A stretch of 64,000 nucleotides of DNA from Branchiostoma floridae (lineage: Eukaryota; Chordata; Leptocardii; Amphioxiformes; Branchiostomatidae), in the NCBI RefSeq assembly GCF_000003815.2, contig NC_049995.1, positions 2,665,006-2,729,005 on the forward strand. Direction: 5' to 3'. The notes beneath the pieces were generated by a model. The model made no database searches. It saw nothing but the letters and a program-made list of their open reading frames with translations, and was not told the origin of the DNA. Position numbers and translations under genes: made by a program. This document shows, in pieces, positions 1 to 64,000 of this stretch; the stretch's first letter is position 1, and each line of letters opens with the position of its first letter.

Positions 1-637
1 AAACGAAACGTGTTACATTCAGTAAGACAACCAGAGGACAACAAACAATATATACAAATAAACCGAAGCGTCTTTACCAAGAACAGTTGTCAAGGTCAAC
101 AAAAAACGTCAACGGTGGAGGCTTATACTTGACCCTATCGTCTGCACCACTACTAAGACCTTTAGAGGTAGTTTACCTTGTTGCTGTCTAGTCTGGTATT
201 GATAGTCCCTTCCAGAAATCTTAACATAAAAGTAGGATTGGATTCAGATGGTGCATGAAGAAGAGTTAGAAGGTTGCTTTTACACTGTGCTGTGTTACCC
301 AGTGTTACTCTTAAGTAGTAGATAAAGTTTGAAATCCATCTTGAACTGTTCAAATTTTTTTGTGCTCATCACAAGATTTTTAGCACCAAGGACAGTGACT
401 GTATTGAAAACGAGTAAGGCATATGTCACATTTCAAAACCGAGACCGGCCGGGCAGCTGCATTGATAGTCCCTTCCAGAAATCTTAACATAAAAGTATTG
501 GATTTTTTTCAAGAAATATATACCAATTTTATGTCTAGGTTTTCATATTGTATGTAATGTATTTACTAGATATCTCAACAGTTTGTTCTGAAATGAGTTT
601 CTCATTAAGGCGAAATATTTAATAAACCTCACAACAG
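1..637. other. Leading non-coding stretch, probably RFC1 intron
   Basis: No gene is visible. About 37 bp (ATTGATAGTCCCTTCCAGAA and onward) occurs twice in the same orientation at 198-234 and 461-497. Positions 426-460 resemble one arm of the inverted-repeat element at 26868-27062. RFC1 exons for the BRCT-containing N-terminal half should lie to the left of the window, so this stretch is read as intron. Confidence 0.5.
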
Positions 638-1050
638 AGCCTGCAGCCACAACCAGGAAGCCAGTGGCTTCTAGTAGCCGTGTTGGGAGCCCAAAGAAAC
701 CTACTACAAGTACAAGTCTAACAAGATAGCCCAGAACCCAGAAAATAGTTTGTGATTAACATGAAGTGTTTGATGATAAACCTCACTTCAGAGCCTGCAG
801 CTACAACCAGGAAACCAGTGGCTTCTAGTAGCCGTGTCGGAAGCCCAAAGAAGCCTGCAGCAAGTCTAACAACACATAGCCCAAAACCCAGAAAAGAGTT
901 TGTAATTAACATGAAGTGTTTGATAATCTTTGCTACAGAGCCTGCAGCCACAACTAGGAAGCCAGTGGCCTCTAGTAGCCGTGTCGAAAGCCCGAAGAAG
1001 CCTGCTGCAAGTCTAACAACAACAGATAGCCCGGAACCCAGCCTCCTGTG
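638..1050 (+). repeat. Tandem triplication of the RFC1 EPAATTRKP exon segment
   Basis: Three direct copies start at 638, 792 and 939 (spacing 154 and 147). Each has a preceding AG and encodes a version of EPAATTRKPVASSSRV followed by SPKKP. The first copy ends in an in-frame TAG. The second reads through non-exonic sequence. Only the third continues into the conserved LLWVDKYKP block. The copies are very similar, so the duplication looks young. Use of the first two as alternative exons is possible, but their likely donors do not give the phase that the 939 exon needs. Confidence 0.85.
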
Positions 1051-4000
1051 GGTGGATAAGTACAAGCCTCAGACGACCAAGGCCATCATTGGTCAGCAGG
1101 GGGACCGCAGTAACGTGAAGAAACTGCTGAAGTGGCTACAGGCGTGGCCAAAGCATCATTCAGGTTAGCAGGCATCGAAATTAGAATTTCCACACTGTCA
1201 TGAAACAGGCTTTCAGCTAGGATTTATTATAGGGGGTCAAATGTCTTGGTGAGTTGCCGTAAGTGATATTGGCGCCACTATTAGGGGGGTTTGGAGGCAT
1301 CCAACTTCCATGGCCTTAGAGCCAGTCTTAATTTCAAGCCCTAGATCAGGCTACTCTTGTCTTCAGATTAATGTGAACTGATTTTCATTCTTCTTTCATG
1401 AGAGAATGTTTTGAAAATTGAGAGAAAAAATCATCATCATCTGTCTGGATCATAAAATCTACTCCAGTCATATACTGGCACAAGGGGGAATACAGATTCG
1501 AGCTGAAATGCCACATAGCATTTAGATGTAGCTCCAGTCTTTGTAGTCGTAAGGAATGAGTGAATAATTGAATAGAGGGCTTACCGTTTACCGAATAGAG
1601 GGATAATGGAGTAAAACAATACATGACTGACATGATCAATGAATATGAAATATGAATTCTACCTACAAAATCCTGAAGAAAGATCTTCCTTTCACAGGAA
1701 GGCAAGTTAAGGAGGATGGTTCTGGTTTCCGGGCGGCGCTACTGTCCGGACCCCCTGGGGTGGGGAAAACAACAGCGGCAACCCTCTGTTGTCAGGTTTG
1801 TGTATACAGTATTTGTATTACACATATTAACACATGTAGATGTTAGCTATCTACTGAGGTTGCCTCTACAGTACTAGGTGGAAAATGAGTTCCATGGGAA
1901 ATTCATACTTAGTTGTGATGTGTTCGTACATTGTACATGTAGAAGTTGGGATTTACCTACATTGAGCTGTATGCTAGTGACACCCACAGCAAGTGTAGTC
2001 TACAGTATTTTGTGGCAACAGGTCCTACTCTTGGAGACCTTACTCAGTTATAACTGTATTCCTACCATGTACACGTAGGAGTTGGGTTTAGTTTTTACCT
2101 ACATAACATGTCATTGAGCTGAAGGTGACACCCACAGCAAATGTATAAATGTAGCCTACAGTATTTGGTGGCAACAAGTGCTAGAAAAAATCCTACTTAG
2201 GTGTGATGTGTTCCTCCCTTGTACATGTAGGAGCTGGGTTTTACCTACATTGAGCTCAACGCTAGCGACACCCGCAGCAAACGTAGCCTACAGGAGGAGG
2301 TTTCCGAGGCTCTCACCACACGGAGTATCGTGGGCTTCCAGAAACAAGGTAGGAAGGTTCACACACAAGCACAGCTGGATGTGTTTCTTTCTATGATAAT
2401 CCTTTTTCCATCCCTCACTGACTCCTGACTCCTTTGTTCTATTATTCTTTCCTTTCTCCTCCCTTCCTCCTTCCCTCCATCCTTTCCATCCCTCCTATCC
2501 CTCCTTCCTTTCTTCCTTCCCTTGTCCTTTCCATCCTTTCATCCATCCTTCCACTCTACCTCTCATCACTTCCCTCCTCAATCCTTCACTGCCTCCTTCC
2601 ATCCTTTCTCCCTCTCCTCTGTCATCTGTTTCTTCTTTCACATTATGTTTTTCACATTGTTAGAAAGTATACAGTATTTTGTTCCCATTTGCTAGTACAT
2701 GTAAAAAAAATTTAGATATGTCCTATTGTCATAAGGTTATTATGAAACTGTATTAAATAAGAGGAGTCTGTGTTTTGATAAGTTTTTTTAGAGGATGCAG
2801 TCACCGTGCGTCAGGCAGTTATTAAAGACGAGGTGGACGGCATCGGGGGGACGAGGACCCCTTTAACCCTCCTGAAAAATAGCCCAGGCCAGCTGAGGGC
2901 TGTTTTTGAGGAGGGTAGTGTTAACGTTTTATTTCAGAGGACTCCAGTGCCGTGCGTCAGGCAGTGGTTATGGCGAGGTGGACGGCATGGGGGGAACGAG
3001 GACCCCTGTAATAATAACCCTCCTCAAAAGAAATAATGAAATAGCCCTGGCCATGTTAACGTTAATGAATTTTTATTTCAGAGGACGCCGGTACCATGCG
3101 TCAGGCAGTGATTATGGACGAGGTGGACGGCATGGCAGGAAACGAGGACCGTGGCGGGATCGCAGAGCTCATCAACCTGATCAAACACACGAAGGTGCCG
3201 ATCGTCTGCATGTGCAACGACAGGTCACACCAGAAGATGCGCTCGCTCGTCAACTACTGCTTCGACCTGCGGTTCCAGAGGCCGCGCGTGGAACAAATTA
3301 GGGTAAGAGGTCAAAGTTCAAATCCCTCCCACATCTGTTGATATGTAGAGTGGTGCCTGTCTCTGTTTCCATAGCTCTCGGGCCACACAGTCATGCAGAC
3401 ACTACGGTAGGGGTTCAATCTACTGGTATAGGTGTTTTTGTTCGACAACCATACTGTTTTTCAAAGCTGGTGATAGTATGTTTGCTCAATCAAAATTGTC
3501 AGACTTCTACTCCTTGCATTAAATCTTTCTCGAAAAAGGCAGCGTGTAATTTGGCAACACTCATTGTATATGCATATCCATAGATGCATATGGGAATCAA
3601 AGCTCAGGCATACAATTTCTTTAAACATGTTCATCAGAGCACTATAGTCTATAGTGAGTGTGACCATCATCAACGAAGATGGCGCGGAAACTCCCACTCC
3701 CAGATCATTAGAGCAGCGTAGCCAATGTTGAAAATCACAAAGCAGCCCTCCCCCCCATGAAATGATAGTAAGCGCTGCTAGAAGTATGCAAAGGAGGCAA
3801 AATCTCATGCATAATACTCTGTGACAAGAATACATGATTATTAAGAGTTGTGGCTTTTTTATAAATAAATGGTAATGTTCCTACATTACTGGAACATCTA
3901 CTACTGTCATATTGGGAATTGCACACAACTTATGGTGATATTTTTTTAATGTCCACAGGCTGCCATGATGAGTATGGCCTTCAAGGAAGGACTGAAGATT

Positions 4001-7000
4001 CCTCCCCCGGCTCTTAATCAGATCATCGAGGCGACCAATCACGACGTCCGACAGGTCATCCACCAGCTGTACATGTGGAGTGTGCAGGACAAGGCGCTGA
4101 CCTTTGACCAGGCCAAGGAGGCCTCCAAACAGGCGCAGAAGGACATCAAACAGGTGAGGTTTATGCTTACATGATGTAATTAGTATTTTATTTAAAGGGG
4201 ATTGGATCTCTTAAGCTAGAAATTAGAAGATCTTCATCCAGACGTCTTGAGTGACATCCATCACTCTGCTTTAGCTTTGCTAGAATGAATACATATGAAA
4301 ATTCAATGCATTTTTGCATGCACAGTTATAGTGAAAGATTACATGCAGACTGTCATCATACGAGTAGTAACTAGGAAAAAAATTGCGTGTTACTTTCTGA
4401 ATACAGCCCTGAAAAATTTAGGGCCGATAGGTGTTTGTTTTTTAACGAGGTTTTTTTAAAGATTTCGATCAAAGTGATCCAATAACTATTGTTAAACAAT
4501 GTAAGATTGAAATGCATGAAGGATGCTGACATTTTCATCATCATATTCTAATCATACAAATAGACCATTGTACATGTACATTGTACAAGCTTAAGGCACA
4601 ATTTTCTATTTCAACAGAAATCAGGAGAACTATTTAATTAGTAATTCAAATATAATTAATATAAATTATAATTAGAATAATTCTACATTTTCATCTGATG
4701 TCAGATTAAAAATTTGGTGTCCCTTTGAAATTGCCAGTGCTACATGTATGTTGGTCAACCAAAAACAGGCTAACATTGGTCTAAGGTTTTTGCTAGGGTT
4801 GGTGGGGTAACTGGAAACACAACTTATTTTCTTAAGCCTTATCTCAGATTCAATTATATGAATGTTTGTGCAGGGTCCTTTTGAAGTGACCAGGAAGGTG
4901 TTCAGCTCAGGCGAGGACACAGCGAGGATGACCATCATGGACAAGAGTGACCTGTTCTTCAATGACTACAGCATGATGCCACTGTTTGTCCAGGAAAACT
5001 ACCCAAACGTTCTGCCAAATGCTGCCAGGTGCCGCAGTTTCTCATCATATTAGCATGAAAACTTTACCATGTTTGTTTTTGACATTAAGCCATGTTGATT
5101 TGATTATATGGATGACATCTGCACGCGCCTAAATTTTCTGACGTTTCAAAAAAGTAAAAAAAAAAAGTTGTCAACTACACTGTAAATCATTCAAAGCAGC
5201 GGAAAAATTAGCCTCCATAGCAAGCTCTCTATGGCCTTTTTTGGCACTCCCTGCTATGGAGGCTACGGAAAAATGAGGAAATATACAATGTATGTTGCAG
5301 ACAACAAAAATGTACCCAAAGGCATATTTATGTCAATGAATGCTAGCATTAATTCCAATGTCAAAGATTGAAAGGTTTAAAAGAACAAAAATGTAGAAAT
5401 GTATTGCTCGGTTTACCATACTCGGTGTGTTAGGTCCTTTGTTAAACCTTCCTGACCACTTAGATTTTATAATGAAGACAACTGTTTGGGGGCCAAAATT
5501 TTTATTTGCATGCTTGCATCAGTTTTGTGGTTGGAAAAGGATGTCATACATATAATCAAGTCAACATGGCCTTATAGATCACAATCTGTTATAGATCACA
5601 TAGGGCATTTGCAGTCACTGCAACTTGAATTACATTGGGCATTAACAGAATGATTAGAACACACTTAATGTGTGCTATTATTGTTGAAACTTCAAAACAC
5701 AGAGTTACAAAATGTACCCTCCATCCTACGTTATGACCTGTTACAGATTCGAACTCAGAACCTTTAGATTCTAAGTCAACAACATAAGACCACCTTTCTA
5801 TCTCTAGATCTTTTATTGTTTTCAAAACCTGTTTTTTTCTTTCCATTGTTCCAGGAATAATATGAAGAAGCAGTTGTCTCTACTCAGTCAAACTGCTGAC
5901 AGCATCTGTGATGGAGACCTTGTAGACAAACTCATCCGAAGTCGGCAGTCGTGGGGACTCCTACCAACTCAGGTCAGTACTGCAGTATTGACTTTTGTTG
6001 GTTATGATTATATTGAATACTAAGATTTGACATTCTAGTGTTTGTGTTTTATACTGAAACCATCTTTTTATCAAAAGTTTAAGCCTCTCCAAATCTTATA
6101 ATATACAGTAACCTTAGTACATAAATAGATAGAAAACAATGCACTTTGCAAACTCTAGGGGTGTTACAACATGAAAAGGTTTCTTGTCATGCAATTCAAA
6201 TTTCTTAAACATGTTTGCTGTCTTGAAAGAAAAAGGAAAGCTAATTTAACCTTCTCATGGATAACAAATTTCTTATTATACAACAATGTTTTGTGACCTT
6301 CCTTTGGTAATACTTACTTTGTTGCTTGCTACTTCATAATTTTGTTGTCCACTGATTTACCAACTAGAGGAAACTACTCAGGAATGAAACTTTAAATAAA
6401 TGAAACTGTAAGACACTTGTTTAGACATATAGAAATGTTAAACGTTACTTTATGAAAGCCTGAACTTTGAACTCTAACCCTACCAGGCCATCTATGCCTC
6501 TGTGCTGCCGGGTGAGTACATGCGAGGTCACCTCAGCGGGATGATCAGCTTCCCCGGCTGGCTGGGACAGTTCTCCAAACAGAACCGACTGAGAAGACTC
6601 CTGCAGGAGCTACACATGCACATGCACCTCAGGTACATTACACAAGTCTACCAGAAGTTTGTTTGTTTTGCATACCCTGTAAACCGCCTTATGGTGTAAC
6701 AAACTAGGTTTGTACTGAACACAAGCTACATACATTGTATTTTGACAGATTGATCCACTTATACCGGGAAGGACCCGTTTCGACAGGTGCAGTGGGTGCT
6801 TTTAAATGCTCAAGGCGTGGCTCTTCTCAAACAGGGGACCTCCATTTAATTAGGGATGAAGATCTAGTTAAGCTCACTGAAGAGCTATTGTCACTGATGA
6901 AAGACACCGTATGCTTGTCTGACACGTCTGACTGTTTCCAAAATCATATCCAGTTGCTTGAGTAACTGCTTTTTGCCGTATCTTATTATTATTACCTGGA

Positions 7001-10000
7001 TGTCTAACCTTCATCGACGTAATGAATGTTATTGTTTGTCCATTGTTTTCCTGCTTCCTTCAACCTTCTTCGGGAAGATTGATCCTCATTGTTTGTCCAT
7101 TGTTTCTATCTCAGAACGTCTTGTACCAAGAAGAGCCTGCAGGAAGACTACCTCGATCCACTTCGGAGGAGAATTTTAAACCTCCTGGTCACACAGGAGA
7201 CAGAGGGTGTGCCAGAAGCTGTGGAGGTAAGTTTTTTGTGTATTATTTTAGGTGACTGTTGAAATTAGGCTTTATATTTTTGTTAGGTTCTGAGAAAAAT
7301 TTTAAGTGTAGGTGATCAGGAACCAGTAAATCTCAATTGAGCACAATGAATGCTAATGAGTGTGACAGTTCCTAGTAGCATGCAAGTTAGTTGAGAGACG
7401 CCGCTGGGATTCATGCTCACAACCTCTTGGTGTAATGATAGGGTCTTTAATATACAATATTCAAAGAAACTTATTGTAGGCCCTAGTGAAAGATGGCCTA
7501 AAGGCTTAAAACATACCAATTTAATGGTGCTGGGTTCTTAAAACTTGCAGTGTGCAAACAAAGGACCTCTGGCAAATTAATCGTATGTATAAATGTATGT
7601 AACTTCTTGACCTGATGAAATTGTTATTCTCTATTCCAGCTCCTGTCAGCCTATGACCTAATGAGGGAAGACTATGATGGTATGCTGGAGTTGACAGAGT
7701 TCAAGGGTCGTCCTAACCTCGCTGAGAAAGTCAATAGTAAGGTAAGGAACTGTGGATGGACTCCAGTTTGTTAAGTGTGTATTTTGAATGTAAGGGGAAA
7801 AAGGATATGAAAAGGTTTAATGTGCTCACCCATGAAGAGCTTGTCTTACACTTGTAATCTACATGACTTGTACTTTTACGTATTTATCAATATCTAAATT
7901 ATAAAAAATCTGAGAAAATAACAAAACAGTGACGCAGTGAACAAACCCCGCAGTGACACAAGCGTGATGCAAGTGCAGTGAGAGTGTGCAACCAGTGTGA
8001 ACATCTAAATCTTTAATACTATCATGGTTTCTAAAAACCGTTCAATGACCTTTATTTCTCTACCACCAGGTGAAGTCATCCTTTACAATCGACATTCTGA
8101 CCTAATTTGTTGCTTGCAAATTTTTTTTCTACTTGGCATCCTATAACTTTGTTGGGGTTTCAGGCGTTTCAGCAACCATTGTGAACATCTGATAATCCTT
8201 AATACTATCATGGTTTATAAAAATTGTTCATTGACCTTTATTTTTTCTCTACCACCAGGTAAAATCAGCCTTCACACGTGCCTACAACAAAGAGGCCCAC
8301 ATGCAGCCATACTCTACGTGTTTAAAACTGCAACCCAATCTATTAATCAACAAACATGACAAAAGCTCATCAACTGTGTGACAGGATGCATGTATAAGGA
8401 CTCTTTTCAGGTTTACACAAGTTATAACATGAAGTGTAGTCTTCCTATACCTCTAGGTATAGGAAGACTACACTGCCGTACCTTGTCGACTTGCTTAATA
8501 GTTCAAAATGCTAGCTATGAATAAGTCTTGAATGTATACACAGTTATGTTAAAAGTAATTATTGTTATTTTTAAAATGTGTTGAATTATGTACCTCTATT
8601 GTTTTTCATTTTAATTGTAATAGGTGTAAAACATACTGCAATTCAGCCGAGAGATGTAAAGGCTGCCATTGTATGTTATTGTATGTCGCATGACGCGAAA
8701 ATAAACCATTCATTATTATTATTATTATTATGAAATAATGTCATACAATGACTAACATAACGTGAGCAACAGAAGCTGGGATTTGAATCCTGGACCTTTC
8801 AGCCCAGAGGCATGGTTGTTAACCACTGTGCTTTTTCTACACCCCCAGGTAAAATCAGCCTTCACACGTGCCTACAACAAGGAGGCCCACATGCAGCCTT
8901 ACTCCACAAGTGCTGCTCCCAAGAAAAAGCGAGGAGGGGCAGCAAACAGCATGGACATGGAGGATGGTGGGGAGGGGGGCGCTCTGGAGGAGAGTGACGA
9001 AGAGAAGGAAGATCCCAAACTAGACCCTATGATTAAGGTAAGATGTTCAAATTTATGTAAGATTTTGTTTTTATTAGGAGGACTAACGGAAGGTGCTGTA
9101 ACTTCGGACGTAATTGTGTTCGACATCGAATTGTATCAGTGTCAGTTGTCTAAAAACTGTTGCGTTTTGACTAATGATAAATGAGAGTGGTGGTGTTTGG
9201 GAATTTTCCGTTCAGGAGTTTACTTTACATCATCTGTGCACGATTTACACCATGAATCTCGGCCGGTAAAACAGAAAATTGTTGTTGTAAATATTGCGTT
9301 CCACATTGTTCCATTCTAAATAGGGTACCCTAACTTCGGATTACAAATACCTCTGTTTCTCTTTGACTCATTGGAACAATTTTAAGAAAACAGAAAGAAG
9401 AATTTTGTGTCAACTAACTTCAGCTTCCCTCTGGTTCGTATTTTTGGACCGTGCGTAAATTTCCGCCAATGCAAGGCCCGCTGTAACTTAGCGATTGTTT
9501 ACGCCGCTTGTTGCATTCCAAGTCACTTCAACGCTGACGATCTGTTGCTTCGTTTGGCGATGAGAGTAAATACTTCATTTCACACCCATGGCTCTTGAGT
9601 ATGAGCGCACAAAATGCCACAAATTTGTTACAAGAATGCCGAAAGTGTCGGCAGGCATGTTAACACCGGAAACAGATATGCTGACCCCTGCACGGCACCG
9701 CATGTGATCTCAAAGTATGCGGCAAATCCCTCCATCAGTTCAGTGCAAAGTCATTAATATATTTGAACCAAATCCTCGATTTTTTTGGGGACCGCTAGCT
9801 GTGTTTTACTTGGTTTATTTTAGGGCATGCAATGAGAAATTCACTTTCAATTATGTTCGTGTTATGATGCACTCAGCGATTTGCATATTGTCAGATGGGC
9901 GGGCCGCGCGCTGACTTCAAAGCCTGTCGCGAACTTTATGTGAGTCTAAGGTTTCATGCAGACATGAGTTTGCTACATCAATGATCCAGTCGCGTCGTGT

Positions 10001-11160
10001 TTCGTCAGCCGGTCACTGAGATTTTTCAAACTCAAACTTATACGACATGTATAAGCTAGATTAAATGCAATTTTACCGATTTGCGAGTCCTACTTGACTT
10101 ATGTACAGCGCGACCAGAGGTACCTGCACTGTTGTAGGTACATTTCGAACAGCGGTCAACAGATATGTCCGTGACGTAACTTCGGGAGGGCGTTCGACGC
10201 CACGATTACTTCGTAATTTCAGGTCAGTTTGATTGCCAGATAAACTCCCCAGTACCCAAGTTATTGGTGTTTTGTATAGCTTTATGCCTCATGTCTAAAA
10301 CAACTAAATTTGCAAGGTGATTGTTGAGTAAGTTAAATGTAAGAGGCGCCACTACACAGTGACCTTGTTTCGAACGTAGCCATTTTAAATGCTCAAATTC
10401 CTTGGTTACGCAAAAATCGATTATTGTACACAAAACCGTGTTTCATCCAGACGACAGCTGTGTGCATTAACTTGGGTTCTTCGCGATTTTATTCAGCACT
10501 ATTGATGAATACAAACATGCCTCATTTCTGCATAAAGGGACAATCAAAAATTAATCCGAAGTTACAGCACATCCGAAGTTACAGCACCCCCCGTTATGTT
10601 TTGTAGCAACATTTTTGAAAAACTAATGCTTGTAGCTTGATGTCCAAATTTTTAATTAGATTCTGTTTCCTTTCAGGATATATGTTAAATGACTACCGTG
10701 AAATTTGATATGGTTTTGAAATGTCCATTTAGAAATTATGAAAATATACAACCTTGCAAGGGAACATGTTATACTTCTTAAGGGATGTATTGTAGATTTT
10801 TGGCACCAAACTACAAAAATTCTGAATTTAAAGTTCTTTGCAACTAATTTCTGACCTAGTTCCAGCATTCCCTGCAAAGTCCCATAGTTTTTGGTAGCCC
10901 ACTGGAACTTCCCAGCCACATTGTCCAGACGTCTAACAANNNNNNNNNNNNNNNNNNNNNNNNNNNNNNNNNNNNNNNNNNNNNNNNNNNNNNNNNNNNN
11001 NNNNNNNNNNNNNNNNNNNNNNNNNNNNNNNNNNNNNNNGCACTAATTATTTCAATTATCTCTCTATTGTTAGATGAAGAAGCCAACTGCAGCCAAGGGG
11101 AAAAGTGACAGTGAGAAGGGGAAGGGGCGAGGCAAGGGGAGGGGGAAGAAGTCCTCTTGA
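939..11160 (+). CDS. RFC1: Replication factor C subunit 1 (clamp-loader large subunit), C-terminal half, 12 exons
   Basis: RFC1 is the large AAA+ subunit of the nuclear complex that loads PCNA onto primer-template junctions. Inferred exons: 939-1163, 1698-1795, 2231-2348, 3082-3302, 3959-4153, 4874-5028, 5855-5972, 6487-6632, 7115-7226, 7640-7741, 8849-9037, 11074-11160. All are bounded by AG/GT and every phase joins, giving 587 residues, about the C-terminal half of the family's roughly 1100-1150 aa. Seen in order: LLWVDKYKP start of the AAA+ module, Walker A GPPGVGKTT (exon 1698), IELNASDTRSKRSL, Walker B-type VIMDEVDGMAGNEDRGG and MCNDRSHQKMRSL (exon 3082), LKIPPP helical region, then the RFC1 C-terminal domain (SAFTRAYNKEAH, exon 8849), an acidic stretch, and a Lys/Gly-rich tail ending KGRGKKSS. 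The BRCT region is outside the window. The last intron contains a transposon and a 100-N gap. Several exons have decayed upstream copies, listed separately. Confidence 0.95.
1943..2300 (+). repeat. Tandem triplication around the RFC1 ELGFTYIELNASD exon, two copies decayed
   Basis: The exon at 2231 is preceded by degenerate copies of its 5' half and of the acceptor-side flank (TGTACATGTAG) at 1943 and 2079, spacing 136 and 152. The copies keep the AG and the start of the reading but carry substitutions and insertions (copy 2 has an insertion after TTGGGTTTAG) that break it. Only the 2231 copy continues through EEVSEALTTRSIVGFQ to a donor. Confidence 0.85.
2400..2645 (+). repeat. Pyrimidine-rich CCTT/CCATCC simple repeat
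   Basis: About 240 bp made almost only of C and T in CCTT, TTCC and CATCC motifs lie in the RFC1 intron between exons 2231-2348 and 3082-3302. A long Ser/Pro/Leu reading frame across it is a by-product of composition. Confidence 0.8.
2792..3150 (+). repeat. Tandem triplication of the RFC1 Walker B exon start
   Basis: Exon-like starts occur at 2792, 2938 and 3082 (spacing 146 and 144), each after an AG that ends a T-rich tract. The first two resemble the Walker B exon: copy 1 reads RQAVIKDEVDG and then diverges, and copy 2 has lost the frame inside the same motif. The third is the intact exon with VIMDEVDGMAGNEDRGG. Confidence 0.88.
5070..5545 (+). repeat. Old dispersed repeat, copy 1 (second copy at 44878-45224)
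   Basis: This intronic block shares a colinear series of motifs with 44878-45224: TATATGGATG, ACTGTAAATC, CAAAGCAG, AACCTTCCTGACCA, a G-run followed by CC, and CAGTTTTGTGGTT. The two copies are clearly diverged and lack obvious termini, so the class is unknown. Confidence 0.6.
5735..5800 (-). repeat. tRNA-like SINE fragment
   Basis: On the minus strand the segment reads like the B-box half of a tRNA-derived SINE (GGTTCTGAGTTCGAATC). The A-box half is not convincing, so only a fragment is claimed. Confidence 0.35.
6745..6875 (-). repeat. Fragment of the SINE family seen at 40378-40769
   Basis: Motifs TTGATCC, GGTGC, GCGTGGCTCTTCTCAAACA and GGGACCTCCA match in order the body of the tRNA-derived SINE at 40378-40769. 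The tRNA-like head is missing. The fragment lies in an RFC1 intron. Confidence 0.55.
7944..7993 (+). repeat. Short dispersed repeat (second copy 54116-54160)
   Basis: About 45 bp with the pattern AACCCCGCAGT, ACAAGCGTGA, GCAAGTGCAG recurs near 54116 in the same orientation. No termini are recognised. Confidence 0.55.
8070..8382 (+). pseudogene. Two upstream copies of RFC1 exon 8849 (one decayed, one still open)
   Basis: Copy 1 (8070-8105) follows TCTACCACCAG, begins like the real exon (V-K-S) but reaches a stop after 11 codons. Copy 2 (8259-8382) also follows a T-rich tract and TCTACCACCAG and matches the true exon through SAFTRAYNKEAHMQPYST. It then reads CLKLQPNLLINKHDKSSSTV and stops. Their shared upstream flank (GTGAACATCT, AATACTATCATGGTTT) is duplicated with 189-bp spacing. 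AATAAA at 8699-8704 lies downstream. Copy 2 could serve as an alternative terminal exon that replaces the acidic and Lys-rich tail; without transcripts it is treated as a duplicate relic. Confidence 0.7.
8433..8474. repeat. Perfect 20-bp inverted repeat, 2-nt loop
   Basis: AGTGTAGTCTTCCTATACCT is followed by CT and its exact reverse complement. In RNA or extruded DNA it would form a long perfect hairpin. It lies in the RFC1 intron after the open exon copy at 8259-8382. Confidence 0.9.
8711..8846 (-). mobile_element. tRNA-derived SINE directly at the RFC1 exon 8849 acceptor
   Basis: The minus strand reads GCACAGTGGTTAAC (A-box-like) and then GGTCCAGGATTCAAATCC (B-box-like) at tRNA-like spacing, and (TAA)n at 8711-8731 may be its 3' tail. 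The element's 5' end lies in the pyrimidine tract of the acceptor at 8846-8848. It probably inserted between the exon and the older duplicated flank seen in copies 8070 and 8259. Confidence 0.6.
9086..10594. mobile_element. 1.5 kb DNA transposon with CTGTAACTTCGGA termini, TA TSD
   Basis: Both ends share ACGG, two purines and then GGTGCTGTAACTTCGGA in inverted orientation, flanked by TA at 9084-9085 and 10595-10596. The right end carries a second copy of GTGCTGTAACTTCGGA. Related TAACTTCGG motifs lie inside near 9330 and 10176. No open transposase is recognised, so it is probably a non-autonomous element with a Tc1/mariner-type TA target. It fills most of the last RFC1 intron. Confidence 0.8.
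10940..11039. other. Assembly gap (100 N) in the last RFC1 intron
   Basis: Exactly 100 N, which looks like an unknown-size scaffold gap. The RFC1 final exon lies 34 bp downstream. Confidence 1.
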
Positions 11161-11542
11161 GTCTCATAATGTACAGCAAGTACAAACTATAGACAGCATT
11201 AGAGTAAAGCTAACCTTCGTCAAGGCAGAATAGCTCTTTGTGGCTGGTAACCCATGCCCTAAGTGTTCAGCAGTAACCTGCAGCTGCATTACAGAAGGAA
11301 GTTTCTTCATCTGTAGTGTAAAAGGTTTATTATGACCTGTCCTCAAATATATCTAACCAGAGAGTGGATATATCAGAGAAAAGCATTCTATCAGATACCA
11401 ACTAGTTGAGCCTTGACCTAAATGTACAATGTTTTGAAAAGTCATCTTGTGATTACAGAGTTACATGATACTACACAATGGACAATAACACAACACACAT
11501 ACACTGTACGTCATGCTATACTGTGTACTGTACAAGTCAATA

Positions 11543-11934
11543 CACCTTTCTCACGCGGCGGCCGTGATAGATCTAAAACGAGTTCAATGAGGCAAACAAA
11601 AGACTGTCCATCATAATTAGCAGTTCAACTAATGATGGCCTGGCAATTAGGAAAACGACCAATAAGAGAATGGCTGCATGTCCGTCAAATATTTGCATTA
11701 TTATGTTTTTATTTTGCATCTCTTAGGGACGATGGGATCAGTCTTCGCTACTCTAAAGTGCTACATCTTTCGGTGCATAGCACTAGTTATAATATTTATC
11801 ATTTGATCTTATATTGTGAAAATTTGTGTGGTTTGGGGGGAAACTAAATGGGAGCTTATTTCAGAAATAAGTTTTGTCTGTTTGCCTCATTGACCTCGTC
11901 TTCGATCTATCATGGCTGCCGCGTGAGAAAGGTG
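11543..11934. mobile_element. 392-bp MITE with approx. 60-bp TIRs and TA TSD
   Basis: Termini CACCTTTCTCACGCGGC are inverted at both ends with similarity extending about 60 bp (TGATAGATC, ACGAG, TCAATGAGGCAAACA). They are flanked by TA at 11541-11542 and 11935-11936. No coding capacity is seen. It lies just downstream of the RFC1 stop codon and may be in its 3' UTR. Confidence 0.88.
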
Positions 11935-12148
11935 TATAGTGAAATTTCAGGTATGTTATTGCTCAGCAGTATGAATGCATGTATAAAGTATCAGCAGGTG
12001 CTTTATATCTGCATAACAAAAAAATGAGTAGTCTTTGCAATTGTTACAATCATTATGGTTCATTTCAATGTTCTGTCTCAGTACTACCAAGGAACTATTG
12101 TACAGTTTCTACTTCCTTCAACTGTCCTCCAGACCTCCTCATACTTGC

Positions 12149-12154
12149 AATAAA
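12149..12154 (+). terminator. Possible RFC1 poly(A) signal
   Basis: AATAAA lies about 1 kb after the RFC1 stop. It is the first clear hexamer noticed downstream; use is unproven. Confidence 0.3.
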
Positions 12155-12240
12155 ATCCTATATAATGGGTCCAAATGTACATTTTATTACTTCCATGAAA
12201 ATGGAGGTATTGTATTTGCTTTGTGTGTGTGTCTGTCTAA

Positions 12241-12579
12241 TCTCCAAGCAGATCCTTTGGTAGCATAACGGTGCACACCCCAGTTTATTTGGGGTCTCAA
12301 ATTTCACCCAAAACACATCAATTCTTACTTAGCCATGCCAGTATTAAATGCCACTTTGCAGCAGATTACGAGAAATTTCAACTCAAACCCAGACCCTCGA
12401 GATACTTTCATCACATTTTTGTCAAATTGGTGTGTGCACCGATAAGATAGTATCAAAAGCTGGCAGAGGAGTGAAGCTGGCTTAGGAGTGTGTTTTGCTA
12501 CCGGGTCAAATGGACACCTATTGGCTAACTACACTCCTTGGCCAGTTTGGTACTATTATATTATGGCATTGCTTGGAGA
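12241..12579. mobile_element. MITE with TCTCCAAGCA termini (copy A1)
   Basis: TCTCCAAGCA at 12241 is mirrored by TGCTTGGAGA ending at 12579. An inner inverted pair (CGGTGCACAC at 12269 and GTGTGCACCG at 12432) and AGATAGTATCAAAAGCTGGC link it to 13221-13398 and 29104-29326. Confidence 0.7.
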
Positions 12580-13220
12580 TTATGTCTGTCTCCCCACATT
12601 TCAGAATCTCTGGATGGATTGTGATGATACTTGATATGTGGATTGGTCTTGGGAAGTCAAACTAGGACAAGGTTGATATTGGCTCTCTGTTGACTTTGTT
12701 TGGTACTGCAGCAGAACTTGCAACTTTTTGTATCTTTTGTCCTGCTATGGCCTTGATTTTTTTGGTGGTAGTTTTGCACGGTTCAGTCTTTATACGTTAC
12801 CTTCCTCTCCTCTCTGGTTACGCTTTGAATCTACTGTTCTTTGATGCAAGTTCAGTTCAGTTCAATCATACATCTGGTGACACTATAGAGTCCTTCAAGA
12901 TGACTCCATCGTGCATGACGGACATGGGGTCCCTGTCTTGGAGACCAACATGCAAGTGTTTCAACAAAAAAAGAACTGAACGTCATTCGAATTAATGCTA
13001 ATATGGTGGTAATTGACATTATAGAGAATTTGATACCCTATTCCCGTAGACCAAATAAAGCGCTTACCAAAAAGCTTTAGCATGAGAAATGGCCTGTCAC
13101 GGTTTACCAGATAGAGGGAGAGTCATCTGAGACCGACAACGGCCTCTTGCCGGTCATGTGATGCGTACGATGAGATGGCCGCCTTTCAAGGATTCCTCTC
13201 TGCGGCCCGACGGCAAGCTA
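12580..13220. other. Non-coding stretch between MITEs
   Basis: No gene is supported. The reading frame at 12690-12995 has no recognisable domain. A short (CAGTT)n-type repeat sits near 12849. Confidence 0.6.
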
Positions 13221-13398
13221 GTCTCCAAACAGACCCTACGGTGCCTTAGAGATAGTATCAAAGCTGGCAATGGAGTATAGCCGGCCAAAGGGAGATAGCC
13301 GGCCATGGTAGTCAAACGGGCACCGGTGCCGGCTATACTTCTTTGCCAGCTTAACCTTTGATACTATCTCTAAGGCACCGTAGGGTCTGCTTGGAGAC
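13221..13398. mobile_element. 178-bp foldback MITE, GTCTCCAARCAGA termini (copy A2)
   Basis: Nearly the whole element is one inverted repeat: GTCTCCAAACAGACCCTACG at the left mirrors CGTAGGGTCTGCTTGGAGAC at the right, followed inward on both sides by GGTGCCTTAGAGATAGTATC. TA flanks both ends (13219-13220, 13399-13400). Confidence 0.85.
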
Positions 13399-13885
13399 TA
13401 ACGGCAAGAGAAGACGCGGTCGAGAACATCCCTGACCCTTAGGAGGTTGATCGAGGAGGATGTTGTCTCCAAGACGGAGACCTATTTTCTGTCATGCGCG
13501 ACAGAGCCGTTTGGGGGGGATTCATGACGTCATCTGATGGATACTCTGAAATGAACTTGCATGAGGCTTCTGATCCTACTCTTGAAATGACCGACCATAA
13601 GGCTTAAATCACATACGACCTGGGCGGTTTTAGCAACCGGTCGAAGGTGTCTGGCAATTGGTATTTGTCACTTTGGACACAGTAAGCTATAGAATATTAG
13701 ACACGAACAGAATTACTTCCTATGAGAAATGTAAGAGTCTCAGTTTGTTTCTTGTCCTGTATGTACATAATTCTCTTGAGGCGGAAATGCGGTACAAATG
13801 GTGAATGCATATCGCTGGTACTGGTTAAATTAGCTTTGGTGTCTTTAACTTTCAAGGGCGCATTTACAAGTGAATGGTACAATTA

Positions 13886-16723
13886 TTACAATGCAGTCTC
13901 CATTTGAATGGCTTCTGGAGGAAGAAATGTACGTCTCAGTTGCATCAATCTCTTTTCTAACCCTTCTGGAGTCGGTCTTGTAGCTGGAACGTCGCGCCAA
14001 CACGCCCTCATCAATCGATACAGGTCCTCTGGACATCCCGGTGGCCTCTTCATCCGTATTCCTTGCCTCAGAATCCCTACCATCTGAAGAAAGCTCAGCT
14101 GAGTCCTGCCATCGTAGCACGGATCTTTTCCCAGCGTGGCGATCTCCCACAGCAGCACGCCGAAGGACCAGACGTCACTCTCACAGGTGTACTCGCCGGT
14201 CTCGATGGACTCCAGTGCCATCCACTTCAGCGGAAGGAGTTCGTCGACGCCTGAACGGTTGGCTCGTACATACTGAGTGGTGGCGTAGACATCTCTGGCT
14301 AGTCCGAAGTCAGCCAACTTGGCCACATCATCGGCTGTGATGAGGACGTTGCGAGCGGCCACGTCACGATGGGCGATTCTCAAGCGTTCCAGCTCTTGCA
14401 GAGCTCGTGCTATGTGCACTGCGTAGCCAAGAAGATTTTCCAATGCGTATTCCTCATTCTTTATACCCCGTAGGAAGCCTAAGAAATCGCCTTTTGGAGC
14501 ATACTCTAGAAGAATGTACTTCTCCGCAGACTTGGTGATGAGCCCCACGAGTCGAATGATGTTGGACTTGCGCTCATTGCCATCTCGTTCTTGCATTTGG
14601 TGCACAGCTACCAGTATGGCCGCTTCTCTATAGAAGTCACGGTAGGACTGTGAGTCCTCCACGCGAACTGTCTTTGCAGCAACGTCGAGTTGTCTTTTAC
14701 GTGTGCGCAGTTGTGCCCTTCTGACCAGCCCAAACATTCCTTCCCCTATCAGGGGACCAGGAGTAAGATGGTGGATCTTCTTCTCCCATCGTCCCAGCCA
14801 GCCCGGCTGTAGGCTCTGTGCTAGGTCCTGCTCCATTTTTCTCAGTTCAAAAAGTATCATGTCCTCCTCGCGCGTGTCGGGGGCTGAGCAAGCCAGAATC
14901 CCTGTTTTGAAGAGTATGGCCATCACTATGGCAACAAGTACGACTAAGGAGCCCAGTGGGACCAGACTTTCGAGCAGCGGTTCGTCTCTGCTTGTCTGTA
15001 ATAACTGGTCACAGTTCCGTCCCGTCCATGGCGTCACACATGCGCAGCTGCCGTCCACGTTGTTACATGTGGCGTTGTTCTTACAAGTACAGACCTGCTG
15101 ACATCTCCGACCGAAACGACGGTTTGGGCATGTTTTTTGACAATCCGTTCCGTACCAACCGTCAGTGCAGTTACACCTGCCGTCGCTAGGACTGCATGTG
15201 GCCTCGTTGTGGCAGTTGCAGTACTTTGCACAGCGTTTACCGTATGTGCCGTGTGGACATTTTGTCTGACAGTTTGTTCCTGTCCATCCCGGCGGACAGA
15301 CACATCCAGCCCAGCGGTCACAGCTGGCACCTTGCAAGCAATCGCACACTTCCTCACAACCGATACCTTTATAGTTCAGTGGGCAATGTACATCAACAAC
15401 AACTGTCGCATTTAGACAGTGTCCGTCTGTGTCGAAAACCGTGCAAGTGTAATATCCACTGTCTGTTAGCTGTATGTTGGAGACAGTTACAGTCATGTTG
15501 TTTTCGTCATTACCTCGTTTTTCAGACCCATTTGGAAAGCGCAGAGATATGGTTTTGGCATCAAGGTTGTACACCCTGCAGTGAAAAGCCACATTGCTGG
15601 AAAAGAAGATATGTCGAGGATCGCTAGGTGTCGTGGTTACCAAGACGTCCTGTTTGGGGATGTCACAGGCCACGCCTTTCCAGCCGGGCGGACATTTGCA
15701 GGCACCGTTAAACCCGTGGCAGCGGGCGCCGTTCTTACAGATACAGTTCTTATCACAGAGGAAGCCGTATTTTCCAACAGGGCAGCCTACAGGACGTATT
15801 TCTATATCTACATATTCAATGTTCGCTATTTCTACGGTCCGGCCGTCAATGCTTGTCCTTGAAAGAATGCGTTGAGATGACGGAATTTTGCAGGAAAATA
15901 ACTTTACTTCTTTCATAGGAAAAACGGACGTGAACAACACGATTAAGTTATACTTCTCGTCGTCCACGACAGAGTTAGGAACAAACCTTCTTAATTTCTG
16001 TATTCTCGATTTGTCATCCTTTCCTAGACCCAGATTAAACAACTCAACTACTAAAAAGATGGGCTGTTCAGGTCCTGCTCTACATGTCACTTGACGTATT
16101 TTGTTATCCCACATATCTGTTAACGCTACGAGATCATCAACATAAGCCGCGTAAAAAGCTACACGGAAAGTACAGTCACCGTTGTTTGTGTTCGTGTTCC
16201 ACGGAGCACGCCTTAGCGAGCGGGAGTCACGACCATTTGGCCATGGTCTTCTCATGTACATAACATCGCCGTTTGCTGTCAACCCTTCTGCCCTTAACGT
16301 AAAGCTAAAAAGTGAAGAGATAACGCTAACGTTCGTACTGATACCGGTTTCACACGATTCGTTATACACTGTAGGATAGCCCACAACGTCAGACAACTGC
16401 ACCCCGACACTGATGTTGTATAATCCCCAACCAATTTTGAGTAGATACACCGACTGTACTGACCATTCCAGAGGGTTGGCGACCAGAATGGTGCAGTTTT
16501 TCGTCACATTAAAGCGGTGGTATGGATCCCCGTCCATTTCTGCACACGGAAGTTCCGCTTTTCCACCAGCCCGGGTCCCTGGTAGGCTGAATATGGTCTC
16601 TCCAACAACGACGTTTTCGGGTACGTAGACCTGGAACTTATCTGTAACAGACACTGTGGTCTGAAGGAGTAATATCAGGTAACCAACCAACATGATAAAC
16701 TTTGTCTGTAGGTTCACCTTCAT
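13886..16723 (-). CDS. Receptor tyrosine kinase, cadherin-like/EGF/Ig ectodomain, intronless (copy 1)
   Basis: Single-exon membrane tyrosine kinase of 945 aa. Seen: signal peptide (MLVGYLILLLQTTVS), a cadherin-like opening (VPENVVVGETIFSL), EGF-like CPVGKYGFLCDKNC, an Ig domain with DSGYYTCTV, three EGF modules of the CPxGxxGxxC type, a TM helix (SLVVLVAIVMAILF), then a kinase. The kinase has GEGMFG loop, AAKTV lysine, HRDVAARN, DFG, LPLKWMALES and SDVWSFGVLLWE, so it looks catalytically complete. EGF and Ig with a TM kinase recalls the Tie class, but fibronectin repeats are absent; orthology is not claimed. An upstream ATG at 16765 would add 14 residues. In the duplicate gene that codon is ACG while the ATG at 16723 is kept, so 16723 is chosen. 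The neighbour at 17444-20269 is its tandem paralogue on the same strand. Confidence 0.93.
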   Translation of the reverse strand: MKVNLQTKFIMLVGYLILLLQTTVSVTDKFQVYVPENVVVGETIFSLPGTRAGGKAELPCAEMDGDPYHRFNVTKNCTILVANPLEWSVQSVYLLKIGWGLYNISVGVQLSDVVGYPTVYNESCETGISTNVSVISSLFSFTLRAEGLTANGDVMYMRRPWPNGRDSRSLRRAPWNTNTNNGDCTFRVAFYAAYVDDLVALTDMWDNKIRQVTCRAGPEQPIFLVVELFNLGLGKDDKSRIQKLRRFVPNSVVDDEKYNLIVLFTSVFPMKEVKLFSCKIPSSQRILSRTSIDGRTVEIANIEYVDIEIRPVGCPVGKYGFLCDKNCICKNGARCHGFNGACKCPPGWKGVACDIPKQDVLVTTTPSDPRHIFFSSNVAFHCRVYNLDAKTISLRFPNGSEKRGNDENNMTVTVSNIQLTDSGYYTCTVFDTDGHCLNATVVVDVHCPLNYKGIGCEEVCDCLQGASCDRWAGCVCPPGWTGTNCQTKCPHGTYGKRCAKYCNCHNEATCSPSDGRCNCTDGWYGTDCQKTCPNRRFGRRCQQVCTCKNNATCNNVDGSCACVTPWTGRNCDQLLQTSRDEPLLESLVPLGSLVVLVAIVMAILFKTGILACSAPDTREEDMILFELRKMEQDLAQSLQPGWLGRWEKKIHHLTPGPLIGEGMFGLVRRAQLRTRKRQLDVAAKTVRVEDSQSYRDFYREAAILVAVHQMQERDGNERKSNIIRLVGLITKSAEKYILLEYAPKGDFLGFLRGIKNEEYALENLLGYAVHIARALQELERLRIAHRDVAARNVLITADDVAKLADFGLARDVYATTQYVRANRSGVDELLPLKWMALESIETGEYTCESDVWSFGVLLWEIATLGKDPCYDGRTQLSFLQMVGILRQGIRMKRPPGCPEDLYRLMRACWRDVPATRPTPEGLEKRLMQLRRTFLPPEAIQMETAL

Positions 16724-16809
16724 GATTTTATCGCGAATAAAACACAGACGAAGAAACTTTGTCATGGGCTGATTGTGATTACAACGTTAACAGTCTTCGT
16801 CATTTGACC

Positions 16810-16817
16810 TTTATATA
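16810..16817 (-). promoter_or_regulatory. TATA box upstream of RTK copy 1
   Basis: The minus strand reads TATATAAAG about 90 bp upstream of the chosen ATG. It predicts a start near 16785, which gives a short leader. The matching position upstream of RTK copy 2 has lost the motif. Confidence 0.6.
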
Positions 16818-16823
16818 ATAGCA

Positions 16824-17322
16824 ACGCAACCGGTTTTTCCATTTTGCCTGAAGGACTGATTAAGGTTATTGACCTTATAATTAAAGGCAGTGCTCAAGAC
16901 ATACATCTTTTGTATCAATCAATACATTGTATATTCAGCTGAGACATGAGAATACACGAGGAATACTTAACAAAAATAACTCCGTGCCAGAAGGAACAAA
17001 TGATTTTCTTAGTTGGAGATGATCATAGTACTTAAGGTATAAATGGTGCACGTCATCAATAGAATTTTTCTCTAATTTACTCTTTCTCTCTCTCTCTCTG
17101 GGTATATATATGTACATGTATATATTGAATTATTTGTTTATAAACATATCTATGATAGTTACTCTGATACGTACTACCATATCACTTTTTTTAATGTATT
17201 TTGGTGTCGTATTTTTCAATGTAGTTTGTTTCTTGCCTCCTATGTAGATAGTTTTCTTGAGGTTTAAGGACATGCGGTACAAATGGCTATTGTACATCGC
17301 TAACATAACTACAATTCATCTT
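16824..17322. other. RTK intergenic stretch with CT/AT microsatellite
   Basis: This separates the two RTK genes. Part is the duplicated upstream flank of copy 1 (to about 16900) and part the duplicated 3' flank of copy 2 (from about 17225). (CT)n followed by (AT)n lies at 17082-17125. No gene is seen. Confidence 0.7.
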
Positions 17323-17328
17323 TTTATT
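17323..17328 (-). terminator. Poly(A) signal for RTK copy 2
   Basis: AATAAA on the minus strand, about 115 nt after the stop codon at 17444. Confidence 0.5.
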
Positions 17329-17443
17329 GGAATTTTCTGGGAGATTGAATAGTTAGCCATTACCCAACAGCCACAGAAAAGGGATTATCTACACTTCTTG
17401 CTTTTTCTTCAAACTTTTCATTCACTTGTGAGGGTCAAATTGA

Positions 17444-20269
17444 TTACAATGCAGTCTCCATTTGCATGGCCTCTGGAGGAAGCAATGTACGCCTCAGTTG
17501 CAGCAGTCTCTTTTCCATCCCTTCTGGAGTCGGTCTTGTAGCTGGAACGTCGCGCCAACACGCCCTCATCAGTCGGTACAGCTCCTCTGGACATCCCGGT
17601 GGCCTTTTCATTCGTATTCCTTGCCTCAAAATCCCCACCATCTGAAGAAAGCTCAACTGAGTCCTGCCATCGTAGCACGGATCTTTTCCCAGCGTGGCGA
17701 TCTCCCACAGCAGCACGCCGAAGGACCAGACGTCACTCTCACAGGTGTACTCGCCGGTCTCGATGGACTCCAGCGCCATCCACTTCAGCGGAAGGAGTTC
17801 GTCAACGCCTGGACGGTTGGCTCGTACATACTGAGTGGTGGTGTAGACATCTCTGGCTAGTCCGAAGTCAGCCAACTTGGCCAAGTCATCGGCTGTGATG
17901 AGGACGTTGCGAGCGGCCACGTCACGATGGGCGATTCTCAAGCGTTCCAGCTCTTGCAGAGCTCGTGCTATGTGCACTGCGTATCCAAGAAGATTTTCCA
18001 ATACGTATTCCTCATTCTTTGTACCCCGTAGGAAGCCTAAGAGGTCGCCTTTTGGGGCATACTCTAGAAGAATGTACTTCTCCGCAGACTTGGTGATAAG
18101 CCCCACGAGTCGAATGATGTTGGACTTGCGATCATTGCCATCTCGTTCTTGCATTTGGTGCACAGCTACCAGTATGGCCGCTTCTCTATAGAAGTCACGG
18201 TAGGACTGTGAGTCCTCCACGCGAACTGTCTTTGCAGCGACGTCGAGTTGTCTTTCAGGTGTGCGCAGCTGTGCCCTTCTGACTTGCCCAAACATTCCTT
18301 CCCCTATCAGGGGACCAGGAGTAAGATGGTGGATCTTCTTCTCCCATCGTCCCAGCCAGCCCGGCTGTAGGCTCTGTGCTAGATCTTGCTCCATTTTTCT
18401 CAGTTCAAAAAGGATCTTGTCTTCCTCCCGTGTGTTGGGGGCTGAGCAAGCTAAGATGCCCGTTTTGTAGAGTATTGCTGCCACTATGGCAACAAGTACG
18501 ACTAAGGAGCCCAGTGGGACCAGACTTTCGAGCAGCGGTTCATCTCTGCTTGTCTGTAACTGGTCACAGTTCCGTCCCGTCCATGGCGTCACACATGCGC
18601 AGCTGCCGTCCACGTTATCACATGTGGCGTTGTTCTTACAAGTACAGACCTGCTGACATCTCCGACCGAAACGACGGTTTGGGCATGTTTTTTGACAATC
18701 CATTCCGTACCAACCGTCAGTGCAGTTACACCTGCCGTCGCTAGGACTGCATGTGGCCTCGTTGTGGCAGTTGCAGTACTTTGCACAGTGTTTACCGTAT
18801 GTGCCGTGTGGACATTTTGTCTGACAGTTTGTTCCTGTCCATCCCGGCGGACAGACACAACCGGCCCAGCGGTCACAGTCGGCACCTTGCAAGCAATCGC
18901 ACACTTCATCACAACCGACACCTTTATAGTTCAGTGGGCAATGTACATCAACAGCAATTGTAGCATTTACACTGTGTCCCTTTTTGTCAAAAACCGTGCA
19001 GGTGTAATATCCACTGTCTGTTAGCTGTATGTTGGAGACAGTTACAGTCATGTTGTTTTCGTCATTACTTCGTTTTTCAGACCCATTTGGAAAGCGCAGA
19101 GATATGGTTTTGGCATCAAAGTTGTACACCCTGCAGTGAAAAGCCACATTGCTGGAAAGGAAGATATGCCGAGGGTCGCTAGGTGTCGTGGTAACCGAGA
19201 CGTCTTGTTGAGGGATGTCACAGGCCACGCCTGTCCAGCCGGGCGGACATTTGCAGGCACCGTTAAACCCGTGACAGCGGGCGCCGTTCTTACAGATACA
19301 GTTCTTATCACAGAGGAATCCGTATTTTCCAACAGGGCAGCCTACAGGACGTATTTCTATATCTACATATTCAACGCTCGCTATTTCTACGGTCCGGTCG
19401 TCAACGGTTGTCCTTAAAAGAATGCGTTGAGATGACGGAAGTTTGCAGGAATATAACTTCACTTCTTTCGCAGGAAAAACGGACGTAAACAACACGATAA
19501 AGTTGTGTTTCATGTCATCCACGACAGAGTTAGGAATAAACTGTCTTAGTTTCTGTATTCTCGATTTGTCCTCGCGTCCCAGATCTAGATTAAACAACTC
19601 ACCTACTAAAAATAAGGGCTGTTCAGGTCCCGCTCTACATGTCAGTTGACGCCTGCCGTTATACCATATATCTTTCAACGTTACGACATCATCAGCCCAA
19701 GTCGTGTAAAAAGCCATACGGGCAGTACAGTCGCTGTTGTTTGTGTTCGCGTTCCAAGGCGCGTCCAGGTGGTGAGAGTACTCAGGCCATGCCCATGTTT
19801 GCCTTGTGTACAAAACATCACCGTTTGCAGTCACCCCTTCCGCCTCATACGTCAAACTGAAGAGTGCGGATATAACGTTAGGGTTAATAGTGGTTTCACA
19901 CGATTCGTTATACACAGGAGGATAGCCCACAACGTCAGACAACTGCACCCCGACACTGGTGTTGTACAAGACCATACCAATGTTGAGCAGATATGCCGAC
20001 TGTACTGACCAGTCCAGAGGGTTGGCGACCACAATAGTGCAGTTCTTTGTCACATTGAAGCGGTGGTACGGATCCCCGTCTATTTCTGCACACGGAAGTT
20101 CCGCTTTTTCACCAGCGTGGTTCCTTGGTAGACTGAATATGGTATTTCCCACAGCGACGTTTTCGGGCACGGAGACCTGGAACGTATCTGTTATAGACAA
20201 TGTGATCCGAAGAGTTAATATCAGGTAACCAACCAGCATGACAAAATTCGTCTGTAGGTTCACCGCCAT
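17444..20269 (-). CDS. Receptor tyrosine kinase, cadherin-like/EGF/Ig ectodomain, intronless (copy 2)
   Basis: Single-exon paralogue of 13886-16723, 941 aa, with the same order: signal peptide, cadherin-like VPENVAVGNTIFSL, EGF, Ig, three EGF, TM (SLVVLVAIVAAILY), kinase with GEGMFG, HRDVAARN (about residue 781), DFG and WMALES. The kinase, juxtamembrane and EGF parts are almost identical to copy 1. The N-terminal 300 residues differ at many sites and by indels. Flanking DNA is duplicated too: upstream CAACGCAACCGGTTTTTCCA and downstream ATGCGGTACAAATGG motifs occur by both genes. This means a DNA-level tandem duplication of about 3.2-3.5 kb and not two separate retrocopies. The start matches the conserved methionine of copy 1. 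The ligand is unknown. Confidence 0.93.
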   Translation of the reverse strand: MAVNLQTNFVMLVGYLILTLRITLSITDTFQVSVPENVAVGNTIFSLPRNHAGEKAELPCAEIDGDPYHRFNVTKNCTIVVANPLDWSVQSAYLLNIGMVLYNTSVGVQLSDVVGYPPVYNESCETTINPNVISALFSLTYEAEGVTANGDVLYTRQTWAWPEYSHHLDAPWNANTNNSDCTARMAFYTTWADDVVTLKDIWYNGRRQLTCRAGPEQPLFLVGELFNLDLGREDKSRIQKLRQFIPNSVVDDMKHNFIVLFTSVFPAKEVKLYSCKLPSSQRILLRTTVDDRTVEIASVEYVDIEIRPVGCPVGKYGFLCDKNCICKNGARCHGFNGACKCPPGWTGVACDIPQQDVSVTTTPSDPRHIFLSSNVAFHCRVYNFDAKTISLRFPNGSEKRSNDENNMTVTVSNIQLTDSGYYTCTVFDKKGHSVNATIAVDVHCPLNYKGVGCDEVCDCLQGADCDRWAGCVCPPGWTGTNCQTKCPHGTYGKHCAKYCNCHNEATCSPSDGRCNCTDGWYGMDCQKTCPNRRFGRRCQQVCTCKNNATCDNVDGSCACVTPWTGRNCDQLQTSRDEPLLESLVPLGSLVVLVAIVAAILYKTGILACSAPNTREEDKILFELRKMEQDLAQSLQPGWLGRWEKKIHHLTPGPLIGEGMFGQVRRAQLRTPERQLDVAAKTVRVEDSQSYRDFYREAAILVAVHQMQERDGNDRKSNIIRLVGLITKSAEKYILLEYAPKGDLLGFLRGTKNEEYVLENLLGYAVHIARALQELERLRIAHRDVAARNVLITADDLAKLADFGLARDVYTTTQYVRANRPGVDELLPLKWMALESIETGEYTCESDVWSFGVLLWEIATLGKDPCYDGRTQLSFLQMVGILRQGIRMKRPPGCPEELYRLMRACWRDVPATRPTPEGMEKRLLQLRRTLLPPEAMQMETAL

Positions 20270-20511
20270 GATTTTATTGTGAATGAAACACAGACAAAGA
20301 AACCTTGTCGTAGGCCAACTGTGATTACAACCGTCTTCGTCCTTTGACCTTTAATTACATAGACCAAGGTGGTTTGAGCAACGCAACCGGTTTTTCCATT
20401 TTGCCTAAAGGACTGTTGAAGGTTGTTGACCTTAAGGGTTGTCCTAAAGGCATACATTTTGTTGCAAATTATTTCAATCAATATACAGTTAATTTATCAT
20501 AGATATAAATA

Positions 20512-21300
20512 AGCCTTCTCACACTAGTTAGCATGCATGCGCGGGTGAAAAGAACTCTTGGTAATATGTCAAAGTTGAAGGCCCCCATGGCCAGAAAATC
20601 AACATTCCGCCATTTTCCAGGCGCCACTACGTTCTGGACATTGTTACACAAATCGAAACAATGGTAGACACGAGACTGTTGACATCTGAGGGCCTTCAAC
20701 TTTGACATATTACCAGTGCTGTCTCCAGGACCCGTCCCTCCGTCCCTGGACGGAAATTTACTTGTTGGGACGGAAAAAAATGTCACCCATTCCGTCCAAA
20801 AAAAATCATAATTTCATCATTTTCATGACATAAAAATGCAGTTTCGTAAGCTTAAAATGGCAGATTCAATAACTAAAATAGCCTTCCGAACCAAATCGGC
20901 AGTGTGCTATTCGCGTGGCGCAAAAGAAGGCGGGGCTGCGGCGTTATCTCACCTTACCACTGTGCCTTACCACAGATGTGGCTCTTTAGGCTAAAGTCCC
21001 AATGTCGAGTAGCACCAAAGTCCAAACATAAACTACGGGTGAGACCGGGACTCTTGAACTGATGATGTGGCGAACACGCGGTGTACGCCTGTTCTTTTCA
21101 TAAACATTTTCCAGACACGCCCTACTGGCGAAAGTTCGGGGTTTGGCAGAAATCAGCTTCTTTTCGTACGTAGGCCGCCCGAGCTGTGGGCGGAGAACGC
21201 ATCCCGCCCAATTTGTTTCCATGTAGTAAAAGATGTGTGTGTACATATTACCCAGAGGTCCTTTCACTCGCGCATGCGTGGTAACTAGTGTGAGAAGGCT
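20512..21300. mobile_element. 789-bp DNA element with approx. 50-bp TIRs, TA TSD
   Basis: Both ends share AGCCTTCTCACACTAGTTA and then GCATGCGCG in inverted orientation, flanked by TA at 20510-20511 and 21301-21302. There is no transposase. Inside is a separate inverted repeat at 20559-20715. Confidence 0.85.
20559..20715. repeat. Nested inverted repeat inside the 20512-21300 element
   Basis: TGGTAATATGTCAAAGTTGA with AGGCCC at 20559-20584 is mirrored exactly at 20690-20715. It could be a second MITE nested in the larger element or an internal palindrome of it. Confidence 0.8.
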
Positions 21301-21378
21301 TATACACTACATATCACGAATGTTTTTATTTTTAGCTCAGGTTGAGATTATAATGATGAGGAATAAATAATGCAAATT

Positions 21379-23558
21379 TACCTGGTTTAATTTTCCTGGC
21401 AGACTTCGAAAAAGCCTTTGACACCATCAGAGTAAAATTTATTGTTAAAGCGCTTAGATACTTTGGTTTTGGAGACTCTTTTATAACATGGATTAAAATT
21501 CTTTATAGTGACATCTCTAGTAAAATTATTAATTATGGTTATATTTCCAAGCCCTTTAACCTGTCCCGTGGGGTCCGACAAGGTTGTCCTTTATCTCCGT
21601 ATCTTTTTATATTAGGAGTTGAATTGCTTGCTAGTAAAATTAGAAATAATATAGAAATCAAAGGTTTAGACACTTTTGGAATTACATCTAAAGTCTCCCC
21701 CTTGCTCCCGAACTTGGCTCTCTATACGCGTTGGTTAAGGATTTGGAGATTTTTAACCTTCTATCTGGTTTACGCTCAAATTTTGATAAATGTAGAATAT
21801 TACGGATTGGATCTTTAAGCGGTACAAACTTCTACTTACCTTGTTCTTTCCCAATACTTTGGACAGATGGCCCCGTTGACATTCTTGGAATTCATATTCC
21901 GAGACATATGTCCGACATTGTTCATAGTAATTTTGATAGAAAATTCGAAAAAATAGACAAGATTCTAATGTTATGGAAATCTAAATCCTTAACCCTTATG
22001 GGAAAAATTATCTTGGTTAATACTTTAATCGTCCCACAATTTATTTTTCTATTAACTTCTCTCCCGACACCTCCCTCTGACTTCTTTGATCGATATGAGA
22101 AAAAAATATTTAAATTTCTATGGGGAGATGGACCTGAGAGGGTTAAAAGAAGAACTTTGTACGCCGTTCTTGATCAGGGAGGCCTGAAATTAAGAAACTT
22201 GCGGGCCGTAGATTTTACTTTAAAAGCTTCTTGGCTACCCAAACTATATTTAAATAAGGAATGGTTTTGCTCTAAGCTAATTCTTTTATCAAATTCCATC
22301 TTTCGTACCGACTTGTTTCCCTTTGCGCAACTTAACAAAAAGGATTTTGAATCTCTTTTAGGTAAAATATCCCCTTTAAGTACATTCTTTACCCATGTTA
22401 TACAAGCATGGTTGAAGTACCAAGTTGAACTTAGGCCACCTGAGGAGGCGGTTGAGGTGAAGCAGCAGCTTCTGCATCTAAATTCAAATATAACTATCAG
22501 TGGTAAGCCTTTCTTTTCACAGGTATTTCTTAGTAGGGGGGTCATATTTGTAAACGACATGTTAGACGCAGAAAACAACTTCTTATCATATGTTGATTTT
22601 GTTACAAAATTTGGAGAGTGTGTCCTGAATTCAAATATAATCAACTTATGTCTGCTATTCCCCCTTTTTTGAAGGCTAAGCTGAAATTGAATTCTCCAAG
22701 TTTGGGTGTCTGTCTTCCTGTATGTAGAAACATAGGCTGGCTTCGTAACTGTAATATTAATAAGTGTCTGTATCAATTCTTCATGAACGAAGCCAGTCTA
22801 TGGGGCTCATCTGAAAGAATTAAACTTTCATGGGAAGAATATTTTGACACCCCACTACCATGGCAAAATATATATAGTTTACCTTATAAACTTTCGATTG
22901 ATTCATATACTCGAATATTTCAATATAAACTATTATTCAAATTTTTACCTTGCAATAAAATATTATATTTATGGGGTTTGATAGACTCCCCATTATGTAA
23001 CCTCTGTAACGAGGAAGAAGAAACAGTCGTCCACCTTTTTTGGGACTGTTGTGTAACTTCAAATTTTTGGCGTCAGGTGGACGAATGGTTTTTCAATATA
23101 AATGGTACTCATTTGCATATTAATGCTCTCAGTATAATGTTCGGTATTTCTAGTGATCGTTGCCCGGTTCTGTCGAATCTTATCCTCCTTTTAGGCAAAA
23201 TATTTGTTTTTAAAAATCGTAAGCATTCTTTGAATCTGTCTGCTTTCATATCCTTTGTTTCATACTTTTATAAATTAGAAAAAAACATAGCAATTCGGCA
23301 AGGCAAACTGCTTAAACACAGGGGGAAGTGGGGAAACTTAAATAACTTATTTTCTGTCAGCACCATATCTTAAACAAATGTATAGTGATATTGTTGAATG
23401 AATATGGGCAAAGGGGTTTAGGACTAACGTTAACTGTTGTTACTGGTTTTTGCTTTTATTTTGTGGTTTTACATGTGCTTTGTTTAACGTATCTGTAGCT
23501 GCCATGCTTTCTTTTTGTTGTTTGTTTTGCAAAAAGTAATAAAGAATGATTGGAAAAA
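21379..23558 (+). mobile_element. 5'-truncated LINE, L1/Tx1-like, with 14-bp TSD
   Basis: The insertion is flanked by a 14-bp direct repeat AAATAATGCAAATT at 21365-21378 and 23559-23572, the second partly shared with the A-rich 3' end. It starts inside reverse transcriptase, which is normal for 5'-truncated target-primed insertions. It then carries the thumb and C-terminal region and a cysteine motif (CNLCNEEEETVVHLFWDC). It is inactive; see the pseudogene entry. Confidence 0.9.
21387..23373 (+). pseudogene. Broken reverse transcriptase and C-terminal region of the LINE
   Basis: Frame 1 reads DFEKAFDTIR, then RGVRQGCPLSPYLF, and loses the catalytic YADD block by deletion near 21720. Frame 2 resumes at LVKDLEIFNLLSGLRSNFDK and runs to a stop at 22672. 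Frame 3 takes over near 22620 and continues through YKLLFKFLPCN and the CxxC/HxxxxC motif to 23373. At least one deletion and one further frameshift make it non-functional. The SLTLMGKIILVN and GGLKLRNL motifs suit the L1/Tx1 group; class assignment is from memory of the family. Confidence 0.88.
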
Positions 23559-23708
23559 AAATAATGCAAATTAGGATCCAACTTGCATAGTTGAAGAAGA
23601 AGTTTCAAATAATGTCCCGGTCCAAGTTTTCGTTGTTATCTGACTAATGACTTGCGACCTAAGAATCAGTATCAAATGCGGGATCCTGATTGGTCAATTT
23701 CTTCTGGC

Positions 23709-23715
23709 TATAAAA
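23709..23715 (+). promoter_or_regulatory. TATA box of the secreted Lys-rich protein gene
   Basis: TATAAAA within GGCTATAAAATG predicts transcription from about 23740. A candidate non-coding first exon ends at 23864 (GAAG followed by GTAAAC). The next acceptor is the AG at 24513-24514, 8 nt before the ATG. Confidence 0.55.
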
Positions 23716-24522
23716 TGATGACGTTTCCACATGCACACTAATGTACAGGTTTTACTTGATTGACACCAGCATACTTAAGACAAGGTTTGCGCAAACTCTA
23801 AAGGCACGTTTGGTAGGGCTTGCATCTACCTTTTACGTCAGCAGCGGTTAAAGCTAGCGTGAAGGTAAACACGATCCTGCATAGCTGTACAAAACCAACC
23901 CCTGAACCGGGAGTCTTTCACATAAAGGACGCGGAGAGCAGCAGTACACCTTTCATCAGCGGATTTCAGGTATTTTTGAGTATTAGAATGACGGTACGCG
24001 TTCGACTGCTTTAAATGCTGTATCATAGAATGGGATGCAATAATAGCAAAGGAGCATACTTCGCTCGAATAGTTGCGATGGCATGGTGGCGGTATGCTTA
24101 GATGAAATGGAATTTTCAAAATTGAGAGCTAAGCTGTGAAGAAGTATAACAAGTAACGTAGCGACGAAAACTAGTCACTCCTGATATCTATCGTCTGCAC
24201 ATTGAAGGCCGCAACCGCTTGTACCATTGCACAGCACAGCAAAAGATTCGTATTACGTGTATTTTTTTATAGACGAAACATGTCCTTTTTGTCCATTCTC
24301 TATAACACTTGTTGGTTTTGACTCCTTGTAGTGTGTCACACAATGGAACACAAGAACCGGCCTCAACATCCATTCATTCAACATTCATTGTACAAAGTGA
24401 CGTTATGGAACAAGTTGTTTGCTTATTTCTGTGTTTTATTCATTATTTCATTACCACAAACGCTGTAAATGATGCACAATACCAGACTTCCATTTTGTTT
24501 TAAAACTTTCTCAGACAGCATC

Positions 24523-25343
24523 ATGAAGACAGTGTTTCTGTTGGCGACGTTTCTGGTTGCCACACAGGCCCGAGAGGACCTGGTACAACAGCTAACAGCC
24601 GGGGCTACGAATAGACTGATGTCAGGTACACATATTGTTACAGCATTATACACCACTGACAATCACATTTATCGTGTTATAATTTTTTTGGTCTCACGAA
24701 TTTCAGATACGCTGTGACAGAAACGCTATCAACAAGATAGGATACACGACAAGTCTTTTTTTTAAAGAAAGTACAGTACAATTTTGTAGCTTAGAAAGAC
24801 ATTTCTTACAACTGTCACATGCACACCTGTAATTTGCCTTACAAACTGGTATGACAAATGCATATAGGATCAGTGAAAATATTTTCCTTTCCAAGACCGC
24901 TAATTTTTGTGCGAGCTATTCAAGACTGTCCCACAGATGTCCTCAAACTGTCGTAAGCCTATCGTGTGACAATCGTAATTTTTTTTCTAACTATACGATC
25001 CATTGCAACATTTTCTTAACAAGATAGAAAAATTCTGTACAATTGTCTCACAAATATCTTCAATTTGTCGTTACTCTGTCGTGCAACGAAGGTAACGCAA
25101 CTCTCACAAAGACCATACATCCACATAACATGTAGTTCCCTTTGCGTGCCAAAGTAAACTGAGTGATACGGGTTAAAACACAAGTAGGTCGGACGTATTT
25201 ACAAAGAGAAGACGAGAAGCACTTTGATGGCGCATCCACCGTCCTTCGTGTCTCACGAATTGTTTATTTTTTAATTAACTGATTATACTGACCACTGCCA
25301 GTGACCGTACAGGATTATCTCTACGGTAACTGGAGAAAACAAG

Positions 25344-25377
<34 letters not shown>

Positions 25378-26103
25378 CACGCATACATGTNNNNNNNNNN
25401 NNNNNNNNNNNNNNNNNNNNNNNNNNNNNNNNNNNNNNNNNNNNNNNNNNNNNNNNNNNNNNNNNNNNNNNNNNNNNNNNNNNNNNNNNNCTACACCTAT
25501 TCATCTAAGTGTACACGTATTTCGTTTTTCAGACAAAATATAAACCTACAACAAACATCAATAGTATAGAAAGATACAAAACAAAGAATTCCATACAATC
25601 TAACAGAACATAATTTATTTCCGTACCCAGCTCGATCTGCCGCTGATGCGGAGGTCCTGGAGGACAACACCATCGCTGACCTCTCCGACCTGACCGACCA
25701 GATAAACAAGATCGGCCTGCTGTTGGCCAAGAACGACGATGATAAAGACGGCTCTGGTGACGACGATGCCGACTTTCTGCTCCACGAATCCGGAAAGCCA
25801 ATAAAACCCTCCAAGAAGCCAGGGAAAGGCTCCAAGAAATCGGGCAAGGGTTCTAAGAAGCCAGGTAAAGGTTCCAAGAAGAAGCCTGAGCCGGTGGAGA
25901 CCTCGTCCGACCGTTTCATATCAGCGGAGCAGCCAGAGCTGGGCCCGGAAGATCTGGAGGCCATTCCCCTGTCCCTGCGACGTTACATCCAGGCCCTGGA
26001 GGACCGTGAGCTGATGCGCAAGCGAGAGGAGCACGAGAAGGCTGCCGAAGCTACACATCTCCGCAGTCTGCTGCAACGCCTGACCAGCAAGCGGCAAAAC
26101 TAA
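24523..26103 (+). CDS. Small secreted acidic/Lys-rich protein, unknown function
   Basis: Two coding exons, 24523-24625 and 25631-26103, join in phase to give 191 aa. Residues 1-16 (MKTVFLLATFLVATQA) form a signal peptide. An acidic middle (KNDDDKDGSGDDDADF) is followed by repeats KKPGKGSKKSGKGSKKPGK, where KK pairs bracket five-residue PGKGS/SGKGS units. The C-terminus (YIQALEDRELMRKREEHEK, then LRSLLQRLTSKRQN) should be helical and charged. I do not recognise a family. Dibasic sites plus a signal peptide would suit a processed peptide precursor, or a matrix or antimicrobial protein; none is shown. The intron contains a 100-N gap. A TATA box and poly(A) signal frame the gene. Confidence 0.8.
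25344..25377 (+). repeat. (CT)n(AT)n microsatellite
   Basis: Simple repeat in the intron of the secreted-protein gene, directly before the assembly gap. Confidence 0.9.
25391..25490. other. Assembly gap (100 N)
   Basis: 100 N inside the intron of the secreted-protein gene. The adjoining microsatellite may have caused the break. Confidence 1.
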
Positions 26104-26598
26104 GAAATATGGATGAATATTAGCCTCCTTCACAGACTTCTAGTTTTCTAGCGGGGATGACTGTTATCTTTTTTGTGGAAGCACTGGTTCGCAATTTTCA
26201 ATAGAGGCTAAGGATCTAATGCCTGGAGAGGCATAGGGAGTTCTGCAAGCGACAAAACTACACTTCCCAAAGAAGTTATCTTTATATAAAGAGTCTGTGT
26301 TGAAAATCGCGAATAAGCGCTTCTCCCGAAAAAGAAAGGTCGCCGCACCACAAGTCTGTGAAGGATGCTAGATGAATTTGTAATGGAAAACTTACGTATA
26401 TGAACCCAAACTTGCGTCGTTGATACCAAACGTTTTGTATTTGAAAGGATTATCATCTACTAGACCCTTGAATTAATAACTTTTTATACCATCTTGGACT
26501 ATCCAAACAGGTGTGGTGTTTTTCTTGAGAGGTGATGTTGATATCAGCTGGTTACCAGACTACATTACCTCTGCGTCTTGTACTTTTCTTTGTTGATC

Positions 26599-26604
26599 AA
26601 TAAA
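26599..26604 (+). terminator. Poly(A) signal of the secreted-protein gene
   Basis: AATAAA about 495 nt after the stop codon, followed by a T-rich stretch. Confidence 0.6.
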
Positions 26605-26867
26605 AAAATTTGATTGTAATGGCTCGGTCATCTTCGTCGTGCGATCGTCGTACGATAGAAAACTAAGAGTTCATTCGAAATCTTGGGATATTCGTGCATT
26701 GCCATTTGTCGTGCAAAATTCAATTGTCTCATAACGGTTTTGCATCAACTGAGTTGTCACCTTTGCATGTCACGAAAACATTTAGCATCTGGGCGACATT
26801 CTTTTTTTAAAATTATCATGATTGCCACCTGACGACCCAAAGGTCATTCCAAGGTGTGACTCGAAGG

Positions 26868-27062
26868 TTAGGTCACATTTCCAAATCGGGGCACGACCGG
26901 GCAGCTTTCGGGAGCAAAAAGAATGATATAAAATACATCAAAATACACAAAATGTCAAAATAAGATTCATGGACATAACATGTGTATATTTCTAGGTATA
27001 CATTTTAATTTTTCGTTTCTTAAAACATCACGGTCGAGCCCCGGTTTGGAAATGTGACCTAA
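26868..27062. mobile_element. 195-bp inverted-repeat element (TTAGGTCACATTTCCAAA ends)
   Basis: The left arm TTAGGTCACATTTCCAAA, then CGGGGC and CGACCG, is mirrored at 27031-27062 with two or three mismatches. A one-armed relative is at 426-460. Confidence 0.8.
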
Positions 27063-29103
27063 GCCTTACATTGTACTGTAGCAGCATCTCTTTTCCCTAT
27101 TAAAGGCAGAAACATCGATATCACGATTGAAACCAGCTCAATTGCTCACCAAAAGCGAGGACTAACTTCAGCTTATCGGCAGTACCTGTAGTCAACCTAC
27201 CTGCTCATCTTTAAGATAATGAAATGGAGAGAACCAGCTGTAAGCAAAGCTTTGGTACCGTACGGGCCTGAAACGTTCTGCACCAGATAGCCAGCGGTAT
27301 TTCGATCCGCTGAACTTATGTACCATGCATGACACTACCAGGTGAGTAACCTGCCTGCTAGTCCAATATTTGTGCAACATGAGGACGCGTTAATACTGGA
27401 ACGTTTTATTGAAAATTCGTGCCCATGGGGCTAATTGAAATTGAACAAAGACAAAGTACATGAAATGAATGAATTTGGACGAAATATATGTAGATAATCT
27501 AAATTCTAACATACAAATATTAAGTGGATGAATGTACATACGGTACAGAATAGGGTACTAAATCTACGTAGCTAATATCACAGGGTTTGATAAACAGGGT
27601 AAGTAATTATATAACAGGCGTACATACATAATTTACATACGAACAGACCCGAACCATGCAGCAGCTCTCGCCCTTATGTCTTTTGCACCATGTATGTGTA
27701 AAATATGTGTAAACTGTAACGTTATCTCTGTTACATATTTTTTCTGACCCTTACCTCTTCCCTCTTAACCTCAATGACAAGCGGCCTGTAGGCCGATTTG
27801 AAGGTCTTTTTGAATAAACAAAGACTCAAACAAACAAACAAATATAATATGACTCTATATAGTAGGCATTGACTCCCTTGGTGAACGAAATGGCAGACAA
27901 AAAGTACTGGAAGAACTCTATCACTACTTCGGTGGAATAATACAGATGAACAAAAATAATGATAATGATAAGTATACTTGCTCACTATCACGTCTGTTTT
28001 ACAAATTTAAAGGTTTAAAGATCCATCATTAAGATTTTGATAACCCATCAGTGTTGTACACACTTTTCAGCAAATAGCCGCAAGGTGGCAACAGGTCAGT
28101 TCAGTTCAGTTCAGTTCATCCTCATATTCATAAGAGGTGCCACTAATAATAGGTAACAGGTAGCATCTTTATATTGTAATGTATTAAATGTGCCCGCGAA
28201 ATAGTGTGATTTATAATACAGCAAAGTAATTCCAATGTCAACTTAAAACGGTACCTAATTAGCTTTGGTCAATCTAGGAACAGACAGTAAGGTACTAGTT
28301 CAGCGGTTGTGTTGATTCATCTTACGTGTCATCAGGTTCAAGAGGTCAAAGGTCGGCAAAATGGCTGTTCAAGGATGGGTGTGATCCGGTTTTTCGGTGT
28401 TTTCCTTCTTTCTCTTGGATGTTTGCAGTCTATATTTGTTCAAGAAGGAGTCAGAACGTCCTAATAGAAAGGAGAGGATCCAAATTTTATCTTCAGCACA
28501 AGAAGGATTGTCAATAATTGTTCAGGTACGCATAATTTTCAAGATACATTTCATGAAACGCATGCGTAACATACTTTCAGCACATACACATAACAAGTTA
28601 CAAGTACTAGTACTCTAGGCTGCTTTTTGTCTTAATTCCAACAGCATGTTGCAAATTTGAAAACTACCTGTGCTTTCCGGTTCCAGTTTCTAAGATTCTT
28701 GACTTAACGTTAACGTTAACTAGAAAAAACAAAACTAAGAATCTGGTACAGAATGTGGGAGGGGGGCAATTCTAAGTCTGTAACATGCAATGTTAGAACA
28801 TATTATATTAACGTCTATGAGTGTTAACCTATATTCGTCAAACTGACCTTTATCCGTCAGTTTAAAAAAATTGTGCACAATGAGAGAGAGACAATAGCAG
28901 TCAGGTTTCTATTTCCTCGAAACCAATTCATCTATGTGCTTCCGATGTGTTGCTAAATGTACTTAATGCCACAAAATTGTTTCAATGAAAAAACTGTGAC
29001 AATGGTCAAGATGAAAACATATCAAAAGTAGAGTAGAGTTCCATTCTTGTTTCTGCACATTCATACTCGGAACGGCGAATGCGCTTTACATCCCATTGCA
29101 TAC
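27063..29103. other. Non-coding intergenic stretch
   Basis: No supported gene. 27077-27115 (CTGTAGCAGCATCTCTT) matches the tail of the SINE at 40378-40769. A (CAGTT)n repeat is at 28096-28118. Short frames here lack any domain. Confidence 0.6.
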
Positions 29104-29326
29104 TAGCCTGGTATCCAGCCGTAATATAATATCCAAGCAGATCCTACGGTGCCATAAGATAGTATCAAAGCTGGCCAAGGAGTGTAGCCGGCCAAGGGAG
29201 TCAAACGGGCACCGGAGGGAAGTTTGATACTATACATTACGCACCGTGGATCTGGTTCGAGATTACCGTAATATAGCTCCCGTGTCTCTTCTCTCCTCTT
29301 CGCAAGTACAATTGGATACCAGGCTA
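29104..29326. mobile_element. MITE with TAGCCTGGTATCCA termini, carrying a CCAAGCAGA-type core
   Basis: TAGCCTGGTATCCA at 29104 is mirrored by TTGGATACCAGGCTA ending at 29326. Inside, AATATCCAAGCAGATCCTAC and GATAGTATCAAAGCTGGC match the A-type MITEs at 12241 and 13221. This is either one element inserted into another or a chimera. The outer terminus recurs at 40143-40263. Confidence 0.75.
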
Positions 29327-29447
29327 ATTGCATATTAACGTTATATTGTCTTCTGAAGTCTTTTTAAGCCATACAAGTTACTATATGTTGTATCTTATTG
29401 TGAAGCAGTAATTAAAGGTTATCATTACTATCATCATTTTTCATCAG

Positions 29448-31810
29448 ATGGCTGAAGTCATCACCATGGTAACAGAGCGTGTGAGCGAGTACCCCGCCCT
29501 ACCCACACGGCTACAACAGCACCTGGACCTCCAGAGGAGGGCGGGGCAGTTCTGTGACGTCACACTGTCCGTACAGGACGCCAAGTTCAACCTACACAGG
29601 TACAGTCGTTTTTCTACTGGTGACAAAGTCGTGATACAGCAAATATTGCTTTTCAATACATGCTACAACATGAACTGTTCTCCAGAATTGTTTTAATGTA
29701 AAATAAAACACTGCAAACCTCCTTTCCCCTTCTAATAGTTCTACCATGAAATAAGTCCTAGTAAAAGTAAAAATTACAGTATCCAGGTATGTAGTATAGA
29801 GATTAATGTATGTATTGTTGTTTATGCTGCCCAGATGTGTGCTGTCTGCTTTCTCCCCTCATCTGACGGGGATGCTGAACTCAGCTGGCCCACTAGAGGG
29901 CGCTGCTAACAATAGGTAAGCTGCAGCAATATTTCTGCATAATTATGTAGCTAGTTTTGGCACCAATATTTCTGCATATATGTAGCTAGTTTCGGCACCA
30001 GGATATTAAGTGTTAATGATGGCTGTCTGATGCAGGGCTGTCTTCTGACCCAAAAATTTGCTTGATGATGGGACAGAAAAAAATTTGAAATTCACTCTTT
30101 CCATGAAAATATCTGAAATTCATGACACAATATTGATTAAAATGTATCTTGCTTGGATTACAAATGACAGATTTAACAAAGCAAACATCAACATGGGCTC
30201 CCAGACAACAAGTGAGACAGAAAAAATGTTAAGCTAGCTGTAGGCAGCCCTGGTCTGATGTAGGTATCATAATTCAGATTATTATTAAATAAAAAAATAA
30301 GTTATTTTGTAAAAAAAAAAACTATTTTGAGAAGGATTCAGTATGATTCTAAGCACAAAATGTGACATAGCTTCCCAATTTCTTTTATTTTTTAAAAACA
30401 TTTTCCTTCCCATCTTCTAGTGGTACAGCCCAGGCAACCCAACTTGACCTTCCTGAGCTGACCAGAGAGGGAGTGACCCCTGTTGTGAACTTCATGTACA
30501 CGTCCAAACTTGTGCTGACCAGGGACAACATCTTTCCTGTGTCAGTGGCTGCCGGATACTTCCAGATCCGCGAGCTGATCCAAGAATGTCAGCAGTACTT
30601 TCAAGAGACGCAGCAAAGTCAAGGTCAAGGTCTCCAAGGTCATTTCTATCCAGGAGGGAGTAGCGTGCGTGCTTCTCCAGGAACAAGAGTACTGCCAGAG
30701 CAATTTCAAACTGTCTCGGGAACAAGGATGGTACCAGAGCAGCATCAAGCTACCTTGGGAACAAGAATGCCATCACTGCAACAGCATCACACTACCCCAG
30801 GATTGAGAGTGTCGCCAGAGCAGCATCAAGCTGCCCTGGGAACAAGAATGCTATCACAGCAGCATCATACTGCCCCGGGCACAAGAATGCCTTCAGAGCA
30901 ACACCACCACACTCTCCTGGGAACAAGAATGCCATCAGGGCGGCTTCAGACTACCCCGGGAACAAGAAGATCCTCTGGTAGCACAGAAGTGCTGTCTGTA
31001 GACTCTTCCCCAGGTTTACAGTCCCCCACTTCTACCTCACAGCAGGTGTACTCAGGGAGGAATGATCAGGAAACAGGGAAGAATGATCAACCAGGAGCAA
31101 CAGCAGGTCACGGATCAGAAGACACTCTAAACACTTCTGCCAATGATGAGACTGCAACAGACCCTGCAAACTTTCCTCCCGCAGACTTCAGGGTAGAAAG
31201 CAGTGATGAGTTTTCCGGTGAAAGTCACATTGAACATTCAAACATCAACTCAGAAGCAGTTGTTGTGAAGCAGGAACCTGCAGAAAGTTGGATGGACTTT
31301 CCAGAAGGCGCAGCGACTAACCAGCAAGAAATGGACAGTTATATGTGGAGGGGAGGGAACCATGTTTCAGACGATTCAGACAAGCCGTTTCAGTGCATGT
31401 TCTGTCCCAAGCGTCTGCGCTCAAAGTCGTTGTTGGCGATGCACATCAGACGACACACTGGGGAGCGCCCGCACGCTTGCCCGCTGTGCTTCACCAAGTT
31501 CCACGAAAAGTGGTCGCTAACGAAACACATGCGCGTGCACACCGGAGAGAAACCGTACAAATGCACGCAGTGTCCCGCCACTTTCGCAGACGCATCCAAT
31601 CGCAACAAGCACAGGAAACGGATGCACGGTGTGTATACACAAGGGTCAAACAGTTACGCTACAAACAGCACTCCGGAGAGAGAATTTGAAGGTTTTCCAG
31701 GACCTGTAAACCACATGGATCACGTTGGCATGCGAGCGAACCAATTGTTCAGTGTTCCTAACACAGAGGAAAGTACAGACTTAGACACACAACAGACTTG
31801 TGTAGAATGA
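29448..31810 (+). CDS. BTB domain / three C2H2 zinc-finger protein
   Basis: Nuclear regulator type: BTB for dimerisation and corepressor contact, C2H2 fingers for DNA. Exons 29448-29599, 29835-29915 and 30421-31810 join in phase to 540 aa. The BTB domain (about residues 20-125) shows LQQHLDLQRRAGQFCDVTL, VLSAFSPHLTGML and VVNFMYTSKL. A low-complexity middle contains degenerate GTRMPSEQHH-type repeats of 14-18 residues. An acidic Ser-rich part includes VKQEPAE, a SUMO-like site. Three fingers follow (FQCMFCPKRL, HACPLCFTKF, YKCTQCPATF) with TGERP/TGEKP linkers. The start ATG follows an AG, so a non-coding 5' exon is likely. Intron 2 hosts a hAT-type MITE. Many BTB-ZF genes share this plan, so no orthologue is named. 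Confidence 0.93.
30033..30252. mobile_element. 220-bp hAT-type MITE with 8-bp TSD
   Basis: Ends CAGGGCTG and CAGCCCTG, flanked by an exact 8-bp duplication GTCTGATG at 30025-30032 and 30253-30260. The 8-bp TSD and CAGGG ends are typical of hAT elements. It lies in intron 2 of the BTB-ZF gene. Confidence 0.9.
30670..30975 (+). repeat. Coding minisatellite in the BTB-ZF gene
   Basis: Degenerate in-frame repeats of about 42-54 bp, each with GGAACAAGAATG-like and CAGCATCA-like cores, encode GTRMPSEQHH variants, about seven units. Copy number is likely to vary between alleles. Confidence 0.8.
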
Positions 31811-31837
31811 ACATCTTTCCATGCATATACATATCCG

Positions 31838-32018
31838 TACACAAGGGTTGAACAGTTCTGCTGCAAACATGTACAGCACCCCGGAGAAAGAATTTGAAGG
31901 TTATCCTCTCATAAACCACACGAATCACGTTGGCATTCGAGCGAACCAGTTGTTCAGTGTTCCAAACACGGAGGAGAGTACAGGTGTAGACACACAACAG
32001 ACTTGTGTAGAATGAATG
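31838..32018 (+). pseudogene. Duplicated 3' coding end of the BTB-ZF gene after its stop
   Basis: The last approx. 180 bp of the coding exon (from ACACAAGGGT near 31637 to the TGTGTAGAATGA stop) recur about 205 bp downstream. The copy encodes TPEKEFEGYPLINHTNHVG, then ANQLFSVPNTEEST and TQQTCVE followed by a stop. The reading stays open but lies after the functional stop, probably in the 3' UTR. Confidence 0.88.
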
Positions 32019-33714
32019 AACATCCTTCTGTGCAACCTCAAGTGTAATTAATATACAGTAACTAAATCGTGTGGCATAAATATTTGATTGATATAGATAT
32101 ATATAGGGAGAAGGTAATGATGAGAATGATTGTACATTTTCCATCCAAATTTTGCCCTATTCCTTTTATGAAGAAAAGGAAAAGTATTAAATCAAGATCA
32201 CTTAAGTTTGTAAATACAAAGTAGATACTATCTCAATCTAGTTTGTCTTGAAAGTGAAATGAATCCATTCTCGACACATATTTTGGTTGAAATGTGTTTA
32301 TTAAATATTTGCAAAGAAAGATTGTTCTTTAAGTACTATATGTGCTTCCTGTAAGCTGAATCTATCAGCTACTGTCACATGTCGTACAGTGGGTTTCATA
32401 CATTGGACCTAGATGTAAGTGGAAGATACCATCTATAGATGTATACAGGGGGTAACCTTGTGTAATTTTTGTCATAAACAGAAATGAACAGTTCAAAGGA
32501 TATGGATTCTTATTTTTTTATGCGTTTTTATGCTTAATTATACAATAAATTTGTGGTGGAGCAAAAATAGAGCTTGTATGGTTTTAAGTTCATAAGTCAA
32601 ACAAAAGTAGTGCTACAGTTATAGCACAAAGAAACATTCATTATTGGCTTTAAGTTTGTGGTGAAGAAGCCAACATGAAAACTCCAAATCTAACCGCAAA
32701 CATTTACAGTAGTTTCTTTTTTTTATGAATTCAAATCCAATTTCAGTAACATCCACCACCATACCATAAATGTATCTACCCACAGCAATATACATTTTCT
32801 ATGCCACCATCAAAAATCTCTAACAGTCCTCAACCATAGTTTTACACGATATCAAATTATCACAAACTGTTTTCCCCTTCCGGTCTAACTATTTACCAGA
32901 ATACAGCAGAATGCATTAAAAGTAGGGTTAAACCTACTTTATTTAGAACAGAATTATGATTAACTTGAAATATAAACTATACCTAGTGTGGACTGGTACC
33001 TATTACTCAGACACCACTAAACATAGTTCAACATGGTCAAATGATGACAAATGTGGTGATGGGCCAAGATCACCATTGCCCAGCATTTTGATGTGATTTC
33101 TTGTTCCCAAATACATGTACATCATTTCATGCAAAAATACAGAAACCTTCAATGTTTACCCTTTATCAAAGCATACTGTATAAACATCATATTCCAATGT
33201 ATTCTGGTAAATAGTCGTGACCCCTTGCAAAACGTCTAGTCTTGTTGTAAACTCACAACAGCAGAGTATTCGGACCAACCAGCAATCCTTTAAACAACTA
33301 ATTCTATAAACATATAGAATATCATATGATTATACATAATATAAAGTAGGCCATGTTCTACATGTAACATTGGATATACCATAATTTTGCAAAAACAAAA
33401 CATAAAATATAATGTACCCCCAGTACACTATGGATCTTAAATGCACATGAAGACATCTTTTTTTAACCAAGACTTTTTGGTGATGCCACGTTCTAACAAT
33501 TTATGGCTAAATTTTTGCCAACTGTCATAAATTTCTCTCTAGCAACTATCATATTGTAGGGAACTGCAATAGATATACTTAGTAACAATATCTTTCACCT
33601 AGTGCAATTATAGAAACAAATGTACAATTGTTACAAAGATGTCCTCCAATCCTCATATTGGTCTACACCCTTCATCAGTTTGCATTGGTAAGTGCATTCA
33701 AGATTATCAAAGAT
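32019..33714. other. 3' UTR / intergenic stretch
   Basis: AT-rich, no supported gene. AATAAA at 32544-32549 is a possible BTB-ZF poly(A) signal, about 730 nt after the stop. Confidence 0.5.
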
Positions 33715-34701
33715 CACGATGGTAAAATTTGGCCCAAAAGTTTCCATTCGAACGTGGAGTATCGGGTTACCGGGGCTCCCGCGCGGTCCCCGCGGAGGGC
33801 TGACGGTGACTGAAACATCTTCTACAAGATCGTGATAGTTAGAAAAGCAACCTCTCACACGTATCTCGTCGAAATTAAATGAAAATTGACAGTGTGTACA
33901 CGTTAAATCTTACCGTGTACGTGTGCTGCACAGTTTCGTTTCAATGTTTTCTGAAATATGCCTAGTTGGTTGATTTAGAAAGGGTGTTTGGTGCACAAAA
34001 AAACAAATACCATATTTAGATCGGTCCTAAATTTGACTGAAAATCCAAATCTTTTATATCATATGACTAATGATTGTAAGATCAAACTTTCTGTCTTAGG
34101 GATTTTTGAACTTGTACTTAAAACTATTTTTACAGCCCAGATAAGGTCGAAAAATCATGTTTTTCACACTCAAAGACTCGTAATTCAAAATTGCCTCCAT
34201 ATTCCAAAAATCCCTAAGACAGAAACCTGGAAATATTAGTTGTCGACAATTTAAGTCCTCAAAGAGTTGATTTGCACGCGTTTTGTATGCGATTTAAATA
34301 CCATGTTTGGCCGTATGTCGAGTTACACTGATAGGGACATGGAGTAATTGATACCGCCGTAAACAAGTGTTGTGATATTCAAGGTCACCAATAATGACGC
34401 CAGTAGCTTTGTTACATGTCACATATTCGAAACTTGGCGGCAGCAAAACTAAGCTTGCCAGACGTTTTATATTTGCGAAAAAGTTAGTTTTTCTTCTGAC
34501 GCATGGCACCCAGGAAAACAAGGCTGTTTTCTGCGTGTTTACTGTAACAACCTGCGGATGACCGCGGGTAACCTCTAATAGAACGCCCGTTCTGTTCGAT
34601 CTCGTCAGCGTTCTGTTCGATTACGTCAGATGGAACATGATTCGTGTTCTAAATCCCTAAATAGAAGTCTGGAAATTTTGGGGCCAAATTTTACCATCGT
34701 G
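33715..34701. mobile_element. 987-bp TIR element (CACGATGGTAAAATTTGGCC ends)
   Basis: CACGATGGTAAAATTTGGCC at the left is mirrored at 34682-34701, with similarity of about 30 bp. GAT directly flanks both sides and may be a 3-bp TSD. A second inverted pair (TCTGTCTTAGGGATTTTTG near 34091, its mirror near 34204) lies inside. The GC-rich part at 33770-33805 opens a collagen-like frame that is not a gene. No transposase seen. Confidence 0.78.
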
Positions 34702-35584
34702 GATACAGAAAACCTACCCACCTAAAATCATCAGAACATATGTAGACAGGCACTTAACGTAGTTAACATGTCACTTGCAACTGCAATTATGGCCATGTAT
34801 TTGTGCACCAAACGTTTCATGCATTGCACCATTGCACTAGACTCCTGATTTGCACTACAGGGGTAGAAGGGGTACACCTTTAAAGCATGTGAAAGAAATG
34901 TACAGAGACAATTTCTGCTATGACTTTGCGAAGAGTTGTCATACACTAATAAGTACACCTTTGTATAGGTAGAAGAACTAAATGCTCTCTGGAATTAAAC
35001 ATCAAATTACCTGATTGTGCTTTGACAGCATGCACATGTAACTAATCACTGATTTGAAGGCACATACATGTAGCACAAAGTAACAAATCTGTTAGAATTA
35101 CTGTAACAATGATTTCAAGTTGCAGCAAGTTTTTTTCTCCAAAATCCTACCCAATACAACCTAGTCAAGATCATAAGTATACTGATTTTCTGACTCAAAC
35201 ATTTTCAGAGCATCACCACCTTATATATCTTTTTCGGTTATGGAATGGTTCCCAAGTGTGTACTTAAGTATGTTTATGGCAATCATACATTAGGAATGGG
35301 GTAACCGTAACTTAGGAACATGTCTTCTTGAAAGTTGTGTTGTATATGTCTTTATCTGAGTGTATAGCCGGTATAACCGCCCTTTTGGCATAACCCACCA
35401 GCTTTGTGGGCACGCAGCTCGGCAGCAGCTGGTTATGGCTATTTCTTTACAACCACAAGGTCAGCCTGTGACCTTTGCTGATCATATTTTTTTTCAAATG
35501 TGTCTAATTTTGCAAATTGTACTTTGCTAGATGTGCATAACAACTAAACTCCAGCAGCAAGTTCAACAACATGGATTCCTATAT
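34702..35584. other. Non-coding intergenic stretch
   Basis: No gene or clear repeat recognised. Confidence 0.5.
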
Positions 35585-35919
35585 CAGGGCTCAAAATACC
35601 TGTTTCAGCATACCTGCACAGGTGCAGGTAACATTGAAAATTACCTGCACCTGACAAATTTTACCTGCACCACTCTGAATTTAGGAAGTATGGATCATAC
35701 TGAAATTGTTCAGGAACCATTATTTTATATCTAATAGGTGGTAGCAGTCAGTGCAGCTTATGACAATCCCTATACATCTAAATCAAAGGAAATTTATGTA
35801 TAATTTACTATAAAGCCAAGTACATGGACCAGTTAGGTGCAGGTAGACACCAGAAATACCTGCACAGCTCCAATTTTACCTGCACTAACCTGCATATGCA
35901 GGTAGTATTTCGAGCCCTG
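35585..35919. mobile_element. 335-bp hAT-like MITE with internal TACCTGCAC repeats
   Basis: Ends CAGGGCTCAAAATAC and its mirror GTATTTCGAGCCCTG fit hAT-type termini. TTACCTGCAC or its complement recurs at least seven times inside, mostly subterminally. A matching 8-bp TSD is not evident, so the insertion is old or the edges are eroded. Confidence 0.75.
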
Positions 35920-36037
35920 TATTATGAGTGAGCTGAAAAAAATTTTCATCTGAACATAGCCCTGATATTGTATGGAAAAAAACATTATGATGATTTTTGT
36001 GTTGTACGGTGTACATGAAGTAGCAGTACATTGCAGT

Positions 36038-39000
36038 TTATGAAATAGTAGCAGCACGGCCAACCGGCTGTATCTGGTTGTTCAGAAACCTAGCGTATGG
36101 GTCGCTACCCCTTCGTTCCAGATGTGGGTGTACGATTTCCAGCGTTCCCTGGCTACGGAGCTGTCGCTGAAACCTCCGCCTCTTCTTCTGCGCCTGCACA
36201 GCCTTGTACTTCTTGAAGAGTCGGTAGCCGCCATAGACGGGAAGAACGAACGTGCCGACTCCGACCAATAGGCTGCCAGCACCCACCGCTAGACCTGCCA
36301 GCACTGGAGCAGCCACAAGTTGTCCGCCTGTTTCAGGACAAACATAATACATAAGTTAGGGTAGGTGAATATGGGTGCCATCTTGCAGAATCAACTAGTA
36401 TTGCAAGGTCCCACCTCTAGAATGGTAGAAATCTCCAAGCAAACCGGTAGCATGACTGTTGAAACATGCCACAGCAGTTGAATCTGTTTCGAGGCTACTA
36501 CCACTGGAGCAGCAACCATTTGTCCACCTTTTTTCAAGGAACACGTACATGCTGTCTTACAAGAGTAAGCTCTACCTTAAGATAAGCAGAATTGTTCAAA
36601 AAGAAAACAGGTTAGGACAATCCGGCAGTCTTGGCTATCTAGACTGATGGTCTAGACTGTCCGGACAATCCGGACAGGCCAGATCGTCAAATGAGAACAT
36701 CAATTTTTTTTCTAAGAACCCTTGAACACTACAGTCTTACCGAGCACAGCTCCGCGGATCATCTTGCGCTGAACAGGCTTCTCCGCCTTGTACAGATATT
36801 TGCAGCCGAAGACGCTCAGCTTGGTGTAGTGGTTCCCCATGAAGCGAATGTCCCGGAAGCGGTCCCCGCAGCGGTAACAGAACTCCGTCTTACACCGCGT
36901 GCACGTCATGTGATCACACCCAGATGTCCTCTGGATGTAAATCTAGAAAAGAAATGTTTAAATTTGACGATCTGGCCTGTCCGGATTGTCCGGACAGTCT
37001 AGACCATCAGTCTAGATAGCCACAAATGGACATAAATAAAATAAAAATTGGTAAAAATTTGTAAAATCTTCATTGTTACAATTCACAAATTCTAAAGTGT
37101 CACCATCATTTCATTAGCAATGGCATAAATGAAGAAAAAATTTTGTACTTATTGATGTAGTTTCAACTTCTATATAATGCATTGTATGACTTCCCTAGGA
37201 GGTACTGTGCTATGCACTACAGTACATGTATTCTTTCATAATTTTTATACTCCAAAATTCTAAACTAGGATTGAATAAATTGTTAACATGTACATTGCCA
37301 AAACCCTTTTCAAACCTTTTGTATCTCAGATTTTCAAAACTACAGCAACCACTTCTACAGATGGCTTTATTTGCATGCTTTCCAAGATGGCAACGCCCAT
37401 ACACATCACGTAAACAGAACAGCTTGTTGGACATAACAGTTTTCTTTTACACAACCAGTTTTTCTCATCTGCTGACGTTTTGATGTCTGTCAGACATCTT
37501 CCAGAGCTTCGAAACATATGCAGGTGAGAAAAACCGGTTGTGTAAAAGAAAACTCTAACTTATGTCCTATGATCTACCAACCTGATGAAATTCTTTTTTT
37601 TTTTGGAGAACAATTTGTCATATTTCCTCACCTTACATTTGGGACATTTTTGTGCATTGACCTGCCCCTGACATTCCTCCTTGGCCCAAACCTTCAGCAG
37701 TTTGTCCCCCTTCTGGTACAGCCTGCAGTTCACCCCTTCGTGCCAGGGGGCGTGACAGGGGAAGCACCACACCATGCTGCACTCCTTACACACCACCTAA
37801 GGTTGCAATAAGAACAAAAAACATAAAACATACATTAAAATTGATATATTACATTTTTTTCTGGGCAACTTTTTGCAAATTTTTTTCATTTCTTCGCAAA
37901 TTTTGTGCCATGTAAATTCAACAACCCTATAATGCTAGTTTACCTTTATCCGTGGGGAAGCCTATATCCGTTGTATCTAAAAACAGGGCACACATTAGGT
38001 AAATCAAACACACAGTTTCATTACCATAGCCTGGACAATACATGTTTTTTCTGGGCAATTTTAGCCAATTTTAGTTTTTTCTTGGTAATTTTAGCCTCCA
38101 ATTTTTAGCCTCCTATTATAGCCTCCAATATACAAAGTTGCCCCTACCATAGCCTCCTCAGGTGACCAGTCCTTCTTGGAAACCAGGCGCTTGTCGACAG
38201 TCATGGGTTCACTGCAGCGTGGACAAGTTTTAACATGGGGCTCTCCTAAACATGGCAGAAAACAAAATTGAATTATCATTAATTTTATATGTCTAACATA
38301 ATTAAGAAGAATTAGATTAGTACATGACTCACATGCAGTTGAATTTGACGCTATTTTCCTTGGAGTGAGTTAAAGGGCACTCCAGGCACGTGCATTAGGA
38401 GTTTATGACAAAATCAGTACGTTTTTTTTTATAGGCATTTGTTTAATGACATTAAAACAACAAACTGATACTTACTGTTTGCTTCCACTAGATACCGTTG
38501 AAACTTCAGTCGAGCATCGTCGTCCAGCCTGAAGGTGATTTCCTCCCGTGAAACGGTGCTCTGACACTCGCTGCTACAGCAGTACAGCTTCACAATAGCC
38601 TGGAGGACCTGAGTGAAGGCAGCAGAAAAACAGAAATTAGTAAATAATTTTTGTGACATATATAGTAAACAGTACCAAATCTTGCCTATAACGTTAGTTC
38701 ACCATTATCCGCGGGGTAACCTATATCTGTTGTGCTACTAAACAGGGTATCTAGGGATATCAAGTCGATGGACGGTAGTTTCAAATTGTACTATTTTCAA
38801 AATATTGGAGTTTGAAACCATTTCTGTCGACTTGATATCTCTAAATACATTGTTCTTACAAAGAACGGATAAAGGTTACCCTACGGATAAAGGTGAACTA
38901 TCGTTAGCTAATACTGCTATATTATGAGAGTAACACAAAAGAGTCTGACCCATATCTACATGCATAAAAATTAACATCAGACATAAGGAATTGTCTGGGG

Positions 39001-42000
39001 AAAATGAAATATTTCTAAAAGTAATTAAGCCATGACGCATGTACACAATTACATTTTTACGGAGGCAACTCAGACTAATAAATCGATGACGTATGATGAC
39101 TCATTCTACTGGTCTTCAGAATTTGATTAAATGTTTTATCGATTTGATTGTTTCGTCAGAGGGCTTGGTGTCTAGTGAGTCACTAATTACTAAGGCACGA
39201 TCTACACACAGTTTTTCCCGATATCGGCGAGAGGTTGTCGCAACCTCTTGCCGACAGCTTTTTTTCATCGTCTAGATGGAACTACTATATCGCCATTACG
39301 ATATCGGGAAAATTTCTCCCGAAAGGTCCGGACCATTCGTACGATACCTTACTGATAGCTTAGCAGGGGTCCCCAACAGCTTTGCGCGCGTGTAGATGCT
39401 TCCCAACTTCGGGAAGGCTCATTAGCATATAACGCCATTTGGAAAATCGCGCTATATGTTTATGACTGCAAGCGCCATGGGTGTCTGGCCCCCTACGTTC
39501 TAGATCCCTCCCGACATCTCCACAGATATCGGTAAAAACTGTGTGTAAATTGGGCCTAAGTAAAATAAGACATGCCCATAAGGCATGTGAGGATCTAATT
39601 CTATAATTACATTGTCAGAATAGTGATATTTTTTATGATTCAATGCAACCAATTTTACTTCTCTTTTTCAGAATTCTATTCAGGCAATTTTGTTATCAAG
39701 AATAATGATAAATTGATTTTTCATGCATTTTTGACACAATAGCATCATGTGGCATAAACCCTTAGTGTTACCAAAGGCAGTCATATGGTATTTTACATTT
39801 TGTGAATCTCGTGACTACTATATGAGCTCTTCCTTGCTCTTCCCTAAACACTTCTTTTTAAATGACAATTGAGACATACTGTATATCTGCTTTGACAAAA
39901 GCTTGTACTCCCTTCAGTAACCACATGTAGCCTTTGTTTCTGCTCTCTTTGTTGTTCTAAAGAGTCACAAGACCTATATTTATTCTCTACTGGTCCACTC
40001 ATGTGAGAACAGACAAAGGAACCCAAATTTAGATCTTCATGATATGAAACTCAGACGAAACAGGAACTTAAAGTTAAAAGACAAATGATATCCGAATTTC
40101 AAAAAAATTCTGTCTAAAACTTTAAATGGGCCACTATTGTGCTAGCCTGGTATCCAGACGTATCAAACCTACTGTCAGTCCTGACACTTTCATGTCCTCT
40201 CTACAAATTTGCATAGAGGACAGAAGAGACTCAGGGGCTATAATACGTCTGGATGCCAGGCTATCGTTGTGTTGTTTTCTGAACAGCTTAGCAGGAAATG
40301 GGTTTCAAAGAGTTTTTTTTTCTAAATCAGGTTCGTAGGGCCTGATGTTACCATCATGGTGATGAAGAGCGGCCCATAGCGATAACTGTAGCAGCATCTC
40401 TTCTCCCTAAGTCAGAAACATCAAGCTTAAGCAAGCTTGACTTCACTGACTCAACAGGCGAAGCAGGGGTTACGAGGCTGCTCGGGAAATTCCCTACCCC
40501 ATTTTGGCCGGAATGGTTTGATCCGCTCACATCGCACCATCGCACATGTGGCGGGTTGTTTTACGTGCCCGGGGTGTGGCTCTCCCCAAACACGGGACCT
40601 CCACTTAACGTCCTATCCGAGGGACGACTCATTTTCACTTGAGTAAAGTGAGGAAAGTCGTGTAAAGTGCCTTTCCCAAGAGCACAAGACCAGCAACACG
40701 GCAGGCGGATTCAAACCGGCGACCTCTCGGTCACGGGCCGAATACACTACCACTGTGCTACGCGGCCCCACTTAGTTTATGTTTTTGTTATTGAGTCGTC
40801 TGGAATCCATGTTCAGAAGGGACAATAAACCATCCTATATGGGATCGAGCCTCAGCCCTTAAATTTTGGCGTGCTAAAGAACCCAACACACTTATTGGGT
40901 CACCAAGTATTCTCAGCTTAAAAAAACACATTGCAAAGCCTGACATTACTTAAAAAAATCCTCATGACTGGTTTACCTTAGAATTCATTTAATTCTGTGA
41001 AGACTTTTTGGAATTTGGTGGTAGAAAGGGAAAAGAGGTTGGTGCAGTGTTTTAATATATTGGCATAGTAGTACATGATAGTATTCATAAACTTGAGAGA
41101 CACATATTCATAAACTTGATCCATGAAAAAATGGCGAGGCAAAAATTGAACCACTACAAATGTTTCAAGACTTACGGTACTTTATATATTAGAGGGTCTG
41201 CATGCTCTTTTACGTAAGGCGTAGGCAGCCTATTTTATTTTTCGTAATTCGTAGGGAAAACCATCTTATCTACGTAAATCGTAGCGAGGCGACGAAATTT
41301 AGCGTAATTGCCTTCCTTGATTTAGCGTAATACGTAGGGGGTTCTCCTGAATTCAGCGTAAATCGTTGTCAGGACGCCCCATGCTGACCCTCATATTACT
41401 CTGGTTTATATCCCAGAAACAATGGTTGTGCAGTGTTTTGATAGTCATGGGTATTGCATTGGGAGACACATATCCATGAAAAAATGGTAAGGCAAAAAAT
41501 AAAAAGACAACGCAAAAAATGCAAAATCAGTAATATTTTAAGTCTGTATTGCATTCACTAGGCCTGTTCTATATCCCAGAAACAATAAATCCTGTGGACC
41601 ACCCAAATAAACATTCCCAAGGGACCCACTGTAACAGGTGGCTGTATCAGCAACATGGTTAACATCTCAAAACACTTCATTAGGGGCCATCTAATTGATT
41701 GCATTGTTTACAAACATTGGGAGGAATTGCCTTATCAGAAAGAATCCTTCACAATTAGTGACTGATTTTAATTATCTAACGCTAGTTGACCTTTATCTGT
41801 TGGGTAACCTATATCCGTTGTTTTTCAAAACAGGTTATTTTAGGCACATCAAGTCGATGGGAGGTAGTTTTAAACGGCAATATCCTGAAAATATTGCAAA
41901 TTGAAACTAGTGTCCATCGTGTGATATATTTCTCCAAATATGTGTAATATCTCCAAAACAATGCATTACGAAATTGACACAAGTGTTTCATGAATGGATT

Positions 42001-44218
42001 CAAAAATATGCATCTATAAAGTTCATTTGGAAAAGGTATGAGGTCGTGGAACTCTAGTATTTAGGGTATAGTGTAATATCATTTGAATGTTAACATTGCT
42101 GATGTGGCCTGTGTGACATACAGTCAGTGTGACAGTGAGTCATCACTTATCGGGTCACTGCATTTTGTTTACGCTCTGGCCAGGTGGAGACAATACACTA
42201 AGTACATACTGGGGACAAACCATTGTCTCTTTAGGGGTGGTTTTCAAAAGAATAAGTCCTTTTTTCAAGTAGCATTTCTTGAAATATATTTTCTGACCTT
42301 TATACAGTTGTACAAAACTTTAAAAGGCAATTTGGAGCTTTTTCTGTACACTCCCCCTCTGTTGTTGATGGTTTGCCCTAGAACCACATTGCTTGGAGGT
42401 CAGTCTGCATGTACCATATTTGTTTTAGGGGTCATCTTTAGGTGTAAGAGAAACAAACTAAAGAAAAGTTAAGAACTCCTCATGAAATCACAATATCAAG
42501 GTATCAAACTAAAAGAATTTTTGCATCAGAAATGGAATTCATAGAGGAATTAAATGAAGCAAAGAATTTTGAGCGTGACTAAATAACAATTATGACAATG
42601 TTTTTTACCTATTTAGACTGCAAAAATCTATATTCCTAATGTATTAAATACAAAGAATATTAATAGTGTGTTGTTGACAGATTGCATTATATCCAATGAT
42701 AGAAGCACTTGTTCTATGCCGCCCTCTATGCCCCACTTTGCCTGAAAACTAAGGTGTGTCCCACCTCAATGTCATGACCTCAATTGTCTGAAATGCCACT
42801 GTACTTAAGTCAGCTGTCACGAAAAGTAAACTATACATAAACCCTACTCTCCAAGCAGAGGTTAAGCTCCGGCTGTTTTACGTGTTTTATGGTCGTTTTT
42901 ATCTGGCTTTCTATTTTGTCATTTTTCTTGAAGTACGCCAGCCAAACTGGTTATGTTAGGTTTTGACACAGCAAGATAAAATGAAAAACAGAAAGCCCGA
43001 TAAAAACGACTAAAAAAAACGTTTAAAAAAAAAAACAGCCGGAGCCTAACCTCTGCTTGGAGAGTACATAAACCCCACAAGCTTCTGACTCAAGAAAAGC
43101 AGAACTGTTCCAAACAATAGCTGCATTGAAGGAAAAAGGAACTAGCCAACTTTCCACATTAGTAGAACATAAAACTGTATTAAAACCATTAGAGATGCAA
43201 TTTGTGAATTCAATCTTTGTTTGTCTAAGAGTAAAACTGTAATTTGCAAAATGACCAATGAATGCCATGTATTTGAGTTTATTTAGCTGATGCACCTGCT
43301 ACCTGTTGCCTTTATACTATGGACCCCATAACATATTTATTAGGGTACGGACAAAATATAAGTACAGTAGAAGCCAGCACATAAAAATAGGCTTCCACTG
43401 TATTATGATTAGTAAAAGGTGAAGAGACATATGCACACACACACACACAACAAACAAACAAATGTAAGACTGCGAAATACCTGTGTTGTAAAGTACTGTT
43501 TCAAGCAGGCATCACAGACGGGGAAGTTACAGCAAGGCCGGCGGTGGAGGGCCTGCGTTTCGAGGCACACGCCGCACTCGGTCACGGTGAACTCACCGAC
43601 GAGGGACGCAGAGAGCCTCGGGGACGACTCCGTTTCGTCCCGATCCAACTCGATGAAGAACTCGGGGTCGTCCACGATCTCTGCGAACTGTTGTATCTGC
43701 TCTTCGTCCAGTTCTTCTTCTAAAGTCTCGTTCGAGGCCGTTTCGTCGGGATCGAGCATCGAGTTAGCCTCGGAGTTCGGCCCGTTGCGAGTCCTCCGTC
43801 TCCGGAGTAAGTTTTCCAGCAGAAGTCTGTGTTCGGGTGTTAGTCGGATTTTCCCGTCCCTTGCAGGTCTGCCTACCGAGGTCTCTGGTAGTAGTAGATC
43901 GTCGTCGGCGAAAAGGTCGAGTCTTCCCCATGCGATGCCGTCGTCGTCAAGCGAGTCGCTCGAGCCGGATTTTGGTACGCACCGGACAATGGTACACCCT
44001 CCATCGGCAAGGTCGGCCACTGAAGCCCGCCTGGCTTCCTTGAGTGTACCCGACGAGCATTCAGTATTCTTGGTCGTAATAACGTTACCTAACTCCATGT
44101 CGAATAGATCGACAGCGATTGCGAAAATGAAATCCTCATCATCGTCGTCGTTCCCGTTTTGTTGTTGTCCTTCTGACGTGTGGGTTTCCCCTTGCCCAGC
44201 AAGAGATGAATCAGCCAT
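36038..44218 (-). CDS. RNF217: RING-IBR-RING E3 ubiquitin ligase, RNF217-like
   Basis: RBR ligases pass ubiquitin through a catalytic cysteine in RING2. Six exons on the minus strand: 44218-43481, 38608-38476, 38245-38148, 37796-37632, 36942-36741, 36327-36038. All phases join, giving 541 aa, close to human RNF217 as I recall it. Exon 1 has an acidic, disordered N-terminus and begins RING1 (CGVCLETQ, CCNFPVCDACLKQY). Exons 2-4 hold the rest of RING1 and the IBR (VVCKECSMVWCFPCHAPWHE, GVNC, YQKGDKLL). Exon 5 holds RING2 with GCDHMTC, whose first Cys is the expected catalytic residue, and FCYRCGDRF. Exon 6 encodes a Gly/Val-rich TM segment and a basic tail. The WHEGVNC and FGCKYLY motifs are what point to RNF217. 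Intron 1 (4.9 kb) is packed with MITEs. Exon 5 is bracketed by a perfect inverted repeat. Confidence 0.93.
36632..37022. repeat. Perfect 61-bp inverted repeat flanking RNF217 exon 5
   Basis: The arms 36632-36692 and 36962-37022 are exact reverse complements over 61 bp, beginning TGGCTATCTAGACTGATGGT. They lie 48 nt and 19 nt from the two edges of the 202-nt exon. Each arm contains smaller palindromes (CTAGACTGATGGTCTAG, TGTCCGGACAATCCGGACA). Perfect identity implies a recent origin or repeated correction. Confidence 0.97.
37433..37571. mobile_element. Foldback MITE in RNF217 intron 4
   Basis: AGTTTTCTTTTACACAACC with GTTTTTCTC at 37437-37466 is mirrored at 37523-37554 with one or two mismatches around a loop of about 60 bp. 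Outer GGACATAA and TTATGTCC also pair. Confidence 0.75.
37931..38005 (+). mobile_element. One-armed copy of the GCTAGTTCACCTTTATCCG MITE family
   Basis: GCTAGTTTACCTTTATCCGT, CCTATATCCGTTGTA and AAACAGGG match the left arm of 38689-38908. The right arm is not found. Confidence 0.65.
38689..38908. mobile_element. 220-bp MITE, GTTAGTTCACC..TATCCG family, both arms present
   Basis: TAACGTTAGTTCACCATTAT and onward at the left mirrors AAAGGTGAACTATCGTTAG at the right. An inner inverted pair (ATCAAGTCGA and TCGACTTGAT) also occurs. Relatives lie at 37931, 41777 and 47802-48252. Confidence 0.82.
39194..39556. mobile_element. 363-bp Harbinger-like MITE with TAA TSD
   Basis: Termini GGCNCRATYTACACACAG with TTTTTNCCGATAT mirror each other, and TAA flanks both sides (39191-39193, 39557-39559). 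A 3-bp TWA duplication with a GG start fits PIF/Harbinger. An inner palindrome GCGAGAGGTTGTCGCAACCT follows the left arm. Confidence 0.78.
40143..40263. mobile_element. 121-bp MITE with TAGCCTGGTATCCAGACGTAT termini
   Basis: TAGCCTGGTATCCAGACGTA at the left is mirrored by TACGTCTGGATGCCAGGCTA at the right with one mismatch. It shares its terminus with 29104-29326. Confidence 0.85.
40378..40769 (-). mobile_element. tRNA-derived SINE, full head and body
   Basis: On the minus strand it starts GGGGCCGCGTAGCACAGTGG (A box) and continues to GGTTTGAATCC (B box, 40707-40717). The body contains CTTGGGAAAGGCACTTTACA, which resembles the conserved central domain of several metazoan SINEs. Fragments of the same family are at 6745-6875 and 27077-27115. 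Confidence 0.8.
41192..41392. mobile_element. 201-bp TIR element with a 30-bp-period CGTAA array
   Basis: GAGGGTCTGCATG at the left is mirrored by CATGCTGACCCTC at the right. Between them, (T/A)(A/G)CGTAA units, several followed by TCGTAGG, begin at 41211, 41241, 41271, 41301, 41324 and 41355. Regular sites of this kind inside a TIR element may be transposase binding sites. Confidence 0.65.
41777..41965 (+). mobile_element. Copy of the GCTAGTTCACC MITE family, right arm eroded
   Basis: AACGCTAGTTGACCTTTATC, GGGTAACCTATATCCGTTG and ACATCAAGTCGATGGGAGGT follow the order of 38689-38908. The right end is unclear. Confidence 0.65.
42847..43064. mobile_element. 218-bp foldback MITE, CTCTCCAAGCAGAGGTTA termini, TA TSD
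   Basis: CTCTCCAAGCAGAGGTTA with GCTCCGGCTGTTTT at the left is mirrored at the right with one mismatch near the end. TA flanks both sides (42845-42846, 43065-43066). The first 13 bases are shared with elements whose interiors are unrelated. Confidence 0.88.
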
Positions 44219-44470
44219 GTTGGAAACCTTTTTGTCCGGCGTATTTTTTGGGGCACTGGGTTCGACTCCAGGTTAGTTTCTGTGCTCTGTTTAGTCGGCT
44301 GAAGACCCGAGAATGTCGCGAATGCTTGCTCGAGGAGCTAAGTCAACAAGAAGAGCGGTGCCACGAGTTGATCTTGTCCCAAACTGCCAGCAGTCGGGAC
44401 TATATAAACCGCGGCCTTCCCTGACTCAAGAATCAAAATAGAAACATGACCCTTGGTTACTTCGCACTCC

Positions 44471-44478
44471 TTTATATA
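44471..44478 (-). promoter_or_regulatory. TATA box upstream of RNF217-like gene
   Basis: The minus strand reads TATATAAAG about 255 bp before the ATG at 44218, predicting a start near 44445. The surrounding 44100-44600 is richer in CpG than its neighbours. Confidence 0.45.
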
Positions 44479-46280
44479 CGAGGACCTATTTCCGGGTTTT
44501 GCGTCATCGACGTGTCAGAACAGCCCCCCTGCGAGCGCGCTGATTGGCTACTTGGTAAAGGTGAAAGGTGAAGAATTGGCGCGAAATTGGCACACCGGAA
44601 AGCGAAGTAAACAGACTTACGTGGTGCATAATTTTAGCTGACCAGGTAATGCTATTTCGTCATATCCTTTGAAATCAAAAGGTGTGCACCTTTGATCCAT
44701 ACTCCACTGAAGATTTGTGTGAAAACATAAGAGAATTACATAGGCATAAAGCTTTTGTACCAAAACAAAACTAAAGAAACTTATAGTGCAAGTCCTCTCT
44801 AATCTACTAGTACTACAACGTAATTAAGGGTACGTATCTATATTCAAACCTGGCCCCACCCCTGAGTTGGTAAAATTTCATGTTTATTCAGGCCATGTGA
44901 TTCGATCATATGGATGGCATCCGGGCATCAAGCCCGCCCCCCCCCCCCCCTCCCAAAGTTTGCAATCACACTGTAAATCGCGCAAAGCAGGTGCAAAATG
45001 AGAAAATACATGCCGCGGTAGCAGGGTAGGTTGCAAAAATTATGTCGGACAACGTATACTATTGTCACAGAATGCCAAGCTCAATTGCAAGGTTGACATC
45101 ATACTGTGTGTTCAGTCATTTGTTCAACCTTCCTGACCAAGTAAGATTTCACAATGAAGGCAACTTTTTGGGGGGGCCAGACTTATTTTCATTCATACGC
45201 TCGCAGCAGTTTTGTGGTTCCAAGGGGAACATTGCCTTATCATCTTGATTTCTCGGTATAACCTTAGGGAATAGCGCCCCTGGCGGTTTTTGTACAAAAC
45301 TCAGGACGAAATTACCTCAGCGTTCAAAACGACAAAAGGATCTTGCTGTTAATACAGATATCCGACTAAGATAGCCCATCTTTTCCAAATTTCGTCATAG
45401 ATTATTGACTTATATTGCATCATCTGGGTCTTGCTCATTCATTCATTCATTCATTTTTAATCAATCAATCATTCATTCATTCATAGATAAACAAATGGCC
45501 GTCATATTCGTGGAAAGAAATATTTAAGTCATGGGATTACTTGTAAGTTCTTTATTTTTACACAATTCATAAAGAAATTTAATCTGTAAATCTCATATTT
45601 CTATCTACAATATGTACAAATAGGTCATTATCACTCGAACATAAAAGTGGCAAATTACATGGCTGTAACACACTTCTTTCTCCACCTATGGCTCGGATGA
45701 AAAATTACAAAAATATTTCTTGTAAACTAGACTGTTGTAAGAAGATCTAAAAAGCCCAGTGGACTGATATCAATTGGTGAGTTTCAAAACGTTTCATATG
45801 TTTTCCACGAACCCTCTGTATTCATTCTCTTAATTCTTTATTCCCGGCAGTTAAAGGAGGAAATGCATTTGTCTGTAGACAGAGGAGGTCTGACACACTT
45901 CCCAGCATTCCTTGCGACACAAGTTCCAAAGTACACATACCGGATGGGGTTGTGACCTTTGACAGAGCAGGGTCCCTTAGAATTTGATCATTTAATTTGC
46001 TTTGCTTGAATTGTCAAAAGACTATAACAGTCCATGAAACTGACTTTAAAAACTTCGGTACAACTTTTTGCATTGTGTGAAAATCATACACACTGGTGGA
46101 CAATGATGCAAATACATTTCCTTCAAATATTGTGCCCAAACCTTTTGCTTGTCCATCAGCGAATAAGTCACATGAAAATTTAACACATGGGCAAATAAAG
46201 AAAAATATATTTCATGTTATTTCATTTGTAACAATTGTCAACAATTACACTTGTTGTACACGGTCGCCTGCAGATCTGAC
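44479..46280. other. Intergenic stretch with old repeats
   Basis: 44878-45224 is the second copy of the dispersed repeat at 5070-5545. A C-run is at 44934-44950 and an (ATTC)n microsatellite at 45435-45484. AATAAA on the minus strand at 45837-45842 could end the CRAL-TRIO transcript. No gene is supported. Confidence 0.55.
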
Positions 46281-46787
46281 ATTCTCCACTTACACACTTC
46301 CCATAATTAAGTGCGAGAGGGTTCCGGATATAGCTGCTCCGAACTCCGGAACTGACTCCAAGGGCACAGAAAATTGGTTCTAACCAATTCCGAACACAGA
46401 AAACATCAAGGGGATGATAGTTTGGTGTGGAACCGATCACAGGACAATGGTTTAATCACTTTCCGACAGGAAAAAAACAAAGGCTGCAGACGAAACGCCA
46501 AGGTGTGGCCCATGAGGTCATCGGAAGAAACCAACTAACAGCCACAGTGGTGCACGTGTTAGGTAGTTACTTCTGACCACAAAACTTGTAAGATTCTCGG
46601 CCCAAATGATAACTGTACTATATTCGCCAGACAACTTATTAGTTTATATGCTTTTCCGCCCTCGTACTGAAGGTTTTAGCTGGTTCCACCCTGGTTTCGC
46701 ACCCTGAGCAACTGTGGTAGCATCCAAGTAACATCCATATCCGGAACCCTCTCGCACTTAATTATGGGAAGTGTGTAAGTGGAGAAT
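46281..46787. repeat. Perfect 51-bp inverted repeat downstream of the CRAL-TRIO stop
   Basis: The arms 46281-46331 and 46737-46787 are exact reverse complements (left arm starts ATTCTCCACTTACACACTTC), separated by 405 bp. The inner arm ends 71 bp after the CRAL-TRIO stop codon, so both arms probably fall in its 3' UTR, where they could form a long duplex. Confidence 0.95.
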
Positions 46788-46857
46788 TGTGTGGAATATG
46801 TGTTGCAATGAATGCTGGGAAGAATGTAAGACGTCTTCTGATATGTAGAGGTCATAT

Positions 46858-46902
46858 TCAGCTCTCTTCCACTTCGGCAGCCTCTTCAACCTCTTCATCT
46901 TC

Positions 46903-46934
<32 letters not shown>

Positions 46935-49728
46935 CTATAGCGACTAGTTCCTGGCCAGAATAAGACATGGCGGAGAATTCGTCCTCGCAGGCTAGCAGGG
47001 TGTCCGTCCACAGTCGGCACGCCTCGTCCAATGGGGGCCCAGTTCCGCCATATTCCGGCGGCAAAGCATCACGGTCCACATACTGCAGAAGCGTCTCTGT
47101 CTTGGGTCCGTGAAGGTGTATCTGCATCATGGAATGAGGTAAAATCATTTGCTGTAGATGAGATTTCTTGAAGTAGTATCACATAATATCACAATAATAT
47201 CACAACTGTATATTGTCACCATAAATGTTTTCTTCTAACATACTAACGTTATATTAGAAGACCTCATTACTCCGTGAAACGCAAAGTTTTGTGAGCGTCT
47301 TATTTTGTTCATTATTCTGTCCATGCGTATTTCCGGTCTTTCTGCGGGACTTTAGACCTCGACCAAACCTACGGCAACAACTTTGGATCAGAGCCAAACC
47401 AGCAGGTATCAAGTTACAACATTTGAAAATAACATTGGACAGTGACCGGGACTATCTTCTTACGCTCAGCTAACTTACCAAGTAAGCCTTAAAATCTAAA
47501 TTTTCTAGTGTTAACTTCCCAAAGAAAGGCTTGAATTTGTTGTTTCAAAGTCAGGAAAAAGTTCTCACCCTGTTTCTCATTTTCTCGGACATAAATGGCT
47601 TAATGATAGCGAAGATGGCATCAAACAACATCGGTTGATTCAGTAGGTGAATCTCCTTAACCCGGATGGGAAATGCGTCCTGTCAACAAATAAACAAAAA
47701 CAAATATTATCAGTCACAACAGACTCAAATGCCTTTAAAAATTAAAGAAAATAGCTAAAGGGAATGAAATATTTTTGGCTTTGAAGGACCTTGACAGCAT
47801 GAACGCTAGTTCACCTTTATTCATGGTTAACATATATACGTTATTTGTTTATTGACATCAACGGACAATTTTTTAAACATGTAACAGTTATTGCACCGTC
47901 CGTCGACTATCCCTAAATGTCTTACTTTTAAAAACAACGTTGTGTAATGGTTTATTGAGCAAAAACATATCGCTACATTCGCAGCCTGACGGCTGAATTG
48001 CAGTTGCAATATCACATTAAAACAAACGCATTCGATCTATGTCCAACAAGGCAAATCATTAAGATAAAAGTACGTGTAAAATCAGTTAGGTACGAATATA
48101 ATACATGATATCGACCAGCGAATATCTAAAACGAAAATTAGAGGCATACAATATTGGCAGGATTAAGGCATGGGGGCATTACAGTTGAGTAGACGTAAAC
48201 GTTAACGGATATATATATAGGCTATTCCACGGATAAAAGTAAACTAGCGTTACAAATTTACGATCGATATGAAAGAAAATTTCCTAAAAGATGCACAAAT
48301 GTCTGTCCTATAGAATAATTAATAATCCTCACCGTTGTTATTGAGCCAATCTTTTTGGCGACTCGCGGTCCGATTTGATAGGCATGTGAAAATGAGAGTC
48401 CGGCCAGGTCCGCAATCATAGCGATCCCATGGACCTGTGCGAGAAGAAACAGGTGTCATATTTAGGATAACGAATTTAAGAGTAATACTTTTGTGACAAT
48501 TGGAAAAAACGGACTATCTAAATCATGGGAAGATCGCGCTCTATCTACCTGGGTATCCTCCTCTTGGATGATCTTCTCCGAGCTGATCATGCTCACTCTG
48601 AAAACCTCGTACGCAGAAAATTGATACGGATCCCATTTTCCTGTAAAGAAAATAGTATACATGTATTTTGTAACTACATACTGCACGAAATTGAACAAGT
48701 ACACACACGCTATCGTTAGTATGTTGTGTCTATCGTCATTCTATATAAGATACTAAGTATTTCACAGTGCTGAATAAGCATGCAGGAACATCGAGGTCTA
48801 AGGTTTTATAGTTTTATATACATCTATTTTATAGACGTGTGTGCAACGTTTCCATAGATGTTTTATTGTTTTGATTTCTTTTGATAATTTTCTTTTACTA
48901 CATGCTTTCTAAAGAAATTTGGCAATACTAGACTTGCCGATGAATAAAAGAGTGTCAACCGCTTAGTTTTGCAAGTGCCAAAGTCCTTACCTATTCTATA
49001 GAACATGACCTTCCTGCCGTCCTGGTCCCTACCCGGTAGCGCGGCATGATAGCCCGCCTCTAGCAGTCCGCGTACACTGGAGGGGCGCATGTTACTGCAG
49101 ATCTCCGGGCTCTGAGCTCGCCATTTGTGGTACTTCTCCAATAACTGTATGTGTAAATGAATCATTTAAGAATTTTATCTCATATTACATATAATATATA
49201 ATATTACATGATATTACATATCATATATATTACTAAGATGTGAGAATCTTAAATTTCAAAACCAATGGCTGATGGACAGCAAAGATATGTCTCAAAATGT
49301 TAGTCATTACGGGTATTATAAAACACCAACCTAAAGACTTAAAAGAGTATAAGGTCTTAACTTCTCGCGAGACTCCGACGCTCGCGAGAGATCATGATAT
49401 GAAGTTGACCTACAAGGTTTATACTGTGTAAAAATAAACATAACGTTATCAATCATTCTTTCTTTTTGTCATATACAACTCTTAATGTCTTATACTCCAC
49501 CTTGAATGCTTGTTCAACGTTGAAGTATCTTGCTCGAAGGAACCTTAAAAGAATGTGGTCGTCGTCTTGGATACAGAGATCGGGACTTTGCTTAATCCTT
49601 TCCCTGAGAGCTTCTACCATAGCCAGCCTGGTGGACGGGTCTTCGTTCAGTTCTTCTCGTGCCTTTTTCAGGGCCTCTTCGCTGAGCTTACAGGTGTAAC
49701 CGCTAGGTGGCGAAGTCGTCTGCTCCAT
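46858..49728 (-). CDS. CRAL-TRIO (SEC14-type) lipid-transfer protein, alpha-tocopherol-transfer-like
   Basis: Cytosolic hydrophobic-ligand carrier family (TTPA, RLBP1, clavesin). Six exons on the minus strand: 49728-49501, 49144-48991, 48640-48549, 48434-48333, 47679-47569, 47121-46858. Phases join to 316 aa. The CRAL-TRIO N domain shows ALRERIKQSPDLCIQDDDH with ILLRFLRARYFNVEQAF. The lipid-binding domain shows GRKVMFYRIGKWDP, GIAMIADLAGLSFSHAYQ, IHLLNQPMLFDAIFAIIKPF and LPPEYGG. The C-terminus is unusual: a run of about ten Glu followed by acidic residues, encoded by a TTC/CTT repeat at 46902-46937. The family usually ends soon after the GG motif, so the acidic tail is a late extension. The ligand cannot be read from sequence. 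Confidence 0.92.
47802..48252. mobile_element. GCTAGTTCACC-family MITE copy in CRAL-TRIO intron 4
   Basis: GAACGCTAGTTCACCTTTAT at the left is mirrored by GGATAAAAGTAAACTAGCGTT at the right. The interior differs from 38689-38908 and is longer, about 450 bp in total. Confidence 0.75.
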
Positions 49729-50119
49729 TCTTGGCCTAATTTGTGTAAAATTACTTCATAAACTTTTGTGAAATATACGAAAAAAAACAGGTCACACTGA
49801 CAGCCACCGTTCCATTTATGCTGTGGATTTGGAAACTGCTTATAGTTTATAATGCCATAAATTTCTGTATGGACAATAAAAAATGTAAACATAGCGAAAG
49901 TCACTGAAGTTTGTCCTCACAATTTGCTCTACGATGTTGTGTGACTTTTTTTATGGCAATTATTTACAGCTTGCTAAAGAGGGGATGTTTATTCGCAATC
50001 TTTTCGGGGTCCAAGTAACAGCATAAGACCTGACAAACACCGTATCACCAAACAGTGTCACTCAAACTTATCTTATATGTCTCATGTACGCTTGCCGGGA
50101 ATGGTCTAGCTTTTTTTTT

Positions 50120-50530
50120 TAGTTATGGCGAAAGATATGTGTACTGAATAAGTAATGCATTGTCTGTGTATACGCAAAATCCGCTGTCCGGGGCAGCAAC
50201 TGGCCCCTTCGGCGCGATTTCTTCAAGCTAGCAAATAGTAACTGCAGTGTATTTAAAAGAACATCTAATTAACAGCTACCTAGAATGTTATTTTAGCAAG
50301 CCATTGCCATTGGTACTGTGACCTTACGTCGAAAGAAGTGGGTACTGAATGAGTAACTGTACTGTATTCTGGAGAAACTCTCACTACGCAGGAAGCTACA
50401 ATGTATTTTGCAGCTACCAGGCCATTTGTATTTAGGGGGAAATCTCACTTCGTAGCTAGCTACAGGGTTATTTTAGAACGCGTACGCCTTTTGTACTTTG
50501 GCCTTGCTGAACAATACACGCCGGGGTCCC
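50120..50530 (+). repeat. Degenerate approx. 200-bp tandem repeat
   Basis: GGCGAAAGATATGTGTACTG at 50127 recurs as GTCGAAAGAAGTGGGTACTG about 200 bp later. AGCTAC with TTATTTTAG-like motifs and a TTTGTACTTTGGCC-like motif follow each. Strongly diverged. Confidence 0.5.
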
Positions 50531-52929
50531 GGGACAACAACAGACGACGTTTGAGTGTTGTTACCTCAGCTGCGAAAACAGTTTGAATACGTGAAAACTT
50601 GTGACATTACGTAACTTTTAACACGTGCAATACGTCCAAACCTACGAACCCCGCACTTGAACTTTGACCCACACAGATCCAATACACAGCTCGACTCACG
50701 TATGACGGTATGTTTAGATAAGTGTTGAAAAGGATTCGTTACTTGATACAGAAATGGGAAGGAATGGAAAGGTTTTGGTTTCTTTAAAAATCTGAGACGG
50801 CTTGGCGATGACACAGCACTTCTATGGACCTTATAATAACCCCCAATCAACCGTGCAGGTATACGTAAATGGGAAGGGGTAATGTTATCAAACAGTTCAA
50901 AGCAACATAGGTATGTATTACAATAAAAAGAGCAAGTTTTGAGTCCGTTTTGATGGTGCTCTGTTTTGAGTCCTTTTTGACGTTGCCCATGCCATGTTTA
51001 TCATGAAATAACAGTATGTAATAGACATTTAATGAAAACTTGGAAAAAATGGAAGTTCTGCTGCAGTACCAAGGTCACACACCAGGGGGTCCAAAATCGA
51101 CCTTGACCTTTGTCTTCCCAACCCCCACCAACATGCCATATATTACCGTAGTCCATCATGAGGTTCTAAAGATAGTTAAGTTATGCTGACCACACATACA
51201 CGGAAACACAGACATACAAACACACACGCCAAAAACTTTTCCTCCATTTTCATGGAGATAATAATTTGTGGCATACGTCAGGACAGGTACAATAGTAGCC
51301 TAAAGTACGTGGTGTCCCAAAACGTGGAAACGCCCCTTTGTAATAAATGTGGTCACTCGGTGGGGTCGGGGGCCTACTCAAGGGGTTTGCTCTATTTTAA
51401 GAGCTTTTGCATTAATAACCCAGATTCGTGACCACCTAAGTATAAAACGCCATGATTAAAAGCAAATTATTAGACGGCATCTACGCCTAACCTTGCATGA
51501 GTTTCCTCAAGTTCAAAATAACTGTCATAGCCAAGTGTACTCTTGAGAAACAACGTGTTCATAACCAAATATCATGACACAAAGTTAACTTAAACGAATA
51601 GCTTACTACATTGTTTAGTCTAGTCTAGTCTAGTCGTCTTAGTTTAGTAGTCTTACCTTAGTGCCTATGGCTTCTTTAAGGTCTGGATGTCAAGACGTTT
51701 CCGTGGCTTGTTGCGTTGTTACGTAAGCCAGCTGATTCTTCCCGATAGAAGTATACTGCAAAGTAGGTCATAGGCTAAAGAAGACTGTACAACTTGCCGC
51801 TCTTCCGTTTGGCTATGTCTACCTTAAATGCATTATCGTAAGCTCTAGCAACCTTAAGGGTATGTAAAAAAAGACCGGGAAGAATATAAGGTTCTCAGGA
51901 CGTGACTAATTAGCTACTCCGAAAAGAGGTGCAACTTCCGCAGTACACACGTAAGCACGAGGCAAAACACATGAACCGTGACCTCCTTTGACCCGAACAC
52001 GCTACTCCCAAATATGGTAAAAGGGGCGTGGCCTTACAAGGTATGGACAGACACCTGTTGCGTAATGCGGTCTAATGCTGCACGGTTTTAAAGAAACAAA
52101 ACGGACGATTAAAAAATAATCTGAAGAGATGTTGTTTGAAAATAGAAATATGAATTTTAGCTGTGAGTTTTCGGAACAAAATTGACAAGAAAGCTGACCA
52201 AAAAAAATTGACAGACAGACATAAACACTGTACAAAGCTTAAAAAACAAAAAAGACACTAATAAATTATCAATCTGAATTTCAAATGAACTACATTTTTA
52301 CTAGTTGTTACTGTGAATTTTGCCTAATATCTAGAAATTTTGCAGGGGCCGACATATCATATTTCGCAGATCCTCAAACTAATCTCCAAGCAGATTTAGG
52401 TTCAGTCTCCGTGGGTTTTATGTGTGTTTTGCGGTCCTCGTCAACTTACGGACACCAACATAGCAACATAAAGAATAACCAATACATCATGTCTGAATAT
52501 CCTCAGTGGTAGAAATATAGCTGAGTAATTAATGACAATCACAAAGGGGTACAAGGCTCATCAAGTAACGGCCTAACAACAACATAGCAACGCGAAGAAT
52601 AACCAATACTTCATGTCACAGGAATCCCACCTCACCCCCCCCCCCCCCTCCGGGATTTTCAGTGGTAGAAATATAGCAGTACATGTATATCCATTGTTGT
52701 TCGAGGAGCAACAACCACAAAAAACAAGCACCGCCCACAAAAATGCATCTACATCCCTTCAAAGTGTAACAGAAATACGAATTTCATCACTAAAGATCGC
52801 TTTAAGACAAAGAAAGACATTTGCACCGTGCTTTTCTACAGTACACATATGACACTCTGGAACTCTGGACCTTATATATAGCTAAAAGCCAGTGAGTTCG
52901 GTTCCGGCTGCGTCGCTCACTCTATTATC

Positions 52930-53092
52930 GATCCAAGCAGAGGTTGGGTCGCGGACATACATTTAGTAGTGGTCGGGATCGTTACTGGTTTGCTTCCCTC
53001 CTGAGTCCTGACCACTACTGTCTCCTGAGGGATGCGACCCAGTAAAAGTCTAGACCACTTCCATCTCCGCGACTCAACCTCTGCTTGGAGAA
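52930..53092. mobile_element. 163-bp foldback MITE, CCAAGCAGAGGTTG termini
   Basis: ATCCAAGCAGAGGTTGGGTC with GCGG at the left is mirrored at 53066-53092 (CCGCGACTCAACCTCTGCTTGG). It shares the outer motif with 42847-43064 but not its interior. Confidence 0.78.
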
Positions 53093-55741
53093 TGGCTCAC
53101 CCCACATGAACGCAACAGGAAAGGGTTGCGGTCCTTTGGACGGTCTCGTTGACCACTGGTCAATGGTCTAATCGGAAAGAGCTAGTATCCTCTTACAATG
53201 AACCCGCAAATACTGTACATAGACCCTCTAGTCTCTGTCATGACCAGTGGAAGACTAGCTCTTTAGTTTCAGTTTCACTTTCATACGGAAACGTCCACAA
53301 TGAACAGAAAATGTCCTTGCGAAGAAAGTGGACTACCGGAGGAACCTTTAAGAAGCCTTCGCCTTATCTTGTGGGTTGTTAGGGAAAAATGTCCCCTAAA
53401 AGCTCTAAAAAATCACGGGCAAGTAAATCACTATATACCCCGTGCATCTGCTTGCATTGAAAGGCTAGGACTTGTCAGTATGTACTTACCTCTTGTCTCT
53501 GTCAAAATGTATAAGAACAAATCGTAGTTCCAATTGGAATTAGTGCACACGCTCGAGACACTCTAAAACAATGCTCACCACATTCAATTGAAAATAACGA
53601 GTTAACAAGAAAACAAACCTTTCTACGGTGCGCGTGCACTGATGTTCGTTGGGTTGTCTGTTCCTTATTCAGGTACTCAGTATTTTTGTAACGTATTGTG
53701 ACGTCAGGTCATTTACATGATAATCATACTACTACGGGCGTGCGTTTTTCCTGGCATATCCCTGGAGAGGGAGGGAATGGGCCGAAACAAAAGGATAATT
53801 TTCTAACCCTCTATCAGTCATTTTCACTTTGACGTCAACAAAACGTACAAGGTTTTGTAGTGGTGGAAACGACGACGTCATCGGCACAATAGCCAATCAT
53901 AAGACTCGTTACTGGGAGGGGGGTCAGCAGACAGCAGCAGATTGCGTCAAGCTTGCGCCACCGAAGGGTTCGTTCACTGCGTCACTGTTTTGTTATTTTC
54001 TCCGATTTTCCATAATTCAGATATTTGTAATACGAAAAGTATGAATTCGAAGACGACAGAATACACAAGTAAGAAAATTCGTTCTTTATCTCTGAAATTC
54101 GATGAGTATCTTTCGAACCCCGCAGTTATACAAGCGTGACGCAAGTGCAGCAAGAGTACACCTTAAACGACAATGGAAGACAATGGTGCCCCGCCTCAGT
54201 GCTAGTACTGCAGAGAGGCTACAATGATGATGATGACGATAATTTTCATGACGTCATACCTATGTGTACTACGTGTATCTACAGCCATGGTCGTTTGAAA
54301 TAGTATACTTAAGTAATGTTATCTTTCCGCTGTAGGGTACTTATACGAAAAAGTCAGCGCAAAACGACACTAAATCCCCCGTACTGCGTGGATAACATTC
54401 AGACATTTCATATTTCCTTTTCTATTAGATAAGTAAGGTTTTTACATCATTTAAACATGATCATCCCTGTACCTGACACATAATCAACGCAAAGCACCAA
54501 TTTGCAAGTACATCCCAATGTTTAATCAAAAGACACAGCCACTGTACAGTTTTGCTTTAACTTTCAATACATAATCATGTTTACTTAAGGCAACCATTCT
54601 CGCAACCCCCCTATATATCCCTAAAAATCAACAATTTGGTCTAGTTTTAACAGAAATTATGTTCTACATGAAGCATGTATTATTAGCTCCAGCTATCCGT
54701 ACATTCGGGAAAAACGTTGAAGCTGAATATTCTAATATACATTAGTCACATTCTATCACATTCTTATCACTGTAAATGTAACTGTACTTCGTCGAATCTG
54801 CTTTATCATACAAGACCATAAACGTATAATAAAGGTGTTTCATTCTATCATTTTATAATCGCCGTACTTGAAATTCTCTTGAATAACAAATCAGAAATCA
54901 AATCTGACAATGCCGGACATTCTGAGTACAGAAAAAGATGCTGACCTATTAGATCATTGTTCACACACACTATCAATACACACTGCTAAAACGTCTGATT
55001 TCATTTCTGTAACTATAGCCGAGATTATTGATATTTTTAAACCTGTCCAAAATTAATTTCACTTTGCAATGTTTTGCAAAAGATAGGGATTCAAGCAGTT
55101 AGTCACGCTTAGGACCAACCTCATCTACATACTTCTTCCATGCCCAACTGTTATATACGCCTATGTATATAATGCACATCAAATGAGTCCAATCTATTCG
55201 TAATTGACATGCTAAAAGTTATGATTTCCTCTGGTATGAATAATACACTAGCCATTTAGAATTGTTACGAAATATGTCCTATACATTAATCAGTTACATT
55301 TTATGCGCTACGAATTTCAAAAAAATTGAAGTTGCCGAAATTTGCCATACTTTATATCTTGTACAGCTATTTACAATAGAATTCATTTATTCATATAAAA
55401 CATCGACCACGTTAATCAGCCTCATTACTCATAATGGGTACCTACTGGCTGGCAAAATACACCTGGTGATTACTTTGATGTTAAATTTCGTATTCTGGAT
55501 TTTTTCATCTTTGATTAATGCATGCACTTTTTTTTACTAAAATCATTGAGACAATGAGCGATATATCAAAATCTAAGAGGTCCCTGTCAGTAATTGTGTA
55601 AATTTTCGATTATTGACTTTAGACCTCTGGTTCGAATTTCGTAGTTCCCATTTTTTTAGCCCTTAAAAAAATATTTCAGAAACACGTGCTATCTACAAAG
55701 AGTTGTGCTAGCATAGGGTACAAACCTTAAACCCATTTTAT

Positions 55742-56352
55742 ACCAGTACACTCTTTGGTATAATAAAGGGATAAGACCCCCGCTATCCCATTTTTTTGCC
55801 ATAGGTACTTCTTGAAACACTCTTTGATCTAATAAAGGGATAAGACCCCCGCTATCCCATTTTTTTGCCAATATGTACTTCTTGAAATACTCTTTGGTAT
55901 AATAAAGGGATAAGACCCCCGCTATCCCATTTTTTTGCCAATAGGTACTTCTTGAAACACTCTTTGGTATAATAAAGGGATAAGACCCCGCTATCCCATT
56001 TTTTTGCCAATATGTACTTCTTGAAATACTCTTTGGTATAATAAAGGGATAAGACCCCCGCTATCCCATTTTTTTGCCAATATGTACTTCTTGAAATACT
56101 CTTTAGTATAATAAAAGGGATAAGACCCCCCGCTACCCCATTTTTGCCAATAGGAACTTCTTAAAAAACTCTTGGGATAACAAAAGGAAAAAACCCCCGC
56201 TATCCCATTTTTTTGCCAATAGGTACTTCTTGAAACACTCTTTGGTATAATAAAGGGATAAGACCCCCGTTATCCCATTTTTTGCCAATAGGTACCTCTT
56301 GAAAAAATCTTTGGTATAATAAAGGGATAAGACCCCCGCTATCCCATTTTTT
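55742..56352. repeat. 70-bp minisatellite, about nine units, running into a gap
   Basis: Units of 69-71 bp carry GGGATAAGACCCCCGCTATC followed by CCATTTTTTTGCCAATA and GTACTTCTTGAAA. The GATAAGACCC core recurs at about 55770, 55839, 55909, 55979, 56049, 56120, (56191 degenerate), 56260 and 56329. GGGATA and TATCCC in each unit can pair as a hairpin. The array ends at the N gap and probably caused it. Confidence 0.95.
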
Positions 56353-56452
56353 NNNNNNNNNNNNNNNNNNNNNNNNNNNNNNNNNNNNNNNNNNNNNNNN
56401 NNNNNNNNNNNNNNNNNNNNNNNNNNNNNNNNNNNNNNNNNNNNNNNNNNNN
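56353..56452. other. Assembly gap (100 N) inside the TLR 3' end
   Basis: 100 N between the TIR domain and the minisatellite, so the true C-terminus of the TLR is missing. Confidence 1.
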
Positions 56453-59179
56453 TCTCCATTTGAGAACCGTGACCTCATTCATCACATAGCGCACTTGATG
56501 ATTGTTCACTTCAGATGCTGAAATGTCCTCCAGAAGAACGATGATGGGAAAGGGAAGCTGACCTCCACTATCAGCATGCTTATACATGTATCTATTGAGC
56601 TCATCCTTACACCAGTTACTCTGTAGAAAGTTCTCGCTGACAACGCAAATGATTCGTAAGCTTCCTTGCTGAGCATTTTCAATGTTTTCATGGATATTCA
56701 CACCCCCTACAAAGTCTCTTTCATGGTCGATCAGTCGATAGTCTTCCTCTAATTTACTATCTTTTATCAGCTTATTTACCCACCACCTATCTTTGTTGCT
56801 ATACATTACGAATGCATCGTGTGTTTTTGTAGTCAGGTCAAATATTTTGATATCTTGGGGTCCTCTCGATTTCAACCGCTTCCATGAGACGTATACAGCT
56901 ATAATGACGACGAGGATTGCTACTGAGAGCATTATAGCCAATAGGGTGCTAGATTTGTGAGTACAGTCTATGTTAAAGAATGTCCCTCTGGTTGAAACCC
57001 TTTCCCTGTCATTCTGATGCTTTTGTGACAACCCTTCCTTTATTTGACGACCATGCAAGTAACTAGGTACAGCACATTGGTAGCTTTGCGAAGGATACGG
57101 GTTGTTCCAGTCCAACACAGTGTCATAAATGTCCAGGGCCCACTCAACAAACCACAGTAGGGTACAATCACAAAGAAACGGATTGCCTGAGATGTCAATG
57201 CTCTCCAACTGCTCTAGAACAGGGCTGACGGTGGTTTGATCTAGCACAGCTAACGCGTTGCTTTTCAAACTCAGTATCCTCAACAAATGCAAATCGTCAA
57301 AGGCGTTACCGATGTCGACAATTTCGTTACCTGCTAGGTTTAGCTCTGTCAAGTTACCTAAACCGTCAAACGTCAGTGTCGATATCTGTTGTATGTTGTT
57401 GTTACTGAGGTCTAGGAATTCTAGATCTGGCAACCAACGAAAGGCTGACGGTGCAATGGTGGCAATTTTATTGTTGCTGATATCAAGTTTGGTCAATTTG
57501 TTTACCCATCGAAATGTACCTTTCTCGATAACTTGGAGCTTGTTATGAGAAAGTGTGAGTGTTTGGAGTGTGACAAGTCCTTCCATAAACTTTCCGTCTA
57601 TCGCCTTCAGTGCATTATTATCGAGCTTGAGCGTTTCTAAAGTTGAAGTTCCAGCAGGTGAGGCGACAATCAATGATTGGATGTGATTGTGCGATACGTC
57701 TAGGTAGGTTACATGAGGGATGAACAGGACAGAATTGTAGATGTAAGAACCGATATTGTTGTGCTGCACCTCGAGCGCATCTAAACGCTCAGGTAGTCCC
57801 ACTGTCGGTACATGAGTAAGCCTATTAAAGCTTAGATTCAGACGACTCAGATTTTCAAAAGACGAGAAGTCAAACGAAGCATCATACTCAACACCTTGGC
57901 GCGAACTCTCTAACTGGTTATAACTCAGGTCAAGGTGAGTTAGAGAAACAAGACCTTCGAATACACCTCCTGGTAAAATCGAGATATCATTCGACCCCAG
58001 GTCAAGGTCGGCAAGTGACGTCATTCCAGTGAACGAATGGTTTTGTAGGGTTTGCAAAGAACCCCCTCCCAAATTGAGTTTTCTTAAATGTACGAATCCT
58101 TCAAATGCATACGCGTGTATTGCCTTACAGCCTCGTGTATCTATAGTAATCGCTTCCAAATCCAACAGACCTTTCAATGCATCTAGAGTATTGGCCTTTA
58201 TGGCGTCTTCTCCCAAACCAAACGCAAGCTCATGTATCCGTGTGTTGTTTAGTTCGGGCAGTACTCTAACAAGATTAGAGAATGAGTCCAAGGTAGCGTC
58301 CCTGAGTTCCAATGTCTGTAGGTGACTTAGCGAATGCAGTAGGCCGGGCTCTATGTGATACATCGTGTAACTGGCAAGACTTAAGTGTTTTAGAGTTGAT
58401 GTGAGAGATCTAAACATTTCAACAGTAAGGTTAAGACGACTTGTTCCAAAATGCGACAGTTGAAGCGACTCTAGTCTGGAAAAATTTTGGAATGCAGACC
58501 CGAAATGAAAAATATTGTCATCTCCAAAAATGAGGACCAGTGTTTTGAGTTTGTGAAGTGGTGCCCACAAGAGTCCTCTTTGAAAGAAGTTATTCGCCCT
58601 GTCGTAATGTATTGTTAGATTTTCTAGTGATGCCAAAGGATAAAAACTCTGGTCCGGAAGATTGGATGCATCCACTAAACGGAGATGCAAATACTTCAGT
58701 TTAGCTAATCCACCAAAAATATGTTCACCAAACGTGTGTGCGGACATTTCCAGTACCAGATACTTCAGACTGGCGAGGTTTCCGAAAAGATTATTTTCCA
58801 GATGTGTAGTGTCTGTGCTGAAAGCTATATCTAGCCATGTCAAATTCTTTAACGCTTCGAAAGCGCCTTTCTGTATTGTCCGAATCCTTGTTTGTGACAG
58901 ATCTAAATGTTTCAGATTCGTTAGTCCTTCAAAAGAATCGTTGTAAAGTCTGGTGATGTTGTTTCCTGTTAGAGTCAGTTCGGTTACAGACTTCGGGATG
59001 CCGGGTGGTACTTGGTTTAGAGGTTGGTGGATTTTGTCCCAGGTATACGTACAGTCGACAGTTGTTGAATTCCATATCTGACACAGGGGCGTAGATTCTC
59101 CTTCAACAGGTTCAAGATGAGTTGTTATGAACAAACTCACCACAATGCAGACACCGAAAGCAACGCTCGTAGACTCCAT
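56453..59179 (-). CDS. Toll-like receptor, intronless, C-terminus lost in a gap
   Basis: Innate immune receptor: leucine-rich-repeat ectodomain, one TM helix, cytoplasmic TIR domain for MyD88-type adaptors. 909 aa are visible. The start at 59179 (MESTSVAFGVCIVVSLF) opens a signal peptide; an ATG at 59227 would add 16 residues. Many LRRs follow (LTGNNITRLYNDSFEGLTNL, LDLSNNNIQQISTLTFDGL). The C-terminal cap is NPFLCDCTLLWFVEWALD with later Cys, and the TM is LLAIMLSVAILVVIIAVYVSW (about 745-768). The TIR domain begins HDAFVMYSNKD and has SENFLQSNWCKDEL. The single C-terminal cap fits the vertebrate-like TLR layout. At the BB loop, RDFVGG replaces the usual RDxxPG, so the conserved Pro is Gly. 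TIR box 3 should lie in the gap. Confidence 0.92.
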
Positions 59180-59227
59180 GTTGACGTGTCGATGTTTTAC
59201 GTTATGAAGAAGACCCCTCACCTCCAC

Positions 59228-60244
59228 ACTGTTGTGATAATCAAAATATGTGAAATCAGTGAGTAATCAATGTCTTTGTAAACAGAAAGTCACAGCGATT
59301 ATAAGTTACAGATGAAAGAAGAGTTGGAATCAATTTCTAGTCCATTGTTCCAACTTACACCAAAAAGTAGTTACTCAGGCAACTGGATATGGTTTTGGAA
59401 ACGGTCAGACGTTTGAACTGCTATCCGCAGTTTTCGTCAGTGACACTGAAGTGGTCTGGAAGAAACAGGTCTTTTATACTCTAACTATGAATGAGGACAA
59501 TTTCAATAAGAAACACTTAGCTCCTGTAACCAATACAACAGGAGCTAATTGACTCATTTGCATTAACTTTGTCTTAGCTTTGTTTCCCATTGACATCCAA
59601 AATTGTCTACCCTTGCCTTAGTTGTAGTCTGGCTACTGGGCAATAGGTGCTAGTATATCGCATTGTTTGATAGGTCAAATGAATATCTGAATCAGTTTTG
59701 GACCCAAATCATGTTTACTGTAGGTGTATGGATTCACTGCCTTTCACCAGTTTTAGTTTTTGGCAACTTAGATTTTAAATTCATATCCACAAATTTGACG
59801 ACAGTAGGCAGGGCTATGACGTCACTGGTAGTGGGGCGGGGGCAACCGTTACTTGTATTGTGTTAGTAACATGCCCTGTTTTGTGCTTTTCTTGCTACAA
59901 TTATACGGCTTCCCTTTGGGACAGCAAAGTACACGTATGTTGCTAATAAGCACGTGCAGGTAAAAGGTAAAGGTCCTGGTATACATGTTCAAATATTGAT
60001 TTATATCGCCTGCTCATGAGCTGCATCTGTCAGTTTGTATAACAATGTACGGCCGTGTTTTGTTTATGTCTAAGGGTTATGTCACATGCACTGTGATGCA
60101 CAGTTAGCAAGAACACCATTATACATTGCAATGGTACCCCAACAGCTATCAGTAGCTATAGTAACGTTGTTACATATCCAAAAAGTCACCCAATACCAAA
60201 GATTACATTTTGCATGACAAACCAAACGCGCAGAAATCAAAACG
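59228..60244. other. TLR upstream region with dispersed repeat
   Basis: 59371-59460 (GCAACTGGATATG, GAAACGGTCAGA, GTCAGTGAC) recurs at 61000-61084 in the same orientation, so it is an interspersed repeat and not a TLR-specific element. No gene is seen. Confidence 0.6.
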
Positions 60245-60250
60245 TTTATT
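60245..60250 (-). terminator. Possible poly(A) signal of the Ly6-like gene
   Basis: AATAAA on the minus strand, about 480 nt after the stop codon at 60727. Confidence 0.35.
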
Positions 60251-60726
60251 AGCCTGTCTCACAGCAATGGAAATACACCATTTGACAAACTACACGTATC
60301 AACCAACTGCAATCGATTATGATAGTATGTCACCTGGTCAGAGACTGTGACAGGACAGAGTTAACGTTGTATGAGCTTGTGTACAACTGATTAGTGTATG
60401 TATACAGGCAGAAGTACAGTAGATTTGTTCATATACGAATGTGTTCCGATATTGTAACATTTTCACGGGATTTGTACTGTTTCGCCTTCTTCTTTCCGAA
60501 CAAGAAGAAAGACAATATCCCAAAAGCATACTTTCTAAGCTAAATAAGTATTCAGACAGATTCAAATGCTGTGGTTTCACAAAATTGAATTCGAAGGTCA
60601 AATAAGCTGAAATAATATCAAAATATCAGAATGGGTTCAAATATAGAAGTTTCGTAAATGCATTCGAAGTCAGCACAACTATTAAGATCACTCTTAAGCT
60701 TGTTGTTACACTTCGTGAATGAACCG

Positions 60727-62014
60727 CTAGAGCTCAAAGACGTTCTTCATCGTGGTGAAGAAGGTCACAGTTGCCAAGGTAACCAGACTGACTCTGATGG
60801 TTGTGGCACCGCCACCACCTCCCACACACCCATTGTCGTCGCAGCAAGATACACAGGTGTAGGCGTCAGAATGTAGGTTGCAGAGATTGTCGTTGTTTTC
60901 TTTATCTGTAAGAAAATAGATAATTAACGACATTCGTCGATGAAGATTTATATAGACATCCAGGTAATGAGATATGCTAAAAAGCAGTTTTTCTTGAAAG
61001 CAACTGGATATGATTTTAGAAACGGTCAGATGTTTCAGATAGCATCCAGTATCTTTGGTCAGTGACGCTAAAGTGATCTGGGAGCATTTACTTTGTCTTT
61101 TCTACAAGAATTCTGTCATAAAGTCATTCTGTCATAATGACATGTTTAGCATTTTTTATTGTCTCTAATAAATCGCGATGACATGTGTTTTGCAAAGCGT
61201 TGTGGCTTGTTAAACTGTTTTGCAATGGGTTTGATAATCCAAGCATGTTGGGTAACATGCGTTTAAGAATTTATCGTCATTAGTGAATTAACGTGTTATT
61301 TGACTGCATGTAGATAATTTGGGAAGTATTGTGTTAAAAAACGTTATAACAGGTACACACTTCCATAACCTACTTATAGACATTCATTATCAGTTTGAAA
61401 TATACGTTATCATTGTTGATATTAGTTTTCACATAATGTTATAACCAAGAATCAAATTTGTCAACTTTTAATGCTATGAACACAGCAGCACACAGTCCCA
61501 AAGTAGTCAAAACGTTTTACTTTTCTCACAGGCTTCCTTAGATTCACAGCGGTTACTCCATTGTTCTGGAAGGTCGGGGACCTCTGAAAGGATAATGGGT
61601 TGAAATGATGAGTACTTTTGTTCATATGTTTGTTTCAACGAGAGTAAAATCCCTACTGACGTCAAAGACTTTGATTACATTCTCTATGAAAAGGTCATAT
61701 AGGCAACGAAGGGCTAACGATGTTAGTCGTAAATACCATAGACAGTCCCATAAAAATTCGTCACTGCTTCTTGAAATATGCTGTTGATCCAGGAACACTT
61801 AGTTTCTTTCACAAGCATAAATACAAACGCCACCAAAATCATTGTCACTGTAAATGTACTTCATTGCACTAAGGTTGATATCAAAGTTGCAATTTACTTG
61901 TGGTGGTTGTTGCGCAATAGCTCTCCGTTGAATCGGTACACATTTCCAGTGGAGACGCGAGGCACTCTTCCCTGGAGTTCACACCGACGCAGGCTGGACA
62001 AAGAAGAGTTTTAT
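60727..62014 (-). CDS. Ly6/uPAR-type GPI-anchored protein, 5' exon not found
   Basis: Three exons on the minus strand, 62014-61898, 61583-61521 and 60905-60727, have AG/GT borders and matching phases. They encode about 119 residues of a cysteine-rich domain. Seen: LLCPACVGVNSREEC, MCTDSTESYC, RCESKEACEK, NLCNLHSDAYTC, SCCDDNGC, then a Gly run and a hydrophobic end (IRVSLVTLATVTFF). The spacing C-x2-C, the YC before Thr, and the final CC-x4-C match the three-finger LU fold, although the usual Asn after the last Cys is Val here. The Gly-rich site plus hydrophobic tail suggests a GPI signal, with the protein on the cell surface. The signal-peptide exon, which must end in phase 1, was not found in 62015-64000. 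The family call rests on cysteine spacing alone. Confidence 0.68.
61000..61084 (+). repeat. Dispersed repeat copy in the Ly6-like gene intron
   Basis: Matches 59371-59460 through GCAACTGGATATG, GAAACGGTCAGA, GGTCAGTGAC and AGTG(A/G)TCTGG. Confidence 0.7.
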
Positions 62015-62616
62015 CTGAAAAACAAAAGATGCTAAATTAGTTTTAAGATTATCATTCAGGTTACTCTTTTCTATAAACCTGCACTAGTTTCTGTAACATT
62101 CAAAACCTTCTGTTGCCAAGCATCTTCTTATCAATAACGGAAACGGGGCTATATCTGCTTAGCTTTCGTGTAAGAGTTAACTTTGTAGTGGTACCATGGC
62201 ACAGGAGTGAAAATCCTTTAGTTTTTGATTTCTCGGCAATAATGCGAACACTTTATATTTCTTTCTCTTGATTTGTGTAAACTTTATAATAATTAAACCC
62301 CTTTTAGATGGCTGATATGCCAGGACTGTTTTCTTGCTTATTTCTCCCTTTCAAAATTCAAAAGATCTAATCTACATGTAACATTTACAACAACTATAAT
62401 TTTGACCCTGTGGTTGACAGAAAAATAACGTGTACATATATCATCTCATTGAATTGAAAAATCTACTTTTATTTTCTCAATATTCCGTTGTCAATATCAT
62501 GGCGTAAAATGAACAAATGAACTCCACATGAAAGTAGATTTAGACACTATGATTGATAGACCACTATATGTTGCAAATTCGGCAGCAATGATGGAAGGTA
62601 ATAATACCACCTCATT
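62015..62616. other. Non-coding stretch upstream of the Ly6-like exon
   Basis: AT-rich. No signal-peptide exon with a phase-1 donor was recognised on the minus strand. Confidence 0.5.
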
Positions 62617-63540
62617 CAAGGGGTGTACAGAAAGTGCGAAATAGACGAATGGGCGAAACGGAACAAAATATGAAGCAAAATGAAATAAAATCGATGGGAA
62701 TAGAACGAAACGGTACTGTGCGTGGAAGGAAAGAATCGTGGAAATGGGTGGAAATGAATGTGTTTTTTTGCGTGGCTAAATTATTCTCCCAAGATCCGCG
62801 AAATACAATTAAACTGAACTGATGAGAGAAGAAAGAAGGACTATATGCCATATTGGATGGTAGATATAGACATCGAGCAATATGCATTTTCAGAATTTAA
62901 ACTGAGGCAAGCTTGAAACTCTGTTGTTGCGAGGGGGGGGGGGTCCTTCTGTTCTCTCAAGACTGTTTACGAACTGCCTCGGGCCCCACAACATGGTTAT
63001 GGACTGAGAGCAACAGCCCTCTAACTGGAGACATGTTTACAACGAAACAGGTTGTGAACGGGCTAGACACGCAATACTTGGTTTGGTGGAATAAAGGCGC
63101 TAATATCAGCATATCGGATCTCAAAATACGTCCTTAAGTAACAATCTCGGGTCATTTGCATGCAGCGTTTCCATGCTAGAAGAACCATTGAAGCCACACA
63201 AACACAACACCATCGATATAAGTTTGCCTCATTATGGTAAAAGTCTAAAAAATGTATATTTGATTATGCATTTAGTCCTTACATTCTTATCTCAGTTCCA
63301 TTTGCTGGTATTTGGTGGATCTCGAGGGAATAATTTAGCCACGGAGAAAACAACAACGCTGTAAAAATTAAATCTTGTCTCATTCTGGGTATAATTCCAA
63401 AATTAAAACACGTTTCATATTCATTTCCACTTCCTTATTTTATTTCCGTCCACAGTACCGTTTCCTTTTATCCCCAAAGATCTTGTTTCAGTTTGCTTCA
63501 TATTCCGTTCAATTTCGTATTTTCTGTACACCCCATTTAA
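62617..63540. mobile_element. Approx. 925-bp element with long (approx. 170-220 bp) imperfect TIRs
   Basis: GGGGTGTACAGAAA at 62619 is mirrored by TTTCTGTACACCCC ending near 63536. Inverted similarity continues inward: AATATGAAGCAAA, GAAACGGTACTGTG, GGAAATGAAT, and GTGGCTAAATTATTC against GAATAATTTAGCCAC. No transposase is seen. A G-run lies at 62932-62943. Confidence 0.72.
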
Positions 63541-64000
63541 GCCCTTATATTACGTTTCAAAACAAAAAGATACAAGGCAAAGTTTACCTGCTTGTTCAAA
63601 TCAACCAGGGCAGATCCTGCATGCGCTGTTTTTCCTCGGCTCAGATATCCTGCCTTTACAGCGACAAACAAAATACTTTCGACAGGTATCGTTGTTCAGG
63701 CTCGAGCTACGCCGCGGTTGAGTCGTAAAAAATGCCTAGCTCAAGCGCATAGGATATCTAATGTCTACAGCAAAACAGGCCAAGTTCGTAACGATGGTCT
63801 GGATCCACAGAATGTTTGCCTTTGTTCTATATGAGCGCTGCATGGCTTCATGACTCTTGCTTTTTGCAGTGTGATTTGTATTTTTAATTTCACCACAAAA
63901 AAAGGTTCTAAGCGAGCTTTGGGTTACTGTACTGGATTGTGATCTCAGATGTTTGTTCAACATTGACTTGAAAAGTTTAACACCCATCAGGGAATTAATC
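63541..64000. other. Trailing non-coding stretch
   Basis: No gene or repeat recognised. Short frames at the edge lack domains. Confidence 0.5.

Follow-up and report, generated by a model that had tools for sequence, protein, structure and literature searches.

Exon 5 of a minus-strand ubiquitin ligase gene in Branchiostoma floridae is enclosed by two perfectly complementary arms, which probably represent a local inverted duplication, likely made by template switching, with a core that is young or homogenised. The window, that is, the whole stretch of DNA that was analysed, comprises 64,000 nucleotides, and all positions refer to it. The downstream arm (36632-36692, in intron 5) and the upstream arm (36962-37022, in intron 4), neither of which is assigned a strand, are perfect 61-nt sequences that are reverse complements at 61/61 positions, with 269 nt between them. 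Exon 5 (36741-36942) lies 48 nt from the downstream arm and about 19-20 nt from the upstream arm. An exact 61-nt inverted repeat round a 202-nt exon, at 48 and 19 nt, had been noticed in a preliminary description of this DNA, and its coordinates and identity agreed when they were recomputed. A double hairpin within each arm and a similarity of the inner margins are additions to that description. A local inverted duplication is favoured because no copy was found elsewhere, there is no insertion signature, and a perfect core is joined to a decayed margin. The copying mechanism, its direction, the homogenisation and all statements on splicing are what we infer from these observations.

The gene has six coding exons with canonical borders on the minus strand and encodes a product of 541 aa. 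Exon 1 (43481-44218, the coding part from the chosen ATG) is followed by exon 2 (38476-38608), exon 3 (38148-38245), exon 4 (37632-37796), exon 5, and exon 6 (36038-36327), the last coding exon, which runs to the stop codon and encodes a hydrophobic C-terminal segment. Exon 5 encodes most of RING2, including the GCDHMTC motif, and its splice borders are canonical on the minus strand (acceptor TTTTCTAG, donor GTAAGA). The product contains IBR domains (PF01485, 3.6e-13; PF22191, 4.3e-11), and a search of solved structures returned ARIH2 as the best of 22 matches (7.4e-14), with GCDHMTC of exon 5 aligned to GCNHMQC of ARIH2. An IBR domain is thus combined with a RING2 that has an HMxC active site, which is the arrangement of an RBR ubiquitin ligase. 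The preliminary description had proposed this gene type, with the RING2 motif in exon 5, and both the IBR profiles and the ARIH2 alignment agree with it. We take the protein to be RNF217-like, and its GCDHMTC cysteine is presumably catalytic; RNF217 was not among the matches in the libraries used, which gave IBR families and ARIH2/ARIH1. The gene model also bears out the earlier phases, in that exon 5 (202 nt) opens at phase 0 and ends at phase 1, where exon 6 opens. Skipping of exon 5 would shift the frame, as had been claimed, and give 12 new residues and then a stop within exon 6. Provided that no further exon follows exon 6, the skipped transcript might evade nonsense-mediated decay.

The 61-nt pair is the longest perfect inverted repeat of the window, in which two such repeats reach at least 50 nt. 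The second measures 51 nt and lies at 46281-46787; its arms, 46281-46336 and 46732-46787, share this perfect core, are separated by about 400 nt, and show no clear target-site duplication. When the window was shuffled in blocks (n=20; spacing of at most 1000), the longest perfect inverted repeat was only 12-16 nt, and a random-sequence origin of the 61-nt arms is therefore out of the question. The genome itself is a more useful yardstick for the rarity of such a repeat than shuffled sequence. A sample of 20 stretches from the same assembly (200,000 bases in total, 26,855 of these N) contained no perfect inverted repeat that reaches 40 nt, and a single one that measures 36 nt. Imperfect close inverted repeats are frequent, and among the 12 pairs listed (arms of at least 40 nt, spacing below 1000 nt), 2 surround coding exons of the ligase gene, whose own exons were the ones compared. 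These are the 61-nt pair at exon 5 and the pair 37930-37985 with 38851-38906, which is 80 percent complementary and encloses exons 2 and 3, so that exon bracketing is not unique even inside this gene. A competing partner for the latter repeat is found at 38689-38731.

Each arm can also fold on its own. The downstream arm contains hairpin P2 (36638-36656, plus strand), with a perfect 7-bp stem and a 5-nt loop, and hairpin P3 (36657-36677, plus strand), which abuts P2 and has a perfect 9-bp stem and a 3-nt loop. A hairpin scan placed P3 and P2 of the upstream arm at 36977-36997 and 36998-37016, respectively, also on the plus strand. Folds of single arms gave both of these perfect hairpins, of 7 bp and 9 bp, side by side above a short closing stem, at -26.0 and -28.2 kcal/mol, and 0/200 shuffles folded as well for each arm. 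Two tandem hairpins totalling 16 bp occurred in 0/20,000 shuffled arms. Within the window, the tandem hairpin pair is confined to the two arms; one or more such pairs occurred in 9/200 shuffled windows, and none in the 20 sampled assembly stretches. Since each arm folds by itself, local hairpins compete with the long stem. A known structured RNA or microRNA was rejected as an explanation, as Rfam gave two sub-threshold matches for 36400-37200 (23.2 of 70 and 17.1 of 39). At 8433-8474, the window contains a separate perfect 20-bp hairpin with a 2-nt loop.

The assembly of 513,431,437 bases gave two matches to the arm sequence, which are both arms at the corresponding place, in a search that scores the best candidates only and skips very common words. 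The same two matches were obtained with a 25-nt piece of the arm and up to 3 mismatches, and a control pattern gave 0. A 1.5-kb query round exon 5 matched at full length only at its own place (best 40 of 968 candidates); the other rows of the 96 obtained were two arm-to-arm matches and, for the rest, matches in about 37411-37598, all as lower bounds. A hairpin repeat of a dispersed family occupies 37429-37598 in intron 4 (arms 37438-37483 and 37509-37554) and has many assembly copies, which is again a lower bound. No arm match was present in phage records, and a 35-nt part of the arm had 0 matches in viral contigs. The 21-nt P3 hairpin was present in one bacterial contig, which is about the chance expectation in 257 billion bases.

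No target-site duplication was found outside the arm pair, where the longest shared flank is 3 nt and stands at an offset. In the same comparison, the inverted repeat at 13219-13400 of the window does have an 8-bp target-site duplication. This repeat is a short MITE-like element with 45-nt inverted ends (98 percent), and its assignment to the hAT type from the duplication length is a guess. A transposon or MITE spanning exon 5 was rejected because a target-site duplication is absent and what lies between the arms is an ordinary exon. A dispersed repeat or hairpin element was rejected because no further arm copies appeared among the assembly candidates scored. On these grounds, the arms appear to be neither a transposon nor a dispersed repeat. 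Two independent insertions of a small hairpin-forming mobile element in opposite directions would be another route to such a pair. Each arm is a compact double hairpin, similar to the repeats of some mitochondrial genomes described in the available part of PMC2800124, and other inverted repeats of the window, such as 37429-37598, are dispersed elements. However, the lack of more arm copies among the assembly candidates scored, the missing target-site duplication and the restriction of weaker similarity to the inner side of the arms make two insertions unlikely.

This inner similarity was seen in a BLAST alignment of the arms, which continues past the inner ends of the arms for about 20 nt, as far as the exon-5 acceptor, with 75/83 columns identical. 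The decayed continuation of the downstream arm (36693-36714, no strand assigned) is T-rich on the plus strand and A-rich in the transcript, and its counterpart is the polypyrimidine tract and 3' splice site of intron 4 (36943-36961, minus strand). The core differs in 0/61 columns and the inner margin in 8/22 (4 mismatches and one 4-nt gap), an unevenness with a Fisher value of 8e-6, or 9e-4 when the gap is counted once. The margin similarity was spotted post hoc; its anchored score was matched by 17/1500 shuffles, 30/3000 genomic 30-mers and 15/1500 T-rich 30-mers, and an unanchored local test gave p 0.039. A chance origin of this similarity would thus be only moderately unlikely, at 1 percent anchored and 4 percent unanchored. 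The outer flanks showed no similarity: of 2000 shuffles, a fraction of 0.49 scored as high as the real flanks. The margin includes the exon-5 acceptor, which is necessarily old, and intron 4 may therefore be the copy source. An 11-nt exact direct repeat is present at 36615-36625, just outside the downstream arm, and at 36663-36673, in its P3 hairpin. The copy at 36615-36625 suggests an older duplication in intron 5, which would imply the opposite copying direction.

One arm might also be a false inverted copy introduced during assembly. The searched genome is the same assembly from which the window comes, so the match of both arms in it is no test of assembly error. In contrast, the four flanks are each unique and differ from one another, one intact exon separates the arms, and the inner margins are not alike. 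All this speaks for a real structure, and an artefact is highly improbable.

Under the preferred local duplication, at least 61 nt, and probably about 80 nt reaching the exon-5 acceptor, would have been copied in reverse across exon 5. Replication template switching is the most likely way of copying, possibly aided by the hairpins in the copied stretch, and the hairpin-rich core would be young or have been re-homogenised later, while the inner margin decayed. The available text of PMC8794818 reports that template switching creates perfect reverse-complement repeats, and that of PMC8604942 reports that it homogenises the arms of inverted repeats. The arm pair has the expected form of such an event, namely a perfect nearby reverse-complement copy that is not explained by a repeat family. 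Heterozygosity of 3.2-4.2 percent is given for sequenced lancelets in the accessible part of PMC12500494, and at this divergence the probability of perfect identity over 61 nt is 0.07-0.14. Identity over 61 nt is hence unremarkable at the divergence of lancelet alleles, so that homogenisation is not required and recency is not proven by identity alone. In the transcript, each arm would either form its own compact double hairpin or pair with the other arm over exon 5. Exon 5 is expected to be mostly included, and any low-level skipping or circles would be side effects without a selected function.

Pairing of the arms was assessed by folding, which predicts equilibrium states and takes no account of proteins or of the kinetics of transcription. 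The region 36600-37060 reaches -216.0 kcal/mol, compared with -130.8 (sd 6.4) for shuffles, 0/100 of which were as good. With pairs limited to a 150-nt span, the value is -153.9 kcal/mol, so the long fold is 62 kcal/mol better, and the 61-bp duplex alone is predicted at -127.3 kcal/mol. The two introns flanking exon 5 contain complementary sequence at 61/61 positions, which is the repeat arrangement looked for in circular RNA formation. It had been claimed in general that complementary intronic sequences on both sides of an exon promote circles and skipping, and a worm precedent agrees with this. In the available part of PMC8330042, deleting such complementary matches in C. elegans lowered both the circle and the skipped transcript, and the matches in zip-2 are just 7 and 13 nt. 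Circularisation and skipping of exon 5 are plausible on this analysis, and skipping or circles at a detectable low level may occur, although their absence is clearly the better expectation. According to the accessible text of PMC4479058, circularisation favours longer exons and inverted repeats are not sufficient. Exon 5 has 202 nt and longer exons circularise more readily, which counts against circularisation. Among the titles listed in the literature search, none was that of a lancelet circular RNA study, which is not proof of absence.

The 'structural switch' on the ligase suggested earlier would draw on geometry alone. In its functional form, the stem would bury the 3' splice-site region of exon 5 and join the outer sites, causing regulated skipping or a 202-nt circle, and the shortened protein that results would lack the catalytic cysteine and the C-terminal hydrophobic segment. 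The mean unpaired value of the polypyrimidine tract is 0.16 in the global fold, compared with 0.71 when only local pairs are allowed and 0.69 when the downstream arm is shuffled, and both this pairing and the skipped frame that ends after 12 residues inside exon 6 are consistent with a switch, as is the worm precedent for both products in the available part of PMC8330042. However, the AG and the exon 5 start are mostly paired in every fold condition, the branch-point candidate at -23 is hardly ever unpaired in any of them, and the 5' splice site is unpaired at 0.58 in the global fold versus 0.34, that is, more open and not less. Stop codons interrupt the reading frames of the 202-nt circle, which also led to the rejection of its endless translation. 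A functional exon switch is therefore doubtful. A further variant is a two-state RNA timer, in which the arms would fold at once into double hairpins as they are transcribed, with the tract open, and would then slowly rearrange to the 61-bp stem, which would extend through the decayed margin and cover the polypyrimidine tract. Transcripts that are spliced or transcribed slowly would then more often skip exon 5 or release the circle, and the truncated RNF217-like protein would lack its active site. Such a timer would couple ligase output to transcription speed, and it is regarded as very improbable.

The perfect 61-bp duplex and its predicted stability would also suit an intronic source of double-stranded RNA, in which the stem would be an ADAR or Dicer substrate and exon choice would be unaffected. 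However, one arm lies in intron 4 and the other in intron 5, so that the duplex can exist only in unspliced RNA or once exon 5 has been skipped, and the Rfam matches are far below their gathering scores. This role is considered quite unlikely.

Taken as a local inverted duplication, the arm pair is most likely a by-product of mutation whose side effects on splicing are small, although selection may act on it. If neutral, it would be a clean, datable case of one local mutation that placed a long perfect stem round a catalytic exon, and such stems provide raw material for the possible evolution of circular RNAs and alternative exons. A functional pair would instead tie the activity of the ligase to RNA folding, and the mammalian relative of this ligase, Rnf217, is reported in the available text of PMC8295296 to regulate ferroportin degradation. 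A template switch from one arm to the other can reverse the orientation of the spacer, as stated in the part of PMC8604942 available, and exon 5 is therefore predicted to be inversion-prone. Elsewhere in the window, a reading frame for a Toll-like receptor that has LRR and TIR domains (56475-59266, minus strand) runs into an N gap, which is adjoined by tandem repeats at about 55689-56300.

The gene shares the RING1-IBR-RING2 order and the hydrophobic C-terminal segment with RNF217 and other RBR E3 ligases. As far as the available parts of the sources extend, the mitochondrial double hairpin-forming elements (PMC2800124) resemble the arms in having two short perfect tandem hairpins, whereas the arms lie in nuclear introns and were found in two copies and not as a family. 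C. elegans zip-2, Y20F4.4 and arl-13 (PMC8330042, in part) have complementary intronic sequences on either side of an exon, as here; in contrast, the lancelet match is longer, perfect and very near the exon, its arms fold by themselves, and it is known from DNA alone. The template-switch inverted copies and homogenised repeats in the accessible portions of PMC8794818 and PMC8604942 share with the arm pair a perfect local reverse-complement copy with weaker margins. Unlike in those cases, the ancestral sequence is absent from the comparison here, and the 269-nt spacer holds an exon.
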